Below the pieces are notes generated by a model, which saw only the letters and a list, made by a program, of their open reading frames with translations, made no database searches and was not told where the DNA came from. This document shows, one piece after another, positions 1 through 50,459 of a stretch of DNA of 50,459 nt. Position numbers and translations under genes: made by a program. The stretch is from Terriglobia bacterium. GTDB taxonomy: Bacteria > Acidobacteriota > Terriglobia > Bryobacterales > Bryobacteraceae. The number at the start of each line of letters is the position of its first letter. The stretch's first letter is position 1. The stretch is taken from NCBI GenBank assembly GCA_010084195.1, contig RGPS01000015.1, positions 1-50,459 of the forward strand, read 5' to 3'.

Positions 1-1
1 C

Positions 2-256
2 AACCTTCGCCACATTGGCCGGGGCGGTATTCAATGGCGTAGTTGACGGCACACTCGGCGACGTATTCGACGGCGCAGTGGTCGGCGCAGTGGTCGGCGC
101 GGTGGTCGGCGCAGTCGTGGGAGAAGCAACCGGCGCATTGGCAGTGACCGTGCCCGGTTCGGCAGCGGGTGGCACAGCCGCTGGCGCGGGCGGAACAGGC
201 AAGGCCGCCGTTTTGCTATCCGCGACCGCAGAGGCCGCCGCCGTCGCCTCCGTCAC
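2..256 (-). CDS. Possible opposite-strand gene start with Thr-Ala-Pro linker, 3' partial
   Basis: The complementary strand is open from 346 to the left edge. It reads as a Pro/Thr/Ala-rich tract with PTTAPTTAPTTAPTTAP at its centre, followed by SNTSPSVPSTTPLNTAP. Such tracts are common as linkers in exported acidobacterial proteins and look more natural than the AVVG repeat on the other strand. Third-position GC is similar on both strands (about 70 percent by hand count), so it does not decide. The only conventional start is a GTG at 254-256, with no clear ribosome-binding site. No domain is visible. This is an alternative reading of the same bases as the preceding feature. Confidence 0.3.
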   Translation of the reverse strand, partial: MTEATAAASAVADSKTAALPVPPAPAAVPPAAEPGTVTANAPVASPTTAPTTAPTTAPTTAPSNTSPSVPSTTPLNTAPANVAKV

Positions 257-470
257 CTTCGGCGGGTTTAATGGTTTGATCGGTGCCGGGCGAATTTGCC
301 AAATCCATTTGAAGGATAAGGGAGTGCGGCTGGGCGCAGGGAAGATTCAGTTTGCCGGGGTTCTGGCGGCGATGCGGGACATTGGGTTTGCGGGCTTCGC
401 GAACATTGAAATGGATGGGGATTTGAAGGCTGATCTGGGATTTATTCGGGAATTGGCGGGTAAGGTTTGA
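3..470 (+). CDS. C-terminal fragment of a sugar-phosphate isomerase/epimerase, 5' partial
   Basis: The frame is open from the left edge to a TGA at 468-470. From about base 285 it reads like the end of an AP-endonuclease-2/xylose-isomerase-like TIM barrel: ICQIHLKDKG, then LGAGKIQF, AAMRDIGFAGFANIE and a last helix ending FIRELAGKV. These barrels isomerise or epimerise sugars and have a metal-binding His-x-Lys/Asp strand of this kind. The upstream part is not barrel-like. It is Ala/Gly/Val-rich low complexity with four AVVG units, so the isomerase homology starts abruptly. Either the gene is a 3' remnant joined to foreign sequence, or bases 3-280 belong to an opposite-strand gene. The family call is good for the last 60 residues; I do not think the ORF as a whole is intact. 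Confidence 0.5.
   Translation, partial: TFATLAGAVFNGVVDGTLGDVFDGAVVGAVVGAVVGAVVGEATGALAVTVPGSAAGGTAAGAGGTGKAAVLLSATAEAAAVASVTFGGFNGLIGAGRICQIHLKDKGVRLGAGKIQFAGVLAAMRDIGFAGFANIEMDGDLKADLGFIRELAGKV
78..119. repeat. 12-bp tandem repeat, about 3.5 copies
   Basis: The unit GTGGTCGGCGCA occurs at 78-89, 90-101 (one G for A change) and 102-113, then decays. It encodes VVGA on the top strand and TAPT on the bottom strand. Such units expand and contract by slippage, so the copy number may vary between strains or reads. Confidence 0.8.
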
Positions 471-1138
471 TTCAGAAGAAGACGAAGGAAGCGGCTGCGG
501 CACCGGCCAGGAAGAGCGCAGACTTGCGGGGGCCCGTGGAAGAACTTCGGGCGGTGGGCGCGGAGCCTTTCCTGGGGGATGAGCTGGTGGAAGAGGCCCG
601 GGCGGTGGGTCTGGATTTATCGGAGCGGGACCTGCCTGGGCTGAGCGTGAAGATGTCAGTTCTGGAGCGAGTGTCGTTTGCGGGGACGGAGATTTCGGCG
701 CCGTTTTTGCAGGACGTTCGCCTGGTCCGGTGCGATTTGTCGAACGCGACGTGGCGGAAGTTTCAGGCGACTCGGGTGGAGTTCGTGGAGTGCCGGTTGA
801 TTGGCATGAAGGCACTGGAGTGCAACTGGCAGGATGTGTTGCTGCGGGATTGTGATGGCAGGTATTTGCAGTTGACGGATGGCCGGCTGCGGAGCTGCGA
901 ATTCCGAGAGAGTAACTTTACCGAGGCGGATCTGCGGGCGGTGGATTTTTCGAGCACGCTGGTGGGGCAGTTGGATCTGACCCGGGCGGATTTGCGGGGG
1001 GCGCGATTGCGGAATCTGGATCTGCGGGATTCGGAGATTGAGGGTCTGCTGGTGGCGCCGGAGGATGTGAAAGGGGCTGTGGTAAGTGCCCCGCAGGCTA
1101 TGGATCTGGCCCGGTTGCTGGGGTTGGTGATTCGGTAG
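467..1138 (+). CDS. Pentapeptide-repeat protein
   Basis: The 223-residue product carries repeats of the A(D/N)LXX type. They are clearest at about residues 85-195, for example CDLSNATWRKF, ESNFTEADLRAVDF, LDLTRADLRGARLRNLDLRDSE. These build a right-handed quadrilateral beta helix. Some members mimic DNA or protect gyrase; most have no known role. There is no signal peptide or membrane segment, so it should be cytosolic. The TTG start at 467 overlaps the TGA of the upstream isomerase fragment by two bases and follows a TAAGG, which suggests translational coupling. The first 25 residues are Lys/Ala-rich and not part of the fold. The family is certain, the function is not. Confidence 0.85.
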   Translation: MIQKKTKEAAAAPARKSADLRGPVEELRAVGAEPFLGDELVEEARAVGLDLSERDLPGLSVKMSVLERVSFAGTEISAPFLQDVRLVRCDLSNATWRKFQATRVEFVECRLIGMKALECNWQDVLLRDCDGRYLQLTDGRLRSCEFRESNFTEADLRAVDFSSTLVGQLDLTRADLRGARLRNLDLRDSEIEGLLVAPEDVKGAVVSAPQAMDLARLLGLVIR

Positions 1139-1289
1139 TATTACCCCGCTGCGGGAGGGAATACCTCCTGCCTGGTTGAGAGAGGAATACCGCTTGGTTT
1201 CCGATCTCGGTACCATGATTTTGATGTTTCTGTTTCGGGATTTGCAGAGTTGTGGTTTGCGCGGGAGCTTTGGACTCCAGACGTGCAAA

Positions 1290-1310
1290 ACCCCGCGTTC
1301 GGCGCGGGGT
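1290..1310 (+). other. Strong hairpin upstream of a small ORF
   Basis: ACCCCGCG (1290-1297) pairs perfectly with CGCGGGGT (1303-1310) around a TTCGG loop. The hairpin is flanked by TGCAAAA on the left (1284-1290) and CTGCAAAAC on the right. There is no T-tract, so it is not a classical terminator. It lies 37 bases before the start of the 25-residue ORF and could structure that leader. It is the main feature of an otherwise empty stretch, 1139-1346. Confidence 0.45.
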
Positions 1311-1346
1311 CTGCAAAACAACCGGAGTAGAAAGGGGGACTACCTT

Positions 1347-1424
1347 ATGGTTCTCTTGATGTTGTTGCTAAGCTTTTTCAAAAAGCTGCGACGGGTCGGA
1401 ATCAAAATTGACTTTACGTTCTGA
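1347..1424 (+). CDS. Putative 25-residue hydrophobic, basic-tailed peptide
   Basis: An ATG eight bases after AAAGGGGG (1331-1338), one of the best Shine-Dalgarno matches in the window, opens a 25-codon frame. The N-terminal half is MVLLMLLLSFF, hydrophobic and leucine-rich. The C-terminal half, KKLRRVGIKIDFTF, is basic and then aromatic. This resembles small membrane peptides and type I toxin peptides in size and polarity. It also looks like a leucine leader peptide, but no biosynthetic gene follows on this strand. It lies between two hairpins. The ribosome site and composition support translation; no homologue is known to me. Confidence 0.45.
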   Translation: MVLLMLLLSFFKKLRRVGIKIDFTF

Positions 1425-1437
1425 TTCTTAACTGTCA

Positions 1438-1469
1438 AGGAGGTCAGCGTCACAACACGCTGGCCTCCT
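1438..1469. terminator. Long hairpin between convergent genes
   Basis: AGGAGGTCAGCGT (1438-1450) pairs with ACGCTGGCCTCCT (1457-1469) around CACAAC, with one G-T wobble in 13 pairs. It sits between the 25-residue ORF and the convergent ilvE, so it may end transcripts from both sides. Neither side has a T-run, so intrinsic termination would be imperfect. Confidence 0.4.
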
Positions 1470-1501
1470 CAACATCACAATATCATTGAATCGACTTTAG
1501 A

Positions 1502-2443
1502 TCAAGCAACAGATGCGGTGACGGGGACGGCGGAGAGCCAACCGTACCGATCAGGCTTGGTGCCATTCACAATTGCGAAGAATTCCTTCTGGAGGGCTTC
1601 GGCGATGGGGCCGCGGCGACCTTCGCCGATGGTAATCCGGTCGATGGAGCGGATCGGCGTGATTTCGGCGGCGGTGCCGGAGAAAAAGACTTCGTCGGCA
1701 ACATAGAGTAGTTCGCGGGGCACAACCTGCTCGACGACGGGGATGCCGAGGTCACCGGCGAGGGTGATGACGGTGTCGCGGGTGATACCGGGGAGGACGG
1801 AAGCGCCGGCGGGCGGGGTGACAATCTTCCCGTCGCGGACGATGAAGATGTTCTCGCCGGAGCCTTCGCTGACGTAGCCGGCCTTATCGAGCGCGATACC
1901 TTCGGAGTAGCCGTTGGCGATGGCTTCCATCTTGATGAGCTGTGAATTCATGTAGTTGGCACCGGCTTTGGCAAGCGCGGGCAACGTGTTGGGGGCGATG
2001 CGGGTCCAACTGGAGACGCAGACATCGACACCATCGGCCATGGCATCATCGCCGAGGTACTTGCCCCATTCCCAGCAGGCGAGGTAGACATCAACGGGGT
2101 TTTTCTGGCCATTCACACCCATTTCGCCGTATCCGCGGAGCACGATGGGGCGGATGTAACACGAGCTTAGGTGGTTGACCGAGACAAGGTCCAGAATCGC
2201 GGTAGCCAACTCTTGCTGCGAAAACGCGAACTTATCCATCCGGTAAATCTTCGCCGAATCCACCATGCGGCGGACGTGTTCGGGAAGCCGGAAAACAGCC
2301 GGACCAGCGGGGGTTTCGTAGCAGCGAATGCCTTCGAAAACCGAGCTGCCGTAGCTGACGACATGGGACAGGACGTGGATCTTCGCGTCATCCCACGCGA
2401 TGAACTGTCCATTTCGCCAAATCTTCTCGGTAGCCTTCAACAT
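1502..2443 (-). CDS. ilvE: Branched-chain-amino-acid aminotransferase
   Basis: A class IV (D-amino-acid aminotransferase fold) PLP enzyme of 313 residues, the normal size for IlvE. It transfers amino groups between glutamate and the 2-oxo acids of leucine, isoleucine and valine, in the cytosol. Visible markers are WRNGQFIAWDDAKIHVLSH at the start, SVFEGIRCY (35-42), the Schiff-base lysine K159 in LPALAKAGANYMNS, the cofactor loop EGSGENIF (193-200) and LPGITRDTV (217-225). The ATG at 2443 gives the canonical N-terminus. It stands alone, divergent from the amidase gene with 93 bases between them. No attenuator is visible on its own strand. Confidence 0.93.
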   Translation of the reverse strand: MLKATEKIWRNGQFIAWDDAKIHVLSHVVSYGSSVFEGIRCYETPAGPAVFRLPEHVRRMVDSAKIYRMDKFAFSQQELATAILDLVSVNHLSSCYIRPIVLRGYGEMGVNGQKNPVDVYLACWEWGKYLGDDAMADGVDVCVSSWTRIAPNTLPALAKAGANYMNSQLIKMEAIANGYSEGIALDKAGYVSEGSGENIFIVRDGKIVTPPAGASVLPGITRDTVITLAGDLGIPVVEQVVPRELLYVADEVFFSGTAAEITPIRSIDRITIGEGRRGPIAEALQKEFFAIVNGTKPDRYGWLSAVPVTASVA

Positions 2444-2536
2444 TTTCTCAGTATAAACGGAACCTATGAATGACTGCGGATTCGGAAATAGAGGGCACCG
2501 CCGGCGGGGGCTTTTGCTAACCTGATTTCACTTGAC

Positions 2537-4225
2537 ATGTCCTTAAAATCGCTGGTTCCAATGAATCGCCGGAGGCTGATGAAGCTGGTGGCGACGGTAG
2601 CAGCCCTGCCCGCCGTGAAGGCACAGGCACCCCTCCCCGGAGCGCCGCAGCGTGTGTCCAGAGAGATGATTGTGGCGGCTCTGGGCGTGATGGGCCTGAC
2701 GTTCAAAGACGCCGAGATCGACATGCTGTTGCCGACGGTGAACCGGACGCTGGGGAGTTATGAAGGCGTGCGGAAGCTGGCAGTGCCGTTGGGGACGGCT
2801 CCGGCGATTTCCTTTTCGCCCTTGGTGCCGGGGTTCCGGCTTCCGAAGGGTCCGGTTTATCGGGCACCAAAGGCTCCCGGGATAGTGAAGTTTAAGCAGG
2901 CGGACGAACTGGCGTTTTTGTCGGCGGTGCAATTGGGGGCGCTGCTTCGGAGTAAGAAGATCACTTCGACTGCACTGACGAAGATGTATCTGGAGCGGTT
3001 GAAAATGTACGCTCCGAAGCTGAATTGCGTGATCACGCTGACGGAGGATCTGGCTCTGGAGCAGGCGAAGGCGGCGGATGCTTCGCTGCGTCGGGGCAAG
3101 GTTCTGAGTCCTTTGCATGGTGTGCCGTATGGGGCGAAGGATCTGTTTGATACCAAGGGGATTCTGACCACGTGGGGTGCGCAGCCTTATCAGAACCGGA
3201 TTCCGGATGCCGATGCGACGGTAATTGAGAGGTTGCGGGCTGCCGGCGCGGTGCTGGTGGCGAAGCTCTCGATGGGGGCGTTGGCGCAGGGCGGACTGTG
3301 GTTCGGCGGCATGACGAAGACGCCGTGGAATTACGATGTAACGTCGAGCGGGTCCTCGGCGGGGTCGGGGTCGGCTACGGCGGCGGGGTTAGTGGGCTTT
3401 TCTATTGGTACCGAAACGCTGGGTTCCATCGTCTCACCAAGTACACGATGCGGTGTAGCAGGGGTAAGACCGACGTTTGGGCGCGTGCCGAAGACGGGCG
3501 CGATGGCGCTGGCGTGGACGATGGACAAGATTGGGCCGATTTGCCGGTCGGTGGCGGATTGTGCGGAGGTTCTGCGGGTTCTGAATGGTCCGGATGGGAA
3601 GGATTTGACGGCGATTGCGGCTCCGATGAACTGGGATGCCCGGCGGCAGTTGAAGGGCATGAAAGTTGGGTATCTGGCGGCGGAGATGGAGCGGCTCAAC
3701 GAAAAGACGAAGCCACTTTACGATGCTGCGTTCGCCGTGTTGCGGAAGGCGGGGGTGAAGCTGGAGCCGATTTCCTTACCGGATTTCCCGGTGAGTTCCA
3801 TACGCTATGTGCTCGATGCGGAGGCAGCGGCAGCATTCGACGACTTGACTCGGGGCGAGGGGCAACTGGATACGCTGTCGGGGCAGGCTCCGGGCGACTG
3901 GCCGAATCAGTTCCGGGCTTCGCGTTTCATTCCGGCGGTGGAGTATATTCGGGCTCAGCAGGCTCGTACTTTGTACATGGCGAAGTTCGAGGAGTTTATG
4001 CGGGGTTGGGACGCGTTTGTTTCGACGCCGCAGTCAGCGAGTCTGACGGCTACGAATTTGACGGGGAATCCGCAGGTAGTGGTACCTTGCGGGTTTGTGG
4101 ATGGGCTGCCCGCGGGCCTGTTGTTTACCGGGAGGTTGTTTGACGAGAGCGCTCCTATGCGACTGGCCCTGGCGTACGAACAGGCAACGGACTGGCATAC
4201 GCTGCGGCCGACTCTGCAGAGTTAG
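2537..4225 (+). CDS. Exported amidase, amidase-signature family
   Basis: A Ser-cisSer-Lys amide hydrolase of 562 residues. The amidase-signature core starts near residue 120. K201 sits in GVPYGAKDLFDT, the Gly/Ser motif SSGSSAGSGSATAAG spans 270-284, and the nucleophile is S297 in GTETLGSIVSPSTRCG. The usual GG before the nucleophile is LG here. Residues 9-30, MNRRRLMKLVATVAALPAVK, form a Tat-like signal. The second ATG (2561) may therefore be the true start, since residues 1-8 add little. A 90-residue domain precedes the core. The substrate cannot be read; this family includes aryl amidases and GatA-like enzymes. The 3' end is followed directly by the next gene. Confidence 0.88.
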   Translation: MSLKSLVPMNRRRLMKLVATVAALPAVKAQAPLPGAPQRVSREMIVAALGVMGLTFKDAEIDMLLPTVNRTLGSYEGVRKLAVPLGTAPAISFSPLVPGFRLPKGPVYRAPKAPGIVKFKQADELAFLSAVQLGALLRSKKITSTALTKMYLERLKMYAPKLNCVITLTEDLALEQAKAADASLRRGKVLSPLHGVPYGAKDLFDTKGILTTWGAQPYQNRIPDADATVIERLRAAGAVLVAKLSMGALAQGGLWFGGMTKTPWNYDVTSSGSSAGSGSATAAGLVGFSIGTETLGSIVSPSTRCGVAGVRPTFGRVPKTGAMALAWTMDKIGPICRSVADCAEVLRVLNGPDGKDLTAIAAPMNWDARRQLKGMKVGYLAAEMERLNEKTKPLYDAAFAVLRKAGVKLEPISLPDFPVSSIRYVLDAEAAAAFDDLTRGEGQLDTLSGQAPGDWPNQFRASRFIPAVEYIRAQQARTLYMAKFEEFMRGWDAFVSTPQSASLTATNLTGNPQVVVPCGFVDGLPAGLLFTGRLFDESAPMRLALAYEQATDWHTLRPTLQS

Positions 4226-4226
4226 C

Positions 4227-5531
4227 TTGACGTGCCTCGCACGGCTGGCGGGCGGAGTGTTGGTGTTGCTGCTGGCTTTTTCAGACCTGTTGCCAGCCGC
4301 TGCGCCTGCGGGGTTGCGTGATCCTGTTTTCGAAAAACTACAGTTTGAACAGTGGGCGGGTAAGGGCGAAACCCGTATCAAATGGTCGGTGGAGGTCCCG
4401 CCGGCAGAGTTGTCGACGCACCAGCGGCTGATGCTCCGCGTGGTGACAAAGATCGACGGGCGGGAACTGGAGAAGCGACGAGGCGAAGGAGCCTTTATCG
4501 CCATGCTGCAGATCACGGATGCTGCGGGTCTGGTTTGGCAGAATCATACGCCGATTGACCTTGGGTCGCTGGCACCGAACGTGCAAAGTCAGGAATTTTT
4601 TGTAACGCATTATGCGTTTGTTCTGCCCGGTGAGTATGTGCTGACCATTGCGGTTTGCGACACGAAGACGCTGGAGCATAGTGTTAGTACCCGGAAGCTT
4701 CGGGTGGAGGGCGTGAAGGATGATCCGCTGCCCCGCGCGTTCGACGGTTTGCCGGCGGTGGAATTTGTACCTCCGACGGACGGGACTCCCGATGTATGGT
4801 TTCTGCCTGGAATTGCGGGGAAACTAAAGCTGGAACTGGCGGCGAAGCATCGGCTAGAGGTGCAGGTTCTGGTGAATTTGACACCGTCTGAGAGACAACT
4901 GGGGTCGGCCGGGGCTTTGCGTCGGAACATGAGCCTGGCCATGCCGGCGCTGAAGGTGATGAGCGGGATGGCGATCCCCAACGGGACGCTGCGTGTGGCA
5001 CTGGTGGATCTGGAAAAGCATGCAGTGCCCTATGAGCAAGCGGTGGAGCCGTTGGCGGCGGAAGTCCTTGACTGGTTCCGAATGCGACAGGTCTTCACGC
5101 AGGCGACGCCAGGAATAGTGGACGTGAAGACGCTGGCGAACGAGTGGCGGATGCGGGGCTACTTTCTGGAAGAGCTGGCGCGACGCCTGGATGCTCCCCT
5201 GGCGGACGGGACGGTTCGCGTGGTGATTGTGATTTCGGGCCCCGCATTCTTTGAAGATCCGAACCGGCTGGTCTATGAGATCGCCGCGCATGACCCGGCT
5301 CGACAGTTATATTACATCCGTTACAGAGCACTGCCGGTGCGGTACCCTCCCCCCAACCGGCCGGGGATGAGGCCGGTGTCGCAGCGTCCGGTGGTGGTAA
5401 ATGTCCCGATGCTGAATGACGATCTGGAAAAAGTAGCGCTGGCCCTCAACGGCAAGGTTTTTGATGCGACCAGTTCGCAACAATTCCGAAGGATACTTGC
5501 GACCATTATGGAGCAGGTTTCCCGATTCTGA
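4227..5531 (+). CDS. Exported protein of unknown function, paralogue 1
   Basis: The frame stays open back into the amidase gene, but the TTG at 4227, just after the amidase stop, gives a signal peptide (LARLAGGVLVLLLAF, Ala-rich cleavage region) and 434 residues. No known domain is recognised. The N-terminal third contains FEKLQFEQW, STHQRLMLR, ELEKRRGEG and FVLPGEYVLTIAVCDTKT, which looks like a beta-sandwich. The C-terminal third contains VRVVIVISGPAFF and ends in a helix. The next gene is a diverged copy that lacks about 80 residues of the middle. Location should be periplasmic. The start codon is a choice between TTG 4227 and internal GTGs. Confidence 0.65.
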   Translation: MTCLARLAGGVLVLLLAFSDLLPAAAPAGLRDPVFEKLQFEQWAGKGETRIKWSVEVPPAELSTHQRLMLRVVTKIDGRELEKRRGEGAFIAMLQITDAAGLVWQNHTPIDLGSLAPNVQSQEFFVTHYAFVLPGEYVLTIAVCDTKTLEHSVSTRKLRVEGVKDDPLPRAFDGLPAVEFVPPTDGTPDVWFLPGIAGKLKLELAAKHRLEVQVLVNLTPSERQLGSAGALRRNMSLAMPALKVMSGMAIPNGTLRVALVDLEKHAVPYEQAVEPLAAEVLDWFRMRQVFTQATPGIVDVKTLANEWRMRGYFLEELARRLDAPLADGTVRVVIVISGPAFFEDPNRLVYEIAAHDPARQLYYIRYRALPVRYPPPNRPGMRPVSQRPVVVNVPMLNDDLEKVALALNGKVFDATSSQQFRRILATIMEQVSRF

Positions 5532-6589
5532 TGAACTGGACAGTTGCGCTTGCGGTGGTGGTGCTGGGTGCCGGGGAGGCGCTTGCGCAGGGCCGCGGAG
5601 ATTTATTTCGCCGGTTTCCGTTTGAGCAATGGAGGGCGGCAGGCAGCGCCAGTCAGATCAAGTGGCAGTTCCATATGACAGAGGCTTCTCTTTCGCCTCA
5701 CCAACGGCTGCTGCAGCGATTTGAGGGGGTGGTGGACGCTGGTGAGGTGCAGAAGCGGCGCGATCACGGGCAGCTATGGTTTCTGCTGGAGCTCGAAGAC
5801 ACAACGGGGCGACGGTGGCGGACGCGGGAGATGGCGGATTTGAGTCGCATACCGGCGGACTTCAAGTCGGGTGGTGTCAGTTGGGCGCAGGACGCCTTTG
5901 TGTTGCCAGGCAAGTACCAGGTTTCGGTGGCGGTCTTCGACACGAAGACGAGGGAACACAGCTTTCTGACGCGTGAATTGCGGGTAGCAGGGCCGAAGTC
6001 GGACCCGCTGGCGCAGGCGGAGCAGGGCTTACCGACGGTTGAATTTGTGCGGCAGTATGCGCAGCCGGATGCGTGGTTTCAGCCGGGCCTGGATCTGGCG
6101 AAGAAGAAGATGTGGCAGCAGGAGGGTGTGCGCGGGCTGGACTGGGAGAAGATGCGAGACGCTTTTGCGACGATGAATCCCGGGGTGATCGATGTGGCGT
6201 CGCTGGCCGGAAAAGGTGCCATGCAGCAGTACTTTTGGGATTCCCTGCTGGCACGGGTGACGCCTGAGGAACGGAAGGGCGATGAGCCTTTGCGGGTGGT
6301 GATCGTGTTATCGAGTCCGTTGTTTCTGGAACGCCAGTACAAGGTGGAGCCGGCGACAGTCCCGAAGGACCCGAACCGTCGTGTTTATTACTTGCAGTAC
6401 CGGCCGTTGCCGCCTCGACCGGCAATGATGCACTTCGAAGACAAGCCCATGCCAGCGGCGATGGCGATGCCCGCGGATGATCTGGAGCGGACCTTGAAGC
6501 TGCTGGACGCGAAGGTGTTTTCGGTGGTGAGTCCGGCTCAGTTCCGGAAGGCGCTGGCGGTTATCCTGGCGGATATTGGAAAGCTGTAG
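5531..6589 (+). CDS. Exported protein of unknown function, paralogue 2
   Basis: A 352-residue protein starting at an ATGA overlap with paralogue 1, so the two are translationally coupled. The signal peptide MNWTVALAVVVLGAGEALAQ ends in a good AxA site. It matches paralogue 1 along both ends: FPFEQW/LQFEQW, LSPHQRLLQR/LSTHQRLMLR, AFVLPGKYQVSVAVFDTKT, LRVVIVLSSPLF and a final VFSVVSPAQFRKALAVILA. A short Lys-rich stretch replaces the middle segment of paralogue 1. It is probably a partner or a specialised copy acting in the envelope. Function is unknown. Confidence 0.75.
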   Translation: MNWTVALAVVVLGAGEALAQGRGDLFRRFPFEQWRAAGSASQIKWQFHMTEASLSPHQRLLQRFEGVVDAGEVQKRRDHGQLWFLLELEDTTGRRWRTREMADLSRIPADFKSGGVSWAQDAFVLPGKYQVSVAVFDTKTREHSFLTRELRVAGPKSDPLAQAEQGLPTVEFVRQYAQPDAWFQPGLDLAKKKMWQQEGVRGLDWEKMRDAFATMNPGVIDVASLAGKGAMQQYFWDSLLARVTPEERKGDEPLRVVIVLSSPLFLERQYKVEPATVPKDPNRRVYYLQYRPLPPRPAMMHFEDKPMPAAMAMPADDLERTLKLLDAKVFSVVSPAQFRKALAVILADIGKL

Positions 6590-6694
6590 ACCGTGCCCTG
6601 ACGAGCACGCGCGGCTCTCTGGAATCCTGACCGCCATCCGGGGCGATTTGTGCCCTCCACCGGGGCCCTTCTCCCCTGCCGTGCAAGCGCGAAG

Positions 6695-7897
6695 CTAAGG
6701 CACGCAGAGCAGACTGTTCAGGAAGATGCTCGCCCCGGCTACACCTACCTCAGGGATGCCGGTCTTACAGGCCGTGGAGGTCGGAGCCGAGCAGCAGGCA
6801 AGATTGGTCGGTATGGAGAACAGTGTAGGGGGTATGTCCTGCGCGCAGGTATTCGGTCTATATGTCTTGGGTTGACCGTTACCCGAACAGGTCAGGTTCC
6901 CGGCGAACTGGACGAACGAAAAGGTTCCGTCCCCGTTACAGACGATACTGTTCGCCGAATTATCGTGCTCACGGCCACTGGTATCGACCGCACGCCACCC
7001 ATGGCAACTGGCCCCGGGCATCCCCACCGGATACATGTGGGTGTTGCCGCCCTTGCAACTGGCGTCGCTGCCGGTCTGGATCGACACCAGGGGGAAGCTG
7101 CAACTGGCTCCCTTGATCTGTTGCTGTACCGTGATCAACGCACTCGCTGGAGACTTTACCCCGCCGATGGTGGCCTGAATAGGCCAGTCACCATCTGCTG
7201 CGGACGTCGGGATCTGAATGGCGACCTGATAAAGGCCCGCTGACTCAGGAGAAAGCGCAGCGCCATACACCAGGGCAGGAATATTGTTCACGGTAACGGT
7301 GACGTCGGAGGCGGTCGGGTAAAGCTTGTCGACTGGCACCGGAATGCCGGCCGGGACAACGGGCTTCGTTGGGCCGAAGCCGGTACCCCAAAGAACGATG
7401 ACATCGCCCGGCTTAGCCGGAACGGTCGTGTTCCCGGTGAAGGTCCCGTTTTTAACCGCCAGACTATAGTCCTGACGGGTAGCCACCACGTACTTGCCTG
7501 CCCACAGGAACATGGCGGGAGCTGTCTGGACTGCGGTGGTAGTCACGGTACCGGTGCCGGTCGGCGTCGTGACCACAACCGTGACCACGCCCGGATCGAG
7601 GTCAGGTGCCTGAAGATTGATCTGAGTTGGGCTCACGTAGTAGATGTAGCCAGGTTTCCCTCCCAGGCTCACACTCACTCCGTCCAGCGCGGTTGGTAAA
7701 CGGCCGTCGACAATCGCTTTCTCCCACGTAGCCGTCACAGAGGATAGATTGCTCCCCGTGATTGTCACCCAGGAACCGGAAGCCACACCAGGCTGGAAGC
7801 TGGCTCCGTTCACCACGCCGGTAATCACAGGCTGGGACTGACCCGGTAGAGGCACAGTTAGTGTTAACGCAATCAGAATCTGTTTCAGTGTGGACAT
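6695..7897 (-). CDS. TIGR03437 (Solibacter-type) protein with Cys-rich tail
   Basis: A 400-residue exported protein. After a signal peptide (LKQILIALTLTVPLPGQS), residues about 23-250 form the TIGR03437 module. Its signatures are VVNGASFQPGVASGSWVTI, LDGVSVSLGGKPGYIYYVSP, QINLQAPD, VLWGTGFGPT and GLYQVAIQIP. This module is abundant in Solibacter relatives, usually at the C-terminus of larger proteins. Here it is N-terminal and is followed by about 130 residues with ten cysteines, probably a disulfide-rich extracellular domain I do not recognise. Role unknown; adhesion or surface display is a guess. It converges on paralogue 2; the 105 bases between them show nothing notable. Confidence 0.85.
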   Translation of the reverse strand: MSTLKQILIALTLTVPLPGQSQPVITGVVNGASFQPGVASGSWVTITGSNLSSVTATWEKAIVDGRLPTALDGVSVSLGGKPGYIYYVSPTQINLQAPDLDPGVVTVVVTTPTGTGTVTTTAVQTAPAMFLWAGKYVVATRQDYSLAVKNGTFTGNTTVPAKPGDVIVLWGTGFGPTKPVVPAGIPVPVDKLYPTASDVTVTVNNIPALVYGAALSPESAGLYQVAIQIPTSAADGDWPIQATIGGVKSPASALITVQQQIKGASCSFPLVSIQTGSDASCKGGNTHMYPVGMPGASCHGWRAVDTSGREHDNSANSIVCNGDGTFSFVQFAGNLTCSGNGQPKTYRPNTCAQDIPPTLFSIPTNLACCSAPTSTACKTGIPEVGVAGASIFLNSLLCVP

Positions 7898-8470
7898 AAG
7901 CTTTCACTTCGTGCCTGTGGTGACCTTTAGGTTCCCCCCGGCTCCTCCATTTCCGCACTTTTCGCCCCGGCTGTGGGTTAAATGAAAGTAAAATCAGGAG
8001 TTTACATTCATAACATGCGCCTGCGCGAGTCTGGCACTACGCCGTTTCGGGGCCCTCTAGTTTCGGGGCCCTCTACAGGAAAGCCGTACCCGTGTCGGCA
8101 CCAGCGCAGTATCCTCACCGCGACCTTCGCGTGTACCGGGTCCTAATGGCTGTCATCGGCAGCCTCCGGTATCGCTGGAGTGGCAACGTGCGGGGGGGGG
8201 CGAGGAGGCACGGAGGGTGGCGCGAGCCGTCTCGTCGTCAATCGACAGCTTTTCTCAGCGCCCCTTCGAGGCCGGCAGGGGAACGCGACCGACACTCGGG
8301 CACTGGTCCTATCTACTGCCGCTACGGGGCGGCTTACGATGGGTGCCTTCAGGTCTTGCATCTTTGGGCCCGTCCCCAAAACAGGCGCAACTGAGGTCGA
8401 CGTCCCGAGCGGAGAGTCTCTCACGATAAACTGGTTCTTTCCCCCAGTTGTCACCCGGAAAAGGAGATGA
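7898..8470. other. 573-bp intergenic region
   Basis: It lies between the divergent TIGR03437 gene and gnd. Several short frames cross it on both strands, but none has a recognisable product, a ribosome site or a plausible composition. It contains a perfect 16-bp tandem duplication, a run of nine G at 8192-8200, and an A-rich patch at 7980-8015 that may hold the TIGR03437 promoter. AAGGAG (8461-8466) is the gnd ribosome-binding site. No tRNA or known riboswitch was recognised. Confidence 0.6.
8044..8075. repeat. Perfect 16-bp tandem duplication
   Basis: GTTTCGGGGCCCTCTA occurs at 8044-8059 and again at 8060-8075 without a mismatch. Each copy contains the palindromic core GGGGCCC. It could be a paired protein-binding site upstream of gnd or a simple slippage product. 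Confidence 0.8.
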
Positions 8471-9928
8471 ATGTCTGCACCTGCTTGTGATATCGGCCTG
8501 ATTGGCCTGGCCGTGATGGGCCAGAATCTGGTCCTCAACATGAACGATCACGGATACAAAGTGGCGGTGTTTAACCGCACTGTGTCGAAGGTCGATGATT
8601 TCGTGAACAACGAAGCGAAGGGCACCGATGTGGTCGGGGCTCACTCGATTGAAGAGTTTGTGGGGCTGCTGAAAAGCCCGCGTCGCGTGATGTTGATGGT
8701 GAAGGCCGGCGATACGGTCGACCAGATGATCGATTCGGTGGTGCCATTCCTCGAAGCCGGCGACATTGTGATTGATGGCGGTAATTCGCTGTTCACGGAT
8801 TCGAACCGCCGGACGAAGGCTCTGGCGGACAAGGGCATTCTGTTTGTCGGTACGGGTGTTTCGGGTGGCGAAGAGGGTGCCCGCAAGGGTCCGTCGATTA
8901 TGCCCGGCGGCAATCCTGCTGCGTGGCCGCATGTGAAGGAGATCTTCCAGTCGATTTCGGCCAAGGTGGATGACGGCACGCCTTGTTGCGACTGGGTCGG
9001 CGAAAATGGCGCGGGCCATTACGTGAAGATGGTCCACAACGGCATTGAGTACGGCGATATGCAGCTGATCTGCGAAGCCTACCAGTTGCTGAAGGACGGT
9101 CTGGGTGTGTCGGCCGATGAACTGCACGAGATCTTCTCGGAGTGGAACAAGGGCGAACTGGACAGCTACCTGATTGAGATCAGCTCGGAGATTTTTGCGC
9201 TGAAGGACGAAGACGGTTCGCCGCTGGTGGACAAGATTCTGGATACGGCAGGCCAGAAGGGTACCGGCAAGTGGACCTGCGTGAGCGCTCTGGATACGGG
9301 GATGCCGGTGACGCTGATTGGCGAAGCTGTGTTCTCGCGCTGTTTGTCGGCGTTGAAAGATACCCGCGTGAAGGCTTCGGGCGTCCTGACCGGGCCGACG
9401 AAGGCTCTTGCCACGGACCGGGTGGAGTTCATTGAAGACGTTCGCCGGGCACTGTTCTGCTCGAAGATCATTTCGTATGCGCAGGGCTACATGTTGCTTC
9501 GCGAAGCGGCGAAAGAGCAGGGCTGGACTCTGAACTTTGGTGGCATCGCTCTGATGTGGCGCGGTGGTTGCATTATCCGCAGCCGGTTCCTGGGCAAGAT
9601 CAAGGAAGCGTTCGACAAGAATGCCAACCTGGATAATCTGCTGCTGGATGATTTCTTCAGCAACCTGCTGAATGAGTACCAGACCAGCTGGCGTAGTGGT
9701 GTGATTCGGGCCGTGGAGTATGGGGTTCCGACTCCGGCGTTCTCAACGGCGCTGGCGTTCTATGATGGCTTCCGGACGGCTCGGCTGCCTGCGAATCTGT
9801 TGCAGGCGCAGCGCGATTACTTCGGCGCCCACACTTATGAGCGCGTGGATAAGCCGCGGGGCGAGTTCTTCCACACCAACTGGACGGGTCGCGGCGGACG
9901 CGTTTCGTCGACCACTTATAACGTTTAG
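8471..9928 (+). CDS. gnd: 6-phosphogluconate dehydrogenase, decarboxylating
   Basis: Oxidises 6-phosphogluconate to ribulose 5-phosphate and CO2 with NADP in the oxidative pentose phosphate pathway, in the cytosol. The 485-residue product fits the long bacterial/eukaryotic form. The dinucleotide fold shows GLIGLAVMGQN (9-19) and an NRT (35-37) whose arginine favours NADP. The substrate site shows VSGGEEGARKGPSIMPGG (130-147) and the catalytic stretch K186-MVHNG-IE193. Further markers are DTAGQKGTGKW and the C-terminal HTNWTGRGG. The ATG at 8471 follows AAGGAG by four bases. The PfkB kinase follows after 15 bases, so the two are probably co-transcribed up to the terminator at 11061. Confidence 0.95.
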   Translation: MSAPACDIGLIGLAVMGQNLVLNMNDHGYKVAVFNRTVSKVDDFVNNEAKGTDVVGAHSIEEFVGLLKSPRRVMLMVKAGDTVDQMIDSVVPFLEAGDIVIDGGNSLFTDSNRRTKALADKGILFVGTGVSGGEEGARKGPSIMPGGNPAAWPHVKEIFQSISAKVDDGTPCCDWVGENGAGHYVKMVHNGIEYGDMQLICEAYQLLKDGLGVSADELHEIFSEWNKGELDSYLIEISSEIFALKDEDGSPLVDKILDTAGQKGTGKWTCVSALDTGMPVTLIGEAVFSRCLSALKDTRVKASGVLTGPTKALATDRVEFIEDVRRALFCSKIISYAQGYMLLREAAKEQGWTLNFGGIALMWRGGCIIRSRFLGKIKEAFDKNANLDNLLLDDFFSNLLNEYQTSWRSGVIRAVEYGVPTPAFSTALAFYDGFRTARLPANLLQAQRDYFGAHTYERVDKPRGEFFHTNWTGRGGRVSSTTYNV

Positions 9929-9943
9929 GACACGAGCGACAAC

Positions 9944-11032
9944 ATGAGTAACGGACTGCATATTGCCCCCCTGAAAAAGGGCGGCCTTGATTTTCTTTCG
10001 CTGGGTGCGCTGGTGCATCGTCTGGACCCGGGCATCATCCCGTTCCGGAAGGCGCATACGTGCGAGATCCACGTGAGCGGCGGCGAGTTTAACTGCTCGG
10101 CGAATCTGGCGGATTGCTTTGGTTTGACGACGGGGATTGCGACCGCAATGGTCAACTACCCGATTGGTGAGTTGATTGCGGAACGTGTGCGCGCGATGGG
10201 CGTGAAGCCGTTCTACAAGCACTTCCAGCATAACGGCGTGAATGGCCCGAACATGGCGACGGTTTATAGCGACCGGGGCCATGGTGTGCGGGGTCCGGTG
10301 GTGTTTTATAACCGGGCGAACGAAGCAGGCGCGATGTTGAAGCCCGGGGATTTTGACTGGGACGCGATCTTTGCCGATGGCGTGCGGTGGTTCCACTCGG
10401 GCGGTATTTTCTCGGCTCTGTCTGAGACGACTGGTCCGCTGGTGGCTGAGGCGATGAAGGCCGCGCGCAAGGCGGGCGTGGTGACGTCGTTCGATCTGAA
10501 CTATCGCGAAAAGCTGTTCAAGGTTCGCGGTGGGGCGGATAAAGCTGTCGAGACGTTGGCGAACATCGTGGAGCATGTGGATGTTCTGGTGGGCAATGAA
10601 GAGGACCTGCAGAAGGGCCTGGGCATTGACGGCACCGATGTGGAAGCGGCTTCGAAGCTGGATACCAGTGTGTTCCGCGGCATGATGGAGAACGTTCTGA
10701 AGAAGTTCCCGAACGTGAAGATTGTGGCGACGACGCTGCGTGAAGTGCATTCGACTTCGCGGCACTCGTGGGGCGCGATTGCGTGGATCAATGGGGAGTT
10801 TTATCAGGCTCCGACTTGCGAGCTGGATGTTGTGGATCGCGTGGGCGGGGGCGATGGCTTTGCTTCCGGGTTGTTCTATTCGCTGATGAATGGCGATGGG
10901 CCGGAAGAGGCGATTCGGATGGGCTGGGCGCATGGTGCGCTACTGACGACGTTCCCGGGTGACACGACTATGGCGACGGTGGAGCAGGTTCGGGCGTTTG
11001 CCAAGGGTGGTTCGGCCCGAATTCAGCGGTAA
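9944..11032 (+). CDS. PfkB-family sugar kinase, KdgK-like
   Basis: A ribokinase-fold ATP-dependent kinase of 362 residues. The second PfkB signature reads DVVDRVGGGDGFASGLFYS, where the GGGD aspartate is the catalytic base. The N-terminal sugar-binding glycine pair is in VSGGEFNCSANLA. Motifs such as WFHSGGIFSAL and SFDLNYREKLF resemble 2-keto-3-deoxygluconate kinases. With gnd directly upstream, phosphorylation of a gluconate-derived keto acid is a reasonable inference, but the substrate is not proven. The last 20 codons have a near-identical second copy at 18422-18505. Confidence 0.85.
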   Translation: MSNGLHIAPLKKGGLDFLSLGALVHRLDPGIIPFRKAHTCEIHVSGGEFNCSANLADCFGLTTGIATAMVNYPIGELIAERVRAMGVKPFYKHFQHNGVNGPNMATVYSDRGHGVRGPVVFYNRANEAGAMLKPGDFDWDAIFADGVRWFHSGGIFSALSETTGPLVAEAMKAARKAGVVTSFDLNYREKLFKVRGGADKAVETLANIVEHVDVLVGNEEDLQKGLGIDGTDVEAASKLDTSVFRGMMENVLKKFPNVKIVATTLREVHSTSRHSWGAIAWINGEFYQAPTCELDVVDRVGGGDGFASGLFYSLMNGDGPEEAIRMGWAHGALLTTFPGDTTMATVEQVRAFAKGGSARIQR

Positions 11033-11060
11033 TTGCACTAATAGTTAGTTGGGGATGGCA

Positions 11061-11090
11061 GGGGCGGCGAGCAATCGCCGCCCCTTTTTT
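11061..11090 (+). terminator. Rho-independent terminator of gnd and the PfkB kinase
   Basis: GGGGCGGCGA (11061-11070) and TCGCCGCCCC (11075-11084) form a perfect 10-bp stem with a GCAA tetraloop, followed by TTTTTT (11085-11090). It begins 28 bases after the kinase stop. Confidence 0.95.
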
Positions 11091-11208
11091 GCAGAGTTAC
11101 CGGATTCGTCTGGAGAGAGGGCTGTCCTGGGCAGGAATCTCCGCAATGTTTTTCGGGACTAGTTGGGGTAAGGGAAAAGCGGCTCCGTTCAGGAAATCGG
11201 TCGGCCAG

Positions 11209-11427
11209 TCACTCCGGATGAACCAGCTTCCAAAGTCCAAATGAAAAGAGACAAAGACCGAAGGCGATATAGAAGCATCGCTCAACTAAAATCGGGGGGC
11301 AGCTATCGGACCTTTCCTCGTCACTAAGTGGATGCTCAACATCGTTGTAGAACGGTCTCCTGCCGAAGATCCCATAGACCGCAACCGCGAGCCCCCCCAC
11401 GATTGCGCCAGCATCCGGTAGCGACAT
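11209..11427 (-). CDS. Small two-helix membrane protein
   Basis: A 72-residue protein with two predicted membrane segments, AIVGGLAVAVYGIFG near the start and CFYIAFGLCLFSFGLW near the end, separated by an acidic loop (DVEHPLSDEERSD). The ATG at 11427 lies three bases after the stop of the next small gene and is preceded by AAGGCAGG. No family is recognised. Its position as third gene behind the DUF4143 ATPase suggests one transcript. Confidence 0.55.
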   Translation of the reverse strand: MSLPDAGAIVGGLAVAVYGIFGRRPFYNDVEHPLSDEERSDSCPPILVERCFYIAFGLCLFSFGLWKLVHPE

Positions 11428-11430
11428 CAG

Positions 11431-11598
11431 TTACCTGCCTTCACGCAGGGCCACCCATGTTACTGATGCGGCGACGATGCCCACGGCAAGCCGTATCAGG
11501 ATGCCCAAACGGAACACTGGCGCTATTGTGCCGAAGGCGGCAGCCGGGCCACCAGGACATTCCGACCGCCGATAGACCACAAGCGCAGACGTCGTCAT
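11431..11598 (-). CDS. 55-residue single-helix membrane protein
   Basis: The ATG (11596-11598) overlaps the TGA of the upstream ATPase in an ATGA arrangement. The frame runs 55 codons to a TAA at 11431-11433, three bases before the next ATG. The product starts MTTSALVVYRRSECPGG. It has one hydrophobic segment, LGILIRLAVGIVAASVTWVAL, and ends in ALREGR. Junctions tight on both sides argue for a real gene despite its size. It is unrecognised. Confidence 0.5.
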   Translation of the reverse strand: MTTSALVVYRRSECPGGPAAAFGTIAPVFRLGILIRLAVGIVAASVTWVALREGR

Positions 11599-12761
11599 TG
11601 TGACTCTCCGTCGGGCCCGGACTTGCTCCCACGCGCGAAGGCTTCCAGCGGTTCGAAACGAACCTCCATCTCCCCGTAACGGCGCAGGATCGGGCGCGTG
11701 ACATCATGTGCCAGCACGATATTCTCGCCTTCCGGATAGTGGTGCCGGAACGCTTTGAACCCGCCCGGATCAAACGCGGCCGCTGACCATTTGCACTCGA
11801 CCGCCATGGGGCCACCCTTCTTTGGCGCGAGCACGAAATCTACTTCGTGGCCGCGCTTATCCCGCCAGTAGAAGATCTCGCGCGTCTGACGCGTTGCCAT
11901 GATTTCATTTAGTACGAAGTGTTCCCACAGCTGACCCAGGTCCTCTGGCCGGAGGTCCGTCCAGCCCCGGCTCCATGCCACAAATCCGGTATCGAAGCCG
12001 TACACCCTCGGGGCGCTCGTAATCTCCACCGACTTCTGCGTGTGGTACGGGCGAACTACGTGCGCTACAAACGTTGCCTCCAGAATGCTCAGGTACCGGG
12101 TTATCGTCGGACGACTCACCTCGCACGGCACACTGAAGCGTGTGGCTTCGAAGATTCCGCCGCTCTGCGCCATTACCAGTTCGGTGAATCTCCGAAACGA
12201 TGAAGCCCGCTCCAGCTGAAACAGGCCCTGAATGTCTCTGGCCCAATAGGCGTCAATCCACTCACTGAAATCCGCTTCCGGATACTCTTCGGAAAGGAAA
12301 AATGGCGGTAGCCCCCCGTACAGCAATCTGTGGCGCATGTCGCTGCTTCCGGCGGCCTTCATATCCGATATCGTCATCGGAGTTAGCCATACATTGCGCT
12401 TGCGTCCCGCCAGCGTATCACGGAACTTGTCGGATGCACCCAGGGTACTCGACCCGGTGGCGAGAATCCGAATGCCGGGGTAGTGGTCGGCAGCCACCTT
12501 GAGAATTTCCGACGGGTTTGGTAACCGATGGATTTCATCCAGAACGAGTCGTCCCTTGCCGAAGCCTTCCAGAAAGCCCTCTGTGTCTTCCAGCGCCTGA
12601 CGTGTCCGGGGACGTTCACAGTCCAGAAACTCTACTTGCGGCAGGGCTCGCGAGAGCATTGTCTTTCCGGCCCGCCGCACGCCCGAAAGCCAGACCACGG
12701 GGCGTTGGGTCCATGCTTTTTCGATTCGTGCCGTCCAGTCTGACCGGTCAATCATTCGCAC
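11595..12761 (-). CDS. AAA ATPase with DUF4143 (AAA_14 family)
   Basis: A 388-residue ATPase. Walker A is GVRRAGKT (27-34) and Walker B is RLVLDEIHRL (71-80). A sensor-like ATGSSTLGAS follows. The C-terminal DUF4143 half carries a restriction-endonuclease-like strand pattern, GHEVDFVLA followed by MAVECKW, which resembles a D-x-ExK nuclease core. These proteins are common, often patchily inherited, and of unknown function. A link to mobile or defence loci has been suggested. The two tiny membrane proteins downstream are coupled to it. The start could also be the ATG two codons later. Confidence 0.85.
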   Translation of the reverse strand: MRMIDRSDWTARIEKAWTQRPVVWLSGVRRAGKTMLSRALPQVEFLDCERPRTRQALEDTEGFLEGFGKGRLVLDEIHRLPNPSEILKVAADHYPGIRILATGSSTLGASDKFRDTLAGRKRNVWLTPMTISDMKAAGSSDMRHRLLYGGLPPFFLSEEYPEADFSEWIDAYWARDIQGLFQLERASSFRRFTELVMAQSGGIFEATRFSVPCEVSRPTITRYLSILEATFVAHVVRPYHTQKSVEITSAPRVYGFDTGFVAWSRGWTDLRPEDLGQLWEHFVLNEIMATRQTREIFYWRDKRGHEVDFVLAPKKGGPMAVECKWSAAAFDPGGFKAFRHHYPEGENIVLAHDVTRPILRRYGEMEVRFEPLEAFARGSKSGPDGESQ

Positions 12762-12868
12762 TCAGGATTGCATATAGTGCTACTAAATGCAAATGTAATT
12801 TCGTTTGGTCTATTTGGTGGTGGGGCGCGTGGGCCTTTTTTTGCCCCGAGAAAGGGATCCCAGCCGGA

Positions 12869-14371
12869 TCACTTTTCCGGCGGGGTGTGCCAGTCGAAGA
12901 GGCGCTGTTTGAGTTCGGCCGCCTTGTCCTTGTGGCTCGGCGCGGCGGCCAGATTTCTCATCTCCTCAGCGTCGGCTTGCAGATCGTACAGTTCCGGCGT
13001 GTCATTGACGTAGTGGCAGTACTTGTATCGCCCGTGGCGAATCATGTACTTGGCACGCGGCGTCTGCAATGCATATTCCGCGTAAACGGGGTCGCTGCTC
13101 ACGCGCGATGGCTCACGAAGGTTGCCCACCAAGCTGGGTCCGTCAAAACCGGCAGGTGCCGGGATACCGCACAACTCCAACAAAGTGGGCACAAGCTGAA
13201 CCTGGCTGACAGGACTCTTCGAGCGCAGGCCCGCACCGGTCACGCCCGGCGCACGAACAATCAGAGGCACGCCGACCGAAGGTTCATAAAACACGGTCTT
13301 GCCCCACAGGCCGTGTTCGCCCAGCATTTCCCCGTGATCTGAGGAATAAACCACGATGGTGTCGTCTTCGAGGCCCAGACGTTTCAGGGTCGCCAAAACC
13401 TGGCCGATAGCCTCGTCGACCTGGGCCAGGCTGGCGTAGTACATAGCGATGCGGGTTCGGGCATGGCTTTCGTCCAGCAGTTCGGGAGTGGAGGCCGAGC
13501 GCTGGATGGAGTCCCGAATCTCGCCAGGCACATTCGCCATATCCACCTTGCCCCAGGAAGCAGGCAGCTTCATCGCGTCGGGCGAGTACATGCGGGCGAA
13601 GCGTTCGGCGGGCATGAAGGGATCATGTGGCTTCAGGAAAGAGCTGATCAGGAAGAAGGGCTGCTCTTTGCCGTGCTTTTCAAGAAAACGCACCGACTCG
13701 CGTGCCACGAAACTTTCGAAATGCTGGGGCTCCTCCAGCTGCGATGCCCGACCGGTATGCACGCTGCCCTTGCGTCCATCGAGGGTACGTGTCCCTTTCC
13801 AGGGATCGCCGAAGTCCCGCCACAGGTCGTCAATCTGCGGATTGCCGGAGCCCGAATTGGCACGGCTCAACTCTTCGGCATAGACGCGGGCTTTCGGCCC
13901 CAGCTGCTGGAACCAGTCGTTGAAATCGAGCCGGTAGTCGAAGCCATGCGTTTGCGCGTCAACGAAATGCATCTTGCCGATGAGCGCACTCATGTAACCG
14001 GCGCGGCCGAAGTAGTATGCGGCGGTTTTATGCCCGAACGGCCAGGGCGTCGCATTGTTCCAGGTGCGGTGGTGGTGGGTGTATAGCCCGGTCAGAATGG
14101 AGGCACGAGAGGGAGTACAGACCGGGTTGGTGCAGTAGGCGTCGTCGAAGCGTACGCCGGTGCGGGCCAGGGCATCCATGTGCGGCGTTCTGGCGAGAGG
14201 GTCACCATCAATGCCCATGGCGTGTGGGCGGTGCTGGTCGGAGAGGAGGAACAGCACATTCTTCGGCCTGGCTGCGGGAGTCGCCGCGGGAGTTGCTGCG
14301 GCTGGTCCGCGTTGCGGAACGGCGAGGGCGGTGGCTCCCGAGAGGAACTGTTTTCGTGTAGTTCGAATCAT
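12869..14371 (-). CDS. Exported sulfatase, FGE-dependent type I
   Basis: A 500-residue sulfatase that hydrolyses sulfate esters in the periplasm or outside the cell. The sulfatase signature VCTPSRASILTG holds the cysteine (C85) converted to formylglycine. Metal ligands appear in FLLSDQHRPH (D45, Q46) and SSDHGEMLGEHGLWGK. The N-terminus, MIRTTRKQFLSGATALAVP, is followed by an Ala/Thr/Pro repeat (TPAATPAA), so it is exported or lipid-free anchored. The overall pattern resembles choline-sulfatase/arylsulfatase relatives; the substrate is not evident. It is the last gene of a three-gene operon (gap 37 bases). No sulfatase-maturing enzyme is seen in the window. Confidence 0.88.
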   Translation of the reverse strand: MIRTTRKQFLSGATALAVPQRGPAAATPAATPAARPKNVLFLLSDQHRPHAMGIDGDPLARTPHMDALARTGVRFDDAYCTNPVCTPSRASILTGLYTHHHRTWNNATPWPFGHKTAAYYFGRAGYMSALIGKMHFVDAQTHGFDYRLDFNDWFQQLGPKARVYAEELSRANSGSGNPQIDDLWRDFGDPWKGTRTLDGRKGSVHTGRASQLEEPQHFESFVARESVRFLEKHGKEQPFFLISSFLKPHDPFMPAERFARMYSPDAMKLPASWGKVDMANVPGEIRDSIQRSASTPELLDESHARTRIAMYYASLAQVDEAIGQVLATLKRLGLEDDTIVVYSSDHGEMLGEHGLWGKTVFYEPSVGVPLIVRAPGVTGAGLRSKSPVSQVQLVPTLLELCGIPAPAGFDGPSLVGNLREPSRVSSDPVYAEYALQTPRAKYMIRHGRYKYCHYVNDTPELYDLQADAEEMRNLAAAPSHKDKAAELKQRLFDWHTPPEK

Positions 14372-14408
14372 TTTTATGAGGCCTCGTGGTTTTGGTGCCC
14401 GGCCAGGA

Positions 14409-15839
14409 CTACGCCAGCAACTCGGGAATCACCTGGCCCCCCGTCTGGCTGAGTTGCTTTTCGCGACCGCCGTGCAGGAAGCGGAGCTTGTTGTCATCGA
14501 GCCCCATCAGGCGGAGTAAGGTGACGTGAAAGTCCTTGATGGGATGGACAGCTTCCACCGCAGCCCCGCCGACTTCGTCGGTCGCGCCGACAATCTGCCC
14601 GCCCTTGACACCGCCTCCGGCCAGCCACATCGACATGGCATTGGCGTTGTGGTCCCGGCCCCAGGCTGTGCTCCCCCGACGGATGCCATTATCCGGGCTG
14701 CGGCCGAATTCACCGCCCCAGACAACGAGCGTTTCGTCCAGCAGGCCGGTTCGCTTCAGATCCTGCAATAACCCGCTTATCGGTTTGTCGATGGCGCGGA
14801 GACGTGCCCCGTGGGCCTGCTGGATGTAGTCGTGTGAATCCCAGCCCATGGCGATGACCTGGACGAAACGAACTCCGCTTTGGACCAGGCGCCGCGCCAG
14901 CAGGCAACGACGTCCGAGCGCGTCGGCATCTTTGTTTTTCCCGCCGATCCCGTACATTTCGAGAGTCTGCGGCGATTCTTTCGAGAAATCGACCACCCCA
15001 GGCATCTCCGCCTGCATCCGGAAAGCAAGTTCGTAGCTCTCCACTCGTGCCGCCAGTTCGTCATGCTCCGGATGGCGCTGCTGGTGCGTGCGGTTCAACG
15101 TGCTCAGCAGATCCAGATTGGCCCGCTGCCGCTCGGGTGTCACGCCCGCCGGGGGCGCCATGTCGAGGACAGGCGTATTGCCCGATCGAAGAGGAGTACC
15201 CTGATAAAACGCAGGGAGATAGCCGTTCGACCAATTAGCAGCGCCGCCCTGGGGATACGCAACATCGGGCAGAACAACAAACGCGGGAAGGTTCTGATTC
15301 TCGGTACCAAGGCCGTAGCAGGTCCACGCCCCCACAGCGGGGTCGCCTCCAAACTGGGTTCCGGTATTCAAGTGATAGAGTGCCGTCGGGTGATTGACGC
15401 TCTCACCCCTCAGACCCCTGTAGAAACAACAGTCGTCCACCACTCCGGCGAAGTTCTCGAGCAGAGTATTGATTTCGATCCCCATCTTGCCCGCGCGCCG
15501 AAATTCAAAAGGACTCTGCACGTAGTAGCGCTCGCCCGTGTTCATATTGGCTTCGAATTTGCTTCGCTCCTTCTGAAACTTCGTCATATGGAGTGCCGCG
15601 AGTTTCGGCTTAGGATCGAAGGTATCGATGTGGCTGGGACCACCTTCCATCAGCAGGAAGATACAATGTTTGGCTTTGGCAGGCAGATGGGGAGGTTTGA
15701 CGGCCAGTGCCCCCGCAGCTTGTGCCGGACGCTCGGACAACAGCGACGTGAGCGCGACAGCACCGAGCCCCATGCCGGAATGAAACAACAGTTCTCGCCG
15801 CGAAGGTGACGCCGTCAGAATTCTTGTTGGCAGCTTCAT
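14409..15839 (-). CDS. DUF1501 protein, Tat-exported
   Basis: A 476-residue member of DUF1501, a family in the alkaline-phosphatase/sulfatase superfamily. The Tat signal is PSRRELLFHSGMGLGAVALTS. Family markers are LLMEGGPSHIDTFDPKP, IAMGWDSHDY, VVWGGEFGRSP and GRDHNANAMSMWLAGGG. DUF1501 genes are typically adjacent to PSCyt1/DUF1549/DUF1553 genes in Planctomycetes and Acidobacteria, as here (gap 11 bases). Function is unknown; polysaccharide or sulfate-ester processing in the periplasm is often proposed, and the downstream sulfatase fits that. Confidence 0.92.
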   Translation of the reverse strand: MKLPTRILTASPSRRELLFHSGMGLGAVALTSLLSERPAQAAGALAVKPPHLPAKAKHCIFLLMEGGPSHIDTFDPKPKLAALHMTKFQKERSKFEANMNTGERYYVQSPFEFRRAGKMGIEINTLLENFAGVVDDCCFYRGLRGESVNHPTALYHLNTGTQFGGDPAVGAWTCYGLGTENQNLPAFVVLPDVAYPQGGAANWSNGYLPAFYQGTPLRSGNTPVLDMAPPAGVTPERQRANLDLLSTLNRTHQQRHPEHDELAARVESYELAFRMQAEMPGVVDFSKESPQTLEMYGIGGKNKDADALGRRCLLARRLVQSGVRFVQVIAMGWDSHDYIQQAHGARLRAIDKPISGLLQDLKRTGLLDETLVVWGGEFGRSPDNGIRRGSTAWGRDHNANAMSMWLAGGGVKGGQIVGATDEVGGAAVEAVHPIKDFHVTLLRLMGLDDNKLRFLHGGREKQLSQTGGQVIPELLA

Positions 15840-15850
15840 GTCTGGTCCTG

Positions 15851-18382
<2,532 letters not shown>

Positions 18383-18421
18383 TTTTAGTCCTCTGGATAG
18401 GATGATTGCCTGAGTTTATCA

Positions 18422-18505
18422 CTGGTGCCGGGGAAGGCAATGTCGACGAGGCTGGAGCAGGTTCGGGCGTTTGCCCACGGTGGGTCGGCTCGGATTCAGC
18501 GGTAA
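18422..18505 (+). pseudogene. 3' remnant of a second PfkB sugar kinase
   Basis: This frame ends EQVRAFAHGGSARIQR and a TAA. It matches EQVRAFAKGGSARIQR and the TAA of the intact kinase at 10970-11032. At DNA level 18453-18505 and 10980-11032 differ at only a few positions, and the upstream VPGKAMST still aligns with FPGDTTMAT. Nothing kinase-like precedes it; the PSCyt1 gene starts divergently at 18382. It is the surviving tail of a duplicated or lost kinase gene. Confidence 0.8.
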
Positions 18506-18598
18506 GTTCGAAGTTCCAGGTGCAGGCAGCGCCGGGGCTGGAGCGGCAGGTGAGGTAATCCCCGCAGCTATTGCGACTCTGGAAGCGGAGCTAACCCA

Positions 18599-19090
18599 AT
18601 GAAACCGGTATCGCTCAACCTGTTCCTGACGATTCTTGCGGCGTTGGCTCTCTCAGCTCAAACGCCGGGCAAGACCAGCCAAACCGGCCTCGTGCCCACG
18701 AAGACGGTCCTCTTCGTGTGCGAGCACGGGGCGGCAAAAAGCGTCCTCGCTACTGCTGAATTCAATCGCCTCGCCGAACAACGAGGTCTTCCATGGCGAG
18801 CTACCGCCCGCGGGACCAACCCCGATTCAGCCATTCCCCCGGCCATTGCCAATTCACTGGATAAAGATGGCATGAAACCGGAAGGAACGCCTCGCCTGGT
18901 TGCCGAGGCCGATGTCAGGGCCGCAGCCTACACCATCACACTGGGAGCTACTCTGCCGAATGCCATTGCCATCGGCAACATTCGCGACTGGAATGTCCCC
19001 TCACCCTCAGCCGACCTCGCCGTCGCCCGTCAGGATATCCGGCGACGGGTTGCCGAACTCCTGGCTGATCTCTCCCGGCCAGCCAAATAA
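18599..19090 (+). CDS. Exported low-molecular-weight phosphatase-like protein
   Basis: A 163-residue protein with a signal peptide (LNLFLTILAALALSAQ) and a low-molecular-weight tyrosine phosphatase/arsenate reductase fold. The P-loop VLFVCEHGAAKSVLA places C41 correctly, but K47 replaces the arginine of the C-x5-R motif. I recall the CEHG(A/S)AKS form as typical of a subfamily, so this may be normal rather than a lesion. The acid loop NIRDWNVPSPS holds a candidate aspartate. Export is unusual for the fold. It follows the kinase relic and does not look like an ars operon. The role is unknown. Confidence 0.75.
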   Translation: MKPVSLNLFLTILAALALSAQTPGKTSQTGLVPTKTVLFVCEHGAAKSVLATAEFNRLAEQRGLPWRATARGTNPDSAIPPAIANSLDKDGMKPEGTPRLVAEADVRAAAYTITLGATLPNAIAIGNIRDWNVPSPSADLAVARQDIRRRVAELLADLSRPAK

Positions 19091-19224
19091 AGGGACTACC
19101 TGAGGCTCATTGTTACTGGGGATGGCATGCGCACGGAGAAGAGGTCCGAGGACGCCGGCAGAGATGATGAGACGGTCTTTTTACAAAGCCATGAACACAA
19201 GGCGTGGCCTGGCATAATGATCTG

Positions 19225-20313
19225 GTGACCCGACGCCTCTCTAATTTTTTCATCCTTGGTGGTTCCTTGATCTTCTGTGGTCTGGCTGCCGCTCAAACGC
19301 GCAAGACGGAAAACGTCATCTTTGTGATGACAGACGGCCTGCGCTGGCAGGATGTATTTCGGGGCGCCGATCCTGCGCTGCTCAATAAAGAAAGCGGTGT
19401 GCCGAATCCTGATGCCGCGAAGAAGGAGTACTGGCGAGATACGCCGGAGGCACGCCGGGCGGCGCTCATGCCTTTTCTGTGGGGCACGATGGCGAAGCAG
19501 GGGCAGATCTATGGCAATCGCGACCAGGGGTCGGAAGCATATGTCACGAACGGGTTTAATTTCTCTTACCCGGGCTACAACGAGACTTTGACGGGAGCTC
19601 CGGACCCGCGAGTGGATTCGAATGACAAGATTCCCAATCGAAATGTGACCGTGCTGGAATGGCTGAACAGGAAGCCTGCTTTTAAGGGCAAGGTGGCGGC
19701 GTTCGGGGCGTGGGATGTGATCTCCGCGATTGCCAACGGTGAGCGCGGCGGGTTTCCGGCGAATGCCGGGTATGACGCATTTCAGATGACCCCGATGACT
19801 CCGCAACTCGCGCTGATCAACAAATTGAAGGTAGAGACGAAGGTGTGGGACGGAGAGGCCTTCGACTCATTCCCGTTCTTCACCGCGATGGAGTATCTGA
19901 AGGCGAAGAAGCCCCGCGTCCTGTATATCTCCCTGGGTGAGACGGATGAGTGGGCGCACGACGGAAAGTACGAGTTGTATCTGAAGTCGGCGCGGCGGGT
20001 GGATGACTATTTGAAGATCCTTTGGGAGACCGTACAGTCGATGCCTGGTTACAAGGACCACACCACGCTGATTTTCACGCCGGACCATGGGCGTGGCGAA
20101 GCTCCAACAGGGTGGAAGGATCACGGGCAGAAGGTCCCGGATTCGAAGTATATCTGGATGGCGTTTCTGGGACCTGATACTCCGCCGTTGGGTGAGCGGA
20201 AGAATGTTCCGGCTGTGACGCAGAGTCAGGTGGCGGCGACGCTCGCGGCGTTTCTGGGTGAGGACTATGCGGTACCGGGGGCGGGGAAGGCGATCGCAGA
20301 CGTTCGGAAGTAG
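19225..20313 (+). CDS. Exported alkaline-phosphatase-superfamily hydrolase
   Basis: The GTG at 19225 gives a clean signal peptide (LSNFFILGGSLIFCGLAAAQ) and 362 residues; a GTG at 19204 would add seven unneeded residues. The fold is the phosphodiesterase/sulfatase superfamily. VIFVMTDGLRWQDVFRG carries the first metal aspartate, FSYPGYNETLTG the nucleophile region, GETDEWAHDGKY a D/H pair and FTPDHGRG the last ligands. There is no CxPSR, so it is not a formylglycine sulfatase. Phosphate mono- or diester hydrolysis in the periplasm is likely. Its stop abuts the stop of the convergent response regulator. Confidence 0.8.
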   Translation: MTRRLSNFFILGGSLIFCGLAAAQTRKTENVIFVMTDGLRWQDVFRGADPALLNKESGVPNPDAAKKEYWRDTPEARRAALMPFLWGTMAKQGQIYGNRDQGSEAYVTNGFNFSYPGYNETLTGAPDPRVDSNDKIPNRNVTVLEWLNRKPAFKGKVAAFGAWDVISAIANGERGGFPANAGYDAFQMTPMTPQLALINKLKVETKVWDGEAFDSFPFFTAMEYLKAKKPRVLYISLGETDEWAHDGKYELYLKSARRVDDYLKILWETVQSMPGYKDHTTLIFTPDHGRGEAPTGWKDHGQKVPDSKYIWMAFLGPDTPPLGERKNVPAVTQSQVAATLAAFLGEDYAVPGAGKAIADVRK

Positions 20314-21072
20314 TCAGAAGCCAAGGCGGTCTTTGAGACTGCGGACATGGTCGCGAGAGATGGGTAGTTCCGTTTTTGCGGTGTCGTTGAGTCGAGCCAC
20401 CATGCGGCCTCCAAACCAGGAACAGATCTCAGCGACGGCGCTGAGGTTCACCATGTAACTGCGGTGGATTCTATGGAACTGAGCCGGGTCTAGTTTGGCC
20501 TCCAGTTGCACGATGGAATCGTCCACGACGTGTGCTTTGTCGGCAGTGGCAGCATAGGTGAGTTTCCCTTCGGCGTAGAAATGGGTGACCTTTTCGAGAT
20601 CAATCAACTGCACACGATCCCCGAGCTTTGAGGGCAGGCGGCGGGCATACTGCCGGGTGTTCTGCGCGAGGGCCCCGGATAGCTTTTCGAGCATGGCGCG
20701 ATAGTCGGCCGGGGCGGGCGAGGCCTTCTGTTCAAGGCGGGCAACGGCGCGCGCCAGAGCTTCCGGGGTAATTGGCTTCAACAGGTAGTCTGTGCCGTTG
20801 GCTTCGAAGGCTTTCACGGCATACCTGTCAAAGGCCGTGGTGAAGACGATGGCGGGCGATACGGTGAGGCGCTGAAGCAGATCAAAGCCAGTGAGACCGG
20901 GCATCTCGATATCGAGGAAAAGCGCGTCGAACGAAGCAGTGTTGAGGCGTTCGAGAGCCTCGGTCGGATCGGTTGCGTGGCCCACGACCTGAACCCGTCC
21001 GGTTTCTTCAAGCATGCGGATAAGACGCCGCAGGGCGAGGGGTTCGTCGTCGAGGGCCCAGGCGCGAATCAT
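20314..21072 (-). CDS. LytTR-family response regulator
   Basis: The start at 21072 (ATGA overlap with the kinase stop) gives MIRAWALDDEP and 252 residues; the longer frame adds an implausible N-terminus. The receiver domain (1-120) has acidic D8-D9, the phosphoacceptor D54 in ALFLDIEMPG, T79 and K99 in TDYLLKP. The LytTR DNA-binding domain fills about 145-250 with FYAEGKLTYA and FHRIHRSYMVNLSAV. It should bind direct-repeat sites as a dimer and act on membrane or envelope genes. The partner is the LytS-type kinase encoded just upstream. Confidence 0.92.
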   Translation of the reverse strand: MIRAWALDDEPLALRRLIRMLEETGRVQVVGHATDPTEALERLNTASFDALFLDIEMPGLTGFDLLQRLTVSPAIVFTTAFDRYAVKAFEANGTDYLLKPITPEALARAVARLEQKASPAPADYRAMLEKLSGALAQNTRQYARRLPSKLGDRVQLIDLEKVTHFYAEGKLTYAATADKAHVVDDSIVQLEAKLDPAQFHRIHRSYMVNLSAVAEICSWFGGRMVARLNDTAKTELPISRDHVRSLKDRLGF

Positions 21073-22139
21073 GCGGGCACCGACAGGGAGACCACAGTGA
21101 ACCCGTCCTGAGTTCGCCATTCGAGAGACGCGGAGCTTCCGAAGAGGCTTTCGAGGCGGCGGCTCAGTAAGTCCAGGCCATGGCCAGGTTTGGATGTCGC
21201 GGGATCTGTGAAGCCGGGGCCATTGTCGCGCACCTGAACCATCAGCCGGCCATTCGAGAGGCTGGCTTCGACCATGATCTCCGCGCCCTCGCGCTGGACA
21301 CCGACGGCATATTTGACGCTGTTTTCGACGAGGGTCTGGATGGAGAGTGGCGGGACCATGACGGGTTGGGCTTCGGGACTTACTTCGATGTGGAAACTCA
21401 GGCGGGTGCCGAAGCGAACGCGCTCGATCTGGAGATACTCTTCCACTATGCGAAGCTCCTCGGAGAGGGTGATTAGGCCGGTGAGTTCGCTGTCGAGACT
21501 AAAGCGCAGAAGTTCGGCGAGGCGCTCGATCATTCGTTCTGCCTCTGCGGGATCTTCCCGAACCAGGGCCGAGATGGAATTGAGGGTGTTAAACAGAAAG
21601 TGAGGCCGGACCCGTGATTCCAGTGACGCGTAGCGGGCTTCGGCTGCCATTTTCCGCTGGCGCTCTTCAGCCAGGCGCTGTTGAGCCAGTTCCTCATTTG
21701 CGGCGTCGAGGCGCGCCCGGAGCGTTTCGATGATGAAAAGAATGGCACCCACTCCGAGCGAGATAAGTAAGCAGATGCGGACTGAGAAGAAGAGGATGGC
21801 CCCAAGAGGTCTTCTGCCGAACGCACCGAAGGGCCAGATGAGGGTATTCGCGACAGCACAGCCCAGAACCGCGAAAAGCGCAAACGTACTGAGCAGGGCG
21901 ACGAAGCGGAGGATGGCCGGCCGGCCCTGTGTTTCTCTCGCAAGTGATGGAATCACCAGCCAGCACGGCAGACCAATGCAGTTCGAATACGTGCAGCCCA
22001 TAGCGGCCCAGCCCAGAAACTCGGGGAGCGTCATAGAGCGGGCAGAGGCCGCAGCAAAGAGAGCGGGGACTGAACCGGTTACCAGGTTCAGTCCCACGAT
22101 CTTCAGAAACTCGCGCCAGGTGGGTCGCACTGTATTCAT
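21069..22139 (-). CDS. LytS-type sensor histidine kinase
   Basis: The start at 22139, one base after the stop of the preceding gene, gives 356 residues. Four hydrophobic segments lie in residues 15-140 (for example FVALLSTFALFAVLGCAVA and ILFFSVRICLLISLGVGAI), followed by a coiled-coil linker. The His_kinase domain has H180 in RVRPHFLFNTLNSISALV, an N box LVENSVKYAV and a G box DNGPGF. There is no periplasmic sensor domain, so the signal is probably perceived in the membrane or through the mono-haem partner upstream. Translational coupling joins all three genes. Confidence 0.9.
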   Translation of the reverse strand: MNTVRPTWREFLKIVGLNLVTGSVPALFAAASARSMTLPEFLGWAAMGCTYSNCIGLPCWLVIPSLARETQGRPAILRFVALLSTFALFAVLGCAVANTLIWPFGAFGRRPLGAILFFSVRICLLISLGVGAILFIIETLRARLDAANEELAQQRLAEERQRKMAAEARYASLESRVRPHFLFNTLNSISALVREDPAEAERMIERLAELLRFSLDSELTGLITLSEELRIVEEYLQIERVRFGTRLSFHIEVSPEAQPVMVPPLSIQTLVENSVKYAVGVQREGAEIMVEASLSNGRLMVQVRDNGPGFTDPATSKPGHGLDLLSRRLESLFGSSASLEWRTQDGFTVVSLSVPA

Positions 22140-22140
22140 G

Positions 22141-22821
22141 CTACTTGCTGGTGTGGCATCCGACACAGGCGGCGCCCCGGATCTTGTAGCTGGTGCCACT
22201 CAGGTATGCGTTGGCCTGTTCCAGATGACCGGAGGCGGGACCCAGGTCGGCCAGCAGGTTGAAGTAGTCCTTCGCCTTTTCCGGCTTGCCGGTGCGAGCG
22301 TAGCCATCGGCGATGCCGAAGAGGAGTTCACTGCGAGGATGCATGCCGAGTTTGTCGAAATACGCTTTTTGGATTTCGAAGACGCGTTCGTAATCGGCAA
22401 TGGCTTTGATGAGGAGGGGGCGCCCCTGCTCGGGCGGGGCTTCGCGGGAGGCGGCAAACCAAACGGAGGCGCGGGGGATGAGGACGCCGACGTTGTCCGG
22501 TGCGAGAGTACCTGCGCGGTCCATTTCTTCATTGCCTTTGATCCATAGCTCAGTTCCGTTGGCGATGTCACCGGTGCGAAACTTCTGGCCCGAGAGGAAC
22601 ATCAGGCCGGAACCGTGCCAGGCGAGAGCCTCGGCAAGGTCGGGAGAGTTTTGGGTGATGGCGTCGCCAATTACCTCCGCGGTCACCTTCATGCCGCGTT
22701 CGAGGGCGGCCTGGTTTCCGAAGAAGCCGGAGAAGAAGTCGTTGCGGACCTTGTCATCAAAGCGTGCGGCGCTGAGGGCGGTGACGGTGAAAAGAACTGC
22801 GATGAGTTGCTTGCGGAACAT
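22141..22821 (-). CDS. Exported helical-repeat protein with C-terminal haem motif
   Basis: A 226-residue protein with a signal peptide (MFRKQLIAVLFTVTALSAA). Helical TPR-like repeats follow, including LLFGIADGYARTGKPEKAKDYFNLLADL. The C-terminus has a single CVGCH haem c motif (C219, C222, H223), three residues from the end. A good ribosome site, AGGAGGG, lies eight bases before the ATG. It is the first gene of a transcript with the LytS kinase and LytTR regulator, so it may be a redox or ligand-binding partner of the kinase. That link is inferred only from position. Confidence 0.75.
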   Translation of the reverse strand: MFRKQLIAVLFTVTALSAARFDDKVRNDFFSGFFGNQAALERGMKVTAEVIGDAITQNSPDLAEALAWHGSGLMFLSGQKFRTGDIANGTELWIKGNEEMDRAGTLAPDNVGVLIPRASVWFAASREAPPEQGRPLLIKAIADYERVFEIQKAYFDKLGMHPRSELLFGIADGYARTGKPEKAKDYFNLLADLGPASGHLEQANAYLSGTSYKIRGAACVGCHTSK

Positions 22822-22949
22822 GTGTTGTTCCCTCCTGAGTTGAGATTAAGGCTGGTGGGGAGGGAAGGTCGCGCGGTTTCTGACGAGCTGCGGAATGAGC
22901 CGACGAAGCGCGGGAATCCGGCGACGAAGGGATGTTGCGGGGCAGTGCC

Positions 22950-23291
22950 TTAAATGAAGAGGCCTGAGGGGACCGAGAAGAACTCGGCGAGGCGTCGGGC
23001 GTGCTGCTCGCTAATTTCACGCTTGCCGGTCAGAACTTCTGAGGCAACACTGCTGGAGCCGAAAACGGGAATCAGGTCGCGTTGGCGGAGGCCGCGATCT
23101 TCCATGGGGGACTTGAGGGCATCAAGGGGAGATGCCGATCCCAGGTCGTATCGGGACTCGAAACGGTCGATGAGGACAGTCAGGAGTTCGGCGAGGCTGC
23201 TTTCTTCCGACGTCATCGCCGGAAGGGAATCGAGCCGCTCCAGTTCCGCGATGAACCGCTCGTTCTCGGCATCAGTTTCGATCACAGCCAT
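22950..23291 (-). CDS. higA: HigA-type antitoxin, HTH protein
   Basis: A 113-residue Xre-like protein. An acidic helical N-terminus (ELLTVLIDRFESRY) precedes the helix-turn-helix DRGLRQRDLIPVFGSSSVASEVLTG, and the end AEFFSVPSGLFI is typical of HigA antitoxins that pair with pfam09907 toxins. The ATG at 23291 lies nine bases after AAGGGG and is preferred over the TTG at 23300. It overlaps the end of the toxin relic by ten bases, as in working higBA pairs where the toxin comes first. HigA normally neutralises the ribosome-dependent RNase HigB and represses the operon. Here the toxin is destroyed, so HigA is probably an orphan. Confidence 0.85.
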   Translation of the reverse strand: MAVIETDAENERFIAELERLDSLPAMTSEESSLAELLTVLIDRFESRYDLGSASPLDALKSPMEDRGLRQRDLIPVFGSSSVASEVLTGKREISEQHARRLAEFFSVPSGLFI

Positions 23292-23430
23292 TTCATCCAA
23301 CCCCTTCTGTCGTACTCGGCGTGCGTGAGAAATGCTTTGATGTAAATGCGTTTGGCCAGGAATTCAACCCTCGCGCGGTTGAGGGGAAGCCCCGTCGGAT
23401 CTCGTCCAGGGATTGCCAGCTGCGATGGTG
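23282..23430 (-). pseudogene. higB: Remnant of HigB mRNA-interferase toxin
   Basis: Two HigB-like pieces lie in different frames. HHRSWQSLDEIRRGF (23386-23430) matches the middle of the toxin. RIYIKAFLTHAEYDRRGW, ending at a TGA at 23282, matches its conserved C-terminus. About 20 residues between them are missing and the frame shifts by one. The N-terminal third, normally RVIxxxxLxxFWxxHP-like, is also absent, cut off by the end of the amidohydrolase fusion gene at 23481. It cannot encode a functional toxin. Confidence 0.75.
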
Positions 23431-23480
23431 TGGCTGCCCAGTGTCACCCCGGGCGGATCTCGCCCTCGCTTGCGTTTGGC

Positions 23481-25679
23481 CTACTCCTGCTTCAGCAACT
23501 CGGCTCGGTTCACGCGTTCTCCTTTGAACATGACAAACGAAATAGCTTCGGCCGCTTTGATGTCCTGTAGCGGATTGCCGTCCACGACCAGCATTGTCGC
23601 GTCCTTCCCCTTCTCGATGGAGCCAAAGCGCGCGTCAGCCCGCAGCGATTTCGCTGCGTTTAGCGTTGCCGCCTGCAGGGCTACGGTCACGGGGATCCCG
23701 GCTTCTACCCAGAGCTGGAGTTCGTACTGGATGGTGGGGCCGTGGAAGACGAGCATGTTGCCCGCATCACTGCCGGTGACGAGCGGGACCCCGGCCTTCC
23801 ATGCCCGAAACAGGTTGTCCTTTGTGATCGCCATGTCGATGCGGTAGTCGCCGATGGCCTTTCGCATTTTGGCTACGTCGGGGGATTCGATCATGCGGCG
23901 GGTAGATGCCAGAAGCTTTGGCGGGGCGACCTGCTGGACGAGCGAACGCTGCAGCAGATCGAGCTTACCGGCGGCGAATTGCGGGAAGGCTGCCACGACG
24001 TAAAGGGTCGGGTTATACGAGACACCGGCCTTCGCCATGGCTTCAAAAACGGCATCCGGGATGCGCTGCCGAAAAGAACCGTGTTCGATAGAGCTGGCAC
24101 CGGCGTGGAGGGCGTCTTCGATATCCCGCACATCGCCGGTATGGACGGCGAACGGCAGGTGGTTGCGGATGGCCGCAGAGCCGATGGCGTCGAGGATGGC
24201 GGGGTCCATGCGGTTGTAGAGCGAGCCACCGACACCGGCTTCCATGATGCCCTTGATTGCATCAACACCCGAGAGTTTCAGGCCCTCGACGGCTTTGGTC
24301 GCTTCGTCGGCAGTCTTCGGCATCCGCAGGAACTGCGCTTCGGCCTGGAGGCGCATGTTCTCCGGCATGGCGCGGAAATACTCGGTACCGTGGCCGCCTG
24401 GCGTGGTGAACAGGGGGCCGGCGAGGAAGAATTCGGCTCCCAGCTTTTCGCCGCTGTTCACCGTGTCGCGAATTTTCAGGCTGGTATCAAGCGAATCGCC
24501 CACACTGCGGACGGCGGTGACACCGCTGTAGAGATAGGCCCCGAGCTCGCGCTGCATGGCTTTCACAACGTCGTAATCTTTCCAGTCATCCATGGTGCCG
24601 CCAGGGACGCCGAGGTGGACATGGGTGTCAATCAGGCCGGGCAGGATGGTCTTGCCGGCGGCTTCAGTAACGGCTGCGTTGATGTCTTTCGGATCGGGGA
24701 TATTGTTTTCGTAAACTTCAGCGATCTTGCCGTTCTTGACGAGAACCGCGCCATTTTCGATGACCCTGCCGTCACCTATGAAGATGCGGGCATTGCGGAT
24801 GAGGGTGGTGCGGGACCGGTCGAGCTGGCGTTCCAGAATCTTCGTCTTCTTGACGTTATCTTTGGCGTGTGTCTGCCAGGTTCCCAGGAGGACGAAGGGC
24901 AGCAGGACGGCGACCACCCAGAGTTTGGAAGCGGGGCGGACTTTTTCTTCTTTTTCCCAGCGGAAGAGTTTGACGCAGAGGAAGAGCCCGGTGGCGGCAG
25001 TGAGGATCAGAGCCCCAACAGCCTGCCAGTTTTGGGCGAGGGTTTCCTGCCGGAGGATGATGCCCTGCAGGCCGGTAACGAGCCAGGTAGCTGGGATGAA
25101 CTGGGTGACCGTCATCAGCCAGTCCGGGAACATGGAGGTAGGGAACGTGGTGCCACTGAGGAAGAGCATCGCCATGTAGACAATCTGGACGAGAATGCCA
25201 CTTTCCTGCATGGAGTTGACCACAGACGCGATGATCAGGCCGAGCGAACGGATGGCGACGACGCCGAGCATAATGAACACCAGAATGGTGGTGAGGTTCT
25301 CGGGCCACGCCATACCGTAGCGGAAGTGGGAAATGCCGAGCATCAAAATGATGTAGGGCATATAGACGACCAGGCCCGTGACCGTGGAGGCGACGAGCAG
25401 GGGGAGCGGAGAAATGGGCGCTACTTTGTAACGCCGGAGGATGTTGTTTTCGCGCTCCTGCGCGGCTCTCAAACCGGCTCCGAACAGGCCATTGCCAAGG
25501 ATGCCGATGACCGTGACCATGGTGATGACCTGCAGAATAGCTCCACCCTGCTCGGCGTGAAAGGACTGCGCGAACACGAAGAAAAACACGAGGGGCATGA
25601 GGTAGTTGAAAAAGATGACTACCTTCTGGCGGAAGGCCAGCCGGATATCCATGCGGATGAGCGTGAGGTAAGTTTTCAT
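23481..25679 (-). CDS. ABC-2 permease fused to an imidazolonepropionase-like amidohydrolase
   Basis: One 732-residue frame. Residues 1-240 are an ABC-2 permease with six membrane segments, including FFNYLMPLVFFFVFAQSF and MLFLSGTTFPTSMFPDWL. A basic linker (RWEKEEKVRPASK) leads to a seventh segment, LWVVAVLLPFVLLGTW (253-268). Residues about 290-732 are a complete metal-dependent amidohydrolase: H353 and H355 in DTHVHLG, candidate carboxylated K476 in DAIKGIME, H513 in VHTGD, H533 in IEHGS and D638 in TGSDAGN. Related free enzymes are exported prolidase/imidazolonepropionase-like proteins. The extra segment should place the enzyme in the periplasm. The ABC ATPase gene is six bases upstream. 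Hydrolysis coupled to export is inferred; the substrate is unknown. Confidence 0.88.
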   Translation of the reverse strand: MKTYLTLIRMDIRLAFRQKVVIFFNYLMPLVFFFVFAQSFHAEQGGAILQVITMVTVIGILGNGLFGAGLRAAQERENNILRRYKVAPISPLPLLVASTVTGLVVYMPYIILMLGISHFRYGMAWPENLTTILVFIMLGVVAIRSLGLIIASVVNSMQESGILVQIVYMAMLFLSGTTFPTSMFPDWLMTVTQFIPATWLVTGLQGIILRQETLAQNWQAVGALILTAATGLFLCVKLFRWEKEEKVRPASKLWVVAVLLPFVLLGTWQTHAKDNVKKTKILERQLDRSRTTLIRNARIFIGDGRVIENGAVLVKNGKIAEVYENNIPDPKDINAAVTEAAGKTILPGLIDTHVHLGVPGGTMDDWKDYDVVKAMQRELGAYLYSGVTAVRSVGDSLDTSLKIRDTVNSGEKLGAEFFLAGPLFTTPGGHGTEYFRAMPENMRLQAEAQFLRMPKTADEATKAVEGLKLSGVDAIKGIMEAGVGGSLYNRMDPAILDAIGSAAIRNHLPFAVHTGDVRDIEDALHAGASSIEHGSFRQRIPDAVFEAMAKAGVSYNPTLYVVAAFPQFAAGKLDLLQRSLVQQVAPPKLLASTRRMIESPDVAKMRKAIGDYRIDMAITKDNLFRAWKAGVPLVTGSDAGNMLVFHGPTIQYELQLWVEAGIPVTVALQAATLNAAKSLRADARFGSIEKGKDATMLVVDGNPLQDIKAAEAISFVMFKGERVNRAELLKQE

Positions 25680-25685
25680 GCGCGA

Positions 25686-26609
25686 TTAATCCCTGAGTTT
25701 CTTGCCGGTGAGTTCAATGAAAACGTCTTCGAGAGTGGGGCGGCTGAGCTGCACATCTTCAAGGCCGAGAGCTTGGGCGTCCACCCACTTGATGATCTCA
25801 ACCAGCGTGCGGGCCGGCATGGCGGAGGCCACCGTGAGGCGCTTGTTATCTTCTGTGAGTTTGGAACTGATCGCTTCCGGCCATTCGGGCATAGCTGCCG
25901 GGTCCATCGCCCGGTTACAGGCGATCGAGATAGTGGACTTGCCCGCGCTCTTTGCCTTAAGCTCCGTCGGCGTCCCGATGGCAATCACCTTACCGGCATC
26001 GACGATAGCGACTCGGTCGCAGAGGCGTTCGGCCTCCTCAATGTAGTGGGTGGTCATCAGAATGGTGCGTTTTTCGGAACGGAGCTCTGTAACCAGCGCG
26101 TGGATTTCCAGGCGCACCTGCGGGTCGAGGCCGGTGGTGGGTTCGTCAAGGAAGAGCAGGGCGGGGTCGTTGATCAGGCCAAGCGCGATGGCGAGGCGTT
26201 GCTTCTGGCCACCGGAGAGCGTGGAATAGTTGGCATTGCGCTTATCCTCAAGTTGCAGGCGCTTCAGCAGCATGTTGGGGTCCGCCATGCGGCTGTAGAG
26301 GGCACCGAAGAGTTCCAGAGCCTCGTGGACCTTGATCTTATCGGGCAGGTTGGTGGACTGGAGGCAGACGCCGATACGGTCCTTGAGTTGCTTCTTCTGT
26401 TTGTCGGGATCATAGCCGAGGACGAGAACGTCGCCGGAGGTTCGCTGCCGAATACCTTCCAGGATCTCGACGGTGGTGGTTTTACCGGCACCGTTGGGGC
26501 CGAGGAGGCCGAAGACTTCGCCAGTCTCCACTTCGAAGTCGATGCCACGGACGGCCTCAAAGTCACCGTAAGATTTATGCAGGCTGCGGACGGAGATTGC
26601 AAGGCTCAT
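25686..26609 (-). CDS. ABC exporter ATPase, DrrA/CcmA type
   Basis: A 307-residue nucleotide-binding protein that powers the permease encoded six bases downstream. Walker A is GPNGAGKTT (37-45), the signature LSGGQKQRLA (131-140), Walker B LLFLDEPTTGLD (151-162), and the switch histidine is in MTTHYIEEAE. Residues 230-307 form the C-terminal domain typical of drug or polysaccharide exporters. The gene is first in its transcript and diverges from the sigma-receptor chimera with 123 bases between. Those bases are A/T-richer and should hold both promoters. Confidence 0.94.
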   Translation of the reverse strand: MSLAISVRSLHKSYGDFEAVRGIDFEVETGEVFGLLGPNGAGKTTTVEILEGIRQRTSGDVLVLGYDPDKQKKQLKDRIGVCLQSTNLPDKIKVHEALELFGALYSRMADPNMLLKRLQLEDKRNANYSTLSGGQKQRLAIALGLINDPALLFLDEPTTGLDPQVRLEIHALVTELRSEKRTILMTTHYIEEAERLCDRVAIVDAGKVIAIGTPTELKAKSAGKSTISIACNRAMDPAAMPEWPEAISSKLTEDNKRLTVASAMPARTLVEIIKWVDAQALGLEDVQLSRPTLEDVFIELTGKKLRD

Positions 26610-26732
26610 GAGTTCTACTACAGATTAACGGACTACAGTTGGGGTATGTTCGCTAAAGAATAGAGATTTTTCTGTAACCTTTTCGCGCAGGCGCAGTTTA
26701 CATGATTTGGAAGGCGAGGCTGGCAGGCTGAT

Positions 26733-28562
26733 TTGAAGCAAACTGACCACGAACTGATGGCGGCAGTCTCGCGCGGCGACCTGAACGGTATGAGCGAACT
26801 GTACGAGCGACGGCACCGGAGTCTGTTCCGGTTCTTCTTCCGGCTGACGGGCAAGCAGGCCGTGTCGGAGGATCTGGTGCATGACGTGTTTGTGCGGATG
26901 CTCCGGTACCGGAATACCTATGCTTCGGGCGATACGTTCGAGGCGTGGATGTACCGGATTGCGCGGAATGCCTTTGCAGATCAGGCGAAGAAGCATCGTT
27001 TGGAGAGTCCGTTCTATGGCCTGTACTTCCACGACGACGTGAAGGTCACGCAGCGGCTGACGCTCAATATTGGTCTGCGTTATGAGTATGAATCGCCCAT
27101 GCTCGACGGGCAAAACCGCCTTTCCCGTTATTTGGATCTCAACTCTGCGATCCCCGAATTCCAGGGTGCGGGTGCGCCCGTGATTCCGGCTGCCGCCGCT
27201 GCATTCCGGACCGGCAACCCGAGCTACAACGGAGCCTGGGTCTTCACGGATGAGAAGAACCGGGGCTCGTGGAATGCACAGAAATTCCTGCTCATGCCCC
27301 GTTTCGGGCTTGCCTACCGGGTGAATGACAAGACCTCATTCCGGGTCGGCTATGCCCGGTATCTCGTTCCTTCGACTCTCACTGACGGGCTCGATGTCCT
27401 GGGCAGCGTTTTCTACCCGGGCTTCGAAGCCACCAGCCGCGGCTTACCGCTGCTGACCGGCGTACCTCAATCGAGGCTCAGCAATCCTTTCCCGGGTGGG
27501 CTGGTGCCCGTCAGCGGCAAGAAATTCGGTCGTTATACCGACTTGGGTGGCTCGCCGATCTTCTACAATCAGGATTTCAAAGTTGGCAACAATGACCGCA
27601 TCAACTTCAGCCTGCAGCGGGCGCTCCCCGGCAAGATTGTGTTGGACGCGACCTACTTCATTAACTTCGGGGCCAATGCCCCCGTCACCCGTAATGTAAA
27701 CCAGGTCGATCCCCGCATTGGCTACGCGAGGGGCGCGGCGATCTCCGCCAATGTCGCCAATCCGTTCTTCAACAAACTTGCGGAAGACAAGATGCCGGGC
27801 CAGCTGCGAACACAGGCCAACGTGGCAATTTCCCAGTTGCTTCGCCAATATCCCCAATACGGTGATATTCAGCAGCGCCTGACACCCCTCGGTGCCAACC
27901 GCTACCAGGCGCTCCAGATTCAGTTGCAGCGTCCCTTCGTCAATGGCCTCAACATGGTGATGGGTTACAACTACAACCGCGAAATGAACAAAGAGTATTA
28001 CGACGAGCAGGACAATTTCACCGACACCCTGACCTACTTCCGCGCCGTCAATCCGCGCCACCGGATGACAGGAGCAGCCATCTACCAGTTGCCCATCGGC
28101 AACGGGCGCAGGTTCCTGTCGAAGGGCAATAAGTTTGTGGACGGGGTATTCGGGGGCTGGTCGCTGAGCGGTCTGGGTTCCTTCAATACCGGTCAGTACC
28201 TCCGGTTTGGCGGCTTCCTTGTGGATGGCGATCCCTCCGTTGCCAACCCGACGAAGACGCGTGCCTTTGACACTACGAAGTTCCAGCGCCTTCCTGCCTT
28301 TACACGCCGGACCAATCCTCTGCAGTATGAAGGAATCAAAGGCATGCGCTTTAAAAATATTGATTTGACTCTCGCCAAGACGTTCCCGGTTACCGAGAAA
28401 ATCAAGTTTGAGCTGCGCATGGAAAGTTACAACGCCACCAATTCCTTTAACGGCGATCTGCCTTCCACCGCGTTCGGAACATCGGCGTTCGGTACCATCA
28501 CGGCACAGCAGCCTGGCTACCTCGGTCGCCAGTTCCAGTACAGTGGCCGCTTTACTTGGTAG
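26733..28562 (+). CDS. Chimeric ORF: ECF sigma region 2 joined to a TonB-receptor barrel
   Basis: Residues 1-91 of this 609-residue frame are an ECF sigma factor. They include region 2 (LFRFFFRLTG, SEDLVHDVFVRMLRYR, FEAWMYRIARNAFADQAKKH) and stop before region 4. From residue 92, FYGLYFHDDVKVTQRLTLNIG starts the back half of an Oar-like TonB-dependent receptor and runs to a normal barrel end (FQYSGRFTW). The same place in the intact receptor at 36698-40252 is near its residue 660. The receptor part therefore lacks its signal peptide, regulatory domain, plug and first strands. The join (about 26995-27015) is in frame. A deletion or an assembly join is the simplest cause. The protein can hardly be a working receptor. 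Start is a TTG. Confidence 0.85.
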   Translation: MKQTDHELMAAVSRGDLNGMSELYERRHRSLFRFFFRLTGKQAVSEDLVHDVFVRMLRYRNTYASGDTFEAWMYRIARNAFADQAKKHRLESPFYGLYFHDDVKVTQRLTLNIGLRYEYESPMLDGQNRLSRYLDLNSAIPEFQGAGAPVIPAAAAAFRTGNPSYNGAWVFTDEKNRGSWNAQKFLLMPRFGLAYRVNDKTSFRVGYARYLVPSTLTDGLDVLGSVFYPGFEATSRGLPLLTGVPQSRLSNPFPGGLVPVSGKKFGRYTDLGGSPIFYNQDFKVGNNDRINFSLQRALPGKIVLDATYFINFGANAPVTRNVNQVDPRIGYARGAAISANVANPFFNKLAEDKMPGQLRTQANVAISQLLRQYPQYGDIQQRLTPLGANRYQALQIQLQRPFVNGLNMVMGYNYNREMNKEYYDEQDNFTDTLTYFRAVNPRHRMTGAAIYQLPIGNGRRFLSKGNKFVDGVFGGWSLSGLGSFNTGQYLRFGGFLVDGDPSVANPTKTRAFDTTKFQRLPAFTRRTNPLQYEGIKGMRFKNIDLTLAKTFPVTEKIKFELRMESYNATNSFNGDLPSTAFGTSAFGTITAQQPGYLGRQFQYSGRFTW

Positions 28563-29446
28563 CGCTTGCGCTACTGATACTTAGCGCCCAAATACTCACG
28601 GCGCAGGACTTCGTTGGTTCGAGGTCCTGCGTCGTTTGTCATTCCGGGATCGCACGCACCCAGGCTACCAGCCACCACGCGCTGGCCCTGCACCGTGCCC
28701 AGGACGGGCGCTGGGCCTTTGGCGCCGGAGCCCAGGCCGTCACCTTTGTTTCTCAGGCCGATGAGGACTCTTATCTGGAGCACGGCCTCTCCTGGTACCG
28801 CAAGACCAACGCTCTTTCGCTGACACCGGGCCACTCCACACCTGCCGGGGTGCACTACCCGACCTTCGCGCCGGAAGCGAGTATTCTGCGCTGCTTCCAG
28901 TGCCATTCCACCGGTCCGCTCAGCCTGGGAACGGACCGTGCGGTGCAGCCGTTTGAGCCCGGTGTCCACTGCGAAAACTGCCACGGTCCAGGTTCCGCAC
29001 ATGCCGCGAAGCCCGATGCGGAGACCATTCGAAACCCTGCCCGGTTGTCATCTGCGGAGATCAACTCGCTCTGTGGACAGTGCCATCGCATGCCGCCGGC
29101 GAGAGATGTTGCGACCAATTTCGAAAACCCCTGGAACGTTCGCCACCAGCCCGTGTATTTTTCGCAAAGCGCGTGCTTCCTGAAAAGCGAGGGCCGTCTC
29201 TCCTGCCTCTCGTGCCACAACACGCACCAGGACACGATACCCGCCGCGAGCGCCAAATGTGTGGCTTGCCATGCCCAAGCGAGACACACGACCACGGTGG
29301 GGACTCTGGCGTGCGTCGGATGCCATATGCCGAAGGTGCAGCCGTCGCCCCTGCTCAGCTTCACCAATCACTGGATCGGAATCTACCGCCTAGCGGGCCC
29401 CTCTGCGAATCCGCTCCGCCCTCTCAACCAGCGGGCGGGCCGCTGA
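28556..29446 (+). CDS. Exported heptahaem cytochrome c
   Basis: A 296-residue protein with a short signal peptide (LALLILSAQILTAQ) and seven CxxCH motifs: CVVCH (25-29), CFQCH, CENCH, CGQCH, CLSCH, CVACH and CVGCH. The layout CENCHGPGSAHAA and CVGCHMPK resembles cytochrome c554/doubled-CxxCH families that carry electrons in the periplasm. The TTG start overlaps the stop of the chimeric ORF. The last 57 bases overlap the end of the convergent TPR gene, so the final 20 residues, after TNHWIGIYRL, may be an extension into that gene. Redox partners are not evident. Confidence 0.85.
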   Translation: MVALALLILSAQILTAQDFVGSRSCVVCHSGIARTQATSHHALALHRAQDGRWAFGAGAQAVTFVSQADEDSYLEHGLSWYRKTNALSLTPGHSTPAGVHYPTFAPEASILRCFQCHSTGPLSLGTDRAVQPFEPGVHCENCHGPGSAHAAKPDAETIRNPARLSSAEINSLCGQCHRMPPARDVATNFENPWNVRHQPVYFSQSACFLKSEGRLSCLSCHNTHQDTIPAASAKCVACHAQARHTTTVGTLACVGCHMPKVQPSPLLSFTNHWIGIYRLAGPSANPLRPLNQRAGR

Positions 29447-30091
29447 CGCCCTGCCTGTCTGCGTGAGCAGATCAGCCAGGTCCTCCAGCGCACTGGCCGT
29501 CTCCGGCGATTTCAGGCCGTGGGCCTTCTCGAGCAGGCCCACGGCGCGTCGCAGCATCCGCTCCGCGCCAGGAACATCCCCTTTGGTTGCGAGCAACGCG
29601 CCCAGCAAACCGCAGGCGCGGCCGGATCTCCCCTCGGCAAGTCCGGGCTTCCTGTCAAAAGCCGTCAGAGCCAGCACAGCCAGCGACTCTCGCTCCCGGT
29701 TGTCCCGCTCAGTCAGAAGTTCAGCGAGGTTGAGTCGCGTGCCGGCCAGTTCGATATCGGTGGAGGGGAGCGTCTTTTCCCGTATCCGCAGGGCCAGACG
29801 GTACATCCGTTCAGCCAGCGTGGCGTTGGTCTGCTCCAAAGCGACAGCCCAGTTGTGCAGCACAGTGGCTCCCTCGGCGGTGTTTGTGGTGGTCAGCGCC
29901 TGGTCTATATAGGGGAGAGCTGCGGAATAGTCGCCCCGCCCCGCCAGAAAGAGCCCGAGGTCTCGCGCACTCTCCACTGTCTTAGCCGCGTTCTGCCCCA
30001 GCGATTTCTCGCGATCGGCCAGCGCCTGGCGGTACAAGGCCTCAAAATCAGGCTGCTGCAACAGCAGTGCCATCAACGCGACCCGGATCAT
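29390..30091 (-). CDS. Tetratricopeptide-repeat protein
   Basis: A 233-residue protein of TPR or kinesin-light-chain type: FEALYRQALADREKSLG, ALPYIDQALTTTNTAEG, AERMYRLALRIREKTL and AERMLRRAVGLLEKAHG. The first 12 residues (MIRVALMALLLQ) are hydrophobic and may be a short signal peptide. It converges on the heptahaem cytochrome with a 57-bp coding overlap. It probably serves as a scaffold; no partner can be named. Confidence 0.75.
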   Translation of the reverse strand: MIRVALMALLLQQPDFEALYRQALADREKSLGQNAAKTVESARDLGLFLAGRGDYSAALPYIDQALTTTNTAEGATVLHNWAVALEQTNATLAERMYRLALRIREKTLPSTDIELAGTRLNLAELLTERDNRERESLAVLALTAFDRKPGLAEGRSGRACGLLGALLATKGDVPGAERMLRRAVGLLEKAHGLKSPETASALEDLADLLTQTGRASAARPLVERAERIRRGAR

Positions 30092-30142
30092 CCCTCTTGT
30101 ACCATGCAGCAGCAGAAGCCCCCTTTTGATCCGGGGTGCCCT

Positions 30143-30499
30143 TTAATGCCCTTCGCTAACGTAGTTGCGATTCCATTCCGGGATGAGGACGGTGACATCG
30201 CCTTTGACGATGGCCTGGCAGCCGAGGCGGGAGTTTAGCTCAACCCCGGCGGCCTGTTCCACCCGGTCCATCTCGTCGTCTTCCATTTCAGACAGGTTGT
30301 TCACGCCCTGTTTAGTCACGACGTGGCAGGTGGTGCAGGCGCAGCTTCCTCCGCAGGCGTGTTCCAGGTGGAAGCCGAAATTCATCGCGATGTCGAGCAG
30401 GGAGCCGGGAAGACCGTGGCCTTTGTAGGGCAACTTGCCTTCTTCGTACTCGAACGTTTCGTTGGCGGGGAGAAAGGTTACCTTGGGCACTTCTCCCAT
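30143..30499 (-). CDS. fdx: 2Fe-2S ferredoxin, adrenodoxin/Isc type
   Basis: The frame is open far upstream, but the ATG at 30499 gives a normal 118-residue ferredoxin. Cluster ligands are C49, C55 and C58 in EHACGGSCACTTCHVV, and C94 in SRLGCQAI; the spacing C-x5-C-x2-C fits the adrenodoxin group. SEMEDDEMDRVEQAAG is the acidic partner-binding helix. It carries single electrons in the cytosol, usually for iron-sulfur cluster assembly or P450 systems. No isc genes are nearby. It is divergent from the glycoside-hydrolase-like gene with 42 bases between. Confidence 0.93.
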   Translation of the reverse strand: MGEVPKVTFLPANETFEYEEGKLPYKGHGLPGSLLDIAMNFGFHLEHACGGSCACTTCHVVTKQGVNNLSEMEDDEMDRVEQAAGVELNSRLGCQAIVKGDVTVLIPEWNRNYVSEGH

Positions 30500-30541
30500 T
30501 GTACCGGGCTGGCATTCGAGGGGAGCCTTTATAATCGCGAG

Positions 30542-32839
30542 GTGACCGCAAAGCTTGTCTTCTCTTGCCTGGCCGTGACTGCCATGGGTAACGCACTGGA
30601 TCTTCGAACCGCTTCCCTGCAATTGCGCCCCAATGCAACAGCCATCGAAAAGAAGGCCGCGCAGGTGATCACCGAAGAGGTAGAAAAGCGAACGCAACTC
30701 CGCCTCGGGCGCAACGCGACCGGCGGCCCGGTCCTCTCCCTGGTGCGCGGCACGGGCCCGGCAGAGGGTTTCAGTGTTACCGCGACCCCGCGTGGCGTTA
30801 CCATTTCCGGCAATGATGATCGTGGCGTCATGTTTGGCACCGGCTACTTCCTGCGCCAGGCGCGGATGTCCCGCCAGCGTTTTGACATCTCCGACGGCCT
30901 GGCGGTGACCACCGCACCGAAGATCGCGATTCGGGGTCACCAGCTGGGCTACCGCCCCAAAACCAACTCCTACGACGGCTGGACGGTGCCCATGTGGGAG
31001 CAGTACATCCGCGAACTGGCCCTGTTCGGAACCAACACCATCGAACTCATTCCGCCACGTTCGGATGACGATGATGACAGCCCGCATTTTCCACTCACAC
31101 CGATCAATATGATGGCGGAAATGTCGCGGCTTGGGGGCGAGTACGGGATGGACGTGTCGATCTGGTATCCGGCCATGGATAAGGATTATTCGGATGCGAA
31201 GACGGTCGAGTTCGCTCTGGCCGAGTGGGGCGCGGTGTTCCAGAAGTTGCCGAGGGTGGATGCGGTGTTTGTGCCCGGTGGCGATCCGGGGCATACGCAG
31301 CCGAAGTATCTGATGGCGCTGCTGGAAAAGCAGGCTGCGAATCTGCGTAAGTATCACCCGAAGGCAACAATGTGGGTGTCGCCGCAGAGCTTTGACAAAG
31401 CCTGGCTGGATGAGTTCATCGGCATTGTGGCGCAGGAGCCGACTTGGCTGGCCGGGGTGGTGTTTGGGCCGCAGGTTCGGGGCAGCATTGAGGAGTTGCG
31501 GGCGCGGATTCCGCAGCGGTATCCCGTTCGGTTCTACCCCGACATCACGCATTCTCTGCGCGCGGAATTTCCCGCGCCGGGCTGGGACTTTGCCTACGCC
31601 ACGACCGAAGCCCGCGAAGTGATCAACCCCAGGCCCACCCAGCAGGCGGCCATCTTTCGGCGCTACATGGCGGCCTCGGCGGGCTTTGTAGCTTACTCGG
31701 AAGGCTGCAACGACGATGTAAACAAGTTCGTCTGGAGCGGCCTCGGCTGGAATCCAGAAGCGAACGTCACAGACCTGTTACGGGACTACAGTCGTTTCTT
31801 CATTGGCCCCGATCAGGAAGAAGCGTTCGCACAAACCCTGTTGGCCCTCGAAGCAAATTGGCACGGGCCCCTGGCCACCAATGGCGGCGTAGAGACCACA
31901 CTGCAACAACTCCAGGCTGTAGAGCACACGGCCGCACCCCAACTACGGCAGAACTGGCGCTTCCAGCAGGCCTTGTATCGCGCTCACTACGACGCTTTTC
32001 TTCGGACCCGGCTGGCAATTGAACAGGGACAGCAGGCGAGAGCCTTAGCCGTGCTCGGGAATGCGGCTCAAGCGGGCTCGGAGCGGGCCATGAATGAAGC
32101 GGAAGAAATCCTGTTTCGGGACGAGCTGACGCCGGGCGCGCGGGTTTTGCGAGCTCGCATCTTTGAACTCGCCGAGGCCCTGTTCCAGAGCATTCACATG
32201 CAACTCAGCGTGTCCCGCTATGCAGCCATCGGGCTCGGCCGCGGAGCCAATCTGGATGCTGTCGACTTCGCGCTCAATGACCGCATGTGGCTGCGCACGC
32301 AATTCACTTCTATCCGCGGCGTCCCCGATGAGAAGCAGCGCATGGCACGTCTCGAACGTCTCGCCGCATGGACCAACCCTGGTCCCGGCGGGTTTTATGA
32401 CGACCTGGGTGACGTTGCCCGGCAGCCTCATCTCGTTCCCGGCCTCCCTTACGCCCAGGATCCCGACTTCCTGAAATCGCCACTCACAGGTTTTGGAGAC
32501 CTGCCGCAACAGGGTAATCGTGTCAGCTGGTTTACCGATGCCGAAACGCTGGGCGATACGCCTCTGCGCATGCGTTACCCCAACCTGAATCGCGAGGCAC
32601 AATACCGCGTGCGGGTGGTCTACGGCGGAGATTCCGCGGTACAACTCCGACTCACCGCCAACGGGAAGGAAGTCCACCCTTTCCTGAACAAACCGAAGCC
32701 AATTGCTCCGGTGGAGTTTGATATTCCGCGCGAGGCAACCGCCTCCGGCGATTTGCTCCTCGAATGGACCAAACCAGCGGGTGGCGGTGGCAACGGCAGA
32801 GGCGTTCAGGTTGCCGAAGTCTGGCTGGTGAAGAAATGA
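30542..32839 (+). CDS. Exported glycoside-hydrolase-like protein (GH20b-type N-terminus)
   Basis: The GTG at 30542 gives a signal peptide (LVFSCLAVTAMGNAL) and 765 residues; earlier starts run into the ferredoxin gene. Residues about 25-125 resemble the zincin-like domain that precedes GH20 and GH67 catalytic barrels (VSLVRG-like LSLVRGTG, RGVMFGTGYFLRQ). A TIM-barrel-like part follows: IRGHQLGYRPK (130-140), FGTNTIELIPPRSDDDDD, DVSIWYPAMDKDY and AVFVPGGDPGHT. The C-terminus has a small beta domain. It probably releases a sugar or uronic acid from a polysaccharide, but I cannot place it in a numbered family. Its TGA overlaps the ATG of an MFS transporter, so uptake of its product is likely. 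Confidence 0.75.
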   Translation: MTAKLVFSCLAVTAMGNALDLRTASLQLRPNATAIEKKAAQVITEEVEKRTQLRLGRNATGGPVLSLVRGTGPAEGFSVTATPRGVTISGNDDRGVMFGTGYFLRQARMSRQRFDISDGLAVTTAPKIAIRGHQLGYRPKTNSYDGWTVPMWEQYIRELALFGTNTIELIPPRSDDDDDSPHFPLTPINMMAEMSRLGGEYGMDVSIWYPAMDKDYSDAKTVEFALAEWGAVFQKLPRVDAVFVPGGDPGHTQPKYLMALLEKQAANLRKYHPKATMWVSPQSFDKAWLDEFIGIVAQEPTWLAGVVFGPQVRGSIEELRARIPQRYPVRFYPDITHSLRAEFPAPGWDFAYATTEAREVINPRPTQQAAIFRRYMAASAGFVAYSEGCNDDVNKFVWSGLGWNPEANVTDLLRDYSRFFIGPDQEEAFAQTLLALEANWHGPLATNGGVETTLQQLQAVEHTAAPQLRQNWRFQQALYRAHYDAFLRTRLAIEQGQQARALAVLGNAAQAGSERAMNEAEEILFRDELTPGARVLRARIFELAEALFQSIHMQLSVSRYAAIGLGRGANLDAVDFALNDRMWLRTQFTSIRGVPDEKQRMARLERLAAWTNPGPGGFYDDLGDVARQPHLVPGLPYAQDPDFLKSPLTGFGDLPQQGNRVSWFTDAETLGDTPLRMRYPNLNREAQYRVRVVYGGDSAVQLRLTANGKEVHPFLNKPKPIAPVEFDIPREATASGDLLLEWTKPAGGGGNGRGVQVAEVWLVKK

Positions 32840-34071
32840 AGAACGGTACCTCTCCCAACTACAAGTGGCAGGTCGTGGCCATGTTGTGGGGCATTTCGTT
32901 CTTCAACTACGCCGACCGCCAGGCGATCTATTCGGTGTTTCCACTGCTGCAGGATTCCATGCATCTCACGAATGTGCAACTGGGCCTGCTGGGGTCTGCG
33001 TTTGCCTGGGTATACGGTCTCGGCGGCATGTTTGCCGGGGCCATTGTGGACCGCATTCGGCGCAAGACGGCCATCCTCGGAGGCCTCTACGTGTGGAGCG
33101 TCATCTGTGCCGCCACCGCTGCGGTCACGGGCTTTCGTGGTCTTTTCGTCATGCGCGCCCTCGAGGGGATGGGGGAGATGTTCTACTTCCCGGCGTCGAT
33201 GTCGCTGGTGAGTGATTACCACGGTCAGGCAACCCGTTCGAGAGCGATTGGCGTGCACCAAACGAGTGTTTACGCGGGCACGATCGCAGGCGGCTTTTTT
33301 GCGGGTCTCATCGGCCAGGTGTATGGCTGGCGCTGGTCCTTTGTGGTTTTCGGGGTGCTGGGTATCTTGCTGGGGCTGGCACTGAATCGCTGGTTGCTGG
33401 AGCCGGTACGTGGTGCCGCAGATAACGAGAAGCCACGGGATCTTCCCCTGAAAGAGGGCCTGCGCCAGATCTGGTCTTCAAAGGCTGCAGTATTGCTGAT
33501 GGGGGCCTTCTGCTGCGCCAATTTTGTGGCGGTGGTGCTGTTGACGTGGATGCCGAAATTTCTGTTTGAAAAGTTCCATATGAGCCTGGCGATGGCGGGT
33601 CTGAGTGCCACCATTTATGTGCAGCTGGCGAGCGCCGTGGGGTCGCTGGCAGGGGGCTGGCTGGCGGATAAATGGAGGGAGCGAACGCCCGGAGGTCGCA
33701 TGCTGGTTCAGGCAATCGGGGTATTCGGCGGAGCTCCGTGCGTGGTGCTGTGCGGGCTAACGCAGTCGCTGGGGTGGCTGATCGTTTCGCTGACGGTTTG
33801 GGGCTTGTTCAAGGGACTGTATGACGCGAACATCTTCGCGTCGGTGTTCGATACCGTGGGCCCCGAGACTCGCGGAACAGCGGCGGGGTTCATGAACACC
33901 GTCGGCTGGCTCGCCGGAGGTGGCAGCGCTCCCCTGGTCATCGGGTTCGTTTCGCAGAGCCAGGGTTTGGGGCCCTCCATTGCGATGGCCTCGGGAGTAT
34001 ATCTGTTGGCGGGCGTATTACTGCTGCTCGCAGCGCGGTCTACAGCCAGAAACCCGTTCGTCAGGGCTTGA
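32836..34071 (+). CDS. MFS transporter, anion:cation symporter-like
   Basis: Translation starts at the ATGA overlap (32836), giving 411 residues and about 12 membrane helices. FFNYADRQAIYSVFP after helix 1 and the A-motif-like GAIVDRIRRKTAILGG between helices 2 and 3 match hexuronate/glucarate-type carriers. MRALEGMGEMFYFPASMSLVSDY is also typical. It should import an organic anion such as a sugar acid across the inner membrane. Coupling to the glycoside-hydrolase-like gene supports that. Its end overlaps the convergent cytochrome gene by 11 bases. Confidence 0.88.
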   Translation: MKNGTSPNYKWQVVAMLWGISFFNYADRQAIYSVFPLLQDSMHLTNVQLGLLGSAFAWVYGLGGMFAGAIVDRIRRKTAILGGLYVWSVICAATAAVTGFRGLFVMRALEGMGEMFYFPASMSLVSDYHGQATRSRAIGVHQTSVYAGTIAGGFFAGLIGQVYGWRWSFVVFGVLGILLGLALNRWLLEPVRGAADNEKPRDLPLKEGLRQIWSSKAAVLLMGAFCCANFVAVVLLTWMPKFLFEKFHMSLAMAGLSATIYVQLASAVGSLAGGWLADKWRERTPGGRMLVQAIGVFGGAPCVVLCGLTQSLGWLIVSLTVWGLFKGLYDANIFASVFDTVGPETRGTAAGFMNTVGWLAGGGSAPLVIGFVSQSQGLGPSIAMASGVYLLAGVLLLLAARSTARNPFVRA

Positions 34072-36355
34072 GCTGTTGCAGCAGCGCTGACGCCTGTCGG
34101 GATACTGCGGCGTCGCGGGCTTTGGCCGCCTCGCGGAGGTGTTCTTCCGCCCCGGTGCGATCACCCGCCGCCGCCAGTACAACGCCCAGGCGAAGATGCG
34201 TTCGGCTGGCTTCGGGCTTCAGTTCCAGGGTCCGTCGATAGGCCGCCACAGCTTGCGGAATTTGACGCTTCTGCTCGAAGATGCCGCCCAGTAATTCATG
34301 CGCGTCGGCGAACCCCGGCTGCGCCCTCACGGCTGCCTCACCCCGCGCCTGCGCTTCATCAAAACGTCCCGCCCGCGCCAGGGCCAGACCATAGTCGAAC
34401 AAATGCGGTGCCGAGTCGGGGCGCAATTTCACGGCCCGCTCGAAGTGGAACATCGCTTCCTCGATCTGCCCTTTCTGGGACAGCACCCGGCCCGCCAGAT
34501 CCCACGCATCCTCATCATAGGGATCGGTCTTGAGCGCGACCGTCAAAGCCGTCATAGCCCCGTCCAGGTCGCCGACTACGAGGAGGGCCTCGGCCAGGCG
34601 TCGCGATTTTTCCGGCAGGCTGGGGTCCAGGCCGATGGCCTTACGAATCTTCTCCACCCCGGCTCCGGCACGTCCTGCGGCCACGTCGAGAATTCCGTAT
34701 CGAAACCACGCTTCCGGATCGACAGGTGCCAGCTTGAGAGCCTTCTCCAGCGCAGCGGCAGCCGCAGCCCCCTTGCCGGATTCCTGGAGCGCCGTCGCCA
34801 GGGAACGCAGGGCGCGCACCGAGTCGGGCTGGAGCTGCAGCGCCTGTTCATAGGCCCGCACCGCCTCGGCATGTTTCCCCACGCCCTCCCAGGCATCACC
34901 CAACAATACATAGAACTCCGGATTTCGAGGCTTCTGTTCCGCTACCTCACGGGCCAGTTGTGGGAGCCCCGCGTCCACGTTGTTCTGCAACCCAACCTGC
35001 GCCACTCCCAGATAGAGCGCATTTTCTCCCGTGGCGGGGAAGGGCAGGGGATAGTAAGGCACCACCTCCCCCCGATAGTGGTCGGTCGAGGGCGGCGGAA
35101 GTTTCGCGAGCAGGTCTCCGGAAGGCGGTCGGGCCGTGATCCGGTGTTCGGTCATGGTCAGTTCCGGGATATCCTCGGCGCGGCGTTTGGGCATGTGACA
35201 CGCCACGCAGTCCTGTCCTGCCGGGTGTTTCCCGCTCCGCACCAGCGTGGCGAGCGGTGGGATTTCACCCTGCCGGACGTTATGACACTGGTTGCAGACC
35301 TTCGCGTAATGAGCGGTAGCGGCAGCTCCTCGCGGCACCCGGTGGGGATCGTGACAGGTCTGACACGTCATCTTTCCGGCGCTTTCGGTGAAACACCGGG
35401 ACTTGCGCAGCCGGTAGACGGAACTTACCGTTTCAAATTTCTCGTCGTGACCGGTGCCCGGAGCATGGTCGAACGACAGCATGAAGTCCGCCAGCGGTTC
35501 CCCCGGTTTATAAGAGAACGGACCACGGTCGAAACGGACCACCGTAGCAGGAATGCGCGTGCTGCTGGTTTCAAGGTGGCATTGCATGCACACCTCCATC
35601 GCTCGCTCCGGGCTGAGCCGCCCCGGATTCACAATGCTCTCCCGGATCGACGCTGGTCGGGCACCTGGCGTCGAAACCGTCTGGATGTGAGCCGCGCCGG
35701 GCCCGTGACACCTCTGGCAGTCGATCCCCTCCGGCAACTCACCCGTAAAGACGGGGTCACTGTCGGGCAGTTCGTTCGCCTTTGGAATCTGCGGGATTCC
35801 GTTATGGCAAAACATACACTTGTAGGAAATGAAACGGCGCGTCCGGGGGTGATCCGTATCCGACCCCGGCGCCATACCCCATGTCCCGTTCGGGCCCGGC
35901 CCCGGGTACCAGCCGAGCGGCAACTCAATCAGCGTTCCTGCCGCAGTTCGGTGCAGGTAGGAGCGGGCGTGATTGCCGGAGCCCATCACATAATCGATCC
36001 GGGACTCCTCAACGTTCGTTTCCTTACCGCCAAAACCGACCTGGCTCCGACGCTGGAAGTACTCGCCACCTCGCACAACCATAGAAAACGTGGTGCCCGA
36101 TACCTGGTGTGTGAACTGGTTCCGCCTGGTGAAATCCTCAGCGACCCTGTCTGGAGTTAGCTTGGCCGGCGTCAGCTTATAGAAGGATCTGCCCATCCCG
36201 GTCTTGCTGTAGTCGTCTGCGATCTGCCTGTGGCAGGTGGCGCATTGCCGGGCGTCGACATAGCCGTTCTGGGCGAACGCCACCAGGCCCCATAGCCCTG
36301 CTGCCAGCAGCCGTAGGCTGGAACCGGGGTGGCACTTCCGGGGAGCGAGAGACAT
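34061..36355 (-). CDS. Heptahaem cytochrome with C-terminal TPR domain
   Basis: A 764-residue exported protein with a signal peptide (LRLLAAGLWGLVAFAQ). Residues about 35-400 carry seven CxxCH motifs: CATCH, CMFCH, CQRCH, CMQCH, CQTCH, CNQCH and CVACH. HGPGAAH and CHDPHR are typical of the doubled-CxxCH fold. Residues about 450-764 contain at least eight TPRs, for example AVRAYEQALQLQPDSVRALRS and MFHFERAVKLRPDS. The haem part should transfer electrons, and the TPRs assemble it with partners in the periplasm. It shares haem layout with the cytochrome at 28556, where a TPR protein is encoded separately next door. Confidence 0.92.
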   Translation of the reverse strand: MSLAPRKCHPGSSLRLLAAGLWGLVAFAQNGYVDARQCATCHRQIADDYSKTGMGRSFYKLTPAKLTPDRVAEDFTRRNQFTHQVSGTTFSMVVRGGEYFQRRSQVGFGGKETNVEESRIDYVMGSGNHARSYLHRTAAGTLIELPLGWYPGPGPNGTWGMAPGSDTDHPRTRRFISYKCMFCHNGIPQIPKANELPDSDPVFTGELPEGIDCQRCHGPGAAHIQTVSTPGARPASIRESIVNPGRLSPERAMEVCMQCHLETSSTRIPATVVRFDRGPFSYKPGEPLADFMLSFDHAPGTGHDEKFETVSSVYRLRKSRCFTESAGKMTCQTCHDPHRVPRGAAATAHYAKVCNQCHNVRQGEIPPLATLVRSGKHPAGQDCVACHMPKRRAEDIPELTMTEHRITARPPSGDLLAKLPPPSTDHYRGEVVPYYPLPFPATGENALYLGVAQVGLQNNVDAGLPQLAREVAEQKPRNPEFYVLLGDAWEGVGKHAEAVRAYEQALQLQPDSVRALRSLATALQESGKGAAAAAALEKALKLAPVDPEAWFRYGILDVAAGRAGAGVEKIRKAIGLDPSLPEKSRRLAEALLVVGDLDGAMTALTVALKTDPYDEDAWDLAGRVLSQKGQIEEAMFHFERAVKLRPDSAPHLFDYGLALARAGRFDEAQARGEAAVRAQPGFADAHELLGGIFEQKRQIPQAVAAYRRTLELKPEASRTHLRLGVVLAAAGDRTGAEEHLREAAKARDAAVSRQASALLQQLKP

Positions 36356-36697
36356 GCCTCCCCACTATATCGCCAGCCCGGCGTATCCGGGCCTGCCATC
36401 CATTTCTTTAGCCCCTCCGTTCCAATTCCATTTTTGGTAGCCACCCCTGGCCGGGGATGGCGGTTGAGTACCAAAAAACAGCTGGGCTGTTAGCTAACCT
36501 CCAATTTATCAAGGGCTTCCGGTCTATGCGGTGCTACCGGATCCCATACCGCGAAATTTCGCATTTTCATATAGCAGGGAGAGTGGTTTTATGCGCTTAA
36601 AATCGCCACTGAAAGTGCTCTAAGTCATTGATGTGGAGTCTCTAAGGTGATACGTTTGAATGGTCTATCTCGCTTTATGCGCGATAACGGGAGGTTT
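36356..36697. promoter_or_regulatory. 342-bp regulatory region before the Oar-like receptor
   Basis: It lies between the divergent cytochrome-TPR and receptor genes and is A/T-richer than its surroundings. A perfect 12-bp palindrome, GCGAAATTTCGC (36551-36562), is a candidate operator. GGGAGG lies three bases before the ATG at 36698. Short upstream starts at 36647 and 36677 only lengthen the signal peptide. No convincing -35/-10 pair could be fixed by eye. Confidence 0.4.
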
Positions 36698-39600
36698 ATG
36701 AATCGATTTACTACAGGGCTACGAGTTGCCCTGCTAACACTATTTACGGCGTTCGCACTGTTTGCGCAACGCGATCTTGCAACTCTTACCGGCACCGTCA
36801 CGGATGCCTCAGGCGGCGTGGTCGCCAATGCGAAAGTGACCGTGACCGAAACCGCCACCGGGCAGGTGTATGAGCTGATTACGAGCAACGGCGGAGACTT
36901 CACCCGTCCGGCGCTCAAGCCCGCACTCTACAACGTCACCGTGACAGCACCCGGCTTCAAGAAAGCCGAGCAGAAAGACATTTTGCTCCGCGCCGGCGAA
37001 CGTACGGGCGTCAGTATCGCCCTGACCATCGGCGACATCGGCCAGACTGTGGAAGTCAGCGCCTCCGCGCCCCTTCTCCAGACGGAAAGCACCCAGGTTG
37101 GCGCCGCGATTGATGCAAAGCAGCTAACCGACGTACCCTTGGGTGGCAATCGGACCTTCACCTATCTCGCCCGGCTTTCGCCCGGCGTGGTGCCTGGTGA
37201 ACCCGGCGCACGCGATGGTGCCAACGGCAGCTTCTCCGCCGGCGGCGTTCGCAGCAACGGCCAAAACAACTTCCTGCTCAACGGTGTGGACAACAATGTC
37301 AACACCATCGACTTCCTGAACCAGACGGCCTACGCTGTGGGTCCCTCAGTGGAAGCGATCGGCGAAATGTTTGTGATGACCAACGGCTTCAACGCGGAGT
37401 ACGGCCGTGGAGCCGGTGCCGTGATTAACGTCAATCTCAAATCGGGCACCAATACCGTGCATGGCAGCCTCTTCGAAATTCTCCAGAACCGCAACCTGAA
37501 CGCGAACAGCTGGACGAACAACCGGGTCGGCTCGAAGCGCGGCCCCTTCATCCAGAATCAGTACGGGGCCACCCTCGGCGGCCCGATCCAGAAGAACAAG
37601 CTCTTCCTCTTCGGTGACTATCAGGCCACCCGGACAGCATCTTCTGGTGGTATCGGTGGTCTCGGCTTCCTCAATACGAACGGAACCATTCCCACCGCAG
37701 CCTTTAAGCAGGGCGATTTCGCGACCCTCCTTGGCCAGAACGCAACGTTCCAGGACGCCTCGGGTCAAACCGTTCAGTTTATTAAGGGTCAGATCTTCGA
37801 CCCGGCTACCACTGTCGGCTCCATCACCGCGCCAACTTCACGGACGGCCTTTCCGGCCAACCGCATCCCGGTGAGCCGTTTCGACCCCGCCTTCAACAAG
37901 CTCGTTCAGCTTTTCCCCAATACCAATCGGCCCATCATCACGGGCAACCAGCCAACCGGTAACTACGTCTACAACACGGCTGGCGGGCAGGTAGTCCATC
38001 AGGGTGACGCCCGTGCGGATTACCGCATCAGCGACAAGGACAGCCTCTTCGGCTCGCTGAGCTGGGGTGAGATCCGCAAAACTAACGTGGCCCCCTTCCC
38101 GGGTGCTCTGGATAACAGCGGTTTCAGCGGTGTCGCGGAAGTCAACCTGAACCGCAACGTGCAGCTCAGCTATACGCGTGTCTGGACTCCGACGCTGGTG
38201 ACCGAAACGCGTGGCAGCTTCACGCGGCTCGTCACTTCCCGTGTGGGCGCAAACCCGGACGCCGATCTGTTCAAGGAATTCGGTATCGGCGGTTATAACC
38301 CAACCAGAAATTACCTTGGCAATGGTGGTCTGCCCCTTTTCCAGGCCGCTGGTTACACCAGTTTCGGTGGTGCCAACTGGAGCCCGACGCTGGAGTACAA
38401 CAACGTTTTGAACTTTATCCAAAACGTCGCAATCAGCAAGGGATCCCATGCCATTAAGATGGGCGCCGAATATCGGCAGATCAAATTCCCGTTCTTTCAG
38501 GTTCCTTCCCCGCACGGAGTCGTGAACTACAGTTCGAACCAGACCGCCTTCCCGTCCGCTGCCCGATCTTCACTGGGACCAACTGTTGCGGCCAGCACGG
38601 GCGATTCGATCGCGTCCGCCCTGCTCGGCCAGATTGACAACGCTTCAATCTCGACCACCAACTTCATTTCTTCCCAGAAGGTCGCCTGGGCTGGATATTT
38701 CCAGGATGACTGGAAGGTCAATCGTAAGCTGACGGTGAATATTGGTGTTCGTTATGAACTCTGGTCGCCCATCGGTGAGCGCTTCGGTCGGCAGTCGAAT
38801 TTTGACCTGCAGACCAAGACCCTTTACGTCCCCAAGGGTAAGCAGCAAGACGCTCTTCTGCCCCCGAACTTCGCTGCGGTTTTCCCGGACGTTCGCGTCC
38901 TCCGTGGCACGGTTGATAACTACATGATCCCCTGGGATAAGACCAATGTCGGCCCCCGTATCGGTATCGCCTACCAGGCTGCGCCGAACACTGTGATCCG
39001 GCTGGGTTACGGTATCTTCTACGGTGGTGAGGAAAATCAGGGCGGCAGCCCCAATCGCGGAGAAAGCGTCCCGTTCAATCAGACCACGAATATGGTCCGG
39101 ACCCCGGGCGAGATTTCCCAGTTCTTCGGCATTAACGACGCTAAGTGCCCCGGTTGCGTCTTCATGCCTGGTGGCCTGACCGGCGGTTTCCCGGCCAGTC
39201 CCTTCACCCTGAACGCAAACATTTCCTTCCGCGGTGTTCAGCAGAACTTCCGCAACGGTATGGTGCACAAATGGAACGTCATGGTGCAGCGTGAATTGCC
39301 GGGTCAGTTGGCTCTGGAAATTGGTTATCAGGGAAATCATCAGTCAAAACAGCTGATTCTCACCAACTCCGCCACCTATGCCAACCTCGGAACGCTGGAT
39401 ACGTCAGTCACTGCTGACAGCCTCCGCTGGATCAACAAGGCCTGCGCTACCTGCCAGTCGGTTTCGACGGGACTCTCTATGACCCAGTCGAACGGCTACG
39501 GTAACTATGCGGCAGGCTCTGCCAAGCTGGAAAAGAAGTACTCCCATGGCCTCCAGATCCTGACGGCCTACACGTGGTCGCATGCTCTTGCGAACGCGGG

Positions 39601-40252
39601 AACTCCCCTCAGTGGTTCGGCGAATATCGGCTTCCCCGATCCGACCAACTGGAAGTCCGGTTACTCCAGCGCGTCATGGGATATCCGCCACAGCTACACC
39701 AACGCCTTCAACTATGACCTGCCCTTCGGTAAGGGTCAGAAGTTTGGGGCCACCATGCCGCGCGCCCTCGACACCATCGTCGGTGGCTGGCACGTCAATG
39801 GCTTGCTCACCCTCCGCACCGGTGTAGCCTACGGTCTCTCGGGCAACTGCCAGGGCGTCTGGGGCCGCTGCGTTCCGGACGTTGTCCCCGGTATCAGGCC
39901 GAATGCGGCTCCTGCCGGTGGTCGCACGCCGGGTCAATGGTTTGACATCGCTGCCTTCAAGATTGCCGCTCCGCTAACGGGTGGTAACCTTGGCCTGCAG
40001 GCCATGACAGGCCCCCCGACCAGGACGCTCGATCTCTCCCTGTTCAAGGACGTCAACGTCACGGAGCGCTGGAAGGTTCAGTTCCGCGCCGAGTCCTTCA
40101 ACCTGGCGAATACCCCCGTCTTCAACATCCCGACCAGCCAGAACGTGGCCGACAGTCGCGCTCTCGGCGGCAACGGAAACTTCGGGCAGATCGTCTCCAC
40201 CCAGGTCAGCACGGAACGCAGAGTGCAGTTCTCACTCCGTCTTTCGTTCTAA
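36698..40252 (+). CDS. Oar-like TonB-dependent receptor
   Basis: An outer-membrane receptor of 1184 residues, counted from the ATG at 36698, where the signal peptide LRVALLTLFTAFALFAQ begins. Domains in order are: a carboxypeptidase-regulatory-like beta sandwich (about 28-110, LTGTVTDASGGVVANAKVTV); a plug (about 120-230, GGVRSNGQNNFLLNGVDNN); and a long barrel ending in VQFSLRLSF, a typical beta signal. WAGYFQDDWKVNRKLTVNIG near residue 660 marks the half that also occurs in the chimeric ORF at 26733. No TonB box is obvious. This family is greatly expanded in Acidobacteriota and takes up oligosaccharides or peptides; the substrate is unknown. A strong terminator follows. Confidence 0.93.
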   Translation: MNRFTTGLRVALLTLFTAFALFAQRDLATLTGTVTDASGGVVANAKVTVTETATGQVYELITSNGGDFTRPALKPALYNVTVTAPGFKKAEQKDILLRAGERTGVSIALTIGDIGQTVEVSASAPLLQTESTQVGAAIDAKQLTDVPLGGNRTFTYLARLSPGVVPGEPGARDGANGSFSAGGVRSNGQNNFLLNGVDNNVNTIDFLNQTAYAVGPSVEAIGEMFVMTNGFNAEYGRGAGAVINVNLKSGTNTVHGSLFEILQNRNLNANSWTNNRVGSKRGPFIQNQYGATLGGPIQKNKLFLFGDYQATRTASSGGIGGLGFLNTNGTIPTAAFKQGDFATLLGQNATFQDASGQTVQFIKGQIFDPATTVGSITAPTSRTAFPANRIPVSRFDPAFNKLVQLFPNTNRPIITGNQPTGNYVYNTAGGQVVHQGDARADYRISDKDSLFGSLSWGEIRKTNVAPFPGALDNSGFSGVAEVNLNRNVQLSYTRVWTPTLVTETRGSFTRLVTSRVGANPDADLFKEFGIGGYNPTRNYLGNGGLPLFQAAGYTSFGGANWSPTLEYNNVLNFIQNVAISKGSHAIKMGAEYRQIKFPFFQVPSPHGVVNYSSNQTAFPSAARSSLGPTVAASTGDSIASALLGQIDNASISTTNFISSQKVAWAGYFQDDWKVNRKLTVNIGVRYELWSPIGERFGRQSNFDLQTKTLYVPKGKQQDALLPPNFAAVFPDVRVLRGTVDNYMIPWDKTNVGPRIGIAYQAAPNTVIRLGYGIFYGGEENQGGSPNRGESVPFNQTTNMVRTPGEISQFFGINDAKCPGCVFMPGGLTGGFPASPFTLNANISFRGVQQNFRNGMVHKWNVMVQRELPGQLALEIGYQGNHQSKQLILTNSATYANLGTLDTSVTADSLRWINKACATCQSVSTGLSMTQSNGYGNYAAGSAKLEKKYSHGLQILTAYTWSHALANAGTPLSGSANIGFPDPTNWKSGYSSASWDIRHSYTNAFNYDLPFGKGQKFGATMPRALDTIVGGWHVNGLLTLRTGVAYGLSGNCQGVWGRCVPDVVPGIRPNAAPAGGRTPGQWFDIAAFKIAAPLTGGNLGLQAMTGPPTRTLDLSLFKDVNVTERWKVQFRAESFNLANTPVFNIPTSQNVADSRALGGNGNFGQIVSTQVSTERRVQFSLRLSF

Positions 40253-40272
40253 ATCAACAACTGCACCAACGC

Positions 40273-40308
40273 AAAAAGGGCGGGCTGCTTCGGCAGCCCG
40301 CCCTTTTT
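40273..40308. terminator. Bidirectional rho-independent terminator
   Basis: GGGCGGGCTGC (40278-40288) and GCAGCCCGCCC (40293-40303) form an 11-bp stem with a TTCG loop. AAAAA precedes it and TTTTT follows, so it can end transcription in both directions. It serves the receptor gene and the convergent TPR gene. Confidence 0.95.
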
Positions 40309-40323
40309 GCCGTTTCTGGCAAC

Positions 40324-41325
40324 TTACTGGGGAGCTTCCCGCGCCGCAGCTTCCAGGGCGACGTGTTTGGCGCGTTCAGCCGCAGCGGCCTCTGGCTTGC
40401 CCAGCCGGTCGTAGACCCGGGCCAGTCGGTAGTGAGTGGCCGCGTCGTTGGGGTTCAGGGCGTTGGCTTTCTCGAATTCGAGCGCCGCTTCGGGGAACTG
40501 CCTGAGGCGGTCCAGGGCGGCGCCCAGTTCGAAATGAACGGTGGCGTCACGGTCATTGATACTGATGGCCTTACGCAGCAGCGTCACAGCAGTTCCGGCT
40601 TCCAGAGCCTGAGCGTTCAGGGCTTTCGCGTGCAGGTAATAGCCGGTAAAGTCATCGGGGTGCGCCTTCTCGAAGGCGGCAAAGAGTTTGGTCACTTCGG
40701 GGAGACTGGACGGTATCTGATCCACAAATTTCCCCAGAAACAGATACGGTTGAGGTATTTCGGGAGCCAGGGCGATGGTTCTGAGAAAGGCTGAGGCTGC
40801 ATCTTCGAAACGGCGCAGACCGTAACAGGCGACACCCAGCGCCAACTGTAACTGTGCGCTGTCCGGAAGCCTGGTGGTGGCAGCGGTCAGGAGGGGAATC
40901 GCCTCCGGGAACTTCCCTTGTTGGAGCAGCGGCTGGGCCGCCTCGAAGTAGAGCGCTTCCGCTCGCTCTCGTGCAACGGTATCCTGAGGGACAAGCTGCG
41001 CGTACTTGGCCTGTGCCTCCGCCGCCCGAAAGGTATCGCCTGCTTCATTGAAGTAAAGAACAAGACTGCTCAGCACAAGAGCGTCTTTCGAACCCAGAGC
41101 CTCGGCCTTCGCCGCCGCTTCATTGGCCAGCCTGAACTCATTCAGCTTCCGGTAAGTTTGGGCCAGGGCGATCCAGACCCGGCCGTTGCCCGGTGCCATT
41201 TTTGCAGCCGCGACCAGTTCTGTTTGAGCGGTCTTCAGGTCATTTCGCTGGAGTGCCATCAACCCGGAGCGAAAGGAATCTTCGAAGGTAGCTGAGGCGG
41301 CGAGCAGGACAAAGGGAAGAAGCAT
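40324..41325 (-). CDS. Exported tetratricopeptide-repeat protein
   Basis: A 333-residue protein with a short signal peptide (MLLPFVLLAASATF) and TPRs along its whole length, for example LKTAQTELVAAAKMAPGNGR, FEDAASAFLRTIALAPEIPQ and FPEAALEFEKANALNPNDAA. It should be a periplasmic scaffold. It converges on the receptor gene and could belong functionally with the TPR and CRTAC1-like genes at 41.5-44.0 kb, which lie on the same strand. Confidence 0.85.
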   Translation of the reverse strand: MLLPFVLLAASATFEDSFRSGLMALQRNDLKTAQTELVAAAKMAPGNGRVWIALAQTYRKLNEFRLANEAAAKAEALGSKDALVLSSLVLYFNEAGDTFRAAEAQAKYAQLVPQDTVARERAEALYFEAAQPLLQQGKFPEAIPLLTAATTRLPDSAQLQLALGVACYGLRRFEDAASAFLRTIALAPEIPQPYLFLGKFVDQIPSSLPEVTKLFAAFEKAHPDDFTGYYLHAKALNAQALEAGTAVTLLRKAISINDRDATVHFELGAALDRLRQFPEAALEFEKANALNPNDAATHYRLARVYDRLGKPEAAAAERAKHVALEAAAREAPQ

Positions 41326-41376
41326 TACAGCGATGAGCCTATTCTACCGAATTATTGTGCGCTCAACAATCGTCGC

Positions 41377-41511
41377 ATGGATGACCTTCGGTTTGAGACC
41401 CATAGAGGCTTCGAGTCTTTGGAAAAGCTTACAGGTGAGCCCCTCCGCCGCGTGGAAGATGTGCTGGATGCGCGGCTGAAACTAATCGAGGCTCGCTTGA
41501 ATGTACGCTAA
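41377..41511 (+). CDS. Possible 44-residue charged small protein
   Basis: An ATG frame of 44 codons fills most of the 192-bp gap between two minus-strand genes. The product is amphipathic and highly charged: MDDLRFETHRGFESLEKL, then EPLRRVEDVLDARLKLIEAR. Codon choice looks normal. No ribosome-binding site is visible and a second frame from 41333 crosses the same bases, so the evidence is composition only. Confidence 0.35.
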   Translation: MDDLRFETHRGFESLEKLTGEPLRRVEDVLDARLKLIEARLNVR

Positions 41512-41517
41512 CCGGCG

Positions 41518-43137
41518 CTACTCTTCCCGAAGCACCACGACGCGATCTGCCGCCACATTCCGAACCACCTGCCGGGCACCACCCGGCCACGTAATCTCCA
41601 CCTCATCCACCTTGGCGGCTCCACCCATGCCAAAGTGCAAACGGAAGTCGCTTTGCGAGAGATATCCGCCCCCGCTGCGAACCTCGGCAGTTTGAACCAG
41701 GGGTCCCGTCGTCAGCCGAACCTTGGTGCCAATCGCACTGCGATTCGCCTTGACTCCCTCCAGCTTCAGAGTGATCCAGTGGCCGCCGGGTTTTGTTGTC
41801 TGGCGGAGCAGCGAAGGGGGTTCACCCTGATTGTTTATCAGGACCTCCAGGGTGCCGTCGTCATCAATATCGGCCAGAGCTAAACCACGGGCCGAGTGCT
41901 TCCCGAGGATACCCGGGCCGGCCCGTTCGGAGATATCCACAAAATGGCCCTTGTCGTTGCGGTAGAGGATGGCGCGTTCGCGATAGTGGATGTCGAGGTT
42001 GAGTTTATCGACTTCGGGGAAGGCGTGGCCGTTGACGAGGAGCAGGTCCAGCCAGCCATCATTATCGAAGTCGAAAAATCCGCAGCCCCAGCCGACGAAG
42101 CGGGTGTTTTGGCCCAGGCCCGCTTCAATCGAAACATCTTCGAACTCCCCTTTACCTCGGTTGCGATACAGAGTTTCCAGCTCATCAGAAAAGTTGGTAC
42201 GGAAGATCGAGGGTCGCCCCTCCCGAAGGTAATCGCCTGCCGCCACCCCCATCCCGGAAAGTGCTTTGCCGCTTTCATCCAGAGCCGCACCGCGCAGCAG
42301 GCCTTCTTCTGAAAACGTCCCGTCGCCATTGTTGATGTAGAGAAGGGAGGGAGTCTGGTCACACGCAACATAGATGTCGGTGAGGCCGTCCCCATCGAAA
42401 TCGGCGGTCAGAACGCCGAGGGCGTAGTTGCCATGCGGTTTGGCGATTCCACTCACCTCGGACACGTCGCGAAAGGCCTTGCCTTCATTGTGGTACAGCA
42501 GGTTGCGATCAAACGGCAGGCCCCGCGGGCCACAATTGACTGCAATCCCCCGGTAGAAGCAGTAAGGGTTCGCGCCGGGCTTAGGCGTCGTATCGAAGCC
42601 GAACTTCAGGTAATTGGCTACGAAGAGGTCAAGTTTCCCGTCGTTGTCATAGTCGAGAAACGCGCACCCCGAGTTGTAGCGGACGCGGTCCTGCGACAGC
42701 CCCAGCTTTTCCCCAACATCCTCAAAGCGCTTCCCCCCCAAGTTGTGGTACAGCGAATTCCGTCCCCAATAAGTGACGAAAAAGTCGGTGTAACCGTCGT
42801 TGTCGTAGTCGCCCGCACAAACACCCTGAGCCCAGCCATCCCGGGTCAGGCCAAGTTCGCCAGTGGTTTCCCGGAAGCGACCACCACCTTCGTTGTGATA
42901 CATGCGGCTGGCCGAGCCGGGGCCGGAAAGCACGAAGGCATCGGGCCTGCCATCGTTGTCGTAGTCGACGAAGGCCACGCCGCTGCCGGTAGTTTCAATA
43001 ATGAATTGTTTGCTGGCGGTGCCGCCGTTCGGGACCGGATGCGTGATGCCGGCTTCGCGGGCCATGTCCTGAAAGCGGGGCAGGGGAGACTGTGCGGCGC
43101 ACCCGAAGGCACACAGGGCGGCGAGCAGGCGTTTCAC
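41518..43137 (-). CDS. CRTAC1-like FG-GAP/ASPIC-UnbV protein
   Basis: A 539-residue exported protein. The signal peptide (MKRLLAALCAFGCAAQ) starts at a GTG that overlaps the upstream TGA (GTGA). FG-GAP/VCBS beta-propeller repeats carry Ca-binding loops DYDNDGRPD, DYDNDGYTD, DYDNDGKLD, DFDGDGLTD, DFDNDGWLD and DIDDDGTLE. An ASPIC/UnbV domain ends it, with IGTKVRLTTG, VRSGGGYLSQSD and VEITWPGGARQ. Such proteins are frequent in Acidobacteriota near TPR and TonB genes. They are thought to work in envelope adhesion or binding; the function is unproven. Confidence 0.92.
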   Translation of the reverse strand: MKRLLAALCAFGCAAQSPLPRFQDMAREAGITHPVPNGGTASKQFIIETTGSGVAFVDYDNDGRPDAFVLSGPGSASRMYHNEGGGRFRETTGELGLTRDGWAQGVCAGDYDNDGYTDFFVTYWGRNSLYHNLGGKRFEDVGEKLGLSQDRVRYNSGCAFLDYDNDGKLDLFVANYLKFGFDTTPKPGANPYCFYRGIAVNCGPRGLPFDRNLLYHNEGKAFRDVSEVSGIAKPHGNYALGVLTADFDGDGLTDIYVACDQTPSLLYINNGDGTFSEEGLLRGAALDESGKALSGMGVAAGDYLREGRPSIFRTNFSDELETLYRNRGKGEFEDVSIEAGLGQNTRFVGWGCGFFDFDNDGWLDLLLVNGHAFPEVDKLNLDIHYRERAILYRNDKGHFVDISERAGPGILGKHSARGLALADIDDDGTLEVLINNQGEPPSLLRQTTKPGGHWITLKLEGVKANRSAIGTKVRLTTGPLVQTAEVRSGGGYLSQSDFRLHFGMGGAAKVDEVEITWPGGARQVVRNVAADRVVVLREE

Positions 43138-44041
43138 TGCGCTGGTTTCTCGCCCAGGCGTTTCAGGAAGTCTGTGAATTCCCCTTCAGGGGGCTTCTGG
43201 AGCTTGTCCAGCTCAGCCTTTGCCTTCCGCGCGTCGTCAGGTCTTCCGGCGTTGCGATACGCCAGCATCAGAGCGTATCGCGCCGGTTCGCTGCGTGGCT
43301 GGAGTCTTACCGCTTTTTCCAGAAGCTCCACGGCTTCCGGATATCGCCTGGCTTCGGAGCGCAGTTTTGCGACAGCAATCAGCGCTTCGGGGAAATCCGG
43401 GCGCAGCAGCGCGGCCCGTTCGTAGCGGGTGGCCGATTCAACCTTCTTACCTTGCGTCGCAAATATCTGCGCCACCTGATACTCCGCGACTGCGTCCGAG
43501 GGATTCAGGGCCAGCTCTGCGTCGAACTCCCTGCGGGCTTCTTCAAGGCCGGCGGGGTCGTGAGACTGCTGGAGGATCGCCCTCCCCAGGCGGTAGTGGC
43601 CTCGGCGGATAGCTGATCGGTTCGCCAGGACGAAGGTACGGTCTGATACATGCGATAGATCGTGTCGTTCCACGCCTTCATGTGATAGTTGGCGGCGACG
43701 TACAGAACGTCGGCATCGGAGGGGAAATCCTGCTCCAGTTTCGCCACAATGGGGGCAGCCTGCGCGAACCTCTTGGCCGCGATATGGCATTGGGCAAGCG
43801 CGAGCCCGGCCAGTCTGCGAAGGCTTGGGTCGGGTAAGGCTGCGTTTTGCACCAGGTCCGGCGAGACGGCTTCGCATTCGCCCATGGCCGCCCGGACGAG
43901 AGACAAAAAAACTCTGGCGCGGGAGTCCGAAGCCGGTGCACGCTCCAGCAGGGGCCGGGCTGCGCGGTAATCCCCCCGGTTAAAAGCCTCAATCCCCGAA
44001 CCGGATTGTGCCAGAAATGCAAGCAAAAGGGCGGCGATCAT
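43134..44041 (-). pseudogene. TPR protein gene broken by deletion and frameshift
   Basis: The N-terminal half (44041 to about 43605) reads MIAALLLAFLAQSGSGIEAF and TPR-like DYRAARPLLERAPAS, up to YRMYQTVPSSWRTDQLSAE. The C-terminal half, in another frame (about 43595 to the TGA at 43134), starts HYRLGRAILQQSHDPAGLEE and continues through three TPRs to FLKRLGEKPAQ. Related proteins, as I recall them, have about 30 residues between these points. Those are missing and the frame is shifted at 43595-43605. One base error alone would not restore the missing TPR. The flanking junctions are still tight: it follows the 80-residue gene by one base and overlaps the CRTAC1-like start. Confidence 0.7.
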
Positions 44042-44042
44042 G

Positions 44043-44285
44043 TTAATGTCCTGCGTCGTCGGTCATGAGGCCAAGATTTCCGAACCGTCCCTTATCTGCA
44101 GCGTCAAAATACCGGAAACTGAGGACCGGCGGAGCCCCGGGTGCCAGAAGCGCCGGGGGGCTCAGTTTTTCCGAAGGCCGGTCTGCAATACCGACCACTC
44201 GGCCCGATTCGATCACGGCTGCAATAAACGGTTCATCGCCGGCTGTTTCAGCCGCCAGCAGCAGCAGGGTCACGCGCCAGAACAT
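44043..44285 (-). CDS. Small exported protein of unknown function
   Basis: An 80-residue frame with a signal-like N-terminus (MFWRVTLLLLAAETAGDEP). A short domain follows containing FIAAVIESGRVVGIADRPSE and PPVLSFRYFDAADKGRFG. It starts three bases after the Gfo/Idh/MocA stop and ends one base before the next ATG, so it fits an operon. I recognise no family. Confidence 0.6.
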   Translation of the reverse strand: MFWRVTLLLLAAETAGDEPFIAAVIESGRVVGIADRPSEKLSPPALLAPGAPPVLSFRYFDAADKGRFGNLGLMTDDAGH

Positions 44286-44288
44286 CGC

Positions 44289-45671
44289 TTAGGCCTTCGG
44301 GGCCTTTTGCATGCCTTCCAGTTCGGACCAAAGGACTTTGCGGTCCTCTTCTACCGCCTTGTTGGTGAGCATTACAGTTGCAGAGTCATTCAGGCCAACG
44401 TCAATATTAGCGCGGGGGCGTCCGCCCTTTTTGCAATCTTCCAGGAAACTGCGAAGCTCCGTGTCGACAGGATTCTGGCTTTCTTCGGGAATCATCACAC
44501 CCTTCGAATAAAGCCACTGGCGGGCATACTTCATTTCTTTGTCGGCGAAGCCTTCGCTGCCCGATACTTTGTGGCGGTCGAGCAGAATCGGGACGCCCTT
44601 CTGTGCCGACCCGGAAACCATGGTGGCACCCGCCGCGTAGGCCTTCTTTTCTCCCGCTTTCGTGACCGTCGGGGGAGGAGAGGGCTCGCGGTACCACATG
44701 GCGAGGACAGGTTGGGTGTCATCGCCCACCGTGATTTCCACCGAACCCTCAGTGCCCATAATCTTCTCCGCGAACTCGCTGCGGGTTCCCCCAAACATCG
44801 ACAGGTGAGTGGTCGTGCAAAGGTACGTCGCCACCAGCTTCTGCTTTTTCGGGTACTTGTAGACCATCTGGAGGTTGTCCGTGATATCCCGACCGTCGAA
44901 CATGTAGTCATGCCCTCCGGCCCCGATGATCGACTCGGGGGGCGAGCCGAACATCCACTCGGCAACGTCTACCTGGTGTGAGGCCAGTTCCGCAGCCAGA
45001 CCGCCGGAATACTGTTTGTAGAGCCGCCAGTTGGCCATCATCTGGTCGTTCATGTTGGGCAGGGGCTTCATCTTCCAGCCCGGATTGCGATGCCACTGGG
45101 CGTACATGTTGGTGACGTTGCCCAGGATGCCCTTGTCCACCATGTTCTTGACGGTTTGGTAAAACTCGGAGTAGCGGCGCTGCAGGCCGACCTGCAGGAC
45201 CTGTTTGGGGCGCTGTGCCACCAGCGCGCGGAGTTCGGCAATTTCCTGTGGTTTGAAAACCAGGCTCTTCTCGCAGAAGACGTGTTTACCCGCCAGGAGA
45301 GCATCTTTGGTGACCTGGAAGTGCATGAACAGCGGGACGGCGATCATCACCGCGTCAACGTCATTGCGACCCAGCAATTCGCGGTAGTCACGGTACTTCG
45401 CCGGGCTGGTGCCGATCGTTTGCGCGGATCGGTCCATATGGTCCTGGCTGATGTCTGACAGGGCGAGGCAACGGCCATTATCAATGGACTTGAGGTGCTT
45501 CAGGAGATAGTCGCCTCGGCTGCCGGTCCCGATAAAACCAAATCGCAGCTGGTCCGGGGCCGCTTTCACGATCACCGGAGCAGCCAGCCCGGCAATGCCT
45601 GCCGCACCCGCCATCTGCACCAGGCCTCTTCGCGAAACACCCTTGTTCTCGGTCCTGTGGTCGTGTTCCAT
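44289..45671 (-). CDS. Tat-exported Gfo/Idh/MocA-family oxidoreductase
   Basis: A 460-residue NAD(P)-dependent oxidoreductase. The Tat signal is VSRRGLVQMAGAAGIAGLAA. The Rossmann motif is FGFIGTGSRGDYLL, and CEKSLVF replaces the usual EKP. LQVGLQRRYSEFY and SHQVDVAEWMFG are typical of the exported acidobacterial and planctomycete subgroup. Tat export implies that it folds with its cofactor first. It acts on a sugar or cyclitol in the periplasm; the substrate is unknown. It heads a minus-strand cluster with the 80-residue protein, the broken TPR gene and the CRTAC1-like gene. Confidence 0.9.
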   Translation of the reverse strand: MEHDHRTENKGVSRRGLVQMAGAAGIAGLAAPVIVKAAPDQLRFGFIGTGSRGDYLLKHLKSIDNGRCLALSDISQDHMDRSAQTIGTSPAKYRDYRELLGRNDVDAVMIAVPLFMHFQVTKDALLAGKHVFCEKSLVFKPQEIAELRALVAQRPKQVLQVGLQRRYSEFYQTVKNMVDKGILGNVTNMYAQWHRNPGWKMKPLPNMNDQMMANWRLYKQYSGGLAAELASHQVDVAEWMFGSPPESIIGAGGHDYMFDGRDITDNLQMVYKYPKKQKLVATYLCTTTHLSMFGGTRSEFAEKIMGTEGSVEITVGDDTQPVLAMWYREPSPPPTVTKAGEKKAYAAGATMVSGSAQKGVPILLDRHKVSGSEGFADKEMKYARQWLYSKGVMIPEESQNPVDTELRSFLEDCKKGGRPRANIDVGLNDSATVMLTNKAVEEDRKVLWSELEGMQKAPKA

Positions 45672-45820
45672 GTTTTTCTCCGTTGTTGATCCGCGTTGAT
45701 TCCTATTTTTGCAAGTCTATACCAATAGGGCAAACCCTATCAGTACCGCTATGGACCGGTTTGTTATTGGCCGGGGGGCACGGCGAAACCGATTGTTCTA
45801 TAGTGAGACATTGCGCCAAA

Positions 45821-46540
45821 ATGCTTGAGGCTTTCGCATTAACTGACCCAGGGCGGGTCCGATCATCGAACCAGGACTATTTTCGGCTGGTACCGGAATT
45901 GGGCCTGTTTCTATTGGCAGACGGCATGGGCGGCGCCCGTGGCGGAGAACGCGCTTCGAGCCTCGCGGTCGAATGCGTTGCTGAAGTCCTTTCCCGCTCC
46001 CAACATCGCGATGCTTCTGCCCTGCTGGGAGCCGTGGAAGATGCTAACCACAAGGTGTTGTCGGAAGCGACGCTGGATCCCAGGCTGGAAGGCATGGGGA
46101 CCACCTTGGTCGCTGTCCTCGAAACCCGTGAGCATGACGTTGCGATTGCCAGTGTGGGGGACAGTCGGGCTTACGTCTTCCGGAATGCAAATCTGCGGGC
46201 GATTACCGAAGACCAGACCTGGGTTCAGGAAGTCGGTCGGCCTCTGGGGCTGGACGAGGCCACGCTGAAGACCCACGCCATGCGGCATGTGCTGACGATG
46301 GCGGTGGGGGTAGCGTCTGCGGTTCGGATTCGTTACTACGCGCTGGAGTTGAAGCCGGGGGAGATCATGCTGCTGTCGAGCGACGGGCTGCATGGTGTGG
46401 TGTCGAAAGAAGTGATTGAGGCCATTCTTGGCGCTCCCGAATCCACCATGGACCAGAAATGTCAGGCCCTGGTCGACGCCGCCCACAACAACGGCAGCCC
46501 CGACAACGTAACCGTCGTCCTCATCCGCGTTCAGCCTTAA
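45821..46540 (+). CDS. PP2C-family serine/threonine phosphatase
   Basis: The start at 45821 (MLEAFALTDPG) gives a standard 239-residue PPM/PP2C domain; earlier codons add only non-homologous sequence. Metal and active-site motifs are RSSNQD (14-19), LADGMGG (D34), EGMGTTLVAV, VGDSRAY, LSSDGLHGV and GSPDNVTVV (D228). It removes phosphate from Ser/Thr in cytosolic proteins. No partner kinase lies in the window. No good ribosome site is visible. Confidence 0.9.
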   Translation: MLEAFALTDPGRVRSSNQDYFRLVPELGLFLLADGMGGARGGERASSLAVECVAEVLSRSQHRDASALLGAVEDANHKVLSEATLDPRLEGMGTTLVAVLETREHDVAIASVGDSRAYVFRNANLRAITEDQTWVQEVGRPLGLDEATLKTHAMRHVLTMAVGVASAVRIRYYALELKPGEIMLLSSDGLHGVVSKEVIEAILGAPESTMDQKCQALVDAAHNNGSPDNVTVVLIRVQP

Positions 46541-46568
46541 CGAACCCCGCACGGGAATTCTATTTGTT

Positions 46569-46621
46569 CCCCAGTCACCTTGTGGGGCAGGTTGTTAACC
46601 TGCGGCGGGTTGGGAACCCGC
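46569..46621. repeat. REP-like cluster of short hairpins
   Basis: Two perfect hairpins stand side by side: CAGGTT-GTT-AACCTG (46588-46602) and GCGGGTT-GGG-AACCCGC (46605-46621). A weaker one, CCCCA/TGGGG (46569-46573 and 46583-46587), precedes them. They sit between two convergent genes, as REP-like elements often do. They may act as a transcript end or mRNA stabiliser. Confidence 0.5.
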
Positions 46622-46636
46622 TTCTTGCGCCCCTTG

Positions 46637-47074
46637 CTACTCCTGCCACGGCTTGTCGTGACTGCCCTTATCCCGACCTTCCACGCGGTCATAAATGTAC
46701 TGGTTCGAAACCGTCCCCAACGCCTCGTTGTACAACGCGACCAGCCCCATAGCTTCCCGCAGATCTTCCTGGAAGTTCTGAATTTCCTTCAGTTCATGCG
46801 CCTGCGCGGGCTTTTTCTTCCCGTGCGGAGTGACGAAAAACTTCTGGTAACCGCCATCGGTGAGGGTGCCAATTTCGTCGCCCATCACCACCCCGGCGCG
46901 TTGCGGAAACTTCGGGAGGCCGCCATCACCTTCCTGCGCCACACAGGCGATGCCGTTCCGTTCGATGCGGGATTTGCCGCTTCCGGCAGAGTCCGTACGA
47001 AACCCGGCCGAGCGGGCAGCGCTCAAATGGTCGTCAAACGTGAGGGTTTTGGTGACTGCGCGGCGGAAGAACAT
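46637..47074 (-). CDS. Conserved hypothetical protein
   Basis: A 145-residue cytosolic protein: MFFRRAVTKTLTFDDHLSAA, then RAGVVMGDEIGTLTDGGYQK, a conserved-looking NFQEDLREAMGLVALYNEAL and YIYDRVEGRD. The ATG at 47074 follows GTGAGGAAG. A TATAAT (47086-47091, complement) lies just upstream. The pattern resembles a conserved hypothetical family I associate with Acidobacteria; no function is known. It converges on the PP2C gene. Confidence 0.7.
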   Translation of the reverse strand: MFFRRAVTKTLTFDDHLSAARSAGFRTDSAGSGKSRIERNGIACVAQEGDGGLPKFPQRAGVVMGDEIGTLTDGGYQKFFVTPHGKKKPAQAHELKEIQNFQEDLREAMGLVALYNEALGTVSNQYIYDRVEGRDKGSHDKPWQE

Positions 47075-47085
47075 AGCTTCCTCAC

Positions 47086-47137
47086 ATTATAAGCGGGGCG
47101 TGTGTTTTCCCGGCAAAGAGCCGGGCCTATTTATAAT
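47086..47137. promoter_or_regulatory. Divergent -10-like boxes between hypothetical gene and glpK
   Basis: ATTATA at 47086-47091 is TATAAT for the minus-strand gene, and TATAAT at 47132-47137 points to glpK. Between them is a small hairpin, CCCGGC/GCCGGG (47109-47114 and 47120-47125). The glpK box ends seven bases before the ATG at 47145, so that transcript would be leaderless or nearly so. No clear -35 is seen. Confidence 0.4.
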
Positions 47138-47144
47138 TGCTCAG

Positions 47145-48620
47145 ATGCCATTCGTACTCTCACTCGACGAAGGAACCACCAGCGCCCGCGCCGCTCTTTA
47201 CAATGAGCGCGGTGAACGTATCGCCATGCACTCGGTACCGTTCGACTGTTTCTACCCGCATCCGGGCTGGGTGGAGCAGGACGCGATGGCCATCTGGAGG
47301 GCACAGCTGGAAGCCGCCCGTGCCACCCTGGCGCAGGTTGGTGTTGCGCCCGGCGATATCGCCGCCTGCGGGATTACCAATCAGCGCGAGACGACCGTTG
47401 TCTGGGACAAGAAGACCGGCGAACCCGTTGCTCCTGCGATTGTTTGGCAGTGTCGCCGGACTGCCGACTTCTGCAATGAGCTGAAGCAGTCTCTCGATGG
47501 TGGCCTCGTGGAGTCGAAGACAGGCCTGGTAATTGATGCGTATTTTTCCGGGAGCAAGATCCGCTGGATCCTCCACAACGTACCCGGTGCCATGGAACGC
47601 GCCCGCAACGGCGAACTGCTCTTCGGCAACATCGACACCTGGCTGATCTGGAATCTGACCGCCGGCGAAGTCCACGTCACCGACTACACCAACGCTTCCC
47701 GCACCATGCTCATGGATCTGGAATCGGGCGACTGGAACGACGAACTGTTGCGCATTCTCGACGTACCCCGCTCCATGCTGCCCCGCATCGTGCCCTCCAG
47801 CGGCCGCGTGGGAACGATCTCGCCCTCGTTGTTGGGGGCAGCGATTCCCATCAGCGGCATCGCCGGTGACCAACAGGCCGCCCTCGCTGGCCAGGCCTGT
47901 TTCCGCGCCGGTCTTTCCAAGAACACTTACGGTACCGGCTGCTTTGCGCTCACCCACACCGGCGGAGTTCGTCCCCACTCCCGCAATCGCCTGTTGGGTA
48001 CCCGCGCGGCCTCTGCAGATTCATCAGCACAATATGCCGTTGAAGGCAGTGTCTTTATCGGTGGCGCAGTAGTGCAGTGGCTCCGCGATGGCCTCGGTCT
48101 CATTCAGTCGGCCCCGGAAACCGAAGCCATCGCGCTCAGTATTGCGGATTCGGGCGGCGTGTATGTGGTGCCCGCGTTTGTGGGTCTGGGAGCCCCGTAC
48201 TGGGATTCCGCAGCCCGCGGTATCCTGTGCGGTCTCACACGCAGTTCAGGCAAGGCTCAGATCGTTCGCGCCGCCCTGGAGAGCATCGCCTTTCAGAGTC
48301 GGGACCTGATTGACGCGATGGAGGCGGATTCGGGCGAGTCAATTGCGGAACTCCGCGTGGACGGCGGGGCGGCGGTCAATAATTTCCTGATGCAGTTTCA
48401 GGCCGATATTCTGGGCAAACCTGTCGTCCGTCCGGTGGACGTGGAGACCACCGCGCTCGGTGCGGCCTACCTCGCCGGCATCGCTGAAGGTATCTGGAGC
48501 GGGGCCGACGAAGTGGAGAGCTTCTGGAGGGTGGAACGGCGCTTTGAACCGCAGATGGGCGACGCGGAACGCAACGCGCTGATGGCCGGCTGGCATGATG
48601 CGGTCCGGAGGTCACGATGA
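47145..48620 (+). CDS. glpK: Glycerol kinase
   Basis: Phosphorylates glycerol to glycerol 3-phosphate with ATP in the cytosol. The ATG at 47145 gives MPFVLSLDEGTTSARAALYN, the normal start, and 491 residues; the frame upstream is only antisense to the previous gene. FGGY-kinase motifs are GITNQRETTVVWD, IDAYFSGSKIRWIL, VTDYTNASRTML, IAGDQQAALAGQ, TYGTGCFAL, GLGAPYWDSAARG and LRVDGGAAVNNFLMQFQ. No glpF or glpD is beside it. It is coupled to the DUF485 gene by an ATGA overlap, which is unusual. Confidence 0.95.
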   Translation: MPFVLSLDEGTTSARAALYNERGERIAMHSVPFDCFYPHPGWVEQDAMAIWRAQLEAARATLAQVGVAPGDIAACGITNQRETTVVWDKKTGEPVAPAIVWQCRRTADFCNELKQSLDGGLVESKTGLVIDAYFSGSKIRWILHNVPGAMERARNGELLFGNIDTWLIWNLTAGEVHVTDYTNASRTMLMDLESGDWNDELLRILDVPRSMLPRIVPSSGRVGTISPSLLGAAIPISGIAGDQQAALAGQACFRAGLSKNTYGTGCFALTHTGGVRPHSRNRLLGTRAASADSSAQYAVEGSVFIGGAVVQWLRDGLGLIQSAPETEAIALSIADSGGVYVVPAFVGLGAPYWDSAARGILCGLTRSSGKAQIVRAALESIAFQSRDLIDAMEADSGESIAELRVDGGAAVNNFLMQFQADILGKPVVRPVDVETTALGAAYLAGIAEGIWSGADEVESFWRVERRFEPQMGDAERNALMAGWHDAVRRSR

Positions 48621-48922
48621 CCCAATCCCAGCCCGACTGGCGCAAAGTCGACGCCCACCCCGATTTCCGTAAGCTGGTGAACGCTCGAAAAAGCTTCATC
48701 GTCCCCGCGTTCATCTTTTTCTGCGCGTATTACTTCACGCTTCCGGTGCTGGCCGGCTGGTTCCCGGAAATCATGAAGACGAAGGTGATTGGGCCCCTGA
48801 ACGTGGCCTATCTGTTTGCCCTCTCGCAGTTCTTTATGGCGTGGATCGTCGCGCTCCTCTATGTCCGCGCCGCCTCCCGTTTCGACCGTATGGCCAAAGA
48901 AGTTCTGGAGAAGAATCACTAG
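48617..48922 (+). CDS. yjcH: DUF485 membrane protein, YjcH-like
   Basis: A 101-residue protein with two membrane helices, FIVPAFIFFCAYYFTLPVLAG and YLFALSQFFMAWIVALLY, and soluble charged ends. This is the DUF485 pattern found next to acetate permease ActP; in Escherichia coli the order is acs-yjcH-actP. Its role is unclear, perhaps an accessory subunit of the symporter. The ATG overlaps the glpK stop and is preceded by GGAGG at six bases. The actP start follows its stop directly. Confidence 0.9.
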   Translation: MTQSQPDWRKVDAHPDFRKLVNARKSFIVPAFIFFCAYYFTLPVLAGWFPEIMKTKVIGPLNVAYLFALSQFFMAWIVALLYVRAASRFDRMAKEVLEKNH

Positions 48923-50459
48923 ATGTCCACGCCCCTGATCATGTTTGTCGGCTTCATCCTCATCACTTTGGTAATTACCTGGAAGGCCGCACGGCAGTCC
49001 TCCGGTTCCAGCAATTACTTCGCTGCCGGACGCGGTATTACCGCGTGGCAGAACGGCATCGCCGTCGCGGGTGACTATATGTCCGCAGCCTCCTTCCTCG
49101 GCATCGCCGGCATCATTGCGTTCCAGGGGTACGACGGGTTTATGTACTCCGTCGGCTGGCTGGTGGCTTACCTGACAGTGCTGCTGGTGGTAGCTGAGCC
49201 CCTCCGCAATGCCGGCAGCTACACGATGGCTGATGTCTTGGCGTATCGCTTGCGGCCCCGCCCCGTGCGCGCCATGGCGTCACTCAGCACGCTGATTGTA
49301 AGTACGTTTTACATGATTGCCCAGATGGTGGGTGCAGGGACTCTGGTAGCCCTTCTGCTGAAAGGCTCCGGTATCGGTTTCAACGGGGCCGTTGCCGGCG
49401 TTGGGGTCCTGATGGTCGCCTACGTCGTGTTCGGCGGCATGCTCGCCACCACCTGGGTGCAGATCGTCAAAGCCATCCTGCTGATTGCCGGAACCATCCT
49501 GCTCAGCGTCCTCGTGCTCGGCCATTTCGATTTCAGCTTTGCCGCCTTCTTCGACGCCATTACGCATGTGAAGTCCGGGGGCAAGGAAGTCAATTTTCTG
49601 GAGCCGGGCCTGCGTTATAAGCCCCCGTACGGAGCCCTCGACCTCATCTCCCTCGGTCTGGCGTTGATCTTCGGGACGGCAGGCTTACCGCATATTCTCG
49701 TCCGGTTCTACACCGTGCCCGATGCGAAGACGGCACGTATCAGCGTCGTCTGGGCCATGTTCATCATTGGCGCGTTCTACATCATGACGACCTTCCTCGG
49801 TTTCGGTGCCGCCACCATTCTTGGCAGTGACTTCATCAAGCTGAATGGCGGGATCAATATGAGTGCACCTTTGCTGGCGCAGCGACTCGGGGGCGATGTC
49901 TTCTTTGCTTTCATTTCGGCCATTGCGTTTGCCACCATTCTGGCTGTTGTCGCCGGGTTGACCATCAGCGCTTCCACGTCATTTGCGCATGATTTCTACA
50001 CCAACGTACTGCACCACGGCAGAGAACAACGGCCCGGCGAGCAGGTCCGTGTGGCGCAGATTACTGCCGTAGTGGTGGGCATTGTGTCCATCATCATTGC
50101 GATCCTGCTCGGTCCAGCCTTCAACGTCGCGTTTCTGGTAGGTCTGGCGTTCGCGGTAGCCGCCTCAGCGAATCTCCCCGTAATCGTCTTCTCCATCTTC
50201 TGGAAAAGATTCAATACCGCGGGAGCCTTGTCCGGCCTCGGTGTCGGCCTCGTCGGGTCGCTTGTCCTCATCGGGATTGGGCCCAGCGTCATGGGTGTAG
50301 ACGCCGCTTCAGTTGTAGGCGCGGCGAGGCACATGATTCAGGCCCCGCCCCTCTTCCCCCTCGAAAACCCCGGCATCGTCAGCATCCCCTTGGGTTTCCT
50401 CGGAGCCTTCATCGGGACACTATGCGGCAACGAACCCGAATCGGAAGAGAAGTTCGCAG
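48923..50459 (+). CDS. actP: Cation/acetate symporter, 3' partial
   Basis: A sodium:solute symporter (SSS) family protein, open to the right edge with 512 codons visible; ActP is about 550 residues, so roughly 40 are missing. Markers are SSGSSNYFAAGRGITAWQNG, IAVAGDYMSAASFLGIAG, TFYMIAQMVGAG, IFGTAGLPHILVRFYTVPDA and SASTSFAHDFYTNVL. It imports acetate and other short carboxylates with a cation. It starts immediately after the yjcH stop and shares its transcript. Confidence 0.92.
   Translation, partial: MSTPLIMFVGFILITLVITWKAARQSSGSSNYFAAGRGITAWQNGIAVAGDYMSAASFLGIAGIIAFQGYDGFMYSVGWLVAYLTVLLVVAEPLRNAGSYTMADVLAYRLRPRPVRAMASLSTLIVSTFYMIAQMVGAGTLVALLLKGSGIGFNGAVAGVGVLMVAYVVFGGMLATTWVQIVKAILLIAGTILLSVLVLGHFDFSFAAFFDAITHVKSGGKEVNFLEPGLRYKPPYGALDLISLGLALIFGTAGLPHILVRFYTVPDAKTARISVVWAMFIIGAFYIMTTFLGFGAATILGSDFIKLNGGINMSAPLLAQRLGGDVFFAFISAIAFATILAVVAGLTISASTSFAHDFYTNVLHHGREQRPGEQVRVAQITAVVVGIVSIIIAILLGPAFNVAFLVGLAFAVAASANLPVIVFSIFWKRFNTAGALSGLGVGLVGSLVLIGIGPSVMGVDAASVVGAARHMIQAPPLFPLENPGIVSIPLGFLGAFIGTLCGNEPESEEKFA

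Follow-up and report, generated by a model that had tools for sequence, protein, structure and literature searches.

An ABC-2 permease fused to an amidohydrolase in a family of Acidobacteriota, with repeated loss of the active site

A single open reading frame encodes an ABC-2 permease and a complete amidohydrolase in the window, the 50,459-nt stretch of Terriglobia bacterium contig RGPS01000015.1 (Bryobacteraceae) analyzed here. The fusion is genuine and not an assembly fault, because the permease occurs in 41 of 61 genomes in the family (f1), 39 of which also have the amidohydrolase or its remnants on the permease chain. Two further permease lineages of the phylum have the same fusion. In f1 the active site has been lost repeatedly while the domain was retained, an outcome that the first-pass annotation of this DNA had not foreseen. 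The features of the locus are as follows.

25686..26609, minus strand: ABC ATPase, 307 aa (ABC_tran, PF00005, 106.1 bits, cut-off 25)
23481..25679, minus strand: fused ABC-2 permease/amidohydrolase, 732 aa, a single ORF (from the ORF, Pfam and homologues)
24951..25679, minus strand: ABC-2 permease part, residues 1-243, with six hydrophobic segments and an FRWE end (PF01061, hydropathy)
24876..24926, minus strand: seventh hydrophobic segment, residues 252-268 (hydropathy; homologous in stand-alone permeases)
24816..24875, minus strand: basic linker, residues 269-288 (hydropathy and charge profile)
23484..24815, minus strand: amidohydrolase domain, residues 289-732 (PF01979; best solved relative 2qs8)
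24615..24623, minus strand: HxH metal ligands H353 and H355 (ligand alignment)
24252..24254, minus strand: bridging lysine K476 (ligand alignment)
24141..24143, minus strand: metal ligand H513 (ligand alignment)
24081..24083, minus strand: metal ligand H533 (ligand alignment)
23766..23768, minus strand: catalytic aspartate D638 (ligand alignment)

The layout agrees with the first-pass annotation, which had described one uninterrupted frame, six metal ligands (H353, H355, K476, H513, H533 and D638) and an ATPase six bases upstream. Both Pfam domains lie on the one 732-aa chain, all six ligands are at the claimed positions, and 6 nt separate the ATPase (26609-25686) from the 732-codon fused frame (25679-23481) on the minus strand, which the first-pass annotation had left unstated. 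PF01061 (ABC2_membrane; residues 5-208, 73.7 bits, cut-off 26.9) and PF00005 are both above their cut-offs, so that a permease domain with a partner ATPase identifies an ABC-2 exporter. PF01979 (Amidohydro_1; residues 344-723, 91.9 bits, cut-off 25) together with the HxH, Lys, His, His and Asp ligands identifies the enzyme, by sequence, as a subtype I amidohydrolase, the metal centre of which is described in PMC11342369.

The best solved relative of the hydrolase is 2qs8 (E 7.3e-33), with 3mtw and 4c5y lower among 44 PDB matches. These relatives include carboxypeptidases and dipeptidases: 2QS8 is an Xaa-hydrophobic dipeptidase and 3MTW an L-Arg/Lys carboxypeptidase (PMC11342369), and 4c5y is ochratoxinase. 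The PDB sequence search found no solved structural relative of the permease part, and an AlphaFold2 model built from two sequences (pLDDT 32, pTM 0.22) was set aside. Among the NCBIfam matches listed (the best 25 of 56) the fused chain reaches no named equivalog at its curated cut-off, scoring 44.8 bits against 223.05 for DrrB (TIGR01247), 32.9 against 450 for the SagH permease (NF038293) and 156.6 against 500 for Xaa-Pro dipeptidase (NF051886). The substrate therefore cannot be read off from these models. The best NCBIfam model for the ATPase, drrA, also remains below its cut-off (278.5 against 312.45 bits).

The f1 genomes were surveyed within 101 related genomes searched for the whole chain. 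The permease is present in 18 of the 19 genomes of the window's genus, and some of the 20 f1 genomes that lack it are incomplete assemblies. The 41 holders comprise 24 with all six ligands, 3 with one or two replaced, 1 with a broken frame, 11 that have lost at least four and 2 without a hydrolase. Full-length homologues in the same frame are 90% identical in G015, 88% in G003 and 64–77% in other members of the genus. Such same-frame homologues in many genomes exclude a stop codon lost around residue 250, which the first-pass annotation had named as a possible refutation. Although the source assembly consists of 628 contigs, the recurrence of the frame in many independent genomes, one public contig included, eliminates an assembly or annotation artefact as an explanation. 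One chain end (G021) is garbled at a contig end, and the G001 copy (L048:6049-8261) has a frame broken inside the hydrolase, through sequencing error or as a pseudogene.

At all 35 loci with an anchored permease, a related ATPase ORF immediately precedes the permease on the same strand; at the G055 locus this ATPase is in a different frame from the permease (offset -35). Between the window and its nearest relative (L002), dN/dS is ~0.07 for the hydrolase and 0.035 for the permease, with dS near saturation. A search of viral contigs returned no relative, and one scan of a contig collection returned a single close relative. In a plasmid collection, 71 records had weak permease matches, all below 60% identity, and one such region was inspected.

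The surroundings of the two genes yielded separate observations. Directly downstream of the fused gene (20314-23300, minus strand) are a LytTR response regulator, a sensor kinase, a TPR-like secreted protein and an HTH ORF; in G015 the gene corresponding to 19204-20313 is close to the fused gene in place of this set. We considered the TPR protein, histidine kinase and response regulator as part of the system and rejected them, since the module occurs elsewhere in f1 with no such permease at 10 of 10 loci. Homologues of these genes flank seven-helix exporters of another class in G155 and G598. Upstream of the ATPase, the frame at 26733-28562 (plus strand) opens with ~90 residues of an ECF-type sigma factor, which share 82% identity with an intact 194-aa frame of G015 (L052:11335-11916). 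It then runs on into an apparent TonB-receptor end, which reflects a local rearrangement or misassembly.

The first-pass annotation had proposed a search for other chains with both domains, and these were found across f1 and in genomes of f68, f76 and f88. The searches covered 395 genomes phylum-wide and 162 and 148 genomes class-wide (Acidobacteriota), and added four fused genomes outside f1: G429 and G499 (f68), G498 (f88) and G281 (f76). In an alignment of 14 selected intact fusions, none of the six ligands varies. A single clade of f1 and f68 permeases is rejected (p-AU 0.0003), as is a single clade of all three fused permease lineages (p-AU 0.0001). These sequence-based tests are compatible with separate gains or with old gains followed by losses, and do not tell the two apart. 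The G429 chain (L102:4752-7469) is 905 aa long and consists of a permease, an amidohydrolase and a C-terminal CIA30 domain. In five seven-helix relatives (L084, L104, L105, L106 and L111) a proline-rich stretch leads into another C-terminal domain, which has no Pfam name in the three that were scanned.

The seventh hydrophobic segment that had been described before the enzyme is present, at residues 252-268 based on hydropathy, and the family average has seven hydropathy peaks, the last at residue 259. Its proposed origin as the former signal peptide of the hydrolase is not supported, in view of the permeases that lack a hydrolase. Ordinary six-helix relatives end at FRWE, right after the sixth helix. 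Many other permeases from several families of the phylum continue for about 10 residues past FRWE into a seventh helix and then end without a hydrolase. Residues P261, F262 and G266 are invariant in all 20 aligned permeases, 7 of which have no hydrolase, sister lineages of the fusions included. In the permease tree (n = 73) both the f1 fused clade and the f68 fusions have seven-helix permeases without a hydrolase as sisters (L043-L047 for f1; L108, L116 and L173 for f68). Because these hydrolase-free sisters carry a homologous helix, the seventh helix most likely predates the fusion and did not originate as a signal peptide. There is a residual chance that the hydrolase-free seven-helix permeases are themselves relics of older fusions. 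Inside the fused clade, L041, L042 and probably L107 look like real losses of the hydrolase. L107 (6400-7257), an f1-clade permease without a hydrolase, is from G334, a genome of another family of the class, possibly by transfer and then loss.

A second start inside the frame, which would yield a free secreted enzyme, was considered and rejected for the window. Many relatives have ATG before helix 7, whereas the window has GTC, and many other relatives have ATC, CTC or GTC at that position.

The enzyme probably faces the periplasm, as the first-pass annotation had proposed. Among the unfused relatives of the hydrolase, 23 of 24 have a signal-like N-terminus as called by a simple hydropathy rule, and the 24th is just under the cut. 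Positive-inside counts are consistent with a cytoplasmic N-terminus of the permease. Because both flanks of helix 7 are basic (on family average 4.9 K+R before and 5.9 after), the outside placement rests mainly on the unfused relatives; residues 270-292 have a mean of 5.9 K+R against 2.6 D+E. These flanks, and the shortness of the helix (17 residues, hydropathy peak 1.63), would also fit a helix 7 that does not span the membrane, with a cytoplasmic enzyme that treats the cargo before export. We regard this arrangement as very unlikely, given the predicted export of the unfused relatives, the proline-rich tails that follow the helix in other seven-helix permeases, and the CIA30 domain, which is C-terminal to the hydrolase in G429 and is found in signal-bearing proteins of G611 and G596.

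The f1 members with at least four of the six ligands lost (11 of 41) come from scattered lineages, and their frames are still open. All keep the N- and C-terminal parts of the hydrolase domain, and 8 of the 11 also lack ~70–130 residues of the barrel. One or two ligands are replaced in G007, G026 and G060, the domain is absent from L041 and L042, and the window copy is intact. On the permease tree the degenerate labels require 9 changes, at least 4 of them forced by well-supported branches; on the weak tree of the retained hydrolase parts they require 7, at least 2 of them forced. Rough dN/dS values over the retained parts, with dS saturated, are 0.3–0.5 for degenerate pairs and ~0.06–0.23 for intact pairs. 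Because of this difference, we conclude from the sequence comparison that the domain stays in frame under weaker constraint once its chemistry has been lost.

Two secreted amidohydrolases, encoded next to a related exporter in a thiazole/oxazole (TOMM) peptide cluster, are the closest unfused enzymes. In both G595 and G596, two signal-bearing amidohydrolases directly precede a PqqD-like/HExxH membrane protein, an ATPase and a six-helix permease:

L182:1759-14045 and L183 (G595/G596): TOMM-type cluster, with two secreted amidohydrolases, an HExxH membrane protein and an ABC-2 exporter

The gene run of G595 includes a ThiF-like leader-binding protein and a SagD-type YcaO, both above NCBIfam cut-offs, and G596 has a SagB dehydrogenase above its cut-off. 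The HExxH membrane protein scores 79 bits with a daptide model, below the cut-off of 300. A 70-aa ORF in G595 with a Cys/Ser/Thr-rich end looks, on our reading, like a precursor. In the hydrolase tree (n = 45), a branch supported at 94/79, which is not strong, places the G595/G596 enzymes on the same side as the f1 and f68 fusions, and the f76/f88 pair is apart from that group. Elsewhere, G611 has a secreted hydrolase with CIA30 4 nt after the permease, and a hydrolase neighbour was found at only 3 of the 23 unfused permease loci examined.

Within f1 the loci have no conserved neighbour gene except the ATPase; a DJ-1/PfpI ORF is upstream at 10 of 36 loci. Among the 11 largest clusters of short ORFs in f1, no conserved precursor was found beyond shadows of neighbour genes. 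No YcaO was matched in the genome of the window, and each of the seven exporter-holding f1 genomes with a YcaO has it on a different contig from the exporter. A link to RiPPs inside f1 is thus unsupported, and a YcaO beside the exporter was found only in the unfused relative G595. Because the nearest unfused amidohydrolases adjoin a related exporter in a TOMM cluster, this indirect support favours an exported peptide as the cargo.

The mechanism that we favour, with slightly less than even confidence, is a periplasmic, exporter-tethered, carboxypeptidase-like amidohydrolase whose substrate would be a peptide or N-acyl amino acid leaving the cell. Two ATPases and two fused chains would form the ABC-2 exporter, by analogy with the family, and the seventh helix would bring the permease C-terminus to the periplasm. 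There, the enzyme, which its family and ligands place among the subtype-I binuclear-metal amidohydrolases of the COG1228 carboxypeptidase/prolidase group, would hydrolyse an amide bond in the exported small peptide or N-acyl amino acid during or after its emergence, and so mature or inactivate this cargo. Trees and neighbours support an origin in which a secreted amidohydrolase linked to an exporter became fused to a permease with the seventh helix already in place. Once cutting was no longer needed, the active site may have decayed and the domain remained. The retention of the fusion across the family and in two further lineages, the invariant ligands of the 14 intact fusions, and dN/dS well below 1 in intact hydrolases speak for this mechanism. 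The dead active site in 11 of 41 members and the missing hydrolase in 2 speak against it, and the basic linker weakens the topology argument.

The dead copies lend themselves to a reading in which the domain is structural or regulatory, as a periplasmic cap, a dimer contact or a substrate-binding part, and catalysis is secondary. Open frames, the retention of both domain ends, the scatter of degenerate labels on both trees and dN/dS of ~0.3–0.5 between degenerate members all point this way. We nevertheless consider it rather unlikely, as 24 of the 41 members, the window among them, have all six ligands, degenerate domains show a higher dN/dS than intact ones (with dS saturated), and L041 and L042 manage without the domain. 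Self-protection, in which an amide or peptide antibiotic is pumped out and then destroyed by the enzyme in the periplasm, would suit the nearness of ATPase and permease to daunorubicin-resistance models, albeit below cut-offs, and the hydrolysis of toxins by related PDB enzymes such as ochratoxinase. No biosynthetic or resistance genes are beside the window gene, however, and the gene is kept through much of the family and is not patchy like acquired resistance; we judge self-protection unlikely.

Processing of exported cargo by a tethered periplasmic enzyme remains the reading we prefer. On a broader view, to be taken as tentative, the seventh helix made ABC-2 permeases a platform for periplasmic modules, and in one family the enzyme repeatedly became a pseudoenzyme. 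The modules meant are amidohydrolases, in three separate permease lineages, and one proline-linked domain, all in Acidobacteriota. If the proposed mechanism is true, a hydrolase anchored to the outside of an exporter would link export to processing within a single chain. With unfused, fused, catalytically dead and lost forms all occurring in nature, one can ask directly what a tethered enzyme does for a pump, and the TOMM link provides the first concrete cargo class to test.

We found no description of an ABC-2 permease/amidohydrolase fusion in the non-subscription literature covered. Covalent exporter-hydrolase pairs are already known in other forms, namely the peptidase-containing ABC transporters (PCATs) and the ABC permease/CPBP proteins. 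PCATs are type I exporters that carry their C39 peptidase at the N-terminus, on the cytoplasmic side. The window chain resembles them in having a peptide-cutting domain on an exporter chain, but here the domain is a metalloenzyme, C-terminal, probably periplasmic and on an ABC-2 permease, so that it would be a mirror image of PCATs; no C39 domain is among the Pfam matches of the chain. The ABC permease/CPBP protein (NF041647) likewise combines an ABC-2 permease and a hydrolase on one chain, but its CPBP part is an intramembrane protease of unrelated fold and is absent from the window chain, which has no Pfam match to CPBP and no match to NF041647 among its best 25 of 56 NCBIfam matches.

Compared with the COG1228-type amidohydrolases (2qs8, Sgx9355b; 3mtw, Cc2672; 4c5y, ochratoxinase), the enzyme is alike in the whole domain, the six ligands and the GGH motif. 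Those enzymes are free proteins, exported in the unfused relatives examined as predicted from signal-like N-termini, whereas the window's domain is part of an ABC permease. DrrAB- and SagGHI-like ABC-2 exporters share the adjacent ATPase and permease and give weak drrB and SagH model matches, but the window chain misses all the model cut-offs and differs by its seventh helix and C-terminal enzyme. The TOMM cluster of G595 and G596 (L182 and L183) has a related exporter and amidohydrolases from the same side of the tree; there, in contrast to the window, the enzymes and a six-helix permease are encoded by separate genes and accompanied by peptide-modifying genes, which the window lacks.
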